Shown: in pieces, positions 1 through 64,000 of the stretch | How positions within the stretch are numbered: the first letter of the stretch is position 1 | Layout: the number at the start of each line of letters is the position of its first letter | NCBI GenBank assembly: GCA_029098225.1 | Contig: JAQXNX010000033.1 | Span: forward strand, 62,001 to 126,000 | Length of the DNA stretch: 64,000 bases | Direction: 5' to 3' | Origin: Spirochaetales bacterium | Lineage (GTDB): Bacteria > Spirochaetota > Spirochaetia > Treponematales > Treponemataceae | Notes under the pieces: model-generated | What the model was told of the DNA's origin: nothing | Databases searched by the model: none | What the model saw: only the letters and a program-made list of their open reading frames with translations | Program-made: the position numbers and the translations under genes

Positions 1-2
1 AT

Positions 3-293
3 GTTTTTATGCAGATTGTAGAAAGTAAAAACAGAGACGGTGTAGAAGCAGACAGACATCAGATTGCCATTTTTGCAGAAGACATGCAGAAATTCCTTCA
101 GGGAATGGAAAAAGCCCTTGATTTTGTTGAAAAAGACCGTAAGACAAAACAGAAAGCTGTAAAAGAAAAGAAAGCTCAGAAAGAATCTGCTGAAGGAAAA
201 AAGATTTACAAAGTTAAAAAGGATTCTACAACTAAAGAAGACGATGGTGTAAAGAGAACAGGACGTGTTCATATTGTAAGCAAAAAGCAATAA
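3..293 (+). CDS. PUR-alpha-like (BpuR-type) nucleic-acid-binding protein, C-terminal part; 5' end is outside the window
   Basis: Reading frame is open to the window edge; MQIVESKNRDGVEADRHQIAIFAEDMQKFLQGMEKALDFV resembles the spirochaete PUR domain (IVESK...RH.I.+.E+.M..F...+..AL). Lys-rich tail. Confidence 0.6.
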   Translation, partial: VFMQIVESKNRDGVEADRHQIAIFAEDMQKFLQGMEKALDFVEKDRKTKQKAVKEKKAQKESAEGKKIYKVKKDSTTKEDDGVKRTGRVHIVSKKQ

Positions 294-316
294 ATCTTAA
301 TAAATTCATGTTTCAT

Positions 317-350
317 AAAAAATCCAGGTGTGAAAAACCTGGATTTTTTT
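317..350. terminator. Bidirectional intrinsic terminator between convergent genes
   Basis: Perfect inverted repeat aaaaaatccaggt / acctggatttttt with A/T tracts on both sides, between convergent CDSs. Confidence 0.8.
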
Positions 351-945
351 ATACATTAAAACTCAATCTTTGAATTGGTGAAGGACCAATTTTTTTACAT
401 ATTTCTCTATGCAGCTTTGTAGGATATCCCTTATGCTTTGCATAGCCATATTCCGGATAGAGTTTATCCATTTCTATCATATAACGATCACGCTCATTTT
501 TAGCAATAATGCTTGCAGCCATTACACATGGATACTTTGCATCGGCCTTTGGCTCTGCACGACATTCAATCATAACATCAGGAATAAAAGTTCCATCTGC
601 AATTCCAGAAATTACATACTCCTTAAGATCTATATTATTCTTTACAGCCCAATCAGGCAATTTTTTAAGCATTGCTTCACAGGCTTTTTTCATTGCAAGT
701 AAACTAGCCTGTAGAATATTTATTTCATCAATTTTTTTATGATCTATAAAAGCATGTCCATAACAGGCCTTTTCCAAAATTATTTTTTCGGCGGCAATTC
801 GTTTTTTTTCTGAAAGTTTTTTTGAATCATTTAAAATTTCAACAGGAAAATCAAAAGGTAAAATTACACAAGCCGCACTTACAGGACCAGCAAGAGGACC
901 ACGGCCAGCTTCATCAAAACCAGCATAAAGAATTTTAGAAGACAA
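349..945 (-). CDS. rnhB: Ribonuclease HII
   Basis: ILYAGFDEAGRGPLAGPVSAACVILP, NDSKKLSEKKR and YGYAKHKGYPTKLH motifs. Confidence 0.95.
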   Translation of the reverse strand: MSSKILYAGFDEAGRGPLAGPVSAACVILPFDFPVEILNDSKKLSEKKRIAAEKIILEKACYGHAFIDHKKIDEINILQASLLAMKKACEAMLKKLPDWAVKNNIDLKEYVISGIADGTFIPDVMIECRAEPKADAKYPCVMAASIIAKNERDRYMIEMDKLYPEYGYAKHKGYPTKLHREICKKIGPSPIQRLSFNV

Positions 946-3076
946 CTATATTATTCCCCTCTTCCATAACACTGCAGTTTTCGTTTTTATAAACACATTG
1001 GGCATTATCAGAAGATTCAATACATACTTTATATGAATTGTTTTTTAAATTTCCCTTTACACTAAATAATTCGGCAATTCGTCCGGTCTTTCCGGTAATT
1101 AAAAATGAATTTTTAATGCAAGAAATATTTCCTTCATTTGCTGAAATTACAACACAGGTATTAGAACTGGCGCTTATCGAAGAATTATTTATATCAATTC
1201 GTGATTTTACAGAAGACAAAAATGAACAATAAGCTTTTGAATTTACAGAAGCAGTCAAAGATGAAATAATAATGATTGAATTATAAGAATCGATTACATT
1301 TGCATTATTTAAATAATTAAATCCCATCGTGCAGTCTTTTATTGAAAGAACAGCATTTTCCAGCTGTAAAACAGAATTTTCTTTTGAAGAAGAATTGATT
1401 ATATTCTGGAAATGAAAATTTGAGAATGAAAAATTTGAACTCTTAAGCTTTAAACTTCCTGAATCCTTAAAAGTTATGGTAGCGTTATTTTCGCCAATAA
1501 AAACAAAATTTGTGTATAGAAGATATTCTTTTGCAATTTCCATATTTCCGCTTACATGGATTGTTGCAGAACGAACATCCTTTAAAACTTCATAAATTTG
1601 TTCGAACTCTGTAAACGGATTTTCTTGTGTTCCTTCGGCATTTTCTGTTAATGCTGAACTATCAAAATAATAGCTTGTCTGATCAATAATTAAACCGTAC
1701 TCAACAGTTTTACTTACATTATCTCCACGCTTTGTATAAGCCTGAACTTTATAATATACAGTTTCTGAATTTCTTGGATTCCAGATTACTGAGAAGGAAT
1801 TTTTTGAAATCTTTTTAAATTCTCCCATCTGTATTTTTTCAAAAAGAGGACTTTTTGGAGTATAGATTTCTTCCGAGCCTGGAACAGGAAAAGGATTACT
1901 GAATGAAATAAAAAGCTCACAATCTTTTGGACAGGAAATTTCTATTTTAGCAGGATTTCTTGAATAAAATGATTTTGCTGAAGAAGAAATTTTTGGAACA
2001 GCCGGTGGCCGTTTATCAATAAAAAATTCTGAAGAAAAGTTTCCCTGATAAATTGAATTAGAATAAATTCCTATCTGTGCCCTTCCTTCAATTTTTTCTC
2101 CAGAAAAAGCATCTATAGAAATTTCATTAAATAATTCAACATTTGTTTTTTTACTGCTCAGGTCTTCTGTTTGATTTTCCCCGGCAGAAAGCAATCCAAG
2201 CATATAAGACGAATCGCCGCTTACAGAAAAAGAAATACTTCCATCTTTATTATTTTTTTTAACAAATTCAGGCTTTGGAGGAAGAACATAAAATTCCACA
2301 GGATTGTCTTCTTTATAATCAACAGGCTGCCAGTAAATTATATGACTTTTACTTCGGTCAATTTTACGGCTTTCCAGTGGCATATACCAGTATTCAGTAT
2401 CAATTTTAAATATTAATGAATCGTCTTCAAAACAAATTGTTTCCCAGTCTTCAATTGAAAATGGGACATCCCTCTTTGTATTTACACCGGCAGACTGCGG
2501 CAATGTTCTTATTATAAAACGATAAAAGTTATTTGAATATTCATCATAAATGGTACATGGGATATATCTGGTCTGAACACAAGACGGATTCAGGCTGAGA
2601 TTTGTTCCCTGTATAAAGTTATCAACATCTGACTGAACAGAGTTTTCCAGAGAATATTTTAATTCATCAGGAATTTCAAGAATTGAACCGGCACTGTAAT
2701 TTATCACTCCGCTATCAAAAAAGGATTGAATAAAATCAAAATAAGAAGCATTTTTTGCACGGTTATTTTGTACTTCGTAATTTATTTCCTGATACTCTTT
2801 ATGTCCATCTTTAAAAACATGAGATATTTTTAAACAGATTTTTCCTGAAATTTCCAGAAGAACTGGAGTTTCATATGCAAAGCCAAAAAGCTCTGGATCA
2901 GATCCATCGACGGAATAGAAAATTTCTCCATCAGTAAAATTTTCTATTACAAGCATCTGCGGATTGGACCAGACACCTTCTGCAGGACTTAAAATTTTTA
3001 TTTGAGAGAAAAGACTAAAATTTAAAAAGAGAAATAAAATTAAAAATATTTTTTTTCTTTTAAAACTTTCAAACAT
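935..3076 (-). CDS. Secreted protein with chitobiase-like/Ig-like repeats and C-terminal parallel beta-helix module
   Basis: Signal peptide (KKIFLILFLFLNFSLFSQ); GEIFYSVDGSDPE motif; YYFDSSALTENAEGTQENPFTEFEQIYEVLKDVRSATIHVSGN resembles beta-helix entry modules in two other proteins of this window. Confidence 0.6.
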   Translation of the reverse strand: MFESFKRKKIFLILFLFLNFSLFSQIKILSPAEGVWSNPQMLVIENFTDGEIFYSVDGSDPELFGFAYETPVLLEISGKICLKISHVFKDGHKEYQEINYEVQNNRAKNASYFDFIQSFFDSGVINYSAGSILEIPDELKYSLENSVQSDVDNFIQGTNLSLNPSCVQTRYIPCTIYDEYSNNFYRFIIRTLPQSAGVNTKRDVPFSIEDWETICFEDDSLIFKIDTEYWYMPLESRKIDRSKSHIIYWQPVDYKEDNPVEFYVLPPKPEFVKKNNKDGSISFSVSGDSSYMLGLLSAGENQTEDLSSKKTNVELFNEISIDAFSGEKIEGRAQIGIYSNSIYQGNFSSEFFIDKRPPAVPKISSSAKSFYSRNPAKIEISCPKDCELFISFSNPFPVPGSEEIYTPKSPLFEKIQMGEFKKISKNSFSVIWNPRNSETVYYKVQAYTKRGDNVSKTVEYGLIIDQTSYYFDSSALTENAEGTQENPFTEFEQIYEVLKDVRSATIHVSGNMEIAKEYLLYTNFVFIGENNATITFKDSGSLKLKSSNFSFSNFHFQNIINSSSKENSVLQLENAVLSIKDCTMGFNYLNNANVIDSYNSIIIISSLTASVNSKAYCSFLSSVKSRIDINNSSISASSNTCVVISANEGNISCIKNSFLITGKTGRIAELFSVKGNLKNNSYKVCIESSDNAQCVYKNENCSVMEEGNNIVVF

Positions 3077-3696
3077 CAGTCTTTTCCTAAAAACGGCTCC
3101 AGAACATCTTTTAATTCTTCATCTGCATTATAATAATGCTTTTGAAGTTCTTCTTCTGAAAGACCAACAAGCTCATGACTCATATAATGAATCCATCTGT
3201 TTTCCTCAGGAGAATTAATTATAAATTTTCTACAGAAATAATCCGGCTGAATAGGAAGCTGCTCTTTGTAATAGGTGAAATATTTATAATCATGAACGAC
3301 AACTTTTATATCTTCTCTAGGAAGTCCACGACTGTTAATAAGAGTTTCTACAAGGCAGTTAATTGTTCTACCAGAATCAAATATATCATCAATGAGAAGA
3401 ATCTTATCACCAGGACGAAGATTTTCTGGGGGATAGGTCCAGCCATCAATAAATACTTTTGTATGTTGAGCGACATCTGAATAAGAACGTGCAACAACAC
3501 CAGCATATAAAACCGGATGAAATTTTTCAACCTTAGAAATTATTTTAAAATATTCACTAATAACGTTTGCCATATAAGCACCGCCGCGAAGTGAACAATA
3601 AATAACATCGGGAATAAAACCGTCTTTATAAATTTTATGAGCAAGCTTTAAAGCATCATTTCTAACAGTCTCATAAGGCAAAAATTCTTTAATCAT
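3076..3696 (-). CDS. Phosphoribosyltransferase-family protein
   Basis: PRPP-binding motif KILLIDDIFDSGRTINCLVE; DVIYCSLRGGAYMANVISEYF. Confidence 0.8.
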   Translation of the reverse strand: MIKEFLPYETVRNDALKLAHKIYKDGFIPDVIYCSLRGGAYMANVISEYFKIISKVEKFHPVLYAGVVARSYSDVAQHTKVFIDGWTYPPENLRPGDKILLIDDIFDSGRTINCLVETLINSRGLPREDIKVVVHDYKYFTYYKEQLPIQPDYFCRKFIINSPEENRWIHYMSHELVGLSEEELQKHYYNADEELKDVLEPFLGKD

Positions 3697-3700
3697 CCTT

Positions 3701-3856
3701 CCTCCAAAACTCCGCGTTTAGCGGGCGCGCATGGATGCGCGATATCGCAGATTTTGACAACGACAAAATCTGCATTTGTAAAAAAGTACAGGGATGTACT
3801 TTTTTACAATATCCTCCAAAACTCCGCGTTAGCGGTTGCGCATGGATGCGCGATAT
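3701..3856. repeat. Direct repeat pair (about 45 bp) flanking two internal perfect hairpins
   Basis: cctccaaaactccgcgttTagcggGCgcgcatggatgcgcgatat at 3701-3745 and a near-identical copy from 3813; between them gcagattttg(7 nt)caaaatctgc and tgtaaaaaagtaca(ggga)tgtacttttttaca. Confidence 0.85.
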
Positions 3857-3876
3857 TTAAATATACCACACAAAAC

Positions 3877-6471
3877 TTATTTTTGCACTAGGCGAAGTTT
3901 CTCTTCTATAATTGACTGACTTTCAATTAAATCAGACTCAAGCTTAACCGAAAGCTTTTCATCAATACAGTCAATTTTAACTTTATTAAACTGCTTATAC
4001 GGCTTAGAAAGAATTTCCATAGAAAGCGGATCTTCAACCTCTTTTCTAAGAAGTCTTTTCATAGGTCTTGCTCCCATAGCAGGATTATAACCATTCTTTA
4101 CAAGATAATCATGAGCCGACTGTGTCAATTCAATTTTTAAGCCTTTCTGTTCTACTCGTTCAGAAAGCTCATTCATTTGAATATCAAGTATTTTAGAAAC
4201 TTCTTCCTTTGAAAGAGCATCAAAAACAATAACATCATCAATTCGATTCATTAATTCCGGGCTAAGGAATTTTTTGAGTTCATTCATTGCATCGCTTTTG
4301 ATTTCGTCATACGACAATACCCCTTCTCTATTTCCAAAGCCAACCCGGCCTTCACTGGTAATCTGTCTTGCCCCCGCATTACTTGTCATAATAATTACAG
4401 TATTGCGGAAATTTACCGTATGACCAAGATTATCAGAAAGCTCACCTTCTTCAAGAAGCTGAAGAAGAAGATTAAATATATCAGGATGAGCTTTTTCAAT
4501 TTCATCTAAGAGAACAACAGAATATGGATGACGTCGGACTTTTTCTGTAAGAACACCACCATCTTCATAACCAATGTATCCTGGAGGTGCACCAACTAAG
4601 CGGCTGGCTGTATGCTTTTCCATAAAATCAGACATATCTATTCTGATTAAAGATTCTTCTGTTCCAAAAAGATATTTAGCAAGAGCCTTTGCAAGCTGAG
4701 TTTTACCGACTCCGGTTGGACCAAGGAAGATAAATGAACCTACAGGATGCTGTGGAGAAGAAATTCCCGCTCTAGCCCGCCTGATTGCCCCAGAAATAAT
4801 ACTGACAGCATTTTCCTGACCAATTACAGTTGAATGAAGTTCCTTTTCCATATTGACAATTCTTTCATTCTCAGATGAAGATAGTTTATGGACTGGAATT
4901 CCCGTCATTTCGCTGATTACATCTTCTACATCGCTGACAGTAACTTTTTTAGCCTTTGAATTAATATTATCCTGCCAGTAGTTTTTGTAAACCTCGAGCG
5001 TATGCTTTAATTCAACAACTTTATCACGTACATAAGCTGCTTTTTCGTAATCCTGTTTTGAAACAAGCTTCTTTTTTTCTTCAATTAATTTTGAAATATC
5101 GCTTTCAAGCTCAGTTAATTCAGTAGGACGAATTTCTTCCAGAATTTTTTTAGCAGCACCGGTTTCGTCCAGAATATCAATAGCTTTATCCGGCAAAACT
5201 TTTTCCGGCACATAGCGTCGCGAAAGTTTTACAATTGCTGGAATTACATCATCTTCATAAATTACATGATGGAAATTTTCGTATTTTTCTTTAATTCCTT
5301 CAAGAATAAGCTGAGTTTCCTTATCGTCTGGTTCTTCAACTTTTACTACCTGAAATCTTCTTTCCAAAGCAAGATCTTTTTCTATATGCTTTGTATATTC
5401 TTTGGTAGTTGTAGCACCGATTATTTGAATTTCTCCACGCGAAAGTGCAGGCTTCATAATATTAGAAGCATCCATTGTTCCTTCCGGACCACCGGCACCG
5501 ATTATTGTATGAAGCTCATCTATAAAAAGAATGATATCCGGATTTTCCTGAAGCTCCTTCATCATTTTTTTCATTCGCTCTTCAAACTCACCACGATATT
5601 TTGTACCGGCAACCATTGCAGCAAGGTCAAGAGAAAGAATACGTTTATTTAAAAGTCCAATTGGAACATTTCCGTCTGCAATATGCTGGGCAAGACCTTC
5701 TACTATTGCAGTTTTTCCAACTCCAGGTTCACCTGTCAAAACCGGATTATTCTTAGTTCTGCGGGAAAGAATCTGAATAACTCTTTTTATTTCTTTATCA
5801 CGGCCAACTACAGGATCGCCTTTATTTTCTTTTGCAATCTTTGTTAAATCGCGGCTATATTCTTCAAGGAAAGATTTTTGCTTTCCATCGTCAGATTTAT
5901 CTTCTTTTTTCTTTTTCTTATCTTTTTCCTGATCAAACACTCCGAATAAACCTCCGCCTTCTCCATCGTTCAAGAGACTTCGGAATATTGAATCGGCAAT
6001 TGTTTCTGCTGCTGTCTGATGAATTGAAGAATAACCTTCATTCTGAAGCTCCATTACAGTAAGCCTTAAGTCTTCTATATTAAAATTCTGTCCTTCAAAA
6101 AAATGAGCTGTAATTCCAGATTCTTCACGAACTGCTGCAAGTAAAAGATGTTCTGTTCCAATGTAATTATTATGCAAGGCAGATGATTCAATGTCTGCAA
6201 TATCTATTAAAAACTGAAATCTTCGGCTTTTTGGAATATCCTGAAGTGTTGGAGAAACAGGATCTTTTTCAAAATGCTCAAGGAGCATTTCTCTCAGAAT
6301 ATCCGGATTCAAATTCAATTTTAATATTGCAGAATATCCGATGCAGGCCTTGTTGTTTAAAATAGCCAGTACAACATGTTCTGGTAAAATCTGTGGGCTT
6401 CCAAGTTTTCTAGCTTCATCCTGTGCGAATATATGAAGCACACGTTTTGCCTTAGGAGACAGGGTTTTCAT
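3877..6471 (-). CDS. clpC: ATP-dependent Clp protease ATP-binding subunit ClpC
   Basis: Two AAA+ modules ([36 protein letters not shown]), UVR-like segment ([26 protein letters not shown]). Likely start is [10 protein letters not shown] rather than the track's upstream M at 6510. Confidence 0.93.
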
Positions 6472-7549
6472 TCTCAATTTCCTCAAAAGACTGCTGTAAT
6501 AATATTGCACGTAATCTTTGAATTTTTAATGCAATGCTATGCTCAATATCTGCTTCAAAATTAATGTTCTGTTCTTCACACATAATTTTGAGATAGGTAT
6601 CTTTTGTCCTATGAAAAAGGGAATTTAACGATAAATCTGAAATACCTTTGATAAGCTTATGCGAAAGTCCCCACTTTACGGCACAAACGGCATTTACAGC
6701 GTCTTCATAGGTAAGCAACATTGAATACATAGCTTTAGCATAGTTTTGCTTAAAAAGATTCAACACTACGGTAGAATTATTATCGGCAAATTTAGCCCGA
6801 ATCTTGCGTTCTGTATTTAAAATATTTTGAACTGCACCAAGAATGTTAGCCATCTGATCAAATTCTGTGCCGCTAAATGAAAAACTTGTATATAATTCAA
6901 ATATACAGTTATAAAATGCTGCAGGAGTGCCTTCTACAGGCTTAAAAACAGGCCTAAGGCAGAATTTTCCATTCTGAACTAAAGCTATTACATCCTCAAA
7001 ATGACCTGAAAAAATAATTGCCGGTATAAAAAGTCTGAAGGATATTTTTAATCCCGAACCGCAGTCTTTTATATTTGAAGTAAGATATCCAAATTCTACG
7101 TTTGCAGCAAACTGAAGTTTTTTTTGAAGCAGCGAATCGATATTATAGATTTTCTGAATTATATTTTCGCATTCTTTGCCTTCTGAAAAAATACTTAATC
7201 TTATATGATCACGGTTATTTACAAGACAAGAAAAACTATCATCTTCTTCGCTTATATAAATTGAAGAAAAATCTTCATCATTAATAAAACCGTTCATTTT
7301 AAGAATTTCAAAGCTTCTTTCATTCAACTGTTCTTTTTTAAGACCGGTTATTTTTCCAGTTTCATTTAATGCATCGTAAACAAGAGAATCAATTCTTTCT
7401 TTCTCTTCTGGAATTAAATACTGAGGAAATTTAAAATCAGCCAGATTTCGGATTAATCGGGCACGACAAGACAACACAATATCATCATCTTTGCCAGGCT
7501 TAAAAATCCATGAAGAGTCCTTACCCTTCTGTGTAGTTTTTTCTTCCAT
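6452..7549 (-). CDS. mcsB: McsB-like (ATP:guanido phosphotransferase family) protein, divergent
   Basis: WIFKPGKDDDIVLSCRARLIRNLADFKFPQ, LVNNRDHIRLSIF, EFGYLTSN; located between mcsA-like and clpC. Start trimmed to MEEKTTQKGKDSSW. Confidence 0.8.
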   Translation of the reverse strand: MEEKTTQKGKDSSWIFKPGKDDDIVLSCRARLIRNLADFKFPQYLIPEEKERIDSLVYDALNETGKITGLKKEQLNERSFEILKMNGFINDEDFSSIYISEEDDSFSCLVNNRDHIRLSIFSEGKECENIIQKIYNIDSLLQKKLQFAANVEFGYLTSNIKDCGSGLKISFRLFIPAIIFSGHFEDVIALVQNGKFCLRPVFKPVEGTPAAFYNCIFELYTSFSFSGTEFDQMANILGAVQNILNTERKIRAKFADNNSTVVLNLFKQNYAKAMYSMLLTYEDAVNAVCAVKWGLSHKLIKGISDLSLNSLFHRTKDTYLKIMCEEQNINFEADIEHSIALKIQRLRAILLQQSFEEIENENPVS

Positions 7550-7832
7550 TTTCCAGTGCCTGCAGATAATCTCTGTATAAAGCTGCCTTTTCAAATTCTT
7601 CGTTATTTACAGCAGCTTCAAGCTTCTGCTGTAAAACCATTTTATCTACTAAAATAGAACGATAACCGGAAACATGAAGCGGCAATGTTCCCTTGTATTT
7701 GCTTTTTACACCAAGCCCTTCCAGAACCTCTCTGAACTCATCTTTAAATTCATAATAGCATTCTGCACAACCGATTTTTTGAGTCTCTACAATTTTGTCA
7801 TAAGTACAGCCGCAACCTTTACAAATTTTCAT
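7521..7832 (-). CDS. mcsA: McsA-like zinc/UVR domain protein
   Basis: CKGCGCTYDKIVETQKIGCAECYYEF, GLGVKSKYKGTLP, UVR-like KLEAAVNNEEFEKAALYRDYLQAL. Confidence 0.8.
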   Translation of the reverse strand: MKICKGCGCTYDKIVETQKIGCAECYYEFKDEFREVLEGLGVKSKYKGTLPLHVSGYRSILVDKMVLQQKLEAAVNNEEFEKAALYRDYLQALENGRKNYTEG

Positions 7833-9136
7833 TAGTTTTTCCTTAAAATATCAAGAGGTTTTTCTTTTCCTGCTTTTGAACAAGGTATGAACGTTACTAA
7901 TATACATAATAATAAAGTTAAAAGGCAGATGGCAAGTATCTGACCAAATGAAATTTCAACAGAAATTTTAGAAAGATAATAAGCAGGATCCATTAAGCGA
8001 ACCTCACCCTTGTGAGCAAGTTTTGTAAATAAATTTACAAATTTTTCTATTCCATGTACAAGATAATTTGCACTGTAGCTTATTCCAAGCGCAACAGGAA
8101 TTCCGCATAATAATCCGCCGGAACAGCAGGCAAGAGCCGCAAGTTGAAAAGAAAAAGTAATTCCTCTTGGAGTTGCACCAAGACTTTTTAAAATTGCAAT
8201 TTCTTTTTTTCGTTCCATAACAAGCATTATAATTGCTGAAGAAATATTTACCGATGCTACAAGGACAATCATCATCATCACAAAAACAAGCATAACCTTT
8301 GTAGAAGAAAAATTTTCAAACTCGGCAGTATGGATTTGATCCCAGCGATAAACATTTGCATATTTTCCAAAATACTCATTTACCTTATATTGAGTTTTTA
8401 CAAGCTCAGGCGAAAACGCATCTTCTGTTTCTATCATAACTGAATAAGAAGCATTTTCAAGATACAAAGAAGAATATGCATATTCCATCGGAATAAATAC
8501 CCAGAACTGGTCCAGCTCCTGATATCCTGAAGAAACAATTGCAGCAACACGAAAAGTTGTAAGCTTTGGTGCAATTCGTCCGTTAATTTTTTTTGTTGTA
8601 ATAATCCTGAAATTATCTCCAGCTTTTAATTCAAGCTCTGCTGCCATTTTTTCTCCAATCACAGCATTCTTATCTTCGCCTTCAATAAAATCATTAATGT
8701 TTCCATCTTTTATTTCAAACAGTTCAACAAACCCCTTGTTATTCTTGAAAATATCCTGCTCAAGAGCCCTGATTTGAATTCCGCTTCGTTTTTGTTTTCC
8801 AGCAGCCAGAGCAGAAAGTTCTACCTGAGGGTAAACATTTAAAACTCCATCGACATTTAATAAACCAGAAGAATACTCAATAAACGAATCTTTTGAAGCA
8901 ACTTTTTTTATGTTGGAAGCAACATAAGCCTGAATATGAGATGAAGAAAGATTAATAATTCTTTCTGTCATTCCGCTTATCATTCCGTTTGTGATTCCGA
9001 CTACAACAATAAGAGGAATTATACTGAGCGCAATACAAATCATTGCGCCAAAAAGGCTTTTTCTTGCAGAGGATTTTTTTTCTGTTTTTGGAAAAACCAG
9101 ACTTTTTGCAAAGGCCAGACAAGAAGAAAATGTCAT
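7832..9136 (-). CDS. LolC/LolE-family lipoprotein-releasing ABC transporter permease
   Basis: FtsX-like C-terminus (MLVMERKKEIAILKSLGATPRGI), large periplasmic loop, adjacent to a LolD-like ATPase. Confidence 0.85.
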   Translation of the reverse strand: MTFSSCLAFAKSLVFPKTEKKSSARKSLFGAMICIALSIIPLIVVVGITNGMISGMTERIINLSSSHIQAYVASNIKKVASKDSFIEYSSGLLNVDGVLNVYPQVELSALAAGKQKRSGIQIRALEQDIFKNNKGFVELFEIKDGNINDFIEGEDKNAVIGEKMAAELELKAGDNFRIITTKKINGRIAPKLTTFRVAAIVSSGYQELDQFWVFIPMEYAYSSLYLENASYSVMIETEDAFSPELVKTQYKVNEYFGKYANVYRWDQIHTAEFENFSSTKVMLVFVMMMIVLVASVNISSAIIMLVMERKKEIAILKSLGATPRGITFSFQLAALACCSGGLLCGIPVALGISYSANYLVHGIEKFVNLFTKLAHKGEVRLMDPAYYLSKISVEISFGQILAICLLTLLLCILVTFIPCSKAGKEKPLDILRKN

Positions 9137-9804
9137 TTCAGATGGCCTCCGGCAATTTTATAAACTTTTTCACCTTTTTTCGCAAGATTCATATCGTGAG
9201 TAACTAAAATCAAAGTCTTACGATATTTTTCTACCATAGAAAATAAAAGGTCCCCTATTTTTTCTGCATTAGCTGGATCAAGGTTTCCTGTTGGTTCATC
9301 TGCAAGAATAAGTGTAGGATCGTTAATCAGCGCTCTCGCTGTAGCAACTCTCTGACGTTCTCCACCAGACAGTTCTGAAGGAAGATGATTCATTCTTTCT
9401 TTTACGCCGACATCTTCCAGTAAGCCTGCTGCTTTTTCTATAGCGGCTTTTTTAGAAACACCGGCTATAACTGCAGGCATATAAACATTTTCGAGAGCAG
9501 TAAAATCTTTAAGAAGATAATGAAACTGAAAAATTAATCCAAGAAAATCTGACCGGTAATCAGAAAGCTGTTTTTCTGAAAGACTTTCAAGATTCCATTT
9601 TCCCGATAAAACAGAACCGCTTGTAGGTTTATCAATTCCTCCAATTATATTAAGAAGAGTACTTTTTCCGCAGCCACTTTCGCCGGTAATTACAATTTTT
9701 GAACCTTCAGGAACTGTCAAATCAAGATTCTTCAAAACCGTTAATTTTTCGCTATCTGTAGAATATGTTTTTTCAAGATTTTTAATAACTATAATATCAC
9801 TCAT
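9133..9804 (-). CDS. lolD: LolD-like ABC transporter ATP-binding protein
   Basis: Walker A GESGCGKST, signature LSGGERQRVATARAL, Walker B LILADEPTGNLD. Start trimmed to MSDIIVIKNLEK. Confidence 0.9.
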   Translation of the reverse strand: MSDIIVIKNLEKTYSTDSEKLTVLKNLDLTVPEGSKIVITGESGCGKSTLLNIIGGIDKPTSGSVLSGKWNLESLSEKQLSDYRSDFLGLIFQFHYLLKDFTALENVYMPAVIAGVSKKAAIEKAAGLLEDVGVKERMNHLPSELSGGERQRVATARALINDPTLILADEPTGNLDPANAEKIGDLLFSMVEKYRKTLILVTHDMNLAKKGEKVYKIAGGHLK

Positions 9805-11101
9805 TATGTAAAACCTCCGAAACATTCATTTTTAAAACATTTTTGCCTGCAAGATAAGAAGCAGCAAGGGGACTAAATATTCCGAATAAAGTAATTGCAG
9901 CAACTTCGCCACCAAAAATTCTTGCAGGTATCTGCGCATATAAACTATAAGAAGAATTTTCAGATAAGAAAATAAGATTGTCCGGGTTAGTAATTGCAGT
10001 AAAGGCATATTGAATAAAATACATTATTTTACTTGCAGCATTAAAAACCACATCTGTATTTTTACTTATCAAAAGTCCCAGAATAAGACCAAATACAGAA
10101 CCTATAAGTCCTGTTAATAATCCCTTCATTATAAAAATACATTTTACTTCAAAATTTCTTGCACCAAGAGCAGAAAGCGTTGCAATCTCTACTTTCCGCT
10201 CAAACACAAGTCTGCGCATTCCGTTGTAAATATTTACAGCAACTACAACAAAAATTAAAGCAACAAGAAGAAGCAGCATATTTTTTTCTATGCGCAGTGC
10301 GCCAAAGAAGGTTTTATTATAATCGCGCCAGGAAGAAACCTGAGAAGAAGAAAATTTTTTTTGCAGTAAAGAAACAAAATGCATATCATCATTCTGATTT
10401 TGAATTTTAATTCCCCAGTTTTTTTTGCTGTCTTTTCCAAAATAACGTAAAGCACTTTGTTCATTTATAAATGCATAAGAAGAATTTATTTCTGCATAAC
10501 CACAGTAAAAAATTCCTTTTACTGTAAAAATTCTATCCTGAGAAAAAAGTTCAACATCACTTCCTCCACTCATAAGAAGAAGATTTACCTTACTGCCTGT
10601 TCTTACACCTAAATTTCTTGCAAGAGTGCTTCCAAGAATAATTGAATCTTCATCTTCAAGATTATATTTTCCGGAAATAATTGAAAGCTCTTTCATAAAG
10701 CCTTCATCCTTTAACTGAAGCTCAGGATTTATTCCTCGCAAAATTACAGCAGATTCTCCTCCGTTATCCCCTGCCATTAAAGCCTGACTTTCGTAAAAAT
10801 ATGTACAGGAACGAATTTTAGAATTTTCATTACAAAAGTTCATCAAAGCTGTTTCTTCATTAGAAGGCAAATCTGTAATACGAAGATGATAAGAAGAAAG
10901 TTCAAGAATGGAATCTATAAAATGCATTTGAAAACCATTCATTATACTCATTACAACAATAAGAGTCATAACGCCAAAACCAATTCCAAGAGTTGCAAGG
11001 AATGATGTTGCAGCCGAACGACCTTTTCGGTCTACCCGGGCAAAACGTTTTGAAACCAGAGAAATCCATTTTATGCTGGAAAGCAAATTCTTTTCACTCA
11101 T
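9797..11101 (-). CDS. LolC/LolE-family ABC transporter permease (second)
   Basis: RKGRSAATSFLATLGIGFGVMTLIVVMSIMNGFQ; FERKVEIATLSALGARNFEVKCIF. Confidence 0.85.
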   Translation of the reverse strand: MSEKNLLSSIKWISLVSKRFARVDRKGRSAATSFLATLGIGFGVMTLIVVMSIMNGFQMHFIDSILELSSYHLRITDLPSNEETALMNFCNENSKIRSCTYFYESQALMAGDNGGESAVILRGINPELQLKDEGFMKELSIISGKYNLEDEDSIILGSTLARNLGVRTGSKVNLLLMSGGSDVELFSQDRIFTVKGIFYCGYAEINSSYAFINEQSALRYFGKDSKKNWGIKIQNQNDDMHFVSLLQKKFSSSQVSSWRDYNKTFFGALRIEKNMLLLLVALIFVVVAVNIYNGMRRLVFERKVEIATLSALGARNFEVKCIFIMKGLLTGLIGSVFGLILGLLISKNTDVVFNAASKIMYFIQYAFTAITNPDNLIFLSENSSYSLYAQIPARIFGGEVAAITLFGIFSPLAASYLAGKNVLKMNVSEVLHNE

Positions 11102-11927
11102 ACTTTACTTCCCTGATTACCTTTGAATTCTGCATATATTTATCATAAACTTTTTTTGAATCCTTAAAATATGAAGAAATTGAAATACCACCGTCAAAAT
11201 AAAACTGTGAATAATATTCATTTTCGCCGGTATATTTTATCTGATTCTTAAGAACTGAATTTTCATAATATTCAAGATTCTGGCCGAACTCGTTGTATGA
11301 ATAACGATATTCTTTTAAAAATTTATAAGTTATTTTTTTATAATCTTCAGAATAATTATTCTCCTGAATTTTTGAATTGATTATCCTGTTTTCTGAATCA
11401 TACAGATATATTTCCTGTAAAATTAAAAATTCTTTTTCTTTAAAAGTTACATACTGTTTTCTTTCCAGAAGATTTTTTTCATTATCGTAAATACTTATAT
11501 CTTTAGATTGATTTTCTATATTAATGATTTTTGAAGGATAAAAGTTTTCTGCCGTGTATTCATAAATTACGCTTTTTACTGCATTATAGCTTTCAGAATT
11601 TCTTATATTCCAGATTTCTTTTTTTGTAATGCGCAATAAATTATCATAAAAAAATCTGGTAACATCGTTATTACTTGAATGAACAATTTCAAGACCGTCT
11701 GGAATTTTATGAGGAACAAATAATTCTCCTTCAAACTCCATGGAAACTAATCCATTAGTTTCTGTTGAATATTCTAAAGAACGCGGTTTTAAATCAAAAA
11801 CCTCAAGTGCTTCATCACTTTCAGAAAGCTGCTCTTCCACAGAATTCTGAGCGCACAAAAAAACAGAGCAGAAAAAGCTTATGAGAAGAAAAATATTTTT
11901 TACTTTCGTTGCGCCGCAATGAAACAT
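11094..11927 (-). CDS. Secreted hypothetical protein with YD/MORN-like repeats
   Basis: Signal peptide (KNIFLLISFFCSVFLCAQ) and repeated YDNLLRITKKE / YDSENRIINSKIQ / YNEFGQNLEYYE motifs. Confidence 0.5.
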   Translation of the reverse strand: MFHCGATKVKNIFLLISFFCSVFLCAQNSVEEQLSESDEALEVFDLKPRSLEYSTETNGLVSMEFEGELFVPHKIPDGLEIVHSSNNDVTRFFYDNLLRITKKEIWNIRNSESYNAVKSVIYEYTAENFYPSKIINIENQSKDISIYDNEKNLLERKQYVTFKEKEFLILQEIYLYDSENRIINSKIQENNYSEDYKKITYKFLKEYRYSYNEFGQNLEYYENSVLKNQIKYTGENEYYSQFYFDGGISISSYFKDSKKVYDKYMQNSKVIREVKYE

Positions 11928-11955
11928 TTGTCAGTCTATCCTTACACCTATTAGT

Positions 11956-12822
11956 TTATAAACCAAGAAATTCATTTATGTATTTTTCCGGATCGAATTT
12001 CTGAATGTCATCATACTTTTCTCCAGTGCACACATAAGCAACAGGAAGATTTAATTCTTTTCCTATTGTTACAGCAACGCCACCTTTTGCGGTAGAATCG
12101 TATTTTGTCATTATAACAGCATCAAGTCCAACAGCCTCATTAAAAACTTCTGCCTGACGCAATGCATTCTGACCTGTTGTACAATCAATTACAATTATTT
12201 TTTTGTAGCAGCCTTCATCTGCCTTTGAACGGCAGGTTTTATCTATCTTTTGTAATTCACGAACGAGATTTTCTTTATTATGAAGACGACCGGCTGTATC
12301 TGCCAGGACAATTCCATTTCCCTTTGCCTTTACTGCTTCTGCAGCATCAAAAACAACAGCAGATGGATCTGAACCATGCTGATGACTTACAACTCGAATT
12401 CCAAGATTATTTGCATGCATTTCCAGCTGTTCAATGGCAGCTGCACGGAAAGTATCTGCACTGGCCAGAACAACATTTTCGCCTTTTGAAGAAAACAGTT
12501 TTCCAAGCTTAGCTACAGAAGTTGTCTTTCCAACTCCGTTTACTCCAAGAATCATCCAGACATTTACTTTATCTTTTTGAATTTCAAGATCCATTGATTT
12601 TACATGGACAAGAAGCATCTCTTTTAATTTTGCTAAAATTTCGTTTTCTTCTTTTAGTTTATCTTTTTTGCATTCTTTTTCCAGCTGTTCAACAATCTCG
12701 TAGGAAGTCTTTGCACCAAGATCACCTTCTACAAGAAGATCGGTAAGCTCTTCATAAAAATCATCAGATTGAGAATTCTTTGTGAAAAGAGATTTTAATT
12801 TTTCTCCAAAACTTTTCTTCAT
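11956..12822 (-). CDS. ftsY: Signal recognition particle receptor FtsY
   Basis: GVNGVGKTTSVAKLGKLF, ADTFRAAAIEQLE, ADTAGRLHNKENLV, MTKYDSTAKGGVAV. Confidence 0.95.
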   Translation of the reverse strand: MKKSFGEKLKSLFTKNSQSDDFYEELTDLLVEGDLGAKTSYEIVEQLEKECKKDKLKEENEILAKLKEMLLVHVKSMDLEIQKDKVNVWMILGVNGVGKTTSVAKLGKLFSSKGENVVLASADTFRAAAIEQLEMHANNLGIRVVSHQHGSDPSAVVFDAAEAVKAKGNGIVLADTAGRLHNKENLVRELQKIDKTCRSKADEGCYKKIIVIDCTTGQNALRQAEVFNEAVGLDAVIMTKYDSTAKGGVAVTIGKELNLPVAYVCTGEKYDDIQKFDPEKYINEFLGL

Positions 12823-12843
12823 ATTTTATTCCTTTTAAAAAAT

Positions 12844-14508
12844 TTATTTTTCCATAACAGCCTTTTGCGGCAGAACAGAATTTGCAGCTAACAGATAACG
12901 GAATAATTCGTATCCCCATAAAACTGCACAACCAATACTAATTCCCTGAAAGATTCTAAGATTATTTTGAGCATTTACTGCCGTAGAATATTCAACTACA
13001 CCTTTATTATATAATTTTACCTGATTCAAATAATTTCCATAACTATAAAAAGTTGGAATGAGCGAAACAATAAAAAGGCTGTAGCTTGCATACATTATTT
13101 TTCGTCTGGTATCAATATATTCGTCTCTGTCAAAAATTTTAGGATCAATTGTTACGTGACTTCCATTATAGGTAAGCTTTTCTGGTACATAGAAAAAAGC
13201 AGAAGCACCATCTTCATTTACAAATTGTCCTAAAATATTTTTTCCGTTAATCGAAATATTTCCTGTAACGGAAGAAGAAAGTTCTTCATTAAATATTTCA
13301 ATTCCATTAAGAAGAAAGCGGCCTTCATTTCCTTTTTTTGTAGAAATCTTTAAGAAATTTTCTTCAAGATCTTCCAGAGTAAAGTCGGCATTGTACAAGG
13401 TATTGCCTTCAAAAAAATATGTTGTTGAAAGTGTTTTATATTTTTCTGAAGAAACCAGAATTGTATGAACTCCGGAATCCAACGTAACTGGAGAATTATA
13501 ATCTACAATTATATCATCTATAAAAACAGTAATATCATTTAAAGCTGGCGATGAAGCTTGAGGAGTGTCAGACGGCTCTCCTTCAATTTGTTGAGACGAT
13601 GCTGACTCAGGTAAAATAATTTTTATGTTAAGAAGAAGCGGAATTGAATTTGTAAGGAAAGGAATTATTTTTTGAGCAGCAGAAGCAACGACACTTTCAT
13701 AATCAGAAATTAATCCAACTTCTACAAGTTCACCAATAACTTTTCCTGCAGGATATGAATAAACTTTTATAGAAACCGAAAAGAAATCATTTAATATGGA
13801 AATCTCGCCGGTAATGAGTGCATTAATATTTTCTGAATATGCACGTCTTGCAAAAGCTGCCGATGAAGGCTCCGTAAAATCTGAAGCATAAAGAACAGAA
13901 GCATCTTCTCTGTAAAAAACAATATTTTCTGAAGAATACAATGCATCTTTTTTTATAAAAAAATGCTCAATAAGATTAAGCCATTTTTCGCCTTCAGTCA
14001 GCTCAGAAGAATTTTTATACATTGCATCTTCAATTTCTATTTGAGATTTTTCAATAAGATTCTGTTTTTCTGTTAAAGCCGAATTAATTTTTTTCTGAAT
14101 TTCTTCTATTTTTTTATCTTCTTCTCGAATTCTGGATTTAAGCTGTCCTTCTGTAAAATTTCCTAAAACGAGTGAATCTCGTTTTTTTATTTCTGCAGAA
14201 AGCTGAAGTGCAAGGCTAATTAACTGTTCATTTACTTCCTGAATTTTTCTTTCATAAACTTCATCAATTCTGATATTACGTTCCAGTAAATGGCCGATTC
14301 TGGAAAGAATTGCAGACGGAAGCTCGGAAGCCATTGACTCTATTACAGGATTTGCAGGCTGACCTTTTGCTATGGAAAATTTTGCAGCACCAACAGTCCA
14401 TTTTCCGTCATTCTGAGAAAAGCATTTAAAATTTACAAATATGAGCAATAAAAATACAAACAAGCTTTTTATATTTTTATTCTGTAAATTAAGCCTCGTC
14501 GTCATCAT
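12844..14508 (-). CDS. Secreted/membrane protein with PEGA-like segment
   Basis: Signal/TM segment IKSLFVFLLLIFVNFKCFSQ, coiled-coil stretch, ITVFIDDIIVDYNSPVTLDSGVHTILVSSEKYKTL (PEGA-like). Start trimmed to near MMTTRLN. Confidence 0.45.
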   Translation of the reverse strand: MMTTRLNLQNKNIKSLFVFLLLIFVNFKCFSQNDGKWTVGAAKFSIAKGQPANPVIESMASELPSAILSRIGHLLERNIRIDEVYERKIQEVNEQLISLALQLSAEIKKRDSLVLGNFTEGQLKSRIREEDKKIEEIQKKINSALTEKQNLIEKSQIEIEDAMYKNSSELTEGEKWLNLIEHFFIKKDALYSSENIVFYREDASVLYASDFTEPSSAAFARRAYSENINALITGEISILNDFFSVSIKVYSYPAGKVIGELVEVGLISDYESVVASAAQKIIPFLTNSIPLLLNIKIILPESASSQQIEGEPSDTPQASSPALNDITVFIDDIIVDYNSPVTLDSGVHTILVSSEKYKTLSTTYFFEGNTLYNADFTLEDLEENFLKISTKKGNEGRFLLNGIEIFNEELSSSVTGNISINGKNILGQFVNEDGASAFFYVPEKLTYNGSHVTIDPKIFDRDEYIDTRRKIMYASYSLFIVSLIPTFYSYGNYLNQVKLYNKGVVEYSTAVNAQNNLRIFQGISIGCAVLWGYELFRYLLAANSVLPQKAVMEK

Positions 14509-15626
14509 CTCCCGAAGAATCCATAGGAAGGCCTTTCCATTTTGCAACAAGATAGGCATTCATAAATTCATCCAGGTCGCCGTCCATAACTCCCTGAATA
14601 TTTCCAACAGAAAATTTTGTTCTATGATCCTTTACCATTGTATATGGCTGGAAAACATAAGAACGAATCTGGCTTCCAAAAGAAATGTCTTTTTTTTCTG
14701 CGGCAAATTTTGAATTTTCCTTTTCTTTCTGTTCCCTGTAATATTCATAAAGCCGGGCTTTAAGCATATTCATACAAGTCTGGCGATTCATTAACTGGCT
14801 TCGCTCTGTCTGACAGGCAACAACAATTCCTGTTGGAATATGTGTAAATCTTACAGCAGAATCTGTTTTATTAACATGCTGGCCGCCTTTTCCACCGGCA
14901 CGATAAGTATCTACACGTAAATCTTCCGGCTTAACTTCAACTTCAATTGTGTCATCAAGAACAGGATATACATAAACAGAAGCAAAGCTTGTATGACGGC
15001 GGGCATTTGCATCAAAAGGTGAAATACGGACAAGTCTATGAATTCCACCTTCCCCCTTTAAATAACCGTAGACAAAATCGCCACTTATTTGAATTGTAAT
15101 AGATTTTAATCCGCCTTCTGCTTCAAGTTCATCGACAACTTCTGTTTTATACCCGTGACGTTCTGCCCAGCGCAGATACATTCTGCTAAGCATAAAGGCC
15201 CAGTCACAGGCTTCTGTTCCGCCGGCGCCTGCATGAACTGTTAAAAATGCATCGTTCTGATCAACTTCATCGCTCAAAAGATTTAAAATATTCAGTTTTT
15301 CAAATTCTTCCTTAGCAGAATCATACATTGCACGAACTTCGTTTTCATCATCTGCTGAAGCAGATTCCTCTGCAAGTTCATACATTGCTTCCAGATCATC
15401 AACATTTGCGATTAAGGCACGCCATGGTTCTACACGCTTTTTTAATTTTCTTATTTGAGACATGACTCTTTCTGCAGCTTCGTGATCATCCCAAAATCCA
15501 GGAGTTTCGGTTAATTTTTCTTTTTCTGCAATTGACTTATCTATTGAGGCAGAGTCAAAGACGCCCCCAAACATTCATAATATCTTCACGTAACTGTTCT
15601 ATAGGCTGTTTAATTTCTTCTAACAT
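14489..15626 (-). CDS. prfB: Peptide chain release factor 2, with +1 programmed frameshift
   Basis: GGQHVNKTDSAVRFTHIPTGIVVACQ (GGQ domain). The N-terminal part lies in another frame: ATG at 15626-15624, MLEEIKQPIEQLREDIMNVWGRL then TGA (15557-15555) in the context TGGGGGCGTCTTTGAC, continuing +1 into DSASIDKSIAEKEKLTETPGFWDD. Confidence 0.95.
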
Positions 15627-15683
15627 AACACATAGAATATCAGTAAACTTGATTTTCTGCAATTCTAACTATATTATTATTTT

Positions 15684-16550
15684 ATGAAGAAAATTTTTTT
15701 GTCAGCTTTATCATTTGTAATGTTTTTTTGTGCCTACTCACAAAGTCTGATTGTTCAGGATATTCAGGCCTTTGGAGGAAAAGGAAATAAGATTTCTGTT
15801 CAATGGGAAAATCCGAAGGATCCGCAAAATCAGATTACAGGATATAAAATTTACAGAACGCGCAGTCAGATAACCTCATATGCGCAGATTCAAAAGCTTG
15901 AGGCAGTTGATGAAGTTTCAAGCGAAACCACAGGCTATACAGACACTGTAAATGATTTTAATGAATATTTTTATACAGTAATTACAGTTACTACAAAACC
16001 AGTTCAAATTGTCCTTCTTTCTTACAATTCAACAGTAAGAGGTGCAAAACTAAAAGAGCAATATAAAGAACCTCCAAAAGAGGATTCAATTTCTGAAAAA
16101 CTTTATCCTGAAGGCGTTTTACGCGAAACTCCGCTTCCTTCAATCAATCTTTCGGGAGAAATGGATAAAAAAGAAGCTGATTTTTCTGAAGCAACAGAAG
16201 CAAAAACAAATTCATTAATTACTAAAAATAAAACAAAAGAAAAACCGCTTACCCAATACATATTTGAAGAAGATTTAATTTCGCCGGATGGCGGTGATGA
16301 TTATCTTCTTTTTAATATATTAAAAGATTATTTTGTTCAAAGAAAATATGAAGAAGCAGCTGTTCAGTTACAAAGGCTTGCCGGAACAAATATAAATGAC
16401 AATACAAGAAACCGTACATATTTTTATCTTGGCGAAGCTCAATATATGATGGGACATTACGAAGAAGCTGTAAAAACTTTTGTAAAACTTGAGAATGTAT
16501 ATCCTGTGTTAATTAAAAAATGGTTAAACTCTTCACTGGACAGACTTTAG
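15684..16550 (+). CDS. Secreted FN3/TPR-containing protein
   Basis: Signal peptide; KISVQWENPKDPQNQITGYKIYRT (FN3); C-terminal NRTYFYLGEAQYMMGHYEEAVKTFVKLE (TPR). Confidence 0.6.
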   Translation: MKKIFLSALSFVMFFCAYSQSLIVQDIQAFGGKGNKISVQWENPKDPQNQITGYKIYRTRSQITSYAQIQKLEAVDEVSSETTGYTDTVNDFNEYFYTVITVTTKPVQIVLLSYNSTVRGAKLKEQYKEPPKEDSISEKLYPEGVLRETPLPSINLSGEMDKKEADFSEATEAKTNSLITKNKTKEKPLTQYIFEEDLISPDGGDDYLLFNILKDYFVQRKYEEAAVQLQRLAGTNINDNTRNRTYFYLGEAQYMMGHYEEAVKTFVKLENVYPVLIKKWLNSSLDRL

Positions 16551-18634
16551 AAAATACTTCTAAGTAAGTCGAGTATTGCAGGACGATCAACAGCCTTTCT
16601 AATTTCCGAAATAAATTCTTCTCCGGAAACATTATTCTCTACAATAGTGTTTCCGTTTTCATCTGCATTCGGAACTGTATCCATTCCCGAGTCATCTTTT
16701 TCCGGTATTGCTACAAGAACAACTTCATCATCAACATTAATTCTGTCATAAAAGCCTGATTTTGTAATTAATGCTTCAGATACTTCTTCGCCGGCCTTTG
16801 AAATTTTTAAAGTACCAACTACATCATCATCTTTGTAAAAAAGTCCGGTTCCAGAATCAGCTGTTGTAAGCTTTCCTTTGCGTATAATTTTAAATTCAAA
16901 ATCTTCAGAAATATTTTCTGAACGACCTAAATCTATTAAAACAGTTTTTCCATTACGGGCAAGAATTTTTCCACGAACTGTAAGATTCTCCAGAACTGAA
17001 TTTCTGAATCTTCTTAATACAGTTGAAAGTCTGTTATTTCCTGTTGCATAGAATTTTTTATTATCTGCTTCTACTCCGCTTCTTGCATTATACATTACAG
17101 AAGAAAGGCTGATATCGTCATCACCTTCATTTGCAGAAACAATTATAAAATAATCAAAGGAATTTTTTCTTGCATTCTGAAAAGCTTCAGAAAAGCTTTT
17201 TACAGGAGTAACCTGAGTCTTAACGCTTGTAATAGCAACGCCCGTAAAAACATCTGAGCATGCGAGAGCGGCAAGTCTCTGCAAATCTGCATGTCTGAAA
17301 GATGCATCACTCGTCATATAAAAAACTGCAATATTCCATCTTGTTTTATCAAGATAAAAAGGTTCTATATTCCATTTTTTTGCAAGTGTATCAGAAAGAA
17401 GATTTTCGTATGCTTCAATTGTATCACTGATGGAAGTAGAAATTTTTTCTTCATCCAGGCTTTTAATAAACTGCAGCTGATCCAGATAATGCTCATGCAT
17501 TCCATTCAATTCAAGAATATTTGCATAGGCTAAACGTGCAGTTGTATTAGAAGGGTTAAGAATTAATGCCTTCTGATATTCATAAAGAGATCCGGATTTA
17601 TCAAAACGGCTGTCGTACTGCCTTGCATTTTCCAGATGATAATTTGCCCAGACTGTACGCCTTGAATCATCCAAAGGAACATTTTCTTTTGCAGAAAGTT
17701 CAAGCATCATACGCATGAATTCATCCTGCGGTTGTATATTCAAGCCTGTATTCCAGGTTGCAACAGCCTCTTCATGCTTAGAAAGTTTTTCCTGAGCAAT
17801 TCCTTTTAAATACCACGCCAGCGAATTTGAACGGTTCTGATAAATCAGATAATCGCACATATCTATAACATCTTCGTTGCGATTTTCCAGATACAAAATT
17901 GTTGCCAGCTGTTCATAAGCTTTATAATAATCAGTTTTAATTTCTACAGCTATGCGGGCATGCTTTTCTGCTGTAGAATAATCACCCTTCATCATATAAA
18001 TAATTGATGCAAGATAATGAACTTCACTTTCTCCTGAATAATAAGACATAGCCCTTTTTAAATAATTTTCTGCAAGCGAATAACGTTCAGTCTGTGCACA
18101 AAGTAATGCCAGAGAAAGCAATGCCTTTCTATTTGAACCCTGACGCTTTAAAGCCATTTCATATTGTTTTTCTGCACCTGAATATTTGCCTTCAAAAAGT
18201 TCCAGTTCTGCAAGACCAAAATGAGAATCTATATCATTAGGATACTTTTTTAAAACTTCATTAAAAATATTTTTTGCCTCGTCAAAGCGGCCAAGCGAAA
18301 TACAAATCATTCCTTTTAAATTCTGCAGGGAAGAATTATTTTTTTCGTACTTTTCTGCACTTTCAAGATAAGAAAAAGCAAGATCAAATTCACCAAGTTT
18401 ATATGAACAGTCTGCAAGATGAAGCCAGGCATCGCTGAATGCAGGATTGATTCTTACAACTTCCATATAATACTGAGAGGCTTCATACCACTGCTCATCC
18501 TGTTCAAGAGAAACTGCCTTATTATAAAGAGAAAGTGCCGACTGAGAATCCTGGGCAAAAATTGAATAGGAACTAAAAACAAAAAATATGGTTGAAATTA
18601 TACCTGCTTTTAATTTTCTTGAAATTTTATTCAT
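16547..18634 (-). CDS. TPR-repeat secreted protein
   Basis: Multiple TPR units (YYMEVVRINPAFSDAWLHLADCSYKLGEFDLAFSYL..., SHFGLAELELFEGKYSGAEKQYEMAL); signal peptide. Confidence 0.7.
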   Translation of the reverse strand: MNKISRKLKAGIISTIFFVFSSYSIFAQDSQSALSLYNKAVSLEQDEQWYEASQYYMEVVRINPAFSDAWLHLADCSYKLGEFDLAFSYLESAEKYEKNNSSLQNLKGMICISLGRFDEAKNIFNEVLKKYPNDIDSHFGLAELELFEGKYSGAEKQYEMALKRQGSNRKALLSLALLCAQTERYSLAENYLKRAMSYYSGESEVHYLASIIYMMKGDYSTAEKHARIAVEIKTDYYKAYEQLATILYLENRNEDVIDMCDYLIYQNRSNSLAWYLKGIAQEKLSKHEEAVATWNTGLNIQPQDEFMRMMLELSAKENVPLDDSRRTVWANYHLENARQYDSRFDKSGSLYEYQKALILNPSNTTARLAYANILELNGMHEHYLDQLQFIKSLDEEKISTSISDTIEAYENLLSDTLAKKWNIEPFYLDKTRWNIAVFYMTSDASFRHADLQRLAALACSDVFTGVAITSVKTQVTPVKSFSEAFQNARKNSFDYFIIVSANEGDDDISLSSVMYNARSGVEADNKKFYATGNNRLSTVLRRFRNSVLENLTVRGKILARNGKTVLIDLGRSENISEDFEFKIIRKGKLTTADSGTGLFYKDDDVVGTLKISKAGEEVSEALITKSGFYDRINVDDEVVLVAIPEKDDSGMDTVPNADENGNTIVENNVSGEEFISEIRKAVDRPAILDLLRSIF

Positions 18635-19415
18635 TATCGCTCTCTTGTTCAGAATTTTTTATAACCTTTACCAGATTAATTCTGTGACCTTCCATATCCT
18701 GTACAATAAAATCAAAATTTTTCCAGGAAACCTTTTCATATTTTACAGGAACTTTGCCAAATAAATCAAATACAAATCCGCCAAGACTGTCAAAATCGTC
18801 ATCAGGGAATTCAGCATCTATAGATTCATTCAAATCATCAAGATTTGTTCTTGCATCACAAAGCCAGATATTTTCGCTTACGCAGATAATATCTTCTGCC
18901 TCTTTATCAAACTCATCCTGAATATCGCCGACAATTTCTTCAATAATATCTTCCATTGTAACAAGACCAGAAACTCCGCCGTATTCATCAATAGCAATAG
19001 CAATATGAAGGTGACGTCTTTTAAATTCCCGCAGCAAAGAGTCAATTCTTTTTGATTCAGGAACAAAAAATGCTTTACGAACAAGCTTTTGCAAATCTAT
19101 ATCTACTTTATCTGCAAGACATTTAATTAAATCCTTTACGTAAAGAACACCAATTACATTATCAATTGAATCTGTGTAAACCGGAATTCGCGAATGACCG
19201 CTTGCAACTATTTTTGAAAATAATTCATTCTCGGGCGTATCTGAAGAAATAAAATCTATGTCGATTCGGGGAACCATAACTTCCTTCACAGAAGTTTTAG
19301 ACAAATCTTCTACTCCCTGAATCATATCTCTTTTTTCTTCAATCAGAATTTTTTCCTGAATCTGTTCTTCCGCGCCTTCAGCTTCTGATTTCTTCTTTTT
19401 CTTAAAAAAACTCAT
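18627..19415 (-). CDS. tlyC: CBS-domain hemolysin/CorC-family protein
   Basis: VKEVMVPRIDIDFISSD, GHSRIPVYTDSIDNVIGVLYVKDL, HIAIAIDEYGGVSGLVTMEDIIEEIVGDIQDE. Confidence 0.85.
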   Translation of the reverse strand: MSFFKKKKKSEAEGAEEQIQEKILIEEKRDMIQGVEDLSKTSVKEVMVPRIDIDFISSDTPENELFSKIVASGHSRIPVYTDSIDNVIGVLYVKDLIKCLADKVDIDLQKLVRKAFFVPESKRIDSLLREFKRRHLHIAIAIDEYGGVSGLVTMEDIIEEIVGDIQDEFDKEAEDIICVSENIWLCDARTNLDDLNESIDAEFPDDDFDSLGGFVFDLFGKVPVKYEKVSWKNFDFIVQDMEGHRINLVKVIKNSEQESDNE

Positions 19416-19921
19416 AATATAATTTTTTCATCCTTAAATTTCTGCAGAATATTTTCCTGGATTTTAAGCATTTCGCATTCCGGCTCAACACCTTTTTCTA
19501 TATGTTCCTCTCCATGATCCATACCATTTAAATGCAATAATCCATGAACTAAAAGTCTTTTAAACTCATCATCTTTATTCTCGTCAAAATAAATTGAATT
19601 TTCCAGTAAAGTTTCAAAGCTAATTACTATATCACCAGCACATTTCCACTTGCCTTCTTCATCTTCGTATTCGTCGCCGTTTTCAAAAGAAAGGACATCG
19701 GTAGCATTATCTATATTGCGGTAAGTTTTATTCAATTCCTTTATATATGGGTTGTCGCAAAAAAATACAGAAACTTCCTGATTTGCAAAACCAAGTTCTG
19801 ACATTACTTTTTGAATAAAGTCTTCAATATTTTTTTGCAGCGAAGAAATTTTCTCAGAAATCTCTTTTGGAATTTTCATTTCTTCCATAAAAGAAATTAA
19901 AACCCTGTTTGTTACACTCAT
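19412..19921 (-). CDS. ybeY: Endoribonuclease YbeY
   Basis: Zn motif HGLLHLNGMDHGEEH; NKTYRNIDNATDVLSFE. Confidence 0.95.
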   Translation of the reverse strand: MSVTNRVLISFMEEMKIPKEISEKISSLQKNIEDFIQKVMSELGFANQEVSVFFCDNPYIKELNKTYRNIDNATDVLSFENGDEYEDEEGKWKCAGDIVISFETLLENSIYFDENKDDEFKRLLVHGLLHLNGMDHGEEHIEKGVEPECEMLKIQENILQKFKDEKIIL

Positions 19922-21807
19922 GACTTTGTTCCTGCCGAAGTTGATTTTTTTACAGAAGTTTCAGAAGAACGCTGTGCAGCTCCTGTACGCGAAGCAGAAG
20001 CTGCGCGAACAGAAGATTGTGTTGACTGAACTTTTTTAGCAGCAGCAGAGGCAGTTTGTGAAGTCTGAATTTTTTTTGCAGATGCTGCAGACTGAACATT
20101 AGTGTTTGTCTGTGCATTTGTGTTATTTTGAACTGAATTATTCTGATTACTATCCGGATCTTTTTGATCAGGATATTCAATTCTGCTGTGATAATATCCT
20201 GCAAGCATCTGAACAAAAGAATCTTTTATTCTTGAAATATCGCGGAAAGTTAATTCACAATTGTCCAGCTGATTATGCTCTGCCTTTGCATTTATTAATG
20301 TTGTAATGAATTTTTCGAGTCTTGTAACAGAAGGATTTTCCAGAGTTCTGCAGGCAGCTTCTACAGTATCGGCAAGCATTACAACTGCAGACTCTTTTGA
20401 AGAAGGAAGCGGTCCCGGATAAGAAAAATCTTCCGGAGAAAGGCTTGGATCCTTTTCCTTTGCCATATTATAAAAATATGCAATTACACTTGTTCCGTGA
20501 TGCTCGGCAATTATATCTATAACTACCTGTGGCAAATGCATCTGATGACCTTTTTCTATTCCTTTTCTAACATGACTTTTTATTACGGAAGCCGAAAGAG
20601 TCGGGTTAATTTCATCGTGCTTATTTTCGCCTTTCTGATTTTCTACAAAGTATTCAGGCTGTTCTATTTTTCCTATATCGTGATAATATGCAGCAACTCT
20701 TGCTACAAGTGCATTAGCTCCTATCTGGCGGCATGCATTTTCTGCAAGCTGGGCTACCATCATAGAATGATTGTAGGTTCCGCTCGCCTGAATAAGCATT
20801 TTTTTCATTAATGGAGTATTCAAATCGCTCAAATCCATAAGACGGAAAACCGAAGCAGTATTAAGCATAATTTCCAGAGGAGTTATAAGTCCCAGCGTTA
20901 AAATTCCTGAAATAAATCCGTTTATTGCCATACCAATTACAAGCTTTGGAAGCTCTGAAATAATGTCATTAAAAATAACAAAATTAATCAGCATGAATAC
21001 AATTTCCATAACGCTAAGCATAAGCGAAGACAAAACTAAATCTATACGGCGTTCAATTTTTCTTACAATTCCTGCAGAAGCTAAACTTACAGTTAATGTA
21101 AAAATAAAGGTTTCTATCTGCCAGCCTGTTACATTTAAAACTCCAAGCGAAATTATAAATGAAAGTAAAACTGCAGAAAGATTTCCATATAAAATTGCAA
21201 CAAGCATTATACACAAGGCGCTTGGAATTACTATACTTATTGAATACGGAGTTGAAAAAATTACAAACTTCTGGCAGAACGCTGTAATTGTATAAACAAA
21301 AACAAAAAGAATTGTCTGAAGCAGTGGTTCCCCGAATGTAATTTTTCTATGAAAAGGAATAAAAGAAAACAACAGATACCAGGTTAATGCAAGAAGCAGA
21401 AGGAAGAGTTCGCTATTTGCAAAGGCTCTGTAATCTATATACGAAGGAGAAGTAGCAAGCTTTTTTAATTTTGCAAAATCTTCATTTGTTATAGGCCAGC
21501 CTTTTTTAATAATTTTTTCACCCTTCTCTATTTTAACGCTTTCAATTTCATCCGGCGGCAAAGAACGGTCTGCAACAATATTACGGTCTGCAATCATTCC
21601 AACTTCAAAATCTGAAAGAGAAAAGCTTGCTATTGTTTGTGAAGTACTTACCCGTACAAAATTAACTGCAGAAACAACAATAAAGCCTATAAAAAGTAAA
21701 AGCAGATACTTATAATGCTGCCTTATGTATTTTCCGGCATCCGAAAAAAAGATTTTTGCAGTACTCTTTTTTTCAGAATCCTTTTTAGTCTTGTTCTTCA
21801 TTTTCAT
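19918..21807 (-). CDS. 7TM-HD (PgpH-type) HDIG phosphohydrolase
   Basis: GTYNHSMMVAQLAENACRQIGANALVARVAAYYHDIGKIEQPEYFVENQ, multiple TM helices, SQTIASFSLSDFEVGMIADRNIVADRS extracellular part; low-complexity C-terminal tail. Confidence 0.9.
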   Translation of the reverse strand: MKMKNKTKKDSEKKSTAKIFFSDAGKYIRQHYKYLLLLFIGFIVVSAVNFVRVSTSQTIASFSLSDFEVGMIADRNIVADRSLPPDEIESVKIEKGEKIIKKGWPITNEDFAKLKKLATSPSYIDYRAFANSELFLLLLALTWYLLFSFIPFHRKITFGEPLLQTILFVFVYTITAFCQKFVIFSTPYSISIVIPSALCIMLVAILYGNLSAVLLSFIISLGVLNVTGWQIETFIFTLTVSLASAGIVRKIERRIDLVLSSLMLSVMEIVFMLINFVIFNDIISELPKLVIGMAINGFISGILTLGLITPLEIMLNTASVFRLMDLSDLNTPLMKKMLIQASGTYNHSMMVAQLAENACRQIGANALVARVAAYYHDIGKIEQPEYFVENQKGENKHDEINPTLSASVIKSHVRKGIEKGHQMHLPQVVIDIIAEHHGTSVIAYFYNMAKEKDPSLSPEDFSYPGPLPSSKESAVVMLADTVEAACRTLENPSVTRLEKFITTLINAKAEHNQLDNCELTFRDISRIKDSFVQMLAGYYHSRIEYPDQKDPDSNQNNSVQNNTNAQTNTNVQSAASAKKIQTSQTASAAAKKVQSTQSSVRAASASRTGAAQRSSETSVKKSTSAGTKS

Positions 21808-22756
21808 ATGCCCTTACAATACGTTTAACTAATTGATTTCTTACAACATCCTCTGCTGTAAGTTCCATAAATCCAATGTCATCTATATTATGAAGTATAT
21901 TTAAAGCATGTAAAAGACCCGAAGTCTGTTTTTTGGGTAAATCAATTTGAGACAAATCTCCCGTTATAATTACCTTGGAATTTTCACCCATTCTTGTCAG
22001 GAACATTTTCATCTGTGCAATTGTAGTATTCTGCGCTTCATCAAGAATTACTACACTATCACTTAATGTACGACCCCGCATATATGCTAAAGGAGCAACT
22101 TCTATAACTTCAGATTCAAACAGTTTTTTTACAGATTCCGGCGGAATAACCGCTTCCATTGCATCTCTTAAAGGTCTTAAATAAGGAGCAATTTTATCTT
22201 TTAAATCTCCCGGAAGATAACCAAGACTTTCTCCGGCTTCTACTACAGGTCTTGTAATTACAAGCTTATTTTTTTTATGAGCAAGAACAAGACTTAATGC
22301 ATAAACCACGGCAAGAAAGGTTTTTCCACTTCCGGCACTTCCAGAACAAAAAACCATATCATGGTTCTGCAAAAGCCTTATATAATCAGACTGATTCTGG
22401 GTTCTTGGATAAACTTTTTTATGAGAACCAGGCACAATAATGCAAAGTTCTCCGGAGGTTTTTCCGTTATCCGGGACTTTTTTATCTGTATTTAAAACTG
22501 AAAGAACAACTTCTTCGCTGTCAAAACCGCCCAATTGAATTTCATCTACTATGCGGTCAACAATAAATTGAAATTTCTGACAAATGTCCGGTGCATCGCA
22601 ATGAACCGAAAGTTCATTTCCTTTTGTAAAAACCGGAACACCCAAATGCTGTTCTATGAGCTGGAGATTTCTATCATTTGTTCCGCAAACACAAGCTAAG
22701 ACTGAATTATCCGGAACGACAATTGTATATTCATTCATAAATAAACGACACGGCAA
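21785..22756 (-). CDS. phoH: PhoH-family protein
   Basis: CSGSAGSGKTFLAVVYALSL, ITRPVVEAGESLGYLPGDLKDKIAPYLRPL, VILDEAQNTTIAQMKMFLTRMGENSKVIITGDLSQIDLP. Confidence 0.93.
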   Translation of the reverse strand: MPCRLFMNEYTIVVPDNSVLACVCGTNDRNLQLIEQHLGVPVFTKGNELSVHCDAPDICQKFQFIVDRIVDEIQLGGFDSEEVVLSVLNTDKKVPDNGKTSGELCIIVPGSHKKVYPRTQNQSDYIRLLQNHDMVFCSGSAGSGKTFLAVVYALSLVLAHKKNKLVITRPVVEAGESLGYLPGDLKDKIAPYLRPLRDAMEAVIPPESVKKLFESEVIEVAPLAYMRGRTLSDSVVILDEAQNTTIAQMKMFLTRMGENSKVIITGDLSQIDLPKKQTSGLLHALNILHNIDDIGFMELTAEDVVRNQLVKRIVRAYENEEQD

Positions 22757-22835
22757 AAGCCAGTCAGACTTTTTTAATCCTCCTTTCCCTATATATATTA
22801 TCTTTTATACATAAAGTATTGTCAATCTATTTTCC

Positions 22836-25800
22836 TTATTCAATTTTCCATTCACCATATTCATCTACAATGCTGGTCTTAATGCTTTCCATAGGATTCC
22901 ATACAATTCCGATTGTAAAATATGGGTTAAAATCATAACGAGGTTTCTGACCAGCCTCTTTAAGTAACCGAGGTTCAATTTTAAGCTGCATATTCATTTT
23001 CCAGTCATGCAGATCATGACTTGCAGTAAGTTCAAAACTCTTTAATTTAAAGCCCGAACCGGAACGTTTCTTTTCGTCTCCAAAATTAAATGAATCTATT
23101 AAATCCTTTACGATATTTCCAGGTAAGCCACCCCATTCGCTGTACAAATCGCCTTCTTCGTTATGAAAATACCAGTACAAAACAGAGTTTCTTGAAGTAG
23201 AAGAAAATGTAAGCTCCAGGAATTCAAAAATCTTAAAGGATAATGATGGAGAAAAAGTTAAATAACTGTCTGTAGCACGCCTTAAATCTGCAACAAGGCT
23301 CATATTCAGGCCTGGAGCAAAAGAAACTCTGTTAAACCAGCGGTAATAAGTCTTTTTTTCTGGTGCAAAAGAAAAAGTTAAAGAATACGGAATAAATTCC
23401 TTTTCATTCTTCTGTTTCCAGCCAATTTCTTTAGAAAAATCATAACCGTAAGAATATGAATGAAGATATATAACCTGAAGCATTTTAAATGCTGAAAGGG
23501 AAAGCTTTAAGCTTTCATGATAATTTTCTTCCAGGTTATAAACATAATCTTCGGTAAAAGATAAATTTGAATCAAAAAAATGAAGATTTAATGATTGAGT
23601 AAGAGGATTTTTCTTCCATTTATCTTCGTAAGGAACATCTTCTTTAGTTACTTCTTTAATTCCGCTGCCGGCGCTTACACTTAAATGCGGAAAAGTAACA
23701 TTTGCTGAAGCCGTATACTGCATTAAAAGCGGTCTCATAACTGCACCAAGCGTAAGACTCTGCCTTAATTTTTTATTGAATTCCGTACACGCAATTACGG
23801 CTGTAATAGAATTCGCCGTAACAAATTTTTCATCGGCAAAATCTACAGTTTCATTTTTCCATTCCGGTTCATCTACAGTTCCAACAAAAGTTCTTTTAAA
23901 CACTTTTTCAGAAATATTCCAGGATAAAGAAGAATCAGATAAAACAGAGGAATAAACAAACGGTTTTAAAGTTACTGTATTTGTATTAATAATATCCTGA
24001 GCTTCGGCATTATAGTCTGCAAGTTTTAAAGCTTCTCTCTGCCGGTCTGTATAACCGCCTTCACTTTCGGTTTTATCTGAAATATATGGATGGCTTTGAA
24101 AAACCGGAGAATAGGTAAAATCATTTACCATAGAAATAAAACTTCCGCCATAACTTGTATTGCTGCTTAAAGTTACCGGAGTTTTAATTGTATACATGTA
24201 TGAACGGTAATTATTCCAGTCAAAATCTGAAGGAAGTTTTAAATTAATAGAAGAATAAGCATACTGATTCATAAAATTTCCTCTGACAGAATATGAAAGC
24301 TTATAGGCAAAACCTTCTGCAAGAGGAACTTTTGGAATATCATAAGAAAGCTCAGTATTCTTTAAATCATACTCATATAGTTTTTCTTCAGCTTCGGCCT
24401 CTGCTTTGTCTTTAGCAGGCTGATCTGATTTTTCGTCTTCAGGATTCTGTTCTTCCGGACCTTCTTTTTCAGAAGCATCTAAATCGGGCATATTTATCTT
24501 GCTGATATAATCAGTTTTTTTAATATTATTATTATGTTTTACCGGCCAGGAAAAAATAGTTCCGCTCACACTCATATTTGTAGAAAGTGGTGTTACGGAA
24601 GAAGGATAATAGAATCTTCGCTGCGGAGTATAAAAGCTCCATAAAGGTTCATATTCATCATAATTAAATTCTATCATTCCTGTATCTTTACTAATCTGAC
24701 TTGTAAAATTAGCTTCCTTGGAACTGATATTTACAGAAGAATTATGATTTAGATTTATGGAAGAAATATACGGATTTAATACATTTACAGAAGGATTTGC
24801 AGAGGTATTGAATTTCCATTCAAAGTTAGAAATTTCTGAAGCAGGACCTTCTTTTTTTTCATTTCCGTTAATGTTATCTAACATATAAGAAATCCAGTCC
24901 ATAGTTTCATAACGGTTCCTCAGAAAATCATAAGAAAAATATGGATCTGAATAAATTGGAATAGAAAGAGAAATTGAAAGCGGCTTATTAAGCTTTAAGT
25001 CAATATTAGCCGCATAACGGAACGGAAGCTTCATGCCAAGAAAATCAGATTTATCATTATAAGTTAATCCACTAGCTATAGAAAATGGATAATACTGTCC
25101 GTTAAGCTGATCCAAAAATACTGTTCTTGAAAAACCGAGATTTAAATTAAATTTAAGGCTGGTTAAATATGTTTTAGAAGGTTGTAAATTGCCGTCAAAG
25201 CCTATGTGATATCCTAAATTAGAATACCAGTCGCCCATAACCTTTACATAATTTGTAGTGTCTCCCTTATAATCCTGATCTAAATTATGTAAAACAATTC
25301 CTTCCTGAACCTGCTCTTTTAAGGTTGTAGGCTTCATAAAATTATACAAAGCTTTAATTGATTCCGCTGCAGAACTGTCCTCTTTTTCATTATTATTTTG
25401 TGAAGAATTTTCTGAAGAAACGGCTGCATCAAGAGGCTTTCTTCCAAAAACATAAGATGTAGTCTGAATGCTGTAACCAGCGCGTGGCGTAAAAGAAAAA
25501 ACCGGATTAAAAATTAATTCATCTTTTGGATAATAAAATGCCGGAAAATACATGACAGGAACAACGCCTACATATAGCAGTGCATTAAAAAACGCAAATT
25601 CGCCGCCAGGTAAAAGCCAGGTTCTTGTTGCATCTATATGCCAGTGAGGATTTTCATCATCACAAAAAGTAAGACTTGAATTTTTGAAGGTAATTACATT
25701 GTTTCCGGTTTTACCAAAAAGATCAGAAAATACAATCAGGGTTGAACCGCCCGGAAGATTAATTGCATCTGACTGTGTTTGAATTATTTTTCCACCGTCA

Positions 25801-26186
25801 AAAACACCTTCCAGTGTAGAAGTATTAAGCAAAAGTGAAGTTGCAGTTGTTGTTTCTCCGCCCGAATTTGAATTTTTTGTAATTATAGTTACATTTCCCT
25901 GTGCAAAAAGCATTTCGGTGGAGCGGTTATAGGTTACGTGTTCGGCATTAATTTCAGATTCATTTCCATTTTTTTCTACAATAAGTTTTACAGAACCTTC
26001 TAAAACAATGCAGTCCTGACCTTCTTCATTTTTTTTATAATCTGTTTCGCGGGCATTTTTAATTGTAATTGTTGTAATTTCAGGCTCTTTTTTTGATTCA
26101 TTGTCTTCATTCTGTGCATAAACAGAAAAAGATTGAATTAATAATATGAGAAAAAAAACAATTGTCCGTAAAAACAGTTTTTTCAT
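22836..26186 (-). CDS. LptD/OstA-like outer-membrane protein
   Basis: Signal peptide; N-terminal LptA/OstA-like repeats (GSVKLIVEKNGNESEINAEHVTYNRSTEMLFAQGNVTI), long beta-rich C-terminus. Confidence 0.7.
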   Translation of the reverse strand: MKKLFLRTIVFFLILLIQSFSVYAQNEDNESKKEPEITTITIKNARETDYKKNEEGQDCIVLEGSVKLIVEKNGNESEINAEHVTYNRSTEMLFAQGNVTIITKNSNSGGETTTATSLLLNTSTLEGVFDGGKIIQTQSDAINLPGGSTLIVFSDLFGKTGNNVITFKNSSLTFCDDENPHWHIDATRTWLLPGGEFAFFNALLYVGVVPVMYFPAFYYPKDELIFNPVFSFTPRAGYSIQTTSYVFGRKPLDAAVSSENSSQNNNEKEDSSAAESIKALYNFMKPTTLKEQVQEGIVLHNLDQDYKGDTTNYVKVMGDWYSNLGYHIGFDGNLQPSKTYLTSLKFNLNLGFSRTVFLDQLNGQYYPFSIASGLTYNDKSDFLGMKLPFRYAANIDLKLNKPLSISLSIPIYSDPYFSYDFLRNRYETMDWISYMLDNINGNEKKEGPASEISNFEWKFNTSANPSVNVLNPYISSINLNHNSSVNISSKEANFTSQISKDTGMIEFNYDEYEPLWSFYTPQRRFYYPSSVTPLSTNMSVSGTIFSWPVKHNNNIKKTDYISKINMPDLDASEKEGPEEQNPEDEKSDQPAKDKAEAEAEEKLYEYDLKNTELSYDIPKVPLAEGFAYKLSYSVRGNFMNQYAYSSINLKLPSDFDWNNYRSYMYTIKTPVTLSSNTSYGGSFISMVNDFTYSPVFQSHPYISDKTESEGGYTDRQREALKLADYNAEAQDIINTNTVTLKPFVYSSVLSDSSLSWNISEKVFKRTFVGTVDEPEWKNETVDFADEKFVTANSITAVIACTEFNKKLRQSLTLGAVMRPLLMQYTASANVTFPHLSVSAGSGIKEVTKEDVPYEDKWKKNPLTQSLNLHFFDSNLSFTEDYVYNLEENYHESLKLSLSAFKMLQVIYLHSYSYGYDFSKEIGWKQKNEKEFIPYSLTFSFAPEKKTYYRWFNRVSFAPGLNMSLVADLRRATDSYLTFSPSLSFKIFEFLELTFSSTSRNSVLYWYFHNEEGDLYSEWGGLPGNIVKDLIDSFNFGDEKKRSGSGFKLKSFELTASHDLHDWKMNMQLKIEPRLLKEAGQKPRYDFNPYFTIGIVWNPMESIKTSIVDEYGEWKIE

Positions 26187-26211
26187 ATAATTAAGCCGTA
26201 CACCACCTTTG

Positions 26212-29046
26212 TTATAGCCCCAGCTGCCCCTTTATAAACTGACCGGTGTAGCTCTTTGGCTCGCGGGCTACCTCTTCTGGTGTACCGGTTGCAATTATGT
26301 TACCGCCGCGGAAGCCGCCTTCCGGTCCAAGGTCAATTATATAATCAGCCTGGCAGATTACGTCCAGGTTATGTTCAATCATAACTACAGAGTTTCCCTG
26401 ATCTACAAGGCGCTGAATTACACTCATAAGCTGCTTAACATCTGCAAAATGAAGACCTGTTGTAGGTTCGTCCATTATATAGAGAGTTTTGCCGGTAGAA
26501 ACTCGGGCAAGCTCGTTGGCAAGTTTTACGCGCTGAGCCTCGCCGCCACTGAGTGTGAGGGCATTCTGGCCAAGCTGAATGTAGCCGAGTCCTACTGATT
26601 TCATGGTTTCAAGCTTGCGGGCAATATGAGGAATACTTGCAAAAAAGTCGCAGGCTTCGTCTATAGACATATTTAGTACGTCGTTTATGGATTTACCTTT
26701 GTAAGTAACTTCCAGAGTTTCTTTATTAAAGCGCTTTCCGCCGCAGACTTCGCACTGAACATATACATCCGGCAGAAAGTTCATTTCGATTACGTTTTCT
26801 CCCGCGCCCTGACAGGCTTCGCAGCGGCCGCCCTTTACGTTGAAGGAGAAACGGCCTTTAAGGTAGCCGCGGGCTTTTGATTCGGGCAGGCTTGCAAAGA
26901 GGTCGCGGATTGCGTCGAAGACTCCAATATAAGTTGCAGGATTTGAACGCGGGGTGCGGCCGATTGGTGACTGGTCTATGTTGATTACCTTGTCTATAAA
27001 CTCTGCGCCTTCCACACCCTCGCACTCGCCTACATCATAGTTTGTGCGCATAACGCGGTTACTGAGGGCAGGATAAAGGACGTCGCTCATAAGGGTAGAT
27101 TTTCCCGAGCCGGAAACGCCTGTTATACAGGTAAAGGTTCCAAGAGGAATCTGAATGCTTACGTTTTTGAGGTTGTGTTCTGTTACACCGTTTACTTTGA
27201 TGAAGCTGCCGTTGCCTGCGCGGCGTTTTGCCGGAATGTCCATTTTGAGGGTGCCGGCAAGGTACTGGCCTGTAAGGCTTTCCTTTACCTTTGCAACTTC
27301 TGCAGGAGTGCCGGCGGCAACTACACGTCCGCCATTTACCCCCGCGCCGGGACCGATATCTATAAGGTAATCTGCTGTTCGCAGAGTCTGTTCGTCGTGT
27401 TCTACTACAATTACTGTGTTGCCGTTGTCGCGCAGGCTTATAAGTGTGTCTATAAGGCGCTGATTGTCGCGCTGGTGAAGTCCGATACTAGGCTCGTCCA
27501 GAATGTACATAACGCCGCAGAGGGCTGAGCCGATTTGGGTTGCAAGACGGATTCGCTGGGCTTCACCGCCACTTAAAGTTTCTGCGGCGCGCTCCATTGT
27601 AAGATAGTCCAGGCCTACATCTCGCAGGAAGCGGAGACGGGCACGGATTTCCTTCATAATCTGGGCAGCAATTTTCTGTTCGTTTTCGGTAAGCTCAAGT
27701 TTATCAAAAAAATCTATTGACTCTGCAACAGAAAGACAGCAAAGCTCCCATATATTCTTACCGCCCACAGTTACGCCAAGGGCTTCCTTACGAAGTCTCT
27801 GTCCGTTACAGCAGGAACAATGCCCCACCTTCATAAACTTTTCTTCTATATTAGCACGCATACTGTCGCCCCAGGCTTCTGCGTGACGGCGCTTCATTTC
27901 GTTGAGAACTCCGGGCCATGGGCGGTTATATTCGCTGTAGCCTTCCCCGCTCTGCTTTTTATAAACCCAGTGAATCTTGCGGTCCGGGTCTCCGTTCCAC
28001 AGGTATTCAAACTGTTCGGCTGTAAGTCGGGAAATTGGTGTATCCAGGGTAAAGCCCTCTGCGTCTGCAACTGCCTGGAACATGGTGTGGTTCCATTCGC
28101 TGTCTGGATTGAAAAATGGAAAGGCCCGCTCATTGAACGAAAGCGAACGGTCCGGCAGAATCTTATTAAAGTCCCATTCCATTTTTTCGCCAAGGCCGGT
28201 ACATTCCGGGCAGGCACCAAACGGGTTATTAAATGAGAAAAGTCGCGGCTGCAAATCAGGAATGGAAATACCGCAGTCCGGGCAGGCATTCTTCTGGCTG
28301 AAGAAAACCTCTTCGTCCTTGTCGCCAACGCGGCGGGTAACAACAACAATTCCGTTTGCGTTTTTAAGGGCAATTTCGATTGAGTCGGCAAGGCGGCTTC
28401 GAACCTCGTCGCCCTTTATAATTCGGTCTACAACAATTTCAATTGTATGCTTTTTCTGCTTATCAAGCTTGATTGCCTCGTCCAGATCAGCCATTACGCC
28501 GTCAATTCGAGCGCGTACAAAGCCCGATGCCCTGGCATCATCAATAATCTTCTGGTGCTCACCCTTTTTACCTCGGATAACCGGTGCCAGAATCTGCATT
28601 TTTGTGCCGTCTTCCCAGCCCATTACGGTATCAATAATCTGGTCAACGCTCTGCTCACGGATTTCGCGGCCACAGTTCGGACAGTGAGCATGGCCACAGC
28701 GGGCATAAAGCAGGCGGTAAAAGTCGTAAATTTCAGTGATTGTACCCACAGTAGAACGAGGGTTTTTATTTGTAGATTTCTGTTCAATAGAAATTGCAGG
28801 AGAAAGCCCTTCAATCAAATCAACATCAGGCTTATCCATACGGCCCAGAAACTGGCGGGCATAGGACGAAAGGCTTTCCATATAGCGGCGCTGGCCTTCG
28901 GCAAAAAGCGTGTCAAAGGCAAGCGAAGACTTTCCCGAACCGCTCAAACCGGAAATAACAACCAGCTTATTGCGCGGAAATGTAACGTCAATATTCTTAA
29001 GATTATGCTCTCTCGCTCCGCGAATTACTACCATTTCGTCTTTCAT
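26212..29046 (-). CDS. uvrA: Excinuclease ABC subunit A
   Basis: GAREHNLKNIDVTFPRNKLVVISGLSGSGKSSLAFDTLFAEGQRRYMESLSSYARQFLG; two ABC ATPase domains, CxxC zinc motifs. Confidence 0.98.
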   Translation of the reverse strand: MKDEMVVIRGAREHNLKNIDVTFPRNKLVVISGLSGSGKSSLAFDTLFAEGQRRYMESLSSYARQFLGRMDKPDVDLIEGLSPAISIEQKSTNKNPRSTVGTITEIYDFYRLLYARCGHAHCPNCGREIREQSVDQIIDTVMGWEDGTKMQILAPVIRGKKGEHQKIIDDARASGFVRARIDGVMADLDEAIKLDKQKKHTIEIVVDRIIKGDEVRSRLADSIEIALKNANGIVVVTRRVGDKDEEVFFSQKNACPDCGISIPDLQPRLFSFNNPFGACPECTGLGEKMEWDFNKILPDRSLSFNERAFPFFNPDSEWNHTMFQAVADAEGFTLDTPISRLTAEQFEYLWNGDPDRKIHWVYKKQSGEGYSEYNRPWPGVLNEMKRRHAEAWGDSMRANIEEKFMKVGHCSCCNGQRLRKEALGVTVGGKNIWELCCLSVAESIDFFDKLELTENEQKIAAQIMKEIRARLRFLRDVGLDYLTMERAAETLSGGEAQRIRLATQIGSALCGVMYILDEPSIGLHQRDNQRLIDTLISLRDNGNTVIVVEHDEQTLRTADYLIDIGPGAGVNGGRVVAAGTPAEVAKVKESLTGQYLAGTLKMDIPAKRRAGNGSFIKVNGVTEHNLKNVSIQIPLGTFTCITGVSGSGKSTLMSDVLYPALSNRVMRTNYDVGECEGVEGAEFIDKVINIDQSPIGRTPRSNPATYIGVFDAIRDLFASLPESKARGYLKGRFSFNVKGGRCEACQGAGENVIEMNFLPDVYVQCEVCGGKRFNKETLEVTYKGKSINDVLNMSIDEACDFFASIPHIARKLETMKSVGLGYIQLGQNALTLSGGEAQRVKLANELARVSTGKTLYIMDEPTTGLHFADVKQLMSVIQRLVDQGNSVVMIEHNLDVICQADYIIDLGPEGGFRGGNIIATGTPEEVAREPKSYTGQFIKGQLGL

Positions 29047-29092
29047 ATCCGCATATTATAGCAGAATCCTAAAAGAGGGAAAAGACATTTTA

Positions 29093-32000
29093 TTATCTAA
29101 CTAATTCAGGCATTTGGCCTGTAACACCATACATAGCTGAATATGTTAAATCATTAAAGAAGTCAGGGCTTGTAACATTTACAGGGGTATTATCTTCCGA
29201 TTTTTTCCATCCAGAGGTAACTTCAAACGAAATACTAGTCAAACCACTTCCAGAGAATGCATATTCTCCAATTTTTCTGCAGTTTGCTGGAATGGTAATA
29301 GAACTTAAACTATTAGTACTACTAAATGAACATCTTCCAAGCTCTGTTATTTGAGGTTGAATTTCAAATGACTCAAGACTTTGACAAGCAGAGAAAGCAC
29401 TTTCTCCAATTTTTGTAATATAAGAACCATAAGTAACTGTTGTCAAATTTTCACAAGATGAACAAGAAGATTCAGGGATTTCTGTAATACTAGAATTATC
29501 CGGAAAACGAATTTCTTCAAGATTATGACATCTGTAAGCAACTTCGACTCCTAAAGATGTAACACTATCTGGAATTATAAGCTTTTTAATACTTGACTCT
29601 GTAAATGCACCAGCACCAATTGCAGTAACTGTAGCTGGGATAGTAATATTCTCTATTACAGTATATTTAAAAGCCTCATAACCAATTGATGTTACTCCAT
29701 CAGGTATATTAACAGATTTCAAATTATGATTTAAACCAAATGCTTTATTTCCAATTTGTGTTACAGTTGAAGGCAATTTTATAGTTTCAAGAGGGTATAT
29801 TTCTCTATAATCAAGACCAGCATAAAACTGTTCCCTAGGAATTGCTGTAAGACCTGTTACCCCAGAAAGATCTAAACTGAATAATTTAGCAGCCATATTT
29901 CCGCTCCAAATATCATGTGCAATACTGTTCAATTTAGTTTTTATTTGATTAAGCTGGTCTGTAGTAATAGCACCGGTAATTTTTAATATTTGCCCATTTT
30001 GAATACTATCCAAAGCATCTACAGCCTCATCAGCAGTAACCGACACAACAGCTTGGAGAAGGCCTTCGTTACTGATTCCCCAGGAACGATTAGAAATAGT
30101 ATACTTACTAATATCAGACTGGAAATCTTCATCAGAACAGCCATCTGCTTTTGAAAGTACTGTTGCTCCAGCTGAATAGGAAAACATTGTAACAGCTATA
30201 TGAGTATTTCTAGTTATTCCGCCGGTAGAAATAATTTTATTTTGTGGTAAATATATATCATCAACCCCAGCTCCTCCAGAAGAAAATACTAAATCTCCAC
30301 TCAATTTAACAGTTCCATTTACAAAAATAGCACCACCATTTCCATCAGCCCTGTTCTTCTTAGTACTAGTAGCTCCTCCAATATGACCTTTACTTATTAC
30401 AAGGTTTCCTCCTCCAAGGAAAATAGCACCACCATTGTTACTTGCATGATTAGACTCCATTGTAACATCATCATCAATCGTAAGAAGTCCACTACCTGAA
30501 ACTGCAATTCCACCACCAGACGCAGCTTCATTGCTATTAATATATGCAGTTTTTATTGAATTATTATTTCCTGTACAATAAATTCCACCACCAGTTCCAG
30601 CTGTTTTATTATCTCTTATATATCCGTTATTAATTACAAGGGTTACAAGGGTTCCGTTTGAACTGCAAATTCCTCCGCCAGCTTCCAGTGCATAATTTCT
30701 TAAAATTCCATAACTGCTGGAATTAGACATTGCAGTTCCTGCAGGTTTTGAATTTTCATCAAAACCACTATATCCAATATAAACCGATCCAACACTATAA
30801 ATACCACCTCCGGACTTTCTAGCGGCATTGATATTCGCATTATTAAAACCTAAATCAGAAGTTCCAGTATATCCAGACTGTCCTATTAATGCTGTGCCAT
30901 ACATAAATAATGTAGAGCCACTACATACATATATTCCGCCACCAAAATTTGCATGGTTTCCTATTATTACAGAATCATCAGAAAGTTTTACAGTACCATT
31001 ACCGGTAATATATATTCCTCCTCCGTAGCCCTCTTCATTGTTCGAATTATTTGTCCAGCCCCCTGTAATTTTTAATTTTGTAATTGTTACAGGCACAGAG
31101 GTATTTATTTTAAGGGCTCTTCCCTTTTGTTGAGAAGTTGATGAATATCCTCCATTAATACTATCTGTACTGCTTCCGGTATTTCCCTCCAGAGTGATGG
31201 CAGAAACAGTAGTACTTGTATTCAGTGTTACAGGCTTTGCTGTAGAGGTGTCATCTTCTATGCTCTGGCTGCCTGAAAGTTCACCAATAATTTTTATTGT
31301 ATAATTTTGTTTAACATTCTGATTTGTAATAAAAAGAAGAGCAGTTTTTAAATTTTTAAAAGGTTTATCTGAAGGCATAGTAGAATTTTCGTTATAACAG
31401 GTAGTTCCACTTCCTGCAGGATTCCAGATATAATCATACTCTCCGGCCTTTGTTCCTGCATAATCTGACGAAGTTGCGTCAAAGGCATCTGTTGAACTAT
31501 AGTTTACATAAAGAGTACTTGGTGTATTTTTTAATTTAAGTTTTCCTATATTTGTTCCAGAAGATTCCAGAATAAAGCCTGAATTAAGTACAAGCGAAAC
31601 TTTTCCAATTTCATCGCTCAGCTTAGTTCCGCCAAGAAGAGCAAAGCCACGATTCGGCTTACCATGCATTATCTGAATTTTTGATGAAGAGTTGTGATTA
31701 GCCAGAGTTCCTTCAAGCTTTACAATTCCATTTTCTACACAAATATGATTTGCGCCATTTGCGCCTGCCGGAATATATACATTGCCGCTAAGACTTAGCG
31801 GATAAGTATTTGCTGCTCCAGACAAATAAACAGCATCTCCTTTAACAGCTGTATTTCCAGAAATTTCTCCGCCATTTATTGTTAATAGAGAATTTGTACA
31901 GCTTATTCCTCCACCGTTTGCTGTAGTTATATTTTCTTTAATTAAAACTCCATCAGAAATAATTACGTTTGCATTATTAGAAAGTTTCAGGCCTGAACCG

Positions 32001-34333
32001 TTTGCCTTAGACCAGCCACCTTTAATTAAAAGATTAGTAAGTGTAACCGGTGTTGCATCATTAAGAGCTAATGAACCAGAAGAAATTGATAAAACAGATT
32101 TATTATCTTGTATAGCGGTAAAGGCTCCGTTAAATCCATCCTGTGGTTTACCCTGTGAATCCAGATCATTTATACCGGTTACAGTTAGAGATTTTGCTTT
32201 ATGACTGGCTGAAGATGTTTTTCCAAGTTCTTCTATTTTCTGCTCACCCTCAATTATTCCATCAATATAAATATAAAAATCAGCATCTTTATTATTTAAC
32301 TGCGAAAGAGCATCTTCAAGCTTTGAATATGGTTTTGCTTTAGAGCCATTTGCACCAGTTGAAGGAGGTGCTGAACAAACTTTTCTTGTAGAATCTGAAG
32401 CAGCTACATAAATAGGTTTAGCAAGTGTAGCAGTTTTATTATCGCCGGAAAGCATAACTGTCCAGCCATTTGTATCGCTTACGTTAAAATAATCGATATC
32501 GCTTTGAATATTTTCATAAGTATCGGCGAGGCCTTCCAGAACTTTTATTCCATAATTCCATTCATATGAAGTAATTGTTGCAACAATAGTTGTTCCATTA
32601 ACAGTTGCTTCTGAAGGAGGAATTAAGTGACCGCCTATATAAATACATGTATTTGAAGAAGGAAGATAAATATCATTTTTACCAGCGCCAGTTGCTCCGT
32701 TAGCTCCATAAGGAAGGTAAGCTGCCCCGCTCATTATAAATTTACAGCCTTCAGTAATATAAACAGCTCCACCGGATGAACTTTCATTACCAGAAATTTT
32801 TCCACCAGTTATTGTATATTCAGCATGATCATTAAGATAAATACCACCGCCATTTGTGCCGGAACCTGTATTATCATAAATCTCGCCTCCGGTCATTGTT
32901 ACTTTTGCATATTTGTCTATACTAATTCCCTTGCCAGTTGCAGTATTAATATTTCCAGTAATTTTTGCTCCGGGAAGAATTGATAATGTCGGATAATTTG
33001 TGTTAGAGGCACCTGTAATATAAATACCGCCGCCACTTTGAGTTGCTGTATTATTTGTAACTAAAACTTCGTTTCCAAGCGAAATCTTTGATTGACCGCC
33101 TATATATATTCCACCACCGTATTCAGAAGTTCCACCGGTTATTTTTATATTTTCTATTATAATATCTTTGCCTGAAGGAGTATTTAAATAAAGTGCCCGG
33201 TGAGTTGAATCTCCCTGAATTTTTATATTTTCTCCATCACCACGAATTGTTACAGAATTTGCAGTTATAGAAGAAATATTAATTTCCTGAGGTCCCAGGT
33301 CTGTACTTATGTTAATTGTATAATCCTTTGAAGAGTCATTCATTTTTGCAAAGGCCTGTTCAATTGTCTGCAGCGGATAAACCCAGGTGCCGGAATTGTC
33401 TGCCCTGCCATTATTTGAATCAATATAAAAATCTGTAATAATATTAAAGTTATTACAAAGCTCTTCTGTTATATTCAGGGTTACGCCACTTCCGCCATCA
33501 GAAATACATTCATCGTTACCTGCCCAGCGTTTCGTTGTAAGTCCATCAAAAACATTTACCGACTGACGGGTTACATAAAGCGGAGAACCACTGCAATCGG
33601 TAGAGCTATAAAATTTAATTAAAAAATCATAACTTCCAGATGGAACATCAGTTTCATTAATAAGAGGATTAGAAGCAGAAAAATTTTCTACAGAAAGGCT
33701 TGCTGTTCTCACACCATTATTAGTCCATTTTTCTGCATTAGAAACAACACTATAATAAACCGACTTAATATCTGAATAAACAGTTGTATTTAAAATTACT
33801 GTTCCAGTCCCATTTTGACTCTGTAATGGAGCCAGAGTAATATGCATATTTGGATTTACAGGACTTCCGGAAGTAAGCTGAAAGCGTTCAGATAAACCTT
33901 CAAGAATAAATGTATCTCCGCTTTTTACTTCTATTTTGATTTTATACCAGATATCAAGTGTAAGATTTGTTACGCTAAAAATACAAGGAGTGGAAGAATT
34001 GTTTAAATCAGTTATTACTGCAGAATCTTTTGAATTGTCGCTTTGCTTGACTGCACTAATAATTATTTCGTAAGAAGAATCTGTAAGATCCGGTTTTAAA
34101 GGAAAAAGAGAACGGGAATTATTTTGATTTTCACTATCATCAGAAAGCTGTACTAAATTTTCCGGAAAAACATCACCATAAAAATATAAGCTGCCCGAAA
34201 CACTTCCTGTTTGAACTCTGACAGGTTCATCTGCGGGCTCTGATGACTGATCTATGGATTCTGTTAAATTCTGGCAGGCAGTAAAGAAAAGAGAAGCAAA
34301 TATTAAGCTTAAAAGCAATTTGATTTTATTCAT
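29093..34333 (-). CDS. Giant surface lipoprotein: repeated parallel beta-helix modules plus BspA-type LRR C-terminus
   Basis: Lipobox-like LLLSLIFASLFFTACQN; many GGGIY/GGAIF repeats; C-terminal LRR_5-type repeats (KLPSTVTQIGNKAFG...VNIPDGVTSIGYEAFKYT...). Confidence 0.85.
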   Translation of the reverse strand: MNKIKLLLSLIFASLFFTACQNLTESIDQSSEPADEPVRVQTGSVSGSLYFYGDVFPENLVQLSDDSENQNNSRSLFPLKPDLTDSSYEIIISAVKQSDNSKDSAVITDLNNSSTPCIFSVTNLTLDIWYKIKIEVKSGDTFILEGLSERFQLTSGSPVNPNMHITLAPLQSQNGTGTVILNTTVYSDIKSVYYSVVSNAEKWTNNGVRTASLSVENFSASNPLINETDVPSGSYDFLIKFYSSTDCSGSPLYVTRQSVNVFDGLTTKRWAGNDECISDGGSGVTLNITEELCNNFNIITDFYIDSNNGRADNSGTWVYPLQTIEQAFAKMNDSSKDYTINISTDLGPQEINISSITANSVTIRGDGENIKIQGDSTHRALYLNTPSGKDIIIENIKITGGTSEYGGGIYIGGQSKISLGNEVLVTNNTATQSGGGIYITGASNTNYPTLSILPGAKITGNINTATGKGISIDKYAKVTMTGGEIYDNTGSGTNGGGIYLNDHAEYTITGGKISGNESSSGGAVYITEGCKFIMSGAAYLPYGANGATGAGKNDIYLPSSNTCIYIGGHLIPPSEATVNGTTIVATITSYEWNYGIKVLEGLADTYENIQSDIDYFNVSDTNGWTVMLSGDNKTATLAKPIYVAASDSTRKVCSAPPSTGANGSKAKPYSKLEDALSQLNNKDADFYIYIDGIIEGEQKIEELGKTSSASHKAKSLTVTGINDLDSQGKPQDGFNGAFTAIQDNKSVLSISSGSLALNDATPVTLTNLLIKGGWSKANGSGLKLSNNANVIISDGVLIKENITTANGGGISCTNSLLTINGGEISGNTAVKGDAVYLSGAANTYPLSLSGNVYIPAGANGANHICVENGIVKLEGTLANHNSSSKIQIMHGKPNRGFALLGGTKLSDEIGKVSLVLNSGFILESSGTNIGKLKLKNTPSTLYVNYSSTDAFDATSSDYAGTKAGEYDYIWNPAGSGTTCYNENSTMPSDKPFKNLKTALLFITNQNVKQNYTIKIIGELSGSQSIEDDTSTAKPVTLNTSTTVSAITLEGNTGSSTDSINGGYSSTSQQKGRALKINTSVPVTITKLKITGGWTNNSNNEEGYGGGIYITGNGTVKLSDDSVIIGNHANFGGGIYVCSGSTLFMYGTALIGQSGYTGTSDLGFNNANINAARKSGGGIYSVGSVYIGYSGFDENSKPAGTAMSNSSSYGILRNYALEAGGGICSSNGTLVTLVINNGYIRDNKTAGTGGGIYCTGNNNSIKTAYINSNEAASGGGIAVSGSGLLTIDDDVTMESNHASNNGGAIFLGGGNLVISKGHIGGATSTKKNRADGNGGAIFVNGTVKLSGDLVFSSGGAGVDDIYLPQNKIISTGGITRNTHIAVTMFSYSAGATVLSKADGCSDEDFQSDISKYTISNRSWGISNEGLLQAVVSVTADEAVDALDSIQNGQILKITGAITTDQLNQIKTKLNSIAHDIWSGNMAAKLFSLDLSGVTGLTAIPREQFYAGLDYREIYPLETIKLPSTVTQIGNKAFGLNHNLKSVNIPDGVTSIGYEAFKYTVIENITIPATVTAIGAGAFTESSIKKLIIPDSVTSLGVEVAYRCHNLEEIRFPDNSSITEIPESSCSSCENLTTVTYGSYITKIGESAFSACQSLESFEIQPQITELGRCSFSSTNSLSSITIPANCRKIGEYAFSGSGLTSISFEVTSGWKKSEDNTPVNVTSPDFFNDLTYSAMYGVTGQMPELVR

Positions 34334-34346
34334 TTTCTACATTCTC

Positions 34347-37300
34347 CTATTTAAAGTTGCGGATAGCACAAACACAATGCTGTCTAAAACTGTCCTCCCA
34401 GTTTGTTTTTCCTTCTCCCCATTTGAAGAAGATGGCATCACGATCAGCACAAGAGTCACCAACAGGAGTTGTAGATGTCCAGAACCAGTCTGTTGTGTTA
34501 AACTTTCGTAAGTCAGGTGCAGCATAGTCCAAAACGTTATTTACCACATCGCGGTTCCACCAGAACACTAAAAATTCTGGAGCTGATGGTAAATACCAGC
34601 CATTTCGCCACTCTTCTTCAAATCGGTTATGATAAGACCACATAGCCCACTGAATGGCATTATAATGCCACTCGTTAGTATCATCTGTTTTTCCCCATGC
34701 CCTCATCTGAGCTCCAATTTGTGCAAGGTTGTCACTTCCGTCAACATCCCCACTAATTCCATTACCGTTACGACTGAAATCACCACCTGACCAGCATGGA
34801 GCACTGTTATTTGCATCAATCCATTTAAACCAGCCGTTTGCAGCAGCTGTTCCTTCGCCTATTGAGTATCGCTCTGTATGACCATCAAAGCTTCCTATTC
34901 CAACTCCAAGGAGGCGGTCTCCCATTTTCTGATTAACACCACTATAAACATCGTTGTGGTCATAGAAAATAACAGCAATAGCATCTGCTCTTTGTGTACT
35001 GTTAATTTTTGTGCGGTTGTTATAGGCTACAGCTTTTCCACTTTTAAGCACTAAGTCACCAACAGCATCCGGGGCATCCTTTAACGGAGCTGCAAGACGA
35101 CCTTCGCGGTCTATAGACCATTCGTTATTTGCACATACAAATTTTGCTAATAAATCTGCATCACTGCTTCCAGAAACAATTATTCTGTCTGTGCTGTCAT
35201 TTGAAGCTGGCAGAATGTTCACATTTTGAGAAGCTGTATATGTTGAATCAACAGCAATTACAGAACCCTTTGAAACTTCAAGTTTTCCAGAAATTCTGCT
35301 GTTTCCTCTAAGCGTTAAATCACAATCCTGGCGAATAAGTTTAATTGTTGAAGAATTATCATTTTCTCTTTCAAAGCATATATTGTCCAGAACTATAGAT
35401 CTTGGACCATTATTGCCAATTTCTAACACAGAAGAGCCGCTTGCCGTAATTTTTGCATTAGAAGTACTACCTTGAACAGTTAGTCTTGCAAGTTCAGATG
35501 TACAGGTATTTAAATGGCCGGCTGCTGAAATATCGCCAAGTTCAACATTGCCAGAAATATGTATTATAACAAAATTACGTGTTCCAGATTCCCGAATCAA
35601 ACCAAGTGCACGAGAGAAGGTTCTTAAAGCTTCGGTCTGTCTTGCTCCACTATTGCTGTCGTCTCCGGTTTCAGAAACATAAAGTTCATCCAGCGTTCGT
35701 ACATATACATTAAGCTCCTGTGAATAAGTAAAGCCATTGTACTTACACCTTACAAAGAGCACATAATTTCCAGAACGCAGATTGTTATATATTTGAACAG
35801 AATTAGTTACACTGGTATTATCATAATAACTATTTCCAACATCTTCACCAAAATAAGAAAGACTATAATTAAAATCAGTACAAGCCGAAGTTATATCAAT
35901 TTCTTCTGTTCCAATAGTCTTCCTTACATTTATATTCATTAACTTTCGTTCGTGGAAAGGAATATAAGCAGATTCAAGAGAGAATGTTACAGTCTCGTCA
36001 AAATCAAGATTAATTTCTCCACCACTGAGGGCAAGAATAGCTTCTCCGTTTGACTCATCGTAGCCTACACCATGTTCATCGCCAATAAAATACGTTCCTG
36101 GATTTACGCCATTGTTGTAACCACCATTGTAGCCATATCTTTCTGTAAATTGAATAGTAGTTCCTAAAGCCGGAGGAAGATTAGATTTTATTCCAATTTG
36201 AGAACCGGTAAGCGGACTGCAAATATTTATTTTTGCAGGAATTGAATCTGAAGATTTTAGATAAAGATTTGCTTTATTTCCATCTCCATCATAATTATTA
36301 TTAATTACCGCTTTATAAAGATTCAATGTAGAATCATTATCTATATATACAGCTCCGGAAGGCTGTGTAAAGCCTGCTGTATTTCCTGTTATTGTTACAA
36401 TTCCATCTTCCGAACCAAGCTCAAGAATACCGGAAGAACCAGAAACTTTAATTGCCGAACCTGCATAACCGGTAGATTGAATACCACTAATACTTCCTGA
36501 TTCATAGCTTAATTTACTATTATTAACATCAATTCCGGAGCCTGAAATATTTAAATTATTAAATGTAACTTCTGCTCCAGAAGCTATAAGGAAGGCTCTA
36601 TCATAACCAGTTCCATCTATTGTATAGCCATTTCCTTCTACCGTAACTTTTATAGCACTATCTATTGCTGCAAAAGCATCTGTCGTACTTTCACTATTAT
36701 CTGCAGAAAGATCACTTTGTAAAATTATTTTATAGCCTGTTGAAACAGGATCATTGTTTTCTGCGGCATTAATTGCTGCAATACATTGAGTAATTTTTGA
36801 ATATGGTTTTCTCTTTGAACCGTTTCCATCTGCAGAAGCATTTTTGTTTATATAATAATTTGCACTCTTATGAATTGTAAATTTACTTGTTGTAGTTGAA
36901 CATTCACTCATTAAATCGCTGTCTACATAACCATTATATGATGCGAATGCCTTTACATAATATTGTCCATTTTCCAGTGGAATTGTAACAGGAGCCGTTC
37001 CTGAGCCACTTGAAACTTCAGAATTATCAGCTGCATTATAGAAGGTATAAGTTATTACAGGCATACCGGAAGAAGGCTCTCCTTCAGTTTCACCATTTTC
37101 ATCATAATGATAGCTGCTTCGGTTGTGACTCAAAACTACATTATAAATTCCGGTATCATCATCTGCGCAATAATCTGTTCCGGTAGATAAAACGCTTATT
37201 GAAGGCGGCCTTAATTTATCTGAACGATTAGAAACATATGCTGAAGAACTAAATCCAAAATCATCATATAATGCAAGAGAATAGCCGATTGTTGAGCTTG

Positions 37301-38168
37301 CTTCTATCGAGTTAGGATCTATTCCTGATGAATAATAAACTGCTGTATATCCGGCAGAAGTTAATGGCGTAAATATTTGTGCACTTCCATCAAGATTGTA
37401 AAGGCCTGGCGGTGTTAAAGAAAGCTTTCCATAATTATTTGGATCTGAAATAACAAGACTTCCAGTTTCGTAACTTATTCTATAATGCTCACTTCCAATA
37501 TACAAATCTTTTGTATCTTTTTCGTGAAGAGTTCCAGTAAGATTTTTAATATTAAAGCAGACTATATACTGAGCTGTTGTGCCCGGAGTAAGAGAAACCG
37601 GCTGATCGCGTTGAAAAACTGCACCTGCAACACGAGGTGGCGGAGTATTAACCATTACAGAAATTTTATAAGACTTAAATTCGCGCTGAGTTGAAGCTTC
37701 ATGAACTGTAATTGTTCCAGAAAGATCTTTTATAATTTGAGTTCCGGAAATGACTTCGTTATTATCTACGCTATTAAGAAAATTCTTTCCGAATATGAGC
37801 ACTGCAGACTGGTTATCTGAAGCCTGAATGAATCTTACAGAATCAGAAAACTGAGCAGCCTTTGCAGCTATTTGAGAATTGTCAAATTCATAATTAAAAT
37901 CAAGAATATATTGCTGGGGATTACGAAGCTGTAAATAAATTGTTTTATCAGAATCACTTAGAAATGTATCAAGACCGTCATTTCCGCTTCCAATAGAATC
38001 GAAGATATTATGTTCAATTATTTCTGCTGAATTTGTATAATATTCAAAAAATTCGTTTACCGGTTCATTAAAGGTTATATTTCCACATGAAGAAAGAAAA
38101 AGCTGCAAAAAGATAAATAATAAAATAAATAAATAACTGAATTTATAGAACAAAAATTTTTTGTACAT
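34347..38168 (-). CDS. Giant lipoprotein: Ig-like/beta-helix modules with C-terminal DUF1566-like (C-type-lectin-fold-like) domain
   Basis: Lipobox-like LFIFLQLFLSSCGN; YYINKNASADGNGSKRKPYSKITQCIAAI module; C-terminus NGWYLPSAPEFLVFWWN...DWFWTSTTPVGDSCADRDAIFFKWGEG...CVCAIRNF. Confidence 0.75.
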   Translation of the reverse strand: MYKKFLFYKFSYLFILLFIFLQLFLSSCGNITFNEPVNEFFEYYTNSAEIIEHNIFDSIGSGNDGLDTFLSDSDKTIYLQLRNPQQYILDFNYEFDNSQIAAKAAQFSDSVRFIQASDNQSAVLIFGKNFLNSVDNNEVISGTQIIKDLSGTITVHEASTQREFKSYKISVMVNTPPPRVAGAVFQRDQPVSLTPGTTAQYIVCFNIKNLTGTLHEKDTKDLYIGSEHYRISYETGSLVISDPNNYGKLSLTPPGLYNLDGSAQIFTPLTSAGYTAVYYSSGIDPNSIEASSTIGYSLALYDDFGFSSSAYVSNRSDKLRPPSISVLSTGTDYCADDDTGIYNVVLSHNRSSYHYDENGETEGEPSSGMPVITYTFYNAADNSEVSSGSGTAPVTIPLENGQYYVKAFASYNGYVDSDLMSECSTTTSKFTIHKSANYYINKNASADGNGSKRKPYSKITQCIAAINAAENNDPVSTGYKIILQSDLSADNSESTTDAFAAIDSAIKVTVEGNGYTIDGTGYDRAFLIASGAEVTFNNLNISGSGIDVNNSKLSYESGSISGIQSTGYAGSAIKVSGSSGILELGSEDGIVTITGNTAGFTQPSGAVYIDNDSTLNLYKAVINNNYDGDGNKANLYLKSSDSIPAKINICSPLTGSQIGIKSNLPPALGTTIQFTERYGYNGGYNNGVNPGTYFIGDEHGVGYDESNGEAILALSGGEINLDFDETVTFSLESAYIPFHERKLMNINVRKTIGTEEIDITSACTDFNYSLSYFGEDVGNSYYDNTSVTNSVQIYNNLRSGNYVLFVRCKYNGFTYSQELNVYVRTLDELYVSETGDDSNSGARQTEALRTFSRALGLIRESGTRNFVIIHISGNVELGDISAAGHLNTCTSELARLTVQGSTSNAKITASGSSVLEIGNNGPRSIVLDNICFERENDNSSTIKLIRQDCDLTLRGNSRISGKLEVSKGSVIAVDSTYTASQNVNILPASNDSTDRIIVSGSSDADLLAKFVCANNEWSIDREGRLAAPLKDAPDAVGDLVLKSGKAVAYNNRTKINSTQRADAIAVIFYDHNDVYSGVNQKMGDRLLGVGIGSFDGHTERYSIGEGTAAANGWFKWIDANNSAPCWSGGDFSRNGNGISGDVDGSDNLAQIGAQMRAWGKTDDTNEWHYNAIQWAMWSYHNRFEEEWRNGWYLPSAPEFLVFWWNRDVVNNVLDYAAPDLRKFNTTDWFWTSTTPVGDSCADRDAIFFKWGEGKTNWEDSFRQHCVCAIRNFK

Positions 38169-38279
38169 TAAACTATCTCTTCGATTTATCCTTTAGTTCA
38201 AACATATCTATTATAATTAATATGTTAATAATTTTCAATGTTTTTAAATTATATGTTGAAAGTACATATGCAAAATTAC

Positions 38280-38308
38280 ATGACACAAAATAACATTTGT
38301 GCTATATT
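38280..38308 (+). promoter_or_regulatory. Putative sigma70-like promoter of purA, overlapped by a small inverted repeat
   Basis: ATGACA (38280-38285), 17 nt, TATATT (38303-38308); cacaaa-N6-tttgtg inverted repeat at 38284-38301. Confidence 0.4.
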
Positions 38309-38400
38309 AAACTTGTAAAAGCTCTGAGATGATTCTTCGGCGTTTTTATGTTCAAAAAAATCTCTTTAATCCGCGATGATTCTGCGGAAGGAAGTAAACC

Positions 38401-39624
38401 ATGAACGTAGTAGTTATGGGTGCCCAGTGGGGCGATGAAGGCAAGGGAAAAATCGTAGACTACCTTGCACAGGATGCAAAATACGTTGTTCGTTTTGCGG
38501 GCGGCGCTAATGCAGGTCACACAATTGTAGTAGATGGAAAGAAGTATGCTCTCCATCAGGTTCCGTCTGGAATCCTCTACCCTGAAAAATCAGTTTTCCT
38601 TGGTAGTGGTATGGTAATTGACCCTGAAGCTCTTTTCAAAGAACTCCAGATGCTCAAGGACAACGGCATTAACTGGGAAGGCCGCGTATTCATTTCTGAC
38701 CGCGCTCACCTTACACTTCCTGGCTACCGCGAAATGGATAAGGCCCGCGATGCAGCACGTAAGCGCCCAATTGGTACAACAGGCCGCGGAATTGGAACTA
38801 CTTATTCTATGAAATCTGAACGCGACGGTATCCGTCTTGCAGACCTTGACTGGGATGAAAAGTGGAATGACCTCGACGATGCAGACAAGAAATTCCTTGA
38901 ACAGTTCAAAGACAAGCTCCTTTCTATGCGCGTGAACATCGCTGCAAAAATGTACGAGTTCCGCAACGACAATATTCTTTTCGAAGGTGCACAGGGTGCT
39001 ATGCTCGACCTCGACTCAGGTACATATCCTTATGTATCTTCTGGAGCAAGCTGTTCTGCTGGTGCTGCTACAGGTTCCGGAATTGGTCCTAAGGCCCTCG
39101 ACAAGATTTACGGTGTATTCAAGGCTTATGAAACTCGTGTAGGAAACGGTCCTATGCCATCTGAGTTCAATGCTGATACAGAAGGCGAACTTTGCGACTA
39201 CGTTCGTAACACAGGTAATGAGTTTGGTGTAACAACAGGACGTCCACGCCGCTGCGGTTACCTTGACCTCGTTGCTCTCCGCTATGCATGTCACGTAAAC
39301 TCAATCGATAACCTTGTACTTACTCACCTGGACATTTACGACGACATGAACGAAATCGAAGCCTGTGTTGCTTATAACATTGATGGAAAAATTGTAACAG
39401 ACTTCCCTGCAAGCATTCCTGAACTCAACCGCGCAAAACCAGTTCTTCAAAAGTTTGAAGGCTGGAAGGCAGACATCACAAAGTGTACATCTTACAAAAA
39501 ACTTCCAAAGGCTGCCCGCGAGTATGTAGAGTTCATCGAAGACTTTACAGGTACAAAGGTTGGAATCGTTTCTGTAGGTGCAGACAGAAACCAGACTTTC
39601 GTACGTGAGAAGATCTGGCGCTAA
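38401..39624 (+). CDS. purA: Adenylosuccinate synthetase
   Basis: NVVVMGAQWGDEGKGKIVDYLAQDAKYVVRFAGGANAGHTIV; GTTGRGIGTTYSMKSERDGIRLADL. Confidence 0.97.
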   Translation: MNVVVMGAQWGDEGKGKIVDYLAQDAKYVVRFAGGANAGHTIVVDGKKYALHQVPSGILYPEKSVFLGSGMVIDPEALFKELQMLKDNGINWEGRVFISDRAHLTLPGYREMDKARDAARKRPIGTTGRGIGTTYSMKSERDGIRLADLDWDEKWNDLDDADKKFLEQFKDKLLSMRVNIAAKMYEFRNDNILFEGAQGAMLDLDSGTYPYVSSGASCSAGAATGSGIGPKALDKIYGVFKAYETRVGNGPMPSEFNADTEGELCDYVRNTGNEFGVTTGRPRRCGYLDLVALRYACHVNSIDNLVLTHLDIYDDMNEIEACVAYNIDGKIVTDFPASIPELNRAKPVLQKFEGWKADITKCTSYKKLPKAAREYVEFIEDFTGTKVGIVSVGADRNQTFVREKIWR

Positions 39625-39636
39625 AACGAGGCCGCA

Positions 39637-40875
39637 GTGAAAAGAATACAATACATCACAGTTTTCTTCATCATTCTTTTCACTGTGCTCCTTACTGCCT
39701 GCGGTACAACCTCACAAATCATTAAAGAACCTGCGGAAGACCAGCAGCTCGCACAAACTTCCGATACAGAATCACATCATCAAAAGCACGACAAAGATAC
39801 AATTACACTTTTATTCGCGGGCGATATTATGGCCCATTCGGTAAATTATTACATAACAAGCTATGAAAAAATCTGGCGTGATGTCCGTGAAATAATCACG
39901 GAACAAGACTTAGCCTTCGCTAACATAGAAGCCCCAATAGACACAACTAAAGCTGCCTCTAATTATCCGAATTTCAATATGACTCAAAAATACGTTCAGG
40001 CAGCCGTAGATGCCGGCTTTGATGTTTTTTCACTCTGCAATAATCACACAAACGACCAGTATAAAAACGGAATTCTAGAAACCATAAAAACGACACAGGC
40101 AATTACAGAATACACAAAAGAACAATCCGGAAACGACATTTATTTTTCCGGTATCAAACAGACAGGAGATTCAACGCTTTCTGCACTCACCTATAATTAT
40201 TTTGAGGCAAACGGCTGGAAAATTCTTTTTCTTCCAATAACTGAACTTTTAAATCGTCCCGATTCAGCAGAATACATAAATTTCATAAAGCCTAATGAAG
40301 AATCACGCAAAGCTTTTATAAAATATGCAAAGGAATTGCGTGAAGCAAATCCATGTGATCTTTTTATAATTTCTGTTCATACAAGCGAGCCGGAATACAC
40401 ACGCCTGGTTACAGAAAAACAGAATCAATATTATATGGATTTACTGGACGCTGGTGCAGATATAGTCTGGGCTAACCATGCACATATCATCAAAGACAGA
40501 AAAATCGTGGTAGATACAAAAACTGGCCGTGACAAGCTGATTATGTATGCAAACGGCAACACAATTTCCGGCCAGCGGACAAAGCCTGAACTCACGGCAA
40601 AAAATCCAAACAGTGAACGCGACAACACAGGCGACGGACTTTTTTATATTGTCACAATGCACAGAGAAAAAGACGGCTCCATGAAAATCAAAAAATGTGA
40701 ACCTTATTTTATAACAACCTACATTAACACTGCAAACGAGTATGTTATTAAACCGCTCAATCAGGATTTTGTAGATTACCTTTACGACGTTCCGCGAACA
40801 AACTGGGCAAAATATATTGAACGCCGTATCAATATTAATAAAGAAGCAACAAAGGATTTAATTGAATGGCAGTAA
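39637..40875 (+). CDS. CapA-family (poly-gamma-glutamate synthesis-type) lipoprotein
   Basis: Lipobox LFTVLLTACGT; TLLFAGDIMAHSVNYYI, DLAFANIEAPI, DVFSLCNNHTNDQY, GADIVWANHAHIIKD. Confidence 0.85.
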   Translation: MKRIQYITVFFIILFTVLLTACGTTSQIIKEPAEDQQLAQTSDTESHHQKHDKDTITLLFAGDIMAHSVNYYITSYEKIWRDVREIITEQDLAFANIEAPIDTTKAASNYPNFNMTQKYVQAAVDAGFDVFSLCNNHTNDQYKNGILETIKTTQAITEYTKEQSGNDIYFSGIKQTGDSTLSALTYNYFEANGWKILFLPITELLNRPDSAEYINFIKPNEESRKAFIKYAKELREANPCDLFIISVHTSEPEYTRLVTEKQNQYYMDLLDAGADIVWANHAHIIKDRKIVVDTKTGRDKLIMYANGNTISGQRTKPELTAKNPNSERDNTGDGLFYIVTMHREKDGSMKIKKCEPYFITTYINTANEYVIKPLNQDFVDYLYDVPRTNWAKYIERRININKEATKDLIEWQ

Positions 40876-43439
40876 CAGTTGATTACAAAAATCTTCCGGT
40901 CTATGCACAAAAGCAGAAAATATTAGAGTGTCTGGAAAACAATCAGGTAGTAATAGTAGAAAGCCCTACAGGCTCAGGAAAGACAACACAGATTCCTGTT
41001 ATTTTATACGAAGCAGGTTACGCAACCAGCGGAATGATTGGTGTAACTCAGCCACGCCGAATTGCCGCCCTGAGTGTAAGTGAATTTATTTCAAAGCAGT
41101 TAGGCACGACTTACCCCGGGCTCGTCGGCTACAAGATGCGTTTTGAAGATTACACTAATAACGATACCCGCATCAAAATCATGACAGATGGAATTCTTCT
41201 TCAGGAAATGAAGCTGGACCCATGGCTCAGTAAGTACAGCGTACTTATGATTGACGAAGCGCATGAACGAAGCCTCAATATTGATTTTGTACTTGGTCTT
41301 GTTAAAAGAGTTTTAAAAGAACGAAAAGATTTTCATGTAATTGTAAGTTCAGCGACAATGAACACTCAGGCATTTTCTGAATATTTCGACAATGCACCAA
41401 TCGTTTCTATTGACACAATCACCTATCCTGTAACAGTAATTTATGATCCTATTCAGGGAGGAATTACAACTTCAACTCAGGCAGGCTGTGACAATATTTT
41501 AAATAAAATCAGAAACACAGTTGAAAGAGTTTTAGATAATGATGAAGACGGTGGTATTTTAATATTTTTACCTGGTGAAAAAATTATTAAAGACTGTCTG
41601 GATAATCTTTGTCATGCACCGTTTGCAAGACAGCTTCATATCCTTCCATTGTATGGAAGACTTTCCAAAGAAGAACAGGAACGAGTTTTTGAAGCTCCAC
41701 CTTCCGGAAAACGGAAGGTTGTTATTTCAACTAATATAGCAGAAACCTCTGTTACAATCAGTGATATTACAACAGTAATTGACTCGGGCTTATGTAAATT
41801 AAATTTTTACAGTCCGCGTACTTTTACCTCAAGCCTGATAGAAACTCCAGTATCTAAAGCTTCCTGCAATCAAAGAAAAGGTCGTGCAGGACGTACTCAC
41901 GAAGGAACATGTTACCGGCTTTATTCACGTCGGGATTTTGAAATCCGTCCGGAATATACTACAGAAGAAATTTACCGCACAGATTTAAGTGAAGTTGTTT
42001 TGCGGATGAGTGAGCTTGGTATTACAGATTTTTATGATTTTGATTTTATTGCAAGTCCGGGAAAAGAAGGAATTATTGGCGCCGTAGATACTTTAAATAT
42101 GCTTGGAGCCCTGGATAAAGATAACACACTTTCTTCAATTGGAAATATGATGGTTTATTTTCCGCTTGAACCAAGGATAAGCAGAATTATTGTAGAAGCA
42201 ATTATGAATTATCCGGATTGTATGGAAGATGTTTTGATTGCAGCTTCTTTCTTATCCACAAATTCACCGTTTCTTTTACCTCAGAATGAAGAAATGGAAG
42301 CAAGAAAGGCTCATCACCGGTTCCAGAATATTCAGGGAGACTTCTGTACATATCTTAATCTTTACCGGGCCTTTATTCAGACAGATAACCGCGAAAACTT
42401 CTGCAAAAAGAATTATCTTGATTTACGTGTTATGTCAGAAATTGAAAACATTAAGCTTCAGCTTTCTGAAATTGTAGGAGATAAGCTTGGCTTACCGATT
42501 ACAAGCAAAAACAGCGACATGTCCGATTATTTGTGCTGTATAGCAAGCGGAATGATTCAGTTTGTATGTATTAGAACAGGCCGCGAAAATTACAGAAGCC
42601 TTACGGCAGATCATATTTGCATTCATCCGGGAAGCGTTATGTTCCGCCAGAATCCGGTATTTATTGTTGCCGGAGAAATTGTTAAAACAAGCAGAATTTT
42701 TGCAATGAGTGTTTCTCCACTTACAAGACCTATGCTTGATAAAATTTCTCCTGAACTGTTTGAACGCCTTCTTTCTTGCAAACAATCTGTCATACACGAA
42801 AAATTAAATTCTGATTATCCGGAAAGAAATCAAAAAAGAAAAGACAAAAAGAATCAGATTGAGCAGAAAAAAGTTCAGGATGAAAATGCACTTTCTCTTG
42901 GCGACTATATATTCGAAACGAAAAAAATCAAAGGCAAAAAAACTGCAATATTACCGCTTGATGATTTTATTCATGCAATTTTAAATGAAAAAGACAAGGG
43001 AAAACTTGCTTCCTGTGGTGCATTAAAAGGAGCAATAAGATTTAATGACGGCGGAACAATTCTTAACGGCGAAAAGCTTTCTTTAATTATTGAACTGGCT
43101 AAGCAGCTGGATTTACATCCTCTTCCAGAAAAAAAATGGAACAGGAAAATGAATGTAAATGTTTATGAACAGCTTCAAAAGGAACAGCTCATAGATTCTC
43201 TTGAATGGATTTTGCATGCGGCAATTGCTAAACAAAAAGACAGGGAATACGGTTTTATAACTCTTTATAATAACGGAAACGGAAGTTACTGGTTCAAAGT
43301 TTCCAGAGGCTTTTCTACAGCCCTTCTTGAAACACATTCGAGTCTTGAAAAGCTTATAGAAGAAAATGTGGAATTTTCAAAAGAAGAAAAAGAACGAATC
43401 AACGCATCTCTTGCACTTGTAAATAAGCTGTATGAGTAA
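40866..43439 (+). CDS. DEAH-box ATP-dependent RNA helicase (HrpA/HrpB-like)
   Basis: ESPTGSGKTTQIPVIL, MIDEAHERSLNIDF, SSATMN, NIAETSVTISDITTVIDSGL, QRKGRAGRTHEGTCYRLYS. Confidence 0.9.
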   Translation: MAVTVDYKNLPVYAQKQKILECLENNQVVIVESPTGSGKTTQIPVILYEAGYATSGMIGVTQPRRIAALSVSEFISKQLGTTYPGLVGYKMRFEDYTNNDTRIKIMTDGILLQEMKLDPWLSKYSVLMIDEAHERSLNIDFVLGLVKRVLKERKDFHVIVSSATMNTQAFSEYFDNAPIVSIDTITYPVTVIYDPIQGGITTSTQAGCDNILNKIRNTVERVLDNDEDGGILIFLPGEKIIKDCLDNLCHAPFARQLHILPLYGRLSKEEQERVFEAPPSGKRKVVISTNIAETSVTISDITTVIDSGLCKLNFYSPRTFTSSLIETPVSKASCNQRKGRAGRTHEGTCYRLYSRRDFEIRPEYTTEEIYRTDLSEVVLRMSELGITDFYDFDFIASPGKEGIIGAVDTLNMLGALDKDNTLSSIGNMMVYFPLEPRISRIIVEAIMNYPDCMEDVLIAASFLSTNSPFLLPQNEEMEARKAHHRFQNIQGDFCTYLNLYRAFIQTDNRENFCKKNYLDLRVMSEIENIKLQLSEIVGDKLGLPITSKNSDMSDYLCCIASGMIQFVCIRTGRENYRSLTADHICIHPGSVMFRQNPVFIVAGEIVKTSRIFAMSVSPLTRPMLDKISPELFERLLSCKQSVIHEKLNSDYPERNQKRKDKKNQIEQKKVQDENALSLGDYIFETKKIKGKKTAILPLDDFIHAILNEKDKGKLASCGALKGAIRFNDGGTILNGEKLSLIIELAKQLDLHPLPEKKWNRKMNVNVYEQLQKEQLIDSLEWILHAAIAKQKDREYGFITLYNNGNGSYWFKVSRGFSTALLETHSSLEKLIEENVEFSKEEKERINASLALVNKLYE

Positions 43440-43543
43440 AATCTATTTTTTGTGAAAAAAATTGCCAGGGAAGATTTCTGGCAAATAAAAAGTATTTCTT
43501 TCGTGCTGCGAAAACATGTTCGTTTATAAAACCAGTTTTCAGC

Positions 43544-45124
43544 CTACTCGTCTTCAATTTCAAGAATTTTCTTAATGCGTGATTTTATACTTGAATTTGT
43601 TTTTTTATCATTATAAAGGTTACGCATCACATCTTCTGCGCTGGAAAAATGTTTATTCTTATAAATATCTATTCCAAGACTGATTGTTGTAACATCCTTT
43701 GATGCAAGAAATTTTAAACATACAGGTTCATAAGAAGCCTTAGGCTTTTTTGCAAGCTGCTTTCCAATTTCATAGCGCAAATCTTTTCGCTTGTCGTCTT
43801 CTGCACATTCAAGAGCTAATTCAATTATTTCTTTTTCACCTGCAAAATCATTTGCAATTAATGCAGCAACAATCGTTTTCTTTGTACCATCTGCAAGTTT
43901 TTTATCTTTAAGCTGTTCAATAAGAAAATCATTTGCTTCTGAATTATTCATTGCTGCAAGAGTTTTAATTGAATCTTCTTTTATTACCTTTTCGCTGTCA
44001 TTTTTTGCACGGTAAATTAAATAAGGAACAGCGTCTTTAAAATTCATTTCCTTAACAGCTTTTATAGATTCCTGTCTTACACGCCAATGTTCATCTTTAA
44101 TTCCCTGAATAATTACATTTTTTGCTTCTACAACATCAGGAAAATTCAGCAAACCTTTTATAACATACTGACGCAAATTCGGATCGGAAGAAGAAAAGGC
44201 TTCTGCAAGAACAGGAACACTTTCCTTTTTTTCCATTAATCCAATAGCTTCTGCTGCATACATTCTTACATAAGAGTTTTCATCTTCATCATTTAAAATA
44301 TCAACAAGGCGATCCCAGGTTTCTACAGCATGCATTTTTCCACAGGTTCTCATAAGAATCTGGCGCTGAGCATCTGTCAAATCATCACGGTCAAGAAATT
44401 CAACAAGGAAAACAGCTTCTTCGGGACCACCAATTTCTCCAATTGCTGCAATTGCAGCATTAAAATAATTTTCATTTTCACTTTCAATTAAGGCAAGAAC
44501 TGCGGGAACAGCTTCTTTTGTTTTTACTGCAGAAATATACTGAAAGCAGGCAGAAACAATTTCGTTTTTTTCGTCATACGGATCATTAATTATTTCTACA
44601 GCAAAATCTTCAAGGCAGGGATCTTCAAGCTTTGTAAAATATTTTAAGATTTTTTCCTGAACGCTTTTATTCTTTGTTGTCTGAAAAAGATCATAAATAT
44701 CATCTGAAAAACGAGGATCATCATTTTCTATAAGTTTATCAATTAAGTCCGAAAGCTCTGATGGAAGCCCATATTTAATTGTCTGCGAATATTCTTTTTC
44801 TGTAGAATCGTTTTCATCTTTTTCTTTTGCAGCTTTTACTTTTTCGCTGTCTGGCTTTTCTGGTCTTTTAGAATTCGGAATCTCTGATTTTCCAGGTTTT
44901 GAAGCAGTTACCTTTGATTCATTTTTTTCTGCTTCTGAAGCTTCAGATGAATTGTCTGAAGAAAGATTTACTTCATCATTAGAAATTCCGTTTCCGTCCA
45001 GAGTATTTTCATTCAGTGTATTATCGTCTGCAGAATTATCTTGCGAATAAACAGAAATTGTCAAAAACGAAAAAATGAATATAGCAAAAATTATTTTTCT
45101 AAATTTCATAATGCTGCCTCTCAA
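43544..45124 (-). CDS. Secreted HEAT-repeat protein
   Basis: Signal peptide; serial HEAT units (SVPVLAEAFSSSDPNLRQYVIKGLLNFP..., GIKDEHWRVRQESIKAVKEM...). Confidence 0.7.
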   Translation of the reverse strand: MRGSIMKFRKIIFAIFIFSFLTISVYSQDNSADDNTLNENTLDGNGISNDEVNLSSDNSSEASEAEKNESKVTASKPGKSEIPNSKRPEKPDSEKVKAAKEKDENDSTEKEYSQTIKYGLPSELSDLIDKLIENDDPRFSDDIYDLFQTTKNKSVQEKILKYFTKLEDPCLEDFAVEIINDPYDEKNEIVSACFQYISAVKTKEAVPAVLALIESENENYFNAAIAAIGEIGGPEEAVFLVEFLDRDDLTDAQRQILMRTCGKMHAVETWDRLVDILNDEDENSYVRMYAAEAIGLMEKKESVPVLAEAFSSSDPNLRQYVIKGLLNFPDVVEAKNVIIQGIKDEHWRVRQESIKAVKEMNFKDAVPYLIYRAKNDSEKVIKEDSIKTLAAMNNSEANDFLIEQLKDKKLADGTKKTIVAALIANDFAGEKEIIELALECAEDDKRKDLRYEIGKQLAKKPKASYEPVCLKFLASKDVTTISLGIDIYKNKHFSSAEDVMRNLYNDKKTNSSIKSRIKKILEIEDE

Positions 45125-45141
45125 AATAATAAAAATTTTCC

Positions 45142-46275
45142 TTATACCCCGCTGGAAAACTTTTCCAGAAAATCTTTTTTATACTGAGCAAATCTGTTTT
45201 CTTCAATTGCTGTCCGTATTTCTTTAAGCATATTATTCAAGAAATACAGATTATGATAACTTGCAAGTATTGAACTCAGAATTTCCTGCTCTTTAAAAAG
45301 ATGTCTTAAATAACTTCGGGAATAAGTGCGGCAAACTTTACAATTACATTCATTATCTAAAGGAGAAAAATCGTGAATCCAGCGTTCCTGTTTTATGCTA
45401 AGCATTCCCCGATGAGTAAAATATGAACCGTTACGTGCATTTCTTGTAGGCAAAACACAATCAAACATATCAATTCCATTTTCAACTGCGTCCAAAATAT
45501 ATTCAGGAGTTCCAATTCCCATAACATATTTAACTTTTTCTTCAGGCAAAAACTGAACTGTATAATTTAAGAATTTCTTAAACTCCTGCGGAGGTTCCCC
45601 TACACTCAAGCCACCAATTGCAATTCCACTCATATTCAGAGAAGATACAAATTCTGCACTCTGCTTTCGCAAATCTTCAAAAAAGTTTCCCTGAACAATC
45701 GGAAATAATAAACCTTTATAACCTTCTTCGCGTTGTTTTTCCCATTCATTTTTAGCACGTATCAGCCAGTCACTTGTTATTTTTAACGAACGTTCAGCTT
45801 CCTTCCGGTCCACTCCCCATGCAGAACAAACATCAAGCTGCATCTGAATATCAGAATTAAATTTTGCCTGTGTCTGAACAACATTTTCAGGAGTAAATAA
45901 ATGGTAACTGCCATCTATATGACTCTGGAACTTTGCACCTTCATCTGTAATTTTTCTAAGCTTGGATAAAGAAAAAATCTGAAAGCCGCCTGAATCTGTA
46001 AGGAAATTTTTATTCCATTTAGAAAACCCGTGAAGGCCACCAGCTTCCTTAATTAAATCCGGGCCAGGCCGTAAAAAAAGATGATAGGTATTTGCAAGAA
46101 TAATATCAAAATCAATTTCTTCAAGAAAATCATTTGGAACAGCTTTTACCGTTGCATTTGTTCCTACCGGCATAAATACAGGAGTTCTTACATCTCCATG
46201 CGGAAGATGAAGAATTCCTGTTCTTGCTTTTCCATCCTTATGTTTTATTTCAAAATTCTGTAAAATTTCACTCAT
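45142..46275 (-). CDS. tgt: Queuine tRNA-ribosyltransferase
   Basis: ILANTYHLFLRPG, NFLTDSGGFQIFSLSKLRKITDEG, GIAIGGLSVGEP, MGIGTPEYILDAVENGIDMFDCVLPTRNARNG, CNCKVCRTYSRSYLRHL. Confidence 0.96.
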   Translation of the reverse strand: MSEILQNFEIKHKDGKARTGILHLPHGDVRTPVFMPVGTNATVKAVPNDFLEEIDFDIILANTYHLFLRPGPDLIKEAGGLHGFSKWNKNFLTDSGGFQIFSLSKLRKITDEGAKFQSHIDGSYHLFTPENVVQTQAKFNSDIQMQLDVCSAWGVDRKEAERSLKITSDWLIRAKNEWEKQREEGYKGLLFPIVQGNFFEDLRKQSAEFVSSLNMSGIAIGGLSVGEPPQEFKKFLNYTVQFLPEEKVKYVMGIGTPEYILDAVENGIDMFDCVLPTRNARNGSYFTHRGMLSIKQERWIHDFSPLDNECNCKVCRTYSRSYLRHLFKEQEILSSILASYHNLYFLNNMLKEIRTAIEENRFAQYKKDFLEKFSSGV

Positions 46276-46276
46276 A

Positions 46277-47362
46277 CTATGTCCTGGAATATTTTAATAA
46301 AAATGCACTTAATATTGTAAAAAGTATTACCGGAGACCAAGCTCCCATAAATGGAGAAATATATCCATGTTTTGCAAATACCATTGTAACCATCATAGTT
46401 ACATAAAACAATACCGAAGCTGTTATACAGGATGCAAGGCTAATTAAAAGAACATTCTTTTTTGTTTTGCCCGTTAATCCTATAGAAAGAAAAACTACAA
46501 TAAATACAATAAGCGGAAAAGCAAACTTTTTATAATATTCAGATAATTCTTTACTATAAGGAAGTCCGGCTTTTTTCAAGTGCTTAATATATTGTCTTGC
46601 AGTTTTTGAATTTACAGACTGGATGTCGATATCTGAATTTCTGAAAATTTCATAACTTTCGGTCAATTGCAAAAGCTTGTCATTTTCAATTCCTCTTTTC
46701 TTTAAGGTTTTAGTTTCCTTATCAAAAGAATATTCAACAGCATTCTGTAAAATCCAGTGATTCTGCTCTTCAATCCAGAATGCTCCTGTAGAAATAATTA
46801 CAGCATCCAGATTTTTATTTTCATCACGGAATACAAAGGTACAATTTTCAAGCCACTTATTTTCTTCATTATAACGATCAGCCTTATAAATTATTTTTCC
46901 ATTTTCTGATAAGACAATTACATCTTTATTGTTTTCTTTTTCTGCAGACTTATTTAAAAGTACATCCTGCAGTGTTACTTTTTTTTCGTAATTCTGAACA
47001 ACGACTGCATTTTCAAAAATAAAAAGTCCGATGCTCATTAAAAAAGAAACAATCAAAACAGGCAATGTAAATCTTAAAAGAGAAACACCAGAAGCAAATA
47101 AAGCTTCAAGCTCGTTATGAGCATACATATCACTCAGCACATAAGAAGTTGAAAAAAGAAATGCAACCGGAACTGCGTACCATAAAGTTTTTGGAATGTA
47201 ATATATCATTACCTGAATAATCTGAAGCGGTGGCGCAGAATTTTGAAGATAAGTTGCAATATTCATAAATAAATCAACAAGATTTAAAACAAGAGAAAAG
47301 AAAAAAAGAGCTCCTAAAAAAATTGGTAATATTTTCTTGAATAAATAAATTACTAAATACAT
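46277..47362 (-). CDS. LptF/LptG-family permease
   Basis: YjgP/YjgQ-type fold: LVNLVDLFMNIATYLQNSAPPLQIIQVMIYYIPKTLWYAVPVAFLFSTSYVLSDMYAHNELEALFASGVSL. Confidence 0.85.
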   Translation of the reverse strand: MYLVIYLFKKILPIFLGALFFFSLVLNLVDLFMNIATYLQNSAPPLQIIQVMIYYIPKTLWYAVPVAFLFSTSYVLSDMYAHNELEALFASGVSLLRFTLPVLIVSFLMSIGLFIFENAVVVQNYEKKVTLQDVLLNKSAEKENNKDVIVLSENGKIIYKADRYNEENKWLENCTFVFRDENKNLDAVIISTGAFWIEEQNHWILQNAVEYSFDKETKTLKKRGIENDKLLQLTESYEIFRNSDIDIQSVNSKTARQYIKHLKKAGLPYSKELSEYYKKFAFPLIVFIVVFLSIGLTGKTKKNVLLISLASCITASVLFYVTMMVTMVFAKHGYISPFMGAWSPVILFTILSAFLLKYSRT

Positions 47363-47366
47363 TTTT

Positions 47367-48623
47367 CTATTTTTTTATTAACCTTATTGAAAGAATAATT
47401 GAAATTAATCCAATTAAAATATTTGGAACCCAAATACACCAGAAGGAATTTAAACCTATCCGCACAACAAAGAGCTGGCCCATAATCTGCATAGCCCAAT
47501 ACAAAACACATATAACAATTCCAACTAAAAGACCAATTGTCTGCCCGTTATGCTTGCCAACCAGAAATGCTATAGAAAAAGCAAGGAATGCAAAAAATAT
47601 TGAAGCAAAGGGTAATGAAAACTTTTTATGATATTCCATTACCCAGACATTTAATTTTTGTTTTAAATTCGGATTTTCCTGAACATCAATTCTCATTTCC
47701 TTAATAGTTTTGCTTAAATCATAAGAAGTCATTTCCTGCGCGCTTTGCATTGTATTGCCCATAATTACTGAATCAAAAATATTAAGCGTAGTTTTATCAG
47801 AAGAAATAATGTCATAATCGCCAACCTTATATCTATCTACAGAAAAAACTAATGAATCATTCATATTAAGCTCAAGCAAAACTCCATTATAAGACGAGCC
47901 CTGCAAACTGGACTCTCCGGCAAAAATCATTCTTTCTTTACCGTCTTTTGTATCAAACAGAATTAAATCCGAAACTTGAGAATCTGTAACGTTACCAATT
48001 ACAATCTGTGACGAACCAAGTTTTTTTACACTGTTCGATTCCAGCTCTATAGTCGGAGTTGAATTAGAAATCTTTCGCATTAACTGATTGTATTTTATAG
48101 AGCCCAAAGGAAGAAGATAGTCATTTACAAAAAAAGAGCCTATGGAAATTGCAATTCCAAGAATAATTGTTGGAATAAAAATTTTTATGAATGAAAAACC
48201 TGCAGCACGGAAAATAAGCACTTCGTTATTACTCATCATTCCGCCAAGGCTCATTAAAAATCCAACAAGGGTTGCAAAAGGAGCCGACTGAGCAATAATG
48301 AACGGAAGACTGTAAAACATAATTCTTACAACATCTGCAAATGGTGCAGATTTTGAAAGTAATTTTTCGGCAGTAAGCAGAATCTGATTTACAAAAAATA
48401 TCATAAAAAAGAAAAGAAAGCTTACAAAGAAATATAAAAATAAATCGCGTAAAAGATATCTTATTAATATATGATTTTTTAATTCACCTTTATGAGTAAT
48501 TCGCGCATAAAAATTACTGAACCTGGAAATATATTTTGTTAAAAACCGGATAACTTTTGTAGTTCTGATATTATCATAAATTCTAGAGAAAGTTTCCTTA
48601 AATAAATCACCGTAAATTTTCAA
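47367..48623 (-). CDS. LptF/LptG-family permease
   Basis: ILIRYLLRDLFLYFFVSFLFFFMIFFVNQILL; SNNEVLIFRAAGFSFIKIFIPTI; adjacent to the paralogous permease. Confidence 0.85.
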   Translation of the reverse strand: MKIYGDLFKETFSRIYDNIRTTKVIRFLTKYISRFSNFYARITHKGELKNHILIRYLLRDLFLYFFVSFLFFFMIFFVNQILLTAEKLLSKSAPFADVVRIMFYSLPFIIAQSAPFATLVGFLMSLGGMMSNNEVLIFRAAGFSFIKIFIPTIILGIAISIGSFFVNDYLLPLGSIKYNQLMRKISNSTPTIELESNSVKKLGSSQIVIGNVTDSQVSDLILFDTKDGKERMIFAGESSLQGSSYNGVLLELNMNDSLVFSVDRYKVGDYDIISSDKTTLNIFDSVIMGNTMQSAQEMTSYDLSKTIKEMRIDVQENPNLKQKLNVWVMEYHKKFSLPFASIFFAFLAFSIAFLVGKHNGQTIGLLVGIVICVLYWAMQIMGQLFVVRIGLNSFWCIWVPNILIGLISIILSIRLIKK

Positions 48624-48641
48624 AGAAAGTCCACCTGATTT

Positions 48642-49082
48642 TTACAAGCCTGTAGAACCAAAACCGCCGGTTCCCCGTTCTGTTTTGCTTAAATTTTCGG
48701 CCGGTAAAAAAACTGCCTGAGTAACCGGAGCAATTATAATCTGCGCAATTCTGTCGCCGTTATGAACTGTAAAATTCTGCGCTCCAAGATTAATTAAAAT
48801 AACACGAAGTTCACCTCGATAATCGCTGTCAATTGTTCCTGGTGTATTTAACACCGTAACACCATTTTTTGCTGCAAGGCCGGAACGTGGTCTTACCTGA
48901 ATTTCATAGCCCTCTGGAATTTCAAAATAAAGTCCTGTTGAAATCATAGCTGAACAGCCTGCAGAAATTGTAACAGGTTCATTCAAAAAGGCACACACAT
49001 CTGCTCCTGCCGCACCCGAAGTTTTATATTCAGGAATTATGGCTCCCTTTTCTGCAATGAATTTAACATCAACCTTATTCAT
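48642..49082 (-). CDS. dut: dUTP diphosphatase
   Basis: GAAGADVCAFL, RPRSGLAAKNGVTVLNTPGTIDSDYRGE, TERGTGGFGSTGL. Start trimmed to MNKVDVKF. Confidence 0.96.
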   Translation of the reverse strand: MNKVDVKFIAEKGAIIPEYKTSGAAGADVCAFLNEPVTISAGCSAMISTGLYFEIPEGYEIQVRPRSGLAAKNGVTVLNTPGTIDSDYRGELRVILINLGAQNFTVHNGDRIAQIIIAPVTQAVFLPAENLSKTERGTGGFGSTGL

Positions 49083-50082
49083 CAGTTTTTTCTCCACTCA
49101 AGGAAATTTTCTTATTTTTATCATATTTATTATCAGCTTTCTTTTTTCCACTAAGCCAGATAAAGAGTTTTTTCAAGAGCCCGATCTTTCCAAAAAGCAG
49201 CCAGTACAAAAGCGCAAGCAAGGCTAAAATTGGAATTCCATAAATAACGATGCCAAGAAGAACCTTCACAAATTTTACAAAGAAATCACCAACGTCATAA
49301 ATAAAGTCTTTTAAATTCAGGCTGATAACATGGCGTTGTGTATCATAAGTCGGCACTTTAGCTTCTACGGTTATATTAATAGTTGAATAATCAATCTGAT
49401 TGTTGAGACGCTTCATCTGTCCTTCCATTGATTCAATCTCAGAAATTACATTATTAAGCTGTCGTTCAACTTCCAGAAGATCTTTCATGTTATCTGCTTT
49501 TTTAAGATACTGATTATATTTTTCTTCAAGAATTTTCTTTGTTTCAAGTCTTCCTTTTAAATCATACCAGCGGTCGGTAACATCTTCTATATAAACAGAA
49601 CGATTCTGCAATTCTCCAAGTCCGCCTATAAACTTCATGGCTTCATCAAATCTTTCAGAAGGAATTCGCACTGTATAATAATTATAATATTTATTCATCT
49701 GCGAATTTGAAATATATCCGCCTAAACTTTTTATCCATGCTTCAATTTTTGAATCAGAATCTTCCATAGATTCAACAATAATTGAAATTGTTCCATTTCT
49801 TATCAGCTTGCGTTCGATTATTTCAGAAGCCGCGCCTTCAGAAGAAACAGAAGAATCGTTATAAGATTCATCTATAAACGTATACGAATTCGAATTCTTC
49901 ATTGAAGAAACCGCATTACCGTTGTATCCTGTACCAGAAAAGGAATCAGTTACATACTCTCCCGCATATTCATCTGCATATTCAGCTTCAGCAGCATAAA
50001 GTGATTTTTCTGAATATTTTATTGATTTTGAACAGGAAACTAAACTTAAAAATGTGAGGGTTAAAATAATTATTTTCTTCAT
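49075..50082 (-). CDS. DUF4349-like lipoprotein
   Basis: Lipobox LTFLSLVSCSK; RKLIRNGTISIIVESMEDSDSKIEAWIKSLGGYISNSQMN...RIPSERFDEAMKFIGGLGELQNRSVYIEDVTDRWYDLKGRLETKKILEEKYNQYL; C-terminal TM. Confidence 0.8.
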   Translation of the reverse strand: MKKIIILTLTFLSLVSCSKSIKYSEKSLYAAEAEYADEYAGEYVTDSFSGTGYNGNAVSSMKNSNSYTFIDESYNDSSVSSEGAASEIIERKLIRNGTISIIVESMEDSDSKIEAWIKSLGGYISNSQMNKYYNYYTVRIPSERFDEAMKFIGGLGELQNRSVYIEDVTDRWYDLKGRLETKKILEEKYNQYLKKADNMKDLLEVERQLNNVISEIESMEGQMKRLNNQIDYSTINITVEAKVPTYDTQRHVISLNLKDFIYDVGDFFVKFVKVLLGIVIYGIPILALLALLYWLLFGKIGLLKKLFIWLSGKKKADNKYDKNKKISLSGEKTDE

Positions 50083-50179
50083 ATACTAATTCTAACAAAA
50101 AAACAAAAAAAAAGTAACAGTAATGTAAAAAGCCGTCCCTGATCTTGCAAAGACGGCATGCTAAATTCTTGCATATATA

Positions 50180-50345
50180 AAAAAAATCTGCCACTTCCGC
50201 CGAAAAAGCCTGTCGCCAACGGGTATTGTGGTAAAGCTAAAAAATGCTTCCGCATTTTTTTTAACGCTTTGCTATACAACACCGGCCACCAGTGGCCTTA
50301 CACATGTTGTCGTCAGTCGTTTTCTGCTCCGTGTCAGATTTTTTT
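50180..50345. repeat. Structured intergenic element (about 166 bp) with terminal inverted repeats; MITE-like or structured RNA
   Basis: Outer arms aaaaaaatctgccac (50180-50194) / gtgtcagattttttt (50331-50345) with 1 mismatch; inner hairpins gggtattgtggtaaagctaaaaaatgc / gcattttttttaacgctttgctatacaacaccgg and ggccac-ca-gtggcc. Confidence 0.7.
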
Positions 50346-50357
50346 ATGTACAATTAA

Positions 50358-52463
50358 TTATTTCTGCTCATCGAGCGCATCTATATAAGAAAGGTTCAAT
50401 CTTCCCTGCTTGTCTACTTCGAGAAGCTTAACAGGAATTACCTGACCTTCTGTAAGAACATCAGTTACCTTGTTTACGCGCTGTTTTGAAAGCTTAGAAA
50501 TGTGGCAGAGACCTTCTTTTCCAGGAAGGATTTCTACAAAGGCACCAAAGTCCATAATGCGCTTTACAGTTCCCTGATAGATTGTTCCAACCTCTGGATC
50601 TTCTGTAATGCCCTTAACAGCCTTCTTAGCAGCTTCAGCGTTCAAACCGTTCTTAGAGTAGATTGTTACAGTTCCGTCATCTTCAGTGTTGATTGTTACA
50701 TCATACTGAGCGCAGAGAGCCTTAACATTCTTTCCGCCAGGTCCAATAAGAGCGCCAATCTTGTCTACAGGAATCTTCATTGTAAGAATCTGTGGAGCGT
50801 TCTTAGCGAGTGGAGCCGGCTTGTCGATGCACTTCTCCATGATTGAGAGGATGTGGAGACGACCCTGGCGAGCCTGTTCCATAGCCTTCTTCATGATTTC
50901 AGTTGTTACACCGGCAATCTTAATATCCATCTGGAAACCAGTAATACCGTCTTTTGTTCCGGCTACCTTAAAGTCCATATCACCAAGGTGGTCTTCTTCT
51001 CCAAGGATATCGCTCAAAATCTTATAGCGGCCATAAGGATTGTCTCCCTCTGGTTCTGTGATAAGACCCATAGCAATACCGGCAACCATCTTCTTCATTG
51101 GAACGCCGGCAGCCAGCATACAAAGTGTACCACCACAAGTAGAAGCCTGAGATGAAGAACCGTTAGATTCCATAATTTCAGAAACTACGCGGATTGTGTA
51201 TGGGAACTCTTCGCGGCTTGGAACCATAGCAGCAAGGGAACGGCGAGCGAGGTTTCCGTGACCAATTTCGCGGCGGCCTGTTGTAAGCTTACCAGTTTCA
51301 CCAACTGAGTATGGAGGGAAGTTATAGTGGAGGATGAAGTGCTCTGAGCGGTCTCCATCGATATCATCATAAGTCTGTTCATCCATTGCAGTACCAAGTG
51401 TACATACAGCAAGAGACTGAGTTTCACCACGAGTAAAGAGTGCACTTCCGTGAGGAGTTGGAAGAACATTGATTTCACAGGTGATTGGGCGGATTTCGTC
51501 AACCTTACGGCCGTCAACACGAACTCCATCGTCAAGAATAGACTTGCGGAGAAGCTTGTACTGAATGTCGTCCATCAAAGTACAGAAAAGCTTTGCCTGA
51601 ATAGGGTCAGAAAGCTGTTCAGCATATTTTGCAGCGAGGTCTCTCTGAACCTGAGAAATTGCCTTACCGCGTTCAATCTTGCTGCCCTTGAAGCATGCTT
51701 CTTTAAGAAGTGGAGTTGCTTCAGCTTCGATAGCTTCAGCGTTGTCCAGAGTTACATCAAGAGGGTTCAAAGGAAGCTTTTCCTTACCAGCCTTCTTTAC
51801 GAGTTCTTCCTGCAAGAGACACATATCAGTAATGAACTTCTGAGCGCGTTCCAAAGCACCGAGCATCAATTCCTCAGAAACTTCGTTAGCACCACCTTCT
51901 ACCATTGTAAAGCCGTCTTTAGTTCCGGCAACAACGATTTCAAGTTCACCCTTTTCAATCTGTTCAAATGTAGGGTTGATAATGTATTCACCGTTCAAAT
52001 ATCCAACGCGGCAGGCAGCAACCGGACCGTGGAATGGAATATCAGAAATACAAGTTGCAGCAGAAGCTGCGATTACGGCAAGAATATCCTGAGTGTGAAC
52101 GCCATCGCAAGAAACACAAGTTGGAACAATCTGAAGTTCGTGACCGAATGATGGCTCAAAAAGTGGACGCATTGGGCGGTCGATAAGACGAGATACCAAA
52201 ATCTCCTTGTCCTTAGGACGACCTTCGCGCTTTACAAAACCGCCAGGGATTTTTCCGGCAGCATAGAATTTTTCGTTGTACTCAACAGTTACAGGAACAA
52301 AGTCCTGACCTTCTGTAACAGCAGACGAAGCACAAATAGTTGCAATAATAGCGGCTCCGCCCCACTGAGCGTAAACACAACCATTAGCCTGTTTACCGAT
52401 TTTTCCAGTTTCCAGGATGAGATCGGCATCTCCAAGTTTGTAGGTTACTCTTTCTACAGACAT
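50358..52463 (-). CDS. pnp: Polyribonucleotide nucleotidyltransferase (PNPase)
   Basis: GKIPGGFVKREGRPKDKEILVSRLIDRPMRPLF; KH (IGPGGKNVKALC) and S1 (GAFVEILPGKEGLCHISKL) domains. Confidence 0.97.
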   Translation of the reverse strand: MSVERVTYKLGDADLILETGKIGKQANGCVYAQWGGAAIIATICASSAVTEGQDFVPVTVEYNEKFYAAGKIPGGFVKREGRPKDKEILVSRLIDRPMRPLFEPSFGHELQIVPTCVSCDGVHTQDILAVIAASAATCISDIPFHGPVAACRVGYLNGEYIINPTFEQIEKGELEIVVAGTKDGFTMVEGGANEVSEELMLGALERAQKFITDMCLLQEELVKKAGKEKLPLNPLDVTLDNAEAIEAEATPLLKEACFKGSKIERGKAISQVQRDLAAKYAEQLSDPIQAKLFCTLMDDIQYKLLRKSILDDGVRVDGRKVDEIRPITCEINVLPTPHGSALFTRGETQSLAVCTLGTAMDEQTYDDIDGDRSEHFILHYNFPPYSVGETGKLTTGRREIGHGNLARRSLAAMVPSREEFPYTIRVVSEIMESNGSSSQASTCGGTLCMLAAGVPMKKMVAGIAMGLITEPEGDNPYGRYKILSDILGEEDHLGDMDFKVAGTKDGITGFQMDIKIAGVTTEIMKKAMEQARQGRLHILSIMEKCIDKPAPLAKNAPQILTMKIPVDKIGALIGPGGKNVKALCAQYDVTINTEDDGTVTIYSKNGLNAEAAKKAVKGITEDPEVGTIYQGTVKRIMDFGAFVEILPGKEGLCHISKLSKQRVNKVTDVLTEGQVIPVKLLEVDKQGRLNLSYIDALDEQK

Positions 52464-52541
52464 AATTTTCTCCTACACACGTCACTACATCCGACGCGTG
52501 TTTTTTATATTTATTAGTTTCCTAATATTCTTTATTAAGAC

Positions 52542-52618
52542 GGGGAAAGCCTTCCCCTCGCTTCAGCCCGCAAGCGGTCTTCCGCTACCCCTTCTGCGGG
52601 GCTCAATCGCCGCCCCGC
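52542..52618. repeat. GC-rich multi-hairpin intergenic element
   Basis: Three consecutive inverted repeats in an AT-rich surrounding: ggggaa-agcc-ttcccc, agcgg-tctt-ccgct, gcggggc-N9-gccccgc. Confidence 0.65.
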
Positions 52619-52687
52619 AACGCCCCACTTCATATAAAAAGTGTAGTTATACAATTTTAATCCATAAATGGAGAATAATCAATGGAA

Positions 52688-52844
52688 GCAGCCTAAAATC
52701 GAAGAACCGTTAAAAAGCGAGCTGCGACAGCAGATCGCTTTAGGTTCATCGAAAGAAGGGCTCAAGCTGCGAGACTATGCGAGCAGCCTATAATCGAAGA
52801 ACCGTTAAAAAGCGAGCTGCGACAGCGGGTCGCTTTAGGTTCAT
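52688..52844. repeat. Two 62-bp direct copies (95-bp period) of a hairpin repeat
   Basis: gcagcctAaaatcgaagaaccgttaaaaagcgagctgcgacagcRgRtcgctttaggttcat at 52688-52749 and 52783-52844; each can fold (gaacc...aagcga / tcgctt...ggttc). Confidence 0.85.
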
Positions 52845-53099
52845 AAAAAAAATGCTCGGAGGCAAGATATGCATGCCGATTTATGTTGATCCATTTTCTT
52901 TAAACGTCTTTATCAATAACAATCTCACTCTGCTGAGACCACCAGTCAGCGCCTTCGTTTCCAACACCGCCATTCTCATTTATCCTAGCCACAAGGCTTT
53001 ATTGCAGACAACTTGTGCACTCAAAAATTTTCATTTTTTTTTCATAAATTTTGTCAAAAATGTATATTTAAAGACAATATTATATATAGAGTTTTTTTA

Positions 53100-53518
53100 G
53101 ACCTACATGATATGGCAACAAGGCTGTTTTGTAGGTCAAAATAACAGAAAACCAAATAAACCACAGAGCTGGCAACCTACAAAACAAGCGGGCATTAATG
53201 TCTTGTAGGTTATTATGCCGCTGCCTTGTTGTGTAAGCCGAGGATGCAACCTACAAAGTGTAAAATGAGGCTTTTTTTGTAGGTCGAGAATTCCAAAAGC
53301 AGGCCGCTCACCGAGTTTTGAGACCTACAAAATATGAGCCGAAAGTGTTTTTGTAGGTCGAGATTGCAGAAAATTTACAAGAATCTTGGAGTACTCCCCT
53401 GCAAGCGACCTACAAATCAAGGGAAGTAGCCTGTATTGTAGGTCAACTTTTCGAAAAATGCTCCTGCAAAATGGAGTCTTGACCTACAAGATATTTAAAG
53501 CAAGTAGTTTTGTAGGTC
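53100..53518. repeat. Array of six 38-bp inverted-repeat units (RACCTACAA-N20-TTGTAGGTY), 74-bp period with one 85-bp step
   Basis: Units read directly: 53100-53137, 53174-53211, 53248-53285, 53322-53359, 53407-53444, 53481-53518. Arms are conserved; 20-bp cores and 36-bp (one 47-bp) intervening segments diverge. Confidence 0.93.
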
Positions 53519-53592
53519 GCATGATCTACAAAACTACAAGAATTTGAAACTGATGCCCTGCAGGCTGTCAAAAATCAGAAGGAGAAAACTAC

Positions 53593-54633
53593 ATGAAAGA
53601 AGAACTGTTACCCCCATGTAATCTGGAAGAAGAAATTGAGAAGAGACTTAAAAATTTACAGACAACATTAATGGAAAAAGAAAAGGAAGTTAATAAAAAA
53701 CTTGAAGGGCACCTGCGAATTGCCCAGAGGCATGGCAGAAGTCAATTTTATCATTACACAGAGAGTTCAAATCCAAAAGGCCGCTACATTCCTCTTAAAG
53801 AAAAAGACTTTGCCTACAAACTGGCTCAAAAAAATTATGATACAGAAGTTATAATATTAATTCAAAAAGAAATCGACGCGCTGCAAAATTACCTGAAGCA
53901 GACAAGCGATGGCCGCGCTATTTCAGAACTCTACGATTCTCTCTGCCCGGCCCGCCGCGCTCTCATTACTCCTGTAACTTTCACAGATGAGCAGTACGCG
54001 GCCCGCTGGCAGGAAATCTCCTGGACTGGCCGGCCTTTCTCACAAGAGGCTCCACTTCTCTACACAGCCCGCGGCGAGCGGGTACGCTCCAAGTCTGAAG
54101 TAATAATCGCCGATACACTTTTTCGCCACAAAATTCCTTACCGCTACGAGTATCCGCTCACGCTCCGCCGCAGCGGCACCACAGCAACCCGTGATAATTT
54201 AGAAAAGCGCAATCACCGCATCATCTCTGACTCCGGCATCCACACAAAAGCCATCGGCGGCGGCAACTCCGACACCACAAACTCCGCCACCGGCAACACA
54301 TCCATCTGCAATCACACCACAAGCACCGGCAACACATCCACCTGCAATCACACCACAAGCACCGGCAACACCACCATATCCGGTCACCACACTTCCATTA
54401 CACTTCACCCCGACTTTCTCTGCCTCAACACGCGCACCCGTCAAGAATTCTACTGGGAACATTTTGGACTTATGAACGACCCAACCTACTCAAACAATGC
54501 GGCCGGCAAACTCCGCCTCTACACAGAAAACGGAATTCTCGCCGGCCGCAATCTCATAATTACAATGGAAACTCTGGAAGAACCTCTGTCTACACAAACC
54601 ATTGGAAAACTGATCACAGAGTTTCTAACCTGA
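53593..54633 (+). CDS. PD-(D/E)XK-superfamily-like nuclease of unknown function with tandem-repeat insert
   Basis: ARGERVRSKSEVIIADTLFRHKIPYRYEYPL ... LHPDFLCLNTRTRQEFYWEHFGLMNDPTYSNNAAGKLRLYTENGILAGRNLIITMET, consistent with E / PDF / ExxW catalytic-core spacing; RBS aaggag at about 53580. Confidence 0.7.
   Translation: MKEELLPPCNLEEEIEKRLKNLQTTLMEKEKEVNKKLEGHLRIAQRHGRSQFYHYTESSNPKGRYIPLKEKDFAYKLAQKNYDTEVIILIQKEIDALQNYLKQTSDGRAISELYDSLCPARRALITPVTFTDEQYAARWQEISWTGRPFSQEAPLLYTARGERVRSKSEVIIADTLFRHKIPYRYEYPLTLRRSGTTATRDNLEKRNHRIISDSGIHTKAIGGGNSDTTNSATGNTSICNHTTSTGNTSTCNHTTSTGNTTISGHHTSITLHPDFLCLNTRTRQEFYWEHFGLMNDPTYSNNAAGKLRLYTENGILAGRNLIITMETLEEPLSTQTIGKLITEFLT
54289..54384 (+). repeat. 36-bp in-frame tandem repeat (12 aa, TGNTS[I/T]CNHTTS), about 2.7 copies
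   Basis: accggcaac recurs at 54289, 54325 and 54361; translation TGNTSICNHTTS-TGNTSTCNHTTS-TGNTTISGHHTS. Confidence 0.9.
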
Positions 54634-54650
54634 CGCACTAAAACTGTTTT

Positions 54651-55481
54651 TTATTCTTCAAATGTAAAGCTTCCGTTTCCATCAGGAATAATAGAAAAAA
54701 TTCTGTTCTCAACTTTATTCAGTTCATTTTTATTATACCAGTCTTCCATTCCGCCCCAGTACCAGTCTTTTTCCGGCATTTCAAAACTAAAGCCAAGTCC
54801 AAAAGAATTATTTTCACAGACAGCCGCAACTTCTTCCATCTTGTATCTGAAGTCATAAGCCTGACCTGCTTTTAGAACTACTTCTTTTGTAACAGCCTGT
54901 TTATCCGGATCACGAACATATCCCTGAATTTTTACCGAATAATCAGTTTTATTTACAATCTTGCAGGAAAAATCTCCGTCCTTATAAATAACAAGTTCAG
55001 GACCAAAATATTCCCATGAATTTTCTCCAGACCAGCCGTCATCCTTTTTTACTATTGTAACAGTATGTTTTGTGTTTCTGTCAGAATACAAATCACTTAT
55101 CCAGCCGCGACTTTTATTATAGCCTTCCGGCTGAAAATAACAGCGGATAGAAATATCTTCACCGAAAGTTTTAAAAAGAGTTTTTGTATTAAACTTGAAC
55201 GCATAAGATTCACCAGGAGCAATTACGACATCACTTGTAATGCTAACAGCATCTTTCTTACTGTCATGAACAAATGGAGAAACAGTTACATTCACATTAA
55301 ATTTATTTACGACTTCATAAATAAAATCGTAATCAGAATCTACAAGATAATTATCCAGATTCTTTTCATCAATTTTTGAATTCTGATTTGCTTTCTGAGC
55401 GGAAGTTCCGCCATTACTTGCACAGCCTGTAAAAATTCCTGCTAAGATAATCATAGCAGCCAGCATCTTTAATTTTTTCAT
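54651..55481 (-). CDS. Lipoprotein with two similar beta-rich modules
   Basis: MKKLKMLAAMIILAGIFTGCAS lipobox; internally repeated YDFIYEVVNKFNVNVTVSPFVHDSKKDAVSITSDVVIAPGESYAFKF and GDFSCKIVNKTDYSVKIQGYVRDPDKQAVTKEVVLKAGQAYDFRYK. Confidence 0.7.
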   Translation of the reverse strand: MKKLKMLAAMIILAGIFTGCASNGGTSAQKANQNSKIDEKNLDNYLVDSDYDFIYEVVNKFNVNVTVSPFVHDSKKDAVSITSDVVIAPGESYAFKFNTKTLFKTFGEDISIRCYFQPEGYNKSRGWISDLYSDRNTKHTVTIVKKDDGWSGENSWEYFGPELVIYKDGDFSCKIVNKTDYSVKIQGYVRDPDKQAVTKEVVLKAGQAYDFRYKMEEVAAVCENNSFGLGFSFEMPEKDWYWGGMEDWYNKNELNKVENRIFSIIPDGNGSFTFEE

Positions 55482-55606
55482 TATTAAACTCCTTAAAATA
55501 AAAAAAAATAAGTCTCTTCTATTCAATGAATAATCATTTGGTTAACTCCGTCAAGGAGTTAACCAAATTCATGGTAGTGAATTTGCGCCGGGCAAAAAAA
55601 ATCCCG

Positions 55607-55641
55607 TACAAAAAATCCAGTGAGTTTTACTCACTGGATTT
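55607..55641 (-). terminator. Intrinsic terminator downstream of the response regulator
   Basis: aaatccagtgag-ttttA-ctcactggattt inverted repeat (55613-55641); on the minus strand it is followed by a T-rich tract. Confidence 0.7.
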
Positions 55642-55692
55642 CAGAAGACTGCCAATTCTAAGTTTTATTCTATAAGAGAAAACCGCCGTTTA

Positions 55693-56334
55693 TTATCCAT
55701 ATCTGGCTAATAATTCGTTTCGGTCATTTACACCCGTCTTTTCATATATCAGTGAAATGTAGTTTTCTACCGCACGCTTTTTTATTCCAAGCTGATTTGC
55801 GATTTCGTCGTTTGAGTAGCGGCGGATTAAAAGTTCCATTACATCCTTTTCACGACGAGTCAACGCATCTGTAAAATTATTATATTTTTTCAGATTGGTC
55901 TGAAGCTCTTCCTGAATAAACAATTCTCCTGCAAGTACTTTTTCCATGCAGTTTAAAAGTTCCGTACAGTTAGCATTTTTGGAAACATAACCGCTTGCCC
56001 CGCTTCTTACAGCACTTTGCACAATTCCAGCAGCAAAGAACATTGAATAAACGATAATTTTCACATCCGGATATAATGAATGGATTTTTGAAATAAATTC
56101 AAAACCGGTGTTTTCTCCGTAAAAATTTAAATCACTTATAAGTATGGAAGGAAGCTTTTCATTAACTTCAGTTTCGTTAGTCTCCTCACCTGCCATGCGT
56201 TCAAAATCAGCTAAAGCAGACTCGTGTGTTCCGGAACTTCCACAGCATTTCCAGTCGGAATTAGAAGTCAGCCAAAGCGAAGTTCCAAGCCGAAGCATTT
56301 CGTGATCATCAACTATATAAAATGATTTTTTCAT
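55693..56334 (-). CDS. NarL/LuxR-family response regulator
   Basis: MKKSFYIVDDHEMLRLG receiver, ILISDLNFYGENTGFEF phosphoacceptor region, HTH LTRREKDVMELLIRRYSNDEIANQLGIKKRAVENYISLIYEKTGV. Confidence 0.9.
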   Translation of the reverse strand: MKKSFYIVDDHEMLRLGTSLWLTSNSDWKCCGSSGTHESALADFERMAGEETNETEVNEKLPSILISDLNFYGENTGFEFISKIHSLYPDVKIIVYSMFFAAGIVQSAVRSGASGYVSKNANCTELLNCMEKVLAGELFIQEELQTNLKKYNNFTDALTRREKDVMELLIRRYSNDEIANQLGIKKRAVENYISLIYEKTGVNDRNELLARYG

Positions 56335-56339
56335 CAATT

Positions 56340-57590
56340 CTAAATCTCCACTGTAATCTGCGTTCCACAATCAATTTCGCTTCTGTAAGTTACCGTACCT
56401 CCCAGAAGCTGAACGCGTTCCACAATATTTCTAATTCCAAAATGGAAACTTTCAGTTTTATCAAAAAGACCGTCGTTTATCTGATTCACCATTTCGCGGC
56501 TCATACCACTGCCGTCGTCAGTAATTATAAATTTAAGATGTGACTCTTTAGCAGCTGTTTTTGACTGGCTTACATCCCGAGGTATTTGTTTAAAGAGCAC
56601 AGTAACCTCGCCCGCGCCTGCATGCTTTTTAATATTCTGAAAAGCCTCCTGAACAATCCGGTATATGTTCATAAGCTCTTCATCACTCCAGACAGAAAAA
56701 TCAACAGAGTCTTTTGCAACAATGCGGACTTCAACATTTTCCTTTTCATCACTTTCACCAAAAATCTTACTTCCCAAAAGTTCAAGGGAATCAATCATTT
56801 CGCTGCCAGAAATCGCAGGCGGAGTCAGGTTGTAACAGAGCTTACGGATATCTTCTATATTGTGATTCTGCGTAGAGATGATTTTTGCAGCTGATTCTTT
56901 ATCACTAAGATTTTCTGCAAGCAGCGAAACATAACGCATAGACTGTGCAACCGTATCATGAAGTTCTCGGGAAATTCTCCGGCGTTCAGCCTCCTGAACT
57001 TCCATTGTGTGCCGCAAAAACTGTTCAGATTCCGAAATTACTTTGTCGCGCTTTTTTATTTCGCGCGCATTCAGACAAATCAAAATTACTGCACCCACTG
57101 CAAAAGATACAATATACATGACAAAATACTGATAAAAAGTTTTGTGTGTATCTTCAAGCGCATAATTCTGATTCCGAAGATATGCGAGCATGGCAAGGTC
57201 AATTTTCTGGATTGAATTATCAAGGGCTATGAACTCTGAAGAAGAAAGCTCACCGCCGCTACTTTCTTCAAGTATCCTTAAAATATTTTGAGCCTCTGCT
57301 CTGCAGATTTCCATCTGATTTTTTGCAGCTGCTTTTAGTTCAGGATAAGAATTAAATTTTTCTATTTCGTAATGATCAAGATTCTCTATAAAAGCCAGAC
57401 ACGAAGGTTCATCCTTCTTCTGCTGAAATTCCGCCCAGGAAGCATAAAGGACTTTTGAGTCTATAAACTTTTCCTGTGCTTTTTGAGAACAGGAAGAAAA
57501 CATGAGAAGAATTGTAATAATGAATAATTGAACCCGGGAAGCCCTAAAGTCCTGAATGAATACATTCAAAAGATTCTTATTTTTTTTCAA
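56340..57590 (-). CDS. Sensor histidine kinase (HisKA_3, NarX/DegS type)
   Basis: EAERRRISRELHDTVAQSMRYVSLLAENL H-box; DDGSGMSREMVNQIN...FGIRNIVERVQLLGG ATPase motifs; signal/TM segments. Confidence 0.9.
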   Translation of the reverse strand: MKKNKNLLNVFIQDFRASRVQLFIITILLMFSSCSQKAQEKFIDSKVLYASWAEFQQKKDEPSCLAFIENLDHYEIEKFNSYPELKAAAKNQMEICRAEAQNILRILEESSGGELSSSEFIALDNSIQKIDLAMLAYLRNQNYALEDTHKTFYQYFVMYIVSFAVGAVILICLNAREIKKRDKVISESEQFLRHTMEVQEAERRRISRELHDTVAQSMRYVSLLAENLSDKESAAKIISTQNHNIEDIRKLCYNLTPPAISGSEMIDSLELLGSKIFGESDEKENVEVRIVAKDSVDFSVWSDEELMNIYRIVQEAFQNIKKHAGAGEVTVLFKQIPRDVSQSKTAAKESHLKFIITDDGSGMSREMVNQINDGLFDKTESFHFGIRNIVERVQLLGGTVTYRSEIDCGTQITVEI

Positions 57591-58201
57591 CAGGAACCTC
57601 GAAGCATAAATCTTTTATAAATAATAAAAAATCCATAACCTGCAAAAGTAGTAATAATTCTATCAAGAATTGTAATTGGAATGCGTCCCACAATGCAGGA
57701 AGCAAGAACTCCCATCTGCTCTCCGCTAAAAGCAAAAATGATTTTATCAAAAGGGCCTGCTTCAACATTCAAACTGTATGTAAAATAACTGATAATTCCA
57801 CTAACAACTGAACAGGCAAGTGCAGCACAAATAGCCGCACTTAAAATATATAAAAAAGTTAAATTCACACCCTTATTCAGATTTTCTTTTTTTCGCACAA
57901 AAAGCCAGGTTATCAGAATAATAGTAAGAGCTGAAAGCGTGAATAAATAAACATAATCATTTTTGCCGTATAGAATTACAAGCTTAAGACAACCGCAGAT
58001 TACATTTACAACATAAGTCATAATTGCAGGCAGAACTCCATAAGCAAAGAGCACCGCCATTGCAAAAGTCATATCCAGAAAAAGAGGAACATGAAGCAGT
58101 GTCTGGAACAAAGTGGCAGTTGCAAAATCCAGAACTCCTGCAATCACAACAACGAAAGATAATGTAATATATTTTTTTAATTTTGAATTCATAATTTCCA
58201 C
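57587..58201 (-). CDS. Multi-pass membrane protein, possibly ECF-transporter S-component-like
   Basis: About six hydrophobic helices; FAMAVLFAYGVLPAIMTYVVNVICG and VGRIPITILDRIITTFAGYGFF; 4-bp overlap with the histidine kinase start. Confidence 0.55.
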   Translation of the reverse strand: MEIMNSKLKKYITLSFVVVIAGVLDFATATLFQTLLHVPLFLDMTFAMAVLFAYGVLPAIMTYVVNVICGCLKLVILYGKNDYVYLFTLSALTIILITWLFVRKKENLNKGVNLTFLYILSAAICAALACSVVSGIISYFTYSLNVEAGPFDKIIFAFSGEQMGVLASCIVGRIPITILDRIITTFAGYGFFIIYKRFMLRGSC

Positions 58202-58282
58202 AAATCGTTATCCTAAACTTAATTCTTCAGAATTTTTATTATACATCAGAAAATAACCGCAGACAAATGTCATATTATGAAA

Positions 58283-58684
58283 TCATACTTTCGTATATGT
58301 TGCTGAATCAAAATAAAATTGACCGTTTGAAATATCAACAGAATAAACTCCAGGCTGAAGAGTAATACCAGGATACGTCCAGGTTACAGTTAGAGTTATA
58401 TTTCCGTTAGTTTCATCACCACTATTTATTGTATAAGTACCACATGAGTACATTATGCCATTTGAAAAAATTTCTTGCCAGGTCCCATCAGAATAAACTA
58501 TTACGGAATCTGTGTAACCATTTTTTGGCCCGCTATATGTAGCAAGAACAGTTTTTGAAGAAGAACCTGAACTGCCGCCAGAACTTGAAGAACCAGACGG
58601 ATTCGATGGATTTGAACAGGAAACAATGTTAAATAACATTAACAAAACCGCAAAATAAAACGAAAGCTTAAAAGTCTTTTTCAT
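58283..58684 (-). CDS. Small lipoprotein
   Basis: MKKTFKLSFYFAVLLMLFNIVSCSNPSNPSGSSSSGGSSGSSS lipobox plus Ser/Gly linker. Start trimmed. Confidence 0.65.
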   Translation of the reverse strand: MKKTFKLSFYFAVLLMLFNIVSCSNPSNPSGSSSSGGSSGSSSKTVLATYSGPKNGYTDSVIVYSDGTWQEIFSNGIMYSCGTYTINSGDETNGNITLTVTWTYPGITLQPGVYSVDISNGQFYFDSATYTKV

Positions 58685-59014
58685 AATAACTCCATTAACG
58701 TCAGTGCTCGCGCACCTGCGCACATATAAGCAGTTTTTTGCCTTCTGCAAAACTGCTTGAATTAGCGCAAAATATTTTCCAGATTAAGGAATGATTTTAT
58801 TATGAGGCTTTTATTACAAAAAAAGATAGTGAGTTTTACCCACTGATTTTTAATTCCAGCGGGAAATATTTTTGAAAAAAAGATACATCGCATCAAGGCA
58901 CGTTCACGCTTAAAGCCTTGACATCGCCGTTTTCAGAAGTTGTAATAAATCCTAAAAACGGCAGGATTTTTAATCAGCGGGTATTTATTTATTTTATTTA
59001 ATTAAGCTTTAAAT

Positions 59015-59863
59015 TTATCCTTTTACTGCGCCTGCAGTTATTCCTGAATAAATCTGCTTCTGACATAAAATGAACACAACAAATGCCGGTATTATTGAAA
59101 TTATTACACCGGCGCAAATCAAATTATACTGACTTCCCAAAGGGCCTGTAAAAGTATAAAGAGAAATTGCCACTGTCCTGAGTTTTACATCCTGCAGATA
59201 AAGATTTGCGCAGTAATATTCGTTATAACAGCTTACACCTTTTAAAATCAAACTTGTAATAGTTGCTGGTTTTAAAAGCGGAAGTATAATTTCCCAGTAA
59301 ATCTTAAAATAGGAAGCCCCGTCAATAATAGCTGATTCATCCAGAGAAACCGGTATATTTTCCATAAACTGAATGAATATATATATGGAAATTACATCAG
59401 TTCCCATCATCATGATAATATAACCATAAAGATGATTTATAAAACCAAGTTTTCCCATAATAGAATAAACAGAAACCTGCATTGCAACTCCCGGAAGTAA
59501 AGTTGCAAAAAGGAACAAACGGCGAATCAATGTATTTCCAGGGAACTTAAAGCGATTCAAAATATAAGCCAGCTGAGAACTAATAAGAATAGAACCTGCA
59601 AGAACAAAAAATAGAACTATAAATGAATTTAGAAAGGCTCTTCCCATATTTGCCAATGTAAACGCATTCCAGAAGTTTTTAAAATATATTATTTTCGGAA
59701 GCATCATTACAGACGTAGTCTGATATTCTTCAGTATTTTTAAGTGCAGTAATAATACAGGATACTAAAGGAAGAATAGTCCAGAAGGCAAAAAAAACAAG
59801 AATAAAATATTTAAAAAAGCTTTTAAGTAACGAAGAATATTTTGCTTTATTTTCAAACATCAT
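59015..59863 (-). CDS. Carbohydrate ABC transporter permease (MalG/CUT1-like)
   Basis: EAA-loop region SLDESAIIDGASYFKIYWEIILPLLKPA; six TM segments. Confidence 0.9.
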   Translation of the reverse strand: MMFENKAKYSSLLKSFFKYFILVFFAFWTILPLVSCIITALKNTEEYQTTSVMMLPKIIYFKNFWNAFTLANMGRAFLNSFIVLFFVLAGSILISSQLAYILNRFKFPGNTLIRRLFLFATLLPGVAMQVSVYSIMGKLGFINHLYGYIIMMMGTDVISIYIFIQFMENIPVSLDESAIIDGASYFKIYWEIILPLLKPATITSLILKGVSCYNEYYCANLYLQDVKLRTVAISLYTFTGPLGSQYNLICAGVIISIIPAFVVFILCQKQIYSGITAGAVKG

Positions 59864-60783
59864 AGAATATCCCCCTTACCAGATTCTGTACCTGAATTTC
59901 GGAATGCATATTTTAATACGACTTTTTGAATAATTGTAACAATAAAAATTAAAACAAGAAGGAATACAGCCATAGCAGAAGCAAGTCCAACTTTTTGACT
60001 TGTATGAGCTACCTGATCCATAATTATAAAGTAAGTTCCTGTGCCGTTTGCACCCTTTGTAATTACAAAAGGCGGTTCAAAAGCACTTAAAGAACCAGTC
60101 ACAGACAAAATGATATTTAAAGTAACGATTGTTTTTATACTAGGTAGAATTATATGAAAGAATTGCTGAACCTTTGATGCTCCATCAAGTTCTGCAGCTT
60201 CATACAATTCCGCATCTACAGACATAATTGCACCAATAAAAAGAACCATATTCTGGCCAAGATAACGCCATACAGAAGTTCCCACAAGAGAAACATTATT
60301 TAAGCCCTGTGTCTTCAGCCAGTAAGGTAAATTATCCTTTGGGAATCCCAGCCAGCTAAGAACTGTATCAAATACAAAGCCATGTGTAAAAAAGAATTTA
60401 AAAATAAAACCAATGGCAATTCCATTTATCAAAAACGGAAAAAACATTATTCCCTTAAACAGATTCCCGAGCTTAGTTTTAAAACTTAATAAAGTAGCCA
60501 GAAGAAGAGCAAGCACTAACTGAACTACAGAACCGCCCATATAATAAAGTGAATTTTTAAGAGAATTAAAAATATCTTCTCTGGTAAAAAGATCTTTGTA
60601 GTTTTTTAATCCGACAAAAGTTCTTTCACCAATATATTTCATTTTGTAAAAACTATATGTTACCATTTCACCAAATGGAAGATAGGTGAAAGTAAAAAGA
60701 AGAAGAAGAGGAATTATTATAAAGGCCAGTATTACGGCTGTCTTTGAATAATGTATATTTATTTTTTTCATAATTTTTTCCAT
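59860..60783 (-). CDS. Carbohydrate ABC transporter permease (MalF/CUT1-like)
   Basis: ELYEAAELDGASKVQQFFHIILPSIKTI EAA loop; FTREDIFNSLKNSLYYMGGSVVQLVLALLLA. Confidence 0.9.
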   Translation of the reverse strand: MEKIMKKINIHYSKTAVILAFIIIPLLLLFTFTYLPFGEMVTYSFYKMKYIGERTFVGLKNYKDLFTREDIFNSLKNSLYYMGGSVVQLVLALLLATLLSFKTKLGNLFKGIMFFPFLINGIAIGFIFKFFFTHGFVFDTVLSWLGFPKDNLPYWLKTQGLNNVSLVGTSVWRYLGQNMVLFIGAIMSVDAELYEAAELDGASKVQQFFHIILPSIKTIVTLNIILSVTGSLSAFEPPFVITKGANGTGTYFIIMDQVAHTSQKVGLASAMAVFLLVLIFIVTIIQKVVLKYAFRNSGTESGKGDIL

Positions 60784-60861
60784 GGCAAAAGGCGGGCTAA
60801 GGCTGCTTACAAAGAAGCCTTAGCCCTTATTCTTTCTGTTATTTGTGGTCTAAATTAACGA

Positions 60862-62253
60862 CTAGTATTTTATCTGAACATTAGCACTAGACTGAGCATC
60901 AGACCATGCTAAATTCCATTCATCCATAATTGCATCAAAGGTTTTAGTTCCGTTTACTGCGTGTTCAATAATCTGCTGAACCTTAAGATTTCCGCCAGCA
61001 TTAATATTTAATTCTGATTCAGAATTAAGTTCATTGAACAAATCAGATTCACCGGCAGCAGCAGGATTATCAGAAACAAATTCTACATTGTTTTCAGAGA
61101 AAGCAGCATAAGCAGCCGGATAGTTATCATCGTTTGCGGCAATTGGAATACCACCTTCATTAAATGCAAATCCAGATTTTTCTGTGAACCATTTTACAAA
61201 AATCATTGCAGCATTTTTGTTTGTCTCAGAAGCCTTTGAATTAATACCAAAACAATAATCTGGTCCTGCAGAAGCATACTGTTTTCCATTAATTGTAATT
61301 GGGAATGACATATATCCAATGTCATCTGGATTAGGTCCGGCACCCTGCATCTGTGTAAATGCCCATGAACCAAGAACCATTGTTCCAATTTCACCACGAT
61401 TTATCATACCCTTACAACCTTCCCAGTCTGTTGTAGTGTAGTCATCTTCAATGAGTTTATTGGCAGCTGCATCATACAAAACCTTATAAACAGCATAAGC
61501 ATGAGTTCCATCGTTATAGTTTTTAAATGGATTCTTTGTATGAAGAAGTACATTATTCATGTAATCTGCATCACCTGTTGCAGAACCTCCAAGATATGCA
61601 TCCCAGGCACCCATTGTCCAGCCGGCAGCATAGTTTGTATAAAGAGGAATTGCATTTGTCTTTTCTCTGATAAGTTTAAGATCTGCTATAAATTCATCTG
61701 TTGATTTTGGAAGTGTGTTAATTCCTGCCTGCTTGAAAACCTTTTTATTGTAAAGAACACCCTGAGCATTTCCTGTTGACGGAACTCCATAAACCTGTCC
61801 GTCATATTCCCAGTTAGTTGCAAATTTAATCTGTTTTTCCATTGTAGAAAGATCTCCAAAAGAAACAAAATAATTTGCAAGTTCTTTTTTATCGATAGCC
61901 GGGATCATCATAATATCACCCCAGTCTCCACCCTGCAGACGAAGAAGAGCAATACTTGCATAATCAGTAATACCTTCAATTTCAACTTTGATATTTGGAT
62001 AAAGTTTATTAAACTCTTCCAGATATTTTTTAAATGTAACTCCAGTATAAGAATCCTGAAGCATATCAGTTCTATGACTGAGAAGTTTTAAAGTTGCAGA
62101 AATATCTGTACCTGTTTTTCCAAGTTCAATTTCTGCATACTGCAATACTTTACCAGAAGATTTTTCTGAGCCGGATTTTTTTGAACAACTGGTAACCATC
62201 ATCAAGCTTGCTGCAGCAGTAACCACAGCGGCAATTTTAAGTAACTTTTTCAT
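60862..62253 (-). CDS. Extracellular solute-binding lipoprotein (CUT1 family)
   Basis: Lipobox ASLMMVTSCSKK; FNKLYPNIKVEIEGI, VYGVPSTGNAQGVLYNKKVFKQAGI, GSWAFTQMQGAGP. Confidence 0.9.
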   Translation of the reverse strand: MKKLLKIAAVVTAAASLMMVTSCSKKSGSEKSSGKVLQYAEIELGKTGTDISATLKLLSHRTDMLQDSYTGVTFKKYLEEFNKLYPNIKVEIEGITDYASIALLRLQGGDWGDIMMIPAIDKKELANYFVSFGDLSTMEKQIKFATNWEYDGQVYGVPSTGNAQGVLYNKKVFKQAGINTLPKSTDEFIADLKLIREKTNAIPLYTNYAAGWTMGAWDAYLGGSATGDADYMNNVLLHTKNPFKNYNDGTHAYAVYKVLYDAAANKLIEDDYTTTDWEGCKGMINRGEIGTMVLGSWAFTQMQGAGPNPDDIGYMSFPITINGKQYASAGPDYCFGINSKASETNKNAAMIFVKWFTEKSGFAFNEGGIPIAANDDNYPAAYAAFSENNVEFVSDNPAAAGESDLFNELNSESELNINAGGNLKVQQIIEHAVNGTKTFDAIMDEWNLAWSDAQSSANVQIKY

Positions 62254-62340
62254 TAAAATGTCCTCCTAACTTAATCTTTTAAGTAATTTTAGTTTAACAT
62301 TAACTTAAAAAAAAGCAAGTTTAAATTTATTTTAATCAAA

Positions 62341-62358
62341 AAGTTAATCGTTTAACTT
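62341..62358. promoter_or_regulatory. LacI-family-like operator upstream of the sugar ABC transporter
   Basis: Near-perfect palindrome AAGTTAATCGTTTAACTT with central CG; additional related inverted repeats nearby (acttaatcttttaagt, 62269-62284). Confidence 0.5.
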
Positions 62359-62419
62359 AAAAAAAAAGTAAAAAAAAAGAGCTATCCCACAGAATAACTC
62401 CCTATTAGAATAAAAAAAT

Positions 62420-62449
62420 CAAAAAAAAATCCCGCATTACAGCGGGATT
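62420..62449 (-). terminator. Intrinsic terminator after rpsO
   Basis: aatcccgc-N5-gcgggatt inverted repeat; on the minus strand it is followed by a run of T. Confidence 0.85.
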
Positions 62450-62486
62450 GTAAAAACCGGCAAGTGCAATTTGCCTGATTTGTAGC

Positions 62487-62756
62487 CTACTTTCTGAGAC
62501 CAAGCTCTTTAATGAATGCGCGGTATCCTTCAAGATCTGTGCGTTCATAGTAACGGAGCATCTTTCTTCTCTGACCAACTACCTTCAAAAGTGCACGTTT
62601 TGCTGTTGCATCTTTTGGGAAAGCGTTTACATGGTCTGTAAGCTGCTGAACACGCTGTGTCATCAAAGCAATCTGAACTTTTACGTTTCCTGTGTCATTT
62701 TCTTTAGCACCGTATTTTTTTACAGTTGCTGAAGTTGTTTCTTTTGCAAGTGCCAT
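62487..62756 (-). CDS. rpsO: 30S ribosomal protein S15
   Basis: MALAKETTSATVKKYGAKENDTGNVKVQIALMTQRVQQLTDHV...GQRRKMLRYYERTDLEGYRAFIKELGLRK. Start trimmed to MALAKE. Confidence 0.96.
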   Translation of the reverse strand: MALAKETTSATVKKYGAKENDTGNVKVQIALMTQRVQQLTDHVNAFPKDATAKRALLKVVGQRRKMLRYYERTDLEGYRAFIKELGLRK

Positions 62757-62900
62757 ACTGGAACCCCTTAAAAAAAAATTATTTCTGCATACGCGAATCT
62801 TTTGATGGTCGGCTTTCGGGTTGCGGAAAGCAAATCTCAAAAAATCCGTATCAACAGATTTTAAAGTCTGATTTTTTAAGCAGACTTTTTATTACAAAAT

Positions 62901-63110
62901 TTATTTATCGCCTTTAATGCCGTAGCGTTTGTTGAAGCGATCAATACGACCGGCAGTATCAACAAGTTTCTGCTTTCCTGTATAGAATGGATGGCAGGCA
63001 GAACAAATTTCAACGTGAATGTTTTCTACAGTTGAACGAGTTTCAATTACATTACCACATACACATGTGATTTTTGTAAGTTTGTAATTTGGGTGAATTC
63101 CCTTTTTCAT
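62901..63110 (-). CDS. rpmE: 50S ribosomal protein L31 (Cys-containing, zinc-binding type)
   Basis: [64 protein letters not shown]. Confidence 0.97.
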
Positions 63111-63277
63111 GTTTTACTCCTATACTCTTGCCCGATATTACGCCCGGCTGCCCCTAGCCTGCAATAAATGCATCTATCATTCCGCTACCGTCAACTAAAA
63201 TAAAAATAATATCACAAGATAAAATGATTAAATATTATATAAAAAAATCAAGCAGTTCGTCAATGGACTAATAAATA

Positions 63278-63352
63278 TGGCGGGGAAAACTTCATCCCGC
63301 CCTTATAGATAATCCGTTAAAAAACGGGCTACGGCAGCGGGCCGTTTTACGG
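63278..63352. repeat. Hairpin repeat related to the 52.7-52.8 kb pair
   Basis: ggcggggaaaacttcatcccgcc followed by ccgttaaaaaacgggctacggcagcgggccgttttacgg. Confidence 0.7.
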
Positions 63353-63374
63353 AGAAACCTAAAACCCTGTTTTT

Positions 63375-63737
63375 CTACTCTGCTTCATTTCCTTTTTCAA
63401 GCTCGTTAAGCTTCTGGACCATTTCAAAGCCTTCTTTCATTCCTGCATCAACTAAAAACTGAAGTTTAGGAAACTGACGGATCCGCATTTTTTTTGCTAT
63501 TTCGCGCTGAATAAAACCAGCGGCAGCATTCAATCCATCAACTCCTTTTTTTAATTGATTATCAGGTAAAAAAGTAGAAACATAAACTTTTGCATATCCA
63601 AGATCAGAAGTAACTTCAACCCGGTTTATACTAAGAAAAGTAGAAACACGGGGATCTTTTACATCGCCATGGAGAATAAGCTTAGAAATTTCATCTCGCA
63701 GCTGATCATTAAGACGCTGCAATCTGTACTGTCCCAT
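63375..63737 (-). CDS. rbfA: Ribosome-binding factor A
   Basis: YRLQRLNDQLRDEISKLILHGDVKDPRVSTFLSINRVEVTSDLGYAKVYVS. Confidence 0.93.
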   Translation of the reverse strand: MGQYRLQRLNDQLRDEISKLILHGDVKDPRVSTFLSINRVEVTSDLGYAKVYVSTFLPDNQLKKGVDGLNAAAGFIQREIAKKMRIRQFPKLQFLVDAGMKEGFEMVQKLNELEKGNEAE

Positions 63738-63739
63738 GT

Positions 63740-64000
63740 TTAGTTCGAACCTCCGTCTTCACTTGAACCAGTAACATTTCTCTTTTCAATTTCGGCCTGT
63801 TCCTCTGCAAGAGTTTTTCCAAGCTTTTTAGCAACTTCAACAATTTCAAAGATTTCAAGACGGTCGCCAACCTGAATGTCCTGCCAGTTTTCAAGACCAA
63901 TACCACATTCATAGCCGGTAGATACTTCTTTAACATCATCCTTAAAGCGCTTCAAAGAAGAAATCTTTCCTGTAAAGAGTACTATACCTTCGCGAACAAG
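63740..64000 (-). CDS. infB: Translation initiation factor IF-2, C-terminal end (rest outside the window)
   Basis: Open to the window edge: [55 protein letters not shown]. Confidence 0.95.

Follow-up and report, generated by a model that had tools for sequence, protein, structure and literature searches.

An array of inverted-repeat units upstream of a gene for a nuclease-fold protein

The window, that is, the whole stretch of 64,000 nucleotides that was analysed, was scanned with the pattern RACCTACAW-N20-TTGTAGGTY. The scan revealed six exact matches, starting at 53100, 53174, 53248, 53322, 53407 and 53481, and no further match was present elsewhere in the window. Each unit was 38 bp long and the start-to-start steps were 74, 74, 74, 85 and 74 bp, which reproduced the geometry of the initial annotation to the base. 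Alignment of the units likewise agreed with its description of conserved arms and of cores and intervening segments that vary among the six units. The pattern was absent from 100 dinucleotide-preserving shuffles, and no such unit is expected by chance. The array is located between a promoter-like block and a gene for a 346-aa protein, the start of which lies 75 bp downstream of the last unit. The features of the locus are as follows.

53051..53089, + strand: promoter-like block TTGTCA-N16-GACAAT-ATTATATATAG, found by consensus scan directly 5' of unit 1; putative promoter
53100..53137, no strand assigned: unit 1, with arms at 53100-53108 and 53129-53137 and a 20-bp core that is identical in the orthologous loci L048 and L050
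53174..53211, no strand assigned: unit 2, pattern match
53248..53285, no strand assigned: unit 3, pattern match
53322..53359, no strand assigned: unit 4, pattern match
53407..53444, no strand assigned: unit 5, reached by a step of 85 bp (74 bp plus one helical turn) that is kept in L048 and L050
53481..53518, no strand assigned: unit 6, pattern match
53593..54633, + strand: gene of the array-linked 346-aa protein, identified by its open reading frame, homologs with arrays, the AlphaFold2 model and purifying selection
53614..53790, + strand: residues 8-66, a helix and beta-hairpin that covary with the arm sequence; putative reader of the arms
53791..53904, + strand: residues 67-104, a long helix in the AlphaFold2 model, with weaker covariation with the arms
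54073..54630, + strand: residues 161-346, PD-(D/E)XK-like domain with invariant RSKSE, YE, PDF and WEHFGLM, assigned by alignment and PADLOC

Because the promoter-like block precedes unit 1, the whole array would fall within the transcribed leader of the gene. We found a promoter-like block 5' of the first unit at seven further Treponema loci (L048, L050, L052, L057, L067, L069 and L165), where the order of block, array and gene was the same as in the window.

Two other repeats were observed near the array. Directly after unit 6, GATCTACAAAACTAC provides a second pairing partner for the right arm of this unit. The resulting 15-bp stem with a 4-nt loop (53504-53537) is found roughly 55 bp upstream of the start codon and has been preserved for the most part in L048 and L050; it may represent a hairpin of the leader or an additional half-site. 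Further upstream (52682-52852), a repeat beginning with GCAGCCTAAAATCGAAGAACCGTTAAAAAGCGAGCTGCGACAGC was present in two copies that are 89% identical and 95 bp apart, with a related copy in L015 near 1710. It seems to be one of the genome's dispersed repeats, without relation to the array.

Domain structure of the linked protein

The 346-aa protein consists of an N-terminal domain, a long helix and a PD-(D/E)XK-like C-terminal domain. Searches of Pfam, NCBIfam and PHROGs with this protein gave no family match, and no Pfam family, including the Nop domain, matched the window protein or five of its homologs. The C-terminal part matched the C-terminus of the PADLOC entry PDC-S68 with an E-value of 4e-24, a partial match that covers the nuclease domain only, and homologs of the protein significantly matched a PD-(D/E)XK model in PADLOC. 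Members of the PD-(D/E)XK superfamily are characterised by the core residues E...(P)D...(D/E)xK within an alpha/beta fold. In an alignment of 45 relatives, the motifs RSKSE, YE, PDF and WEHFGLM were invariant across two phyla. In particular, E169, D274 and E289 were invariant, while the usual lysine of the ExK motif was absent, with WEHF in its place. Comparison with orthologs revealed that the gene is under purifying selection.

The AlphaFold2 model, which was confident (pLDDT 84.9, pTM 0.72), predicted an N-terminal helix (residues 11-34), a beta-hairpin (40-55) and a long helix (68-103), followed by an alpha/beta domain. Fold matches of this model were weak (MunI, E 0.02; FAN1, E about 1.5), and the N-terminal domain alone had no recognisable structural relative in the fold search. 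A PDB sequence search returned chance-level matches only, among them T7 endonuclease I at E 0.9. In collections of phages, plasmids and viral contigs, the only full-length relative was one weak match, with 27% identity over 85% coverage, to a 4-kb contig of faecal origin that is catalogued as phage.

We also observed an insert of about 60 low-complexity residues (T/S/N/G/H) at approximately positions 198-261 of the window protein (54184-54395). It is absent from the orthologs, is coded by 36-bp tandem repeats and is predicted to be disordered in the AlphaFold2 model. Additionally, the WEH-type nuclease domain was found in plasmid records within AAA-ATPase/RecD-like proteins of Rhizobium, Vibrio, Bartonella and others.

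Linkage between the gene family and inverted-repeat arrays

Of the 98 Treponema genomes sampled, 28 carried the family, some of them in about eight copies, and one scan of the genome collection yielded 80 loci from Treponema, Lachnospiraceae, Peptoniphilaceae and others. An inverted-repeat array was located within 800 bp of 46 of the 76 usable genes, 29 of which had at least three identical 7-mer units; by this exact-repeat criterion, ~40% of the homologs were without an array. Among the flanking pieces, 52 of 149 were array-positive, compared with 0 of 120 control pieces from the same contigs at a distance of 1.8-2.6 kb (hypergeometric p 3e-16). The array was mostly upstream of the gene in Treponema and mostly downstream in Bacillota, and it was sometimes present on both sides, as at L064 and L101. 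The 3-kb flanks of the 76 loci contained no recurrent neighbour gene family and no conserved partner.

The arm sequences varied among loci and included ACCTACAA, TACCTACAGA, TTCCGACAAA, TTCCCATAGGA, TACGGATAAA, TTACATA, TGGGTGTAG and more. Paralogs of one genome carried differing arms; genome G092, for example, contained arrays with ACCTACA, TACCTACAGA, TTACGGCTAAAA and TCATATAATT. Some arrays had clearly been enlarged by tandem duplication (L057, L072 and L119), and the cores were near identical within some other arrays.

Two side observations were made at other loci. A truncated third family gene with an internal stop was present at L016:4664-4930 (G000:C10:345664), and no array was noticed adjoining it. 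Another dispersed element of about 76-110 bp was found at L133:578-687, with many copies of 80-98% identity in each of four Treponema genomes.

Solo arrays without an adjoining family gene

Solo arrays were sought by their arm pattern. The genome of the window contained two further ACCTACAA-type arrays without an adjoining family gene, at C12:75445-75736 (period 64) and C10:40184-40450. A paralog on contig C14 of the same genome has an array with TACGGATAAA arms, and a solo array with these arms was located at C10:47680-47886, where it is flanked by the enolase gene and a divergent gene. The genes adjoining the solo arrays were unrelated and revealed no common theme. Within the 98-genome Treponema sample, clustered ACCTACAA units were found in six genomes, all six of which were among the 28 carriers of the family (p 4e-4). 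The initial annotation had considered that the array might occur only once; the same arms recur in the C12 and C10 arrays and in other Treponema, and at the level of the class, arrays with other arms are present beside dozens of homologous genes.

Helical phasing of the units

The centre-to-centre steps of the units clustered at 51-54, 62-65, 72-75, 82-85, 94-95, 105, 115, 125, 147-149 and 168 bp. A periodogram of the steps revealed a peak at 10.45-10.5 bp with a phase near 0 and an R of 0.73, compared with a null maximum of 0.36 in 5000 jitters. When hand-listed distinct steps were recounted by group, R was 0.89 in Treponema (null maximum 0.43) and 0.63 in Bacillota (null maximum 0.58), the phasing being looser in Bacillota than in Treponema. 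De-duplication of related arrays in these data was only partial. As the steps are multiples of ~10.5 bp, the units lie on one face of B-DNA.

Conservation of arms and spacing

To describe the conservation of the array, we compared the window with the orthologous loci L048 and L050, the latter of which is syntenic with the window locus and has pnp on its left. The arms were changed at 1-2 of 108 positions, whereas 27% of the core positions differed. The intervening segments were 11-15% different and 4-fold degenerate sites 24-32% different, and no indels were present within the array. Across nine ortholog comparisons, 46 cores contained 0 gaps. Solo arrays revealed a similar pattern, with 0-5 arm changes per 72-90 positions where the segments between units differed by 25-57%; in the C12 solo array, the arms differed at 2-5 of 90 positions and the between-segments at 25-57%. 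Nearly fixed arms and gapless cores that drift at the synonymous rate show selection on the arms and on their spacing, and the core sequence is close to neutral.

The core changes between the window and L048 were clumped, with 12, 9 and 5 changes in units 2, 3 and 6 and 0, 3 and 0 changes in units 1, 4 and 5. This clumping perhaps reflects constant-length block replacement by cutting and repair or by conversion.

Covariation of the arms with the N-terminal domain

For the 113 protein pairs (30 proteins) with an identity of 50% or more, the similarity of the arms followed the identity of residues 8-66, with a rho of 0.66, and did not follow that of the nuclease domain, with a rho of 0.02. The partial rho for residues 8-66, given the identity of residues 105-346, was also 0.66 at this cut-off, compared with a permutation maximum of 0.38. 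At 55% identity or more, rho was 0.85 for residues 8-66 and 0.10 for the nuclease domain. Over the tested cut-offs, the partial rho ranged from 0.66 to 0.88 and exceeded all 400 permutations of the arm labels, which correct in part for the non-independence of the protein pairs. Additionally, at one syntenic locus in two species, the arms read TTCCGAC and TTCCGTC, respectively, throughout the array, and a diverged family member was found in the same place. Since the arms covary with residues 8-66 and not with the nuclease domain, this pattern suggests that the N-terminal helix/beta-hairpin domain is probably the part that reads the DNA.

Proposed function of the array

From these sequence comparisons, it is very likely that the array is a cognate DNA-binding platform of the protein encoded by the adjacent downstream gene. 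The initial annotation had proposed a programmable, guide-like or protein-binding array and made no link to this gene. Its protein-binding part is well supported by the 10.5-bp phasing, the constrained arms, the length-fixed neutral cores and the covariation between the arms and the N-terminal domain; the guide-like part did not hold, as described below.

In the arrangement that we propose, each 38-bp unit would be one site with two inverted half-sites, the arms of 9-10 bp, which would be physically bound by two copies of the protein. The N-terminal helix/beta-hairpin domains would contact the arms, and the length of the spacer would matter while its sequence would not. Because the units are spaced by whole helical turns, the bound dimers would lie on one face of the DNA, where they could touch one another and form a cooperative complex. 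Solo arrays with the same half-site would provide further docking places, serving as extra titration or roadblock sites. Since each paralog has its own half-site, several insulated gene-array pairs could coexist in one genome.

The most likely use of the array would be that the protein controls and holds itself. In Treponema, where most arrays are placed after the putative promoter and ahead of the gene, a filled array would block transcription of this gene and would sequester the nuclease-fold protein. We put forward this regulatory or sequestering role of array and protein tentatively. The roadblock model does not explain the downstream position of the array at most Bacillota loci, and pure regulation would leave the nuclease domain unexplained, because its catalytic-type residues are invariant; the domain may be catalytically active. 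The ~40% of homologs for which no array was scored, the unrelated neighbours of the solo arrays, the looser phasing in Bacillota and the lack of a structural relative for the N-terminal domain likewise count against the explanation. Taken as a whole, a cooperative cognate docking array that autoregulates or sequesters its own protein is the best explanation, and we consider it probable.

In the literature searched, in which subscription papers and preprints were largely outside the scope, no described family or system matched the gene-array pairing, and the only inverted-repeat arrays found together with a nuclease were Tn7-like ends. The gene and array probably belong to an undescribed and widespread class in gut and rumen Spirochaetota and Bacillota, in which a standalone nuclease-fold protein is combined with phased arrays of inverted half-sites and with solo arrays. 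Within that reading, the specificity of the N-terminal domain has likely diversified paralog by paralog, giving insulated same-face nucleoprotein assemblies on one chromosome. An orphan repeat pattern would thereby be tied to an orphan protein family by one rule, according to which the N-terminal domain and the arms change together in two phyla, and the dozens of natural protein/half-site pairs are a possible source of a new DNA-recognition code. The arrangement also raises the question of why a cell would hold a nuclease-fold protein along long arrays, always on the same side of the helix, both at the protein's own gene and at a few loci elsewhere.

Alternative explanations

The alternatives were ranked, with a dimeric defence or maintenance nuclease first and a selfish pair of the REPIN type second. 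According to the former, a defence or genome-maintenance nuclease would cut within the core that is flanked by two occupied half-sites; the home array would be a platform for holding or sensing, and the solo arrays would be additional platforms. The PD-(D/E)XK-type residues are invariant across two phyla, the same domain ends both the defence candidate PDC-S68 and plasmid AAA/RecD-like ATPases, and inverted half-sites around a length-fixed, sequence-free spacer with unconserved cores have the geometry of a dimeric nuclease site. However, a nuclease that cut its own array would sever the chromosome, the neighbourhood lacked a conserved partner gene, the PADLOC match is partial and confined to the nuclease domain, and the ExK lysine is replaced in WEHF. 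We regard this explanation as unlikely.

A REPIN/RAYT-like selfish or domesticated pair, in which units recognised by the nuclease are mobilised or multiplied by it and solo arrays are spread copies, is less likely still. It would account for inverted pairs with free cores beside a gene, for a repeat type per paralog and for unlinked copies, and both the clear growth by tandem duplication at L057, L072 and L119 and the several gene copies per genome in some Treponema are in line with it. In contrast, the protein is not recognisably an HUH Y1 transposase; the dispersed copies are few and always form arrays, never single units; and the solo arrays have been retained by vertical descent, their arms conserved. 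A search for empty sites, in which three loci were compared between species, revealed no clean element ends, and boundaries were not readable at these loci because the neighbouring genes change too. Apart from the one weak match given above, the collections of phages, plasmids and viral contigs contained no relative over the full length.

The guide-like part of the initial annotation corresponds to an array of RNA guides or hairpins that resembles CRISPR or TIGR-Tas, with the cores as spacers in processed RNAs. Short stems with variable loops are indeed present beside a nuclease-fold gene and behind a promoter-like block, and the array has an RNA fold z of -7.5; this value is uninformative, since it would arise from any inverted repeat in DNA. 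If an RNA stem were selected, G-U pairs and two-sided changes should be favoured, whereas the arm deviations on the sense strand of the gene comprised 54 G-U, 74 A-C and 132 other mismatches and 12 two-sided changes. There was thus no G-U excess, one-sided changes dominated, and complementarity ended at the arms, which argues against selection for an RNA stem. The cores descend vertically, each in its position, and diverge at the synonymous rate, and other arrays have cores that are nearly the same. Three cores had no match in viral contigs, the whole array had no match in phage and plasmid collections, and Rfam gave only a sub-threshold chance match. Additionally, the window protein and five homologs lack a Nop domain or any other Pfam family, and unit phasing at 10.5 bp is not expected of RNA. 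As RNA pairing is not selected and the cores are inherited rather than acquired, a guide array is not supported; we rejected this candidate as very improbable. A guide-RNA reading of such arrays is a natural mistake, and these tests argue against it.

Tn7-like transposon ends, with the arrays as transposase sites, are a still more doubtful explanation. Inverted binding-site arrays are a hallmark of Tn7-like elements (PMC8649781), and arrays flank the gene on both sides at L064 and L101. However, a conserved tnsB is not apparent, since neither a recurrent neighbour family nor a recurrent DDE transposase was found in the sampled 3-kb flanks; at most loci the array is single-sided, and each unit is itself an inverted pair. 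Finally, a decayed tandem duplication without function can practically be dismissed, because, although tandem duplication clearly built several arrays, the arms are fixed while the cores drift without indels, the units are helically phased, and the arrays are associated with one gene family across two phyla.

Comparison with known systems

We compared the cooperative docking array proposed here with known systems that combine a gene and a repeat array. REPIN/RAYT systems, in which a gene lies beside its own inverted-repeat pairs with a free middle, a repeat class per paralog and unlinked copies (PMC3116915), are the nearest in organisation. Gene-linked repeat pairs, copies elsewhere and a paralog-specific repeat class are shared features. 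In contrast, RAYT is an HUH Y1 transposase, whereas the present protein is PD-(D/E)XK-like without a Pfam match; the units described here are always in arrays, are phased by whole turns and have very few unlinked copies; and their arms are simple half-sites that are not themselves REP palindromes.

In Tn7-like elements, TnsA has a PD-(D/E)XK nuclease fold. The ends of these elements contain arrays of binding sites for the transposase TnsB (PMC8649781). The link between a probable protein-binding repeat array and a PD-(D/E)XK-like protein is similar, whereas the loci described here have no transposase or partner genes, usually have one array, are built of inverted-pair units and revealed no element boundaries. 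In TIGR-Tas systems, an array of short stems adjoins the gene of one effector (PMC12045711), and the present loci likewise have stem arrays beside one effector gene. A TIGR-Tas system is further marked by the Nop domain of its Tas protein and by processing of the array to 36-nt tigRNAs. The present loci differ in the absence of a Nop domain and of any sign of selection for RNA pairing, and their cores are not spacers. Similarly, in contrast to the acquired spacers of CRISPR, the cores are passed on vertically, each in its place, and hardly differ within other arrays; no cas genes were seen by inspection among the open reading frames around the window array, and the 3-kb flanks of the 76 loci had no recurrent family. 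REPIN/RAYT, Tn7 ends and TIGR-Tas each fail a defining feature here.

The C-terminal domains of PDC-S68 and of the WEH-type AAA/RecD-like ATPases are homologous to the nuclease-fold domain of the present family, in which it is instead joined to a small N-terminal domain, the two forming a standalone protein of 250-346 aa with a linked array. In multi-site operators, iterons and phage stoperators, one protein has repeated sites within or near its own gene and at other intergenic places, and helical phasing favours cooperative binding. The same-face spacing and the conserved half-sites matched to a linked protein are found here as well. The protein of such an operator also binds its sites and represses the gene, as the present protein may do. 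The arrays described here differ from such operators in the conserved nuclease-fold domain of their protein, in their inverted pairs with a fixed free spacer and in a specificity that changes paralog by paralog.

Follow-up and report, generated by a model that had tools for sequence, protein, structure and literature searches.

Helically phased arrays of inverted-repeat sites adjoin a family of small PD-(D/E)XK-like nuclease genes in gut Treponema and some gut Firmicutes

Small nuclease genes of one family, found in gut Treponema and some gut Firmicutes, nearly always adjoined an array of paired DNA sites set in helical phase. The sequence of these sites changed along with that of the nuclease, suggesting a previously undescribed protein–DNA partnership. 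The array and its gene were characterized in a 64,000-nucleotide stretch of DNA (the window) from the 3.05-Mb genome of a gut Treponema-type spirochaete (genome G000). Phased double-stranded DNA sites recognized by a cognate nuclease would be the best-supported core of our reading; in full, with a probability of roughly 0.55, a stand-alone nuclease would act as a dimer, its N-terminal domain would bind the arms of the sites, and the array, set in helical phase, would be the cognate site through which the nuclease is autoregulated or sequestered. We infer all protein–DNA contacts described below, binding included, from sequence.

The window array (53101-53517) was composed of six inverted-repeat units, ACCTACA-N22-TGTAGGT, each exactly 36 bp between the outer conserved bases and with the usual arm form GACCTACAA...TTGTAGGTC. 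The units started at 53101, 53175, 53249, 53323, 53408, and 53482 (spacings of 74, 74, 74, 85, and 74 bp) and were alike in their arms only, with unrelated loops and linkers. The pattern ACCTACAA N14-22 TTGTAGGT occurred five times in the window versus 0 times in 100 dinucleotide shuffles of it, and the one remaining unit of the six had a one-base mismatch to this pattern. From the array end at 53517 to the ATG at 53593 there were 75 bp, and no convincing gene intervened; the one ORF seen was a 53-aa TTG-start frame inside the array. The arrangement described in the first-pass annotation (array upstream of the nuclease gene, 75-bp gap, AAGGAG, and no intervening gene) was thus confirmed, with six 36-bp units. 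A consensus promoter scan of the leader before the array gave a weak match at 53051-53078. The features were as follows:

53049..53089, + strand: AT-rich conserved leader with promoter-like sequence (TTTTGTCAAAAA...GACAATATTATATATAG), directly before the array; recurs before the arrays of other 'type A' loci (see below)
53101..53136, no strand assigned: inverted-repeat unit 1, left arm ACCTACATG, right arm TTTTGTAGGT (pattern search)
53175..53210, no strand assigned: inverted-repeat unit 2 (pattern search)
53249..53284, no strand assigned: inverted-repeat unit 3 (pattern search)
53323..53358, no strand assigned: inverted-repeat unit 4 (pattern search)
53408..53443, no strand assigned: inverted-repeat unit 5, spaced 85 bp from unit 4, i.e., one extra helical turn (pattern search)
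53482..53517, no strand assigned: inverted-repeat unit 6 (pattern search)
53579..53584, + strand: ribosome-binding site AAGGAG of the nuclease gene (sequence)
53593..54633, + strand: nuclease gene, 346 aa (ORF); C-terminal part similar to the C-terminal end of PADLOC PDC-S68 models, E 4e-24
53593..54027, + strand: N-terminal domain, aa 1-145, predicted as two long helices plus a beta tip of three strands, at aa 39-62 in the window protein (model); its divergence tracks arm sequence
54085..54630, + strand: predicted PD-(D/E)XK domain with E169 (54097), D274 (54412), E285 (54445), and E289 (54457) (alignment, model)
54181..54396, + strand: window-specific Thr/Ser/Gly/Asn-rich insertion in the nuclease domain, about 70 residues, partly 36-bp tandem repeats (sequence)

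The E...PDF...ExxWEH residues (E169, D274, and E289 in the window protein) were invariant in 47 homologues, and the predicted structure of a homologue had a mean pLDDT of 95; the C-terminal half of this model gave weak PD-(D/E)XK matches in the PDB (DrdV and MunI, E 0.009 to 0.25) and better matches among viral models (phage endonucleases, E down to 6e-4). The PD-(D/E)XK core that had been proposed from the letters alone was therefore upheld in its residues and supported in its fold, and the family displays the conserved acidic core on a restriction-endonuclease fold that characterizes the superfamily. The family had no match above noise in Pfam, NCBIfam, or PHROGs, and the PDB sequence search gave no match; structure comparison displayed a single PD-(D/E)XK domain and no transposase-type domain, and the comparison of the N-terminal domain with solved structures gave no DNA-binding fold match and no convincing relative. 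The C-terminal nuclease domain was homologous to PADLOC PDC-S68 models (E 4e-24 to 1e-26), which are candidate defence proteins; this gives no more than a hint of a possible role. When 149 genomes sampled from the phylum were searched, those outside this genus gave C-terminal matches inside long proteins only. The same nuclease domain was also observed within PDC-S68-like open frames of 1,100-1,500 aa (G020:C15, G028:C15, G073:C142, G252:C25, G308:C25, G325:C68, and G230:C1; G, C, and L numbers denote genomes, contigs, and loci, respectively), and the Thr/Ser/Gly/Asn-rich insertion of the window nuclease was missing from most homologues. A viral origin was considered and rejected: the scan of viral contigs with the window protein and the family profile gave one weak match only, and phage and plasmid tblastn gave partial C-terminal matches only.

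Among 118 Treponema-group genomes, 33 had matches to the family profile, at most 10 in any one genome; most of the genomes used were draft assemblies. The array search of the fetched loci assumed no particular arm sequence, and both sets of loci were scored with 7-bp arms at no more than one mismatch per arm, so degenerate arrays were missed. In the first set, at least two units with a common 7-bp arm were present within the upstream 900 bp of 53 of the 66 Treponema-group loci (at least three units in 46), compared to 6/65 downstream flanks and 0/66 shuffles as controls; in the second set of 25 loci, fetched later from other genomes, arrays were found at 23 (21 upstream and 2 downstream), and a nuclease copy broken by a stop codon had no array. 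Across 84 loci, about 16 had no detected array, a few of these being cut by contig ends. Arrays were likewise found beside most nuclease copies of Pseudobutyrivibrio and other Clostridia. G000 itself harbored two further nuclease loci: contig C14 carried an intact paralogue, whose upstream array was of another type (TACGGATAAA...TTTATCCGTA), and contig C10 carried a nuclease remnant. The background in this genome was low, with about seven array-like loci in the 858 kb scanned (of 3.05 Mb), two of which were the nuclease arrays, and a contig scan with a single-unit pattern gave mostly chance matches, this pattern being too short. The suggested two-part association accordingly stood, with arrays beside the large majority of homologues; the check proposed for it, namely whether homologues consistently lack arrays, came out in its favor (53/66 and 23/25).

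The arm words varied between copies (CCTACAA, CCTACAG, CGGATAA, CGGCTAA, ACTTAAC, CCCATAG, CCTGCAA, CATATAA, TTACGTG, and others), and the centre-to-centre unit distances fell at 50-52, 62-64, 73-75, 83-85, 94-95, and 104-106 bp, or at multiples where a unit was missing. Pooled unit spacings (n = 268) had a period of 10.5 bp (R 0.88, phase near zero); R was 0.85 after collapsing to distinct arm/spacing pairs, at most 0.29 in the random-jitter control, and 0.89 in the later set, in which 94% of the spacings lay within 1.5 bp of n x 10.5. Since the spacings were multiples of 10.5 bp, all units would lie on one side of the helix, and spacing inside single arrays varied by whole DNA turns. A/T tracts peaked at -21, -10, 0, +9, and +20 bp from the dyad, well above arm-fixed shuffles, and such tracts every ~10 bp are as expected for DNA that may be bent or wrapped. 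Units of most arrays were alike in their arms only; near-identical tandem expansions were found in some arrays (L276, L235, L262, and L287), the largest arrays had 13-14 units, and at some loci the array lay downstream of the gene only or on both sides of it. The helical phasing, the sharing of arrays by most homologues, and the solitary arrays elsewhere (see below) go beyond the first-pass annotation.

Arm similarity between loci correlated with N-domain identity at 0.35. In Mantel tests, in which kinship of loci was handled only by redundancy filtering at 90% identity, the partial correlation of arm similarity with the N-domain given the C-domain was 0.215 (0/500 permutations), versus 0.054 (64/500 permutations) with the C-domain given the N-domain, i.e., no detectable addition. 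Five of the ten residues best tracking arm similarity were located in the beta tip, and no single column of the alignment passed correction for all columns in the column-wise test. These results suggest that the N-terminal domain reads the arm, with two protomers per unit.

The arms within one unit matched no better than the arms of different units, so hairpin pairing would not be what matters; 160 arm deviations were one-sided versus 5 two-sided and matched, 29 of the 160 one-sided deviations were G-U compatible (coding strand), and a covariation-like tendency was seen in solitary arrays at the outermost base only. Because the 10.5-bp geometry was constant, arm-arm covariation was absent, and A/T tracts recurred every ~10 bp, the data indicate an array of double-stranded DNA sites read by a protein, rather than RNA hairpins or guide spacers. 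The position of the array relative to promoter-like motifs, which were assigned from conserved motifs alone with a weak consensus scan, differed among loci: (i) 'type A' loci, including the window, had the conserved AT-rich promoter-like leader 5' of the array and (ii) 'type B' loci had a promoter-like motif between array and gene, and thus the array need not be in the nuclease mRNA.

An RNA-level system, in which a transcribed array would supply hairpins as guides (CRISPR-, TIGR-, or omega-like) or as a leader processed by the nuclease, would gain from the 'type A' leader, by which the array may be transcribed, and from the 498-nt leader RNA folding better than shuffles (z -6). Despite this folding, the guide-RNA or hairpin reading was rejected on the missing arm covariation, the helical phasing, and the promoter position of the 'type B' loci, and the RNA-level explanation as a whole is the least probable of those weighed here: compensatory arm changes were lacking, spacing within one array varied by whole DNA turns, and the Rfam search gave no match. 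CRISPR-like spacer acquisition was likewise rejected, the loops of orthologous arrays diverging by point changes with no spacer turnover. Of the roles suggested in the first-pass annotation, the guide array and the processed 5' leader RNA found no support on these grounds; of an array 'bound, processed, targeted or autoregulated' by the nuclease, binding and autoregulation survive as possible readings, but RNA processing does not.

No conserved neighbour gene was found within 2.5 kb of the nuclease, and the neighbours were varied housekeeping genes. At the hisF site, the nuclease cassette and the array were present together in G092, G015, G111, and G026, and neither was present in G104 (with a space of ~90 bp), G076, G168, G184, G129, G148, and G153; G000 likewise had neither the nuclease nor an array of this kind at hisF. 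Different arms occupied the same place upstream of pnp, i.e., CCTACAA (G000 and G092), ACTTAAC (G015), and CCCATAG type (G153 and G168), each with a different nuclease type. At these sites, gene and array are gained, lost, or replaced jointly as one unit; neither hisF nor HMA/MATE showed clean element ends or target-site duplications.

On C12, C10, and C14 of G000 and in related genomes, solitary arrays lay beside unrelated genes, and their arms were those of known nuclease types. The strong nuclease association held, but arrays beside unrelated genes, the outcome proposed as telling against the association, were seen in part, and such arrays therefore also exist apart from the nuclease. A GNAT gene and a CD3324-like/ParB-like gene flanked a solitary five-unit ACCTACA array with a spacing of 64 (L174 5446-5737; G000:C12:75445-75736), which several related genomes retained at the corresponding position. 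Solitary four-unit arrays with spacings of 64/105/64 or 64/95/64 were present at several unrelated loci (L175 4186-4452, L154, L165-L169, and L172), and a solitary CATATAA-type array had GNAT genes on both sides (L311 13840-14119; G000:C14). Two 64/105/64 arrays at different loci shared 75% identity over 216 bp, hinting that these recurrent arrays may be a dispersed element. None of the three nuclease loci found in G000 had the arm type of its CATATAA-type array.

The most likely use of the array would be autoregulation plus sequestration of the nuclease. Each unit would take two nuclease molecules: the N-terminal coiled-coil/beta-tip domain of each would read one arm, ~14 bp away from the dyad, with both PD-(D/E)XK domains near the unit centre. 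Several units, whole helical turns apart and with A/T tracts every ~10 bp, would be occupied together along one side of bent DNA, forming a cooperative complex next to the promoter of the nuclease gene. The array would hold the nuclease and repress its gene, so that a potentially harmful nuclease would be kept scarce, and different arms would insulate the nuclease from its paralogues. The sequences themselves show the geometry and phasing of the arrays, their association with the gene, the covariation of the arms with the N-domain, the lack of arm-arm covariation, and the joint presence and absence of gene and array; we infer this protein as the binder, dimeric binding, repression, and a final cutting target. 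Counting against autoregulation and sequestration are the solitary same-arm arrays, the variable promoter position, the CATATAA array with no matching nuclease, the lack of a solved DNA-binding fold resembling the N-terminal domain, the failure of every single alignment column to pass correction, and the roughly 16 of 84 loci with no detected array; arrays downstream only or on both sides would be odd for a simple operator, and arrays of 13-14 units are more than repression needs. More tentatively, at odds that we would place somewhat below even, the locus may represent an undescribed class of module, in which the N-domain reads an 8-10-bp arm by an evolving recognition code, the nuclease is locked on a bespoke phased bent array that travels with it, and up to ~10 mutually insulated copies per genome serve as nuclease-sequestering (possibly defence or selfish) devices.

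The main rival, unlikely but to be taken seriously, is a REP/RAYT-like minimal mobile element, in which the nuclease would treat the arrays as ends or substrates, move the cassette, and scatter array-only copies. The up to about 10 nuclease copies per genome, the varied housekeeping neighbours with no conserved partner gene, the presence/absence polymorphism at hisF and pnp, the arrays on both sides of some genes, the solitary arrays of the same arm type, and the recurrent 64/105/64 array (75% identity over 216 bp between two loci) all suit such an element, but the units of most arrays were alike in arms only and thus are not recent copies, clean boundaries and target-site duplications were missing at hisF and HMA/MATE, the protein had the single PD-(D/E)XK domain and no transposase-type one, and mobility would not require helical phasing. 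A mobile cassette and autoregulation or sequestration would be compatible with each other. The units might instead be long cleavage sites of a homing-type or self-cutting endonuclease, with units added and removed as cutting prompts repair and conversion of the locus. This would accord with two 8-10-bp half-sites suggesting a homing-endonuclease-like specificity, with the invariant catalytic residues, and with the near-identical tandem expansions; it is nevertheless improbable, since the empty hisF sites had no arrays and so offered no target for homing, the sites at its own gene would be cut unless activity were restrained, and several genomes retained solitary arrays at one and the same site with no sign of invasion. 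Slightly less probable still, the arrays would be sites of an unrelated host protein (e.g., a nucleoid or partition protein) with the nuclease as a passenger. The solitary arrays beside unrelated genes would fit, as would the A/T-tract phasing, which suits a bending protein, but paralogue arms differed within one genome and followed the nuclease N-domain, for which a single host protein gives no explanation, and no conserved partner gene was found.

The comparison was also applied to known systems. REPIN/RAYT combines a nuclease-type gene with its own palindromic intergenic repeats, adjacent and scattered, and several types, each with a repeat of its own, can coexist per genome (PMC3116915, PMC8266576). 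The likeness lies in a gene with its own palindromic repeat family beside it and elsewhere; RAYTs belong to the HUH enzymes and work on single-stranded hairpins that bear a GTAG/CTAC tag, whereas the present family is PD-(D/E)XK-like, gave no Pfam match to Y1 transposases, and adjoins helically phased arrays with no arm covariation and no arm pairing constraint. Solitary arrays were few per arm type, and two loci were alike over 216 bp. TIGR-Tas arrays, which lie before and/or after a single gene, typically have 5-15 units, with repeats constant within and variable between loci, and Tas carries a Nop domain, the arrays being processed to 36-nt RNAs and displaying covariation (PMC12045711). The array-beside-gene layout is similar, but here no Pfam match to Nop was found and no Nop was among the PDB matches listed, covariation was absent, and the DNA period ran from 50 to 158 bp in 10.5-bp steps rather than with a 36-nt unit period. 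The identical direct repeats and acquired spacers of CRISPR-Cas had no counterpart in these arrays, which had palindromic arms only. TnsA of Tn7-like transposons has a PD-(D/E)XK fold. The ends of Tn7-like elements carry short-repeat arrays bound by TnsB (PMC8649781); the likeness lies in these site arrays and in a PD-(D/E)XK enzyme in the system. Here, no TnsB/TnsC-like conserved neighbours were found within 2.5 kb of the nuclease loci, arrays were mostly one-sided where a Tn7-like element would have two array-bearing ends, and no element ends were identified. PADLOC PDC-S68 models shared the homologous C-terminal nuclease domain only: they span ~1,200-1,270 residues, while the present proteins had 260-350 aa, a different N-terminal domain, and an array. 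Iteron and operator arrays of plasmid partition and control proteins contain multiple phased sites near the binder's promoter. The present sites are likewise phased, but here a nuclease would do the binding, and neither a partition ATPase nor a polymerising partner goes with it. No published description of this nuclease/array system was found in the open-access journal literature searched.

If the proposed partnership between nuclease and phased array is true, many gut bacteria would possess a system whose nuclease and DNA array shift specificity together, with many-site helical phasing kept while nearly all other bases change. The system would also offer a natural series of cognate protein–DNA pairs from which a recognition code might be read, and a testable role for a nuclease family that has no curated name and is related to a candidate defence domain.

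Other repeats were observed nearby and in related genomes. A short hairpin repeat GATGCTGAAACAAGTTCAGCATGA, absent from the window, and a second repeat GCGCAAGGGCATGGAGCTGCGCC appeared to recur in intergenic regions of G015, G104, G148, G153, and others. The window region 52682-52852 contained two 76-nt copies, 89% identical and 95 bp apart, each with the inverted repeat GAACCGTTAAAAAGCGA...TCGCTTTAGGTTC; a diverged similar sequence was present near pnp in relatives, the exact 17-mer was found in the window only among the fetched loci, and the 95-bp offset was again about nine helical turns.
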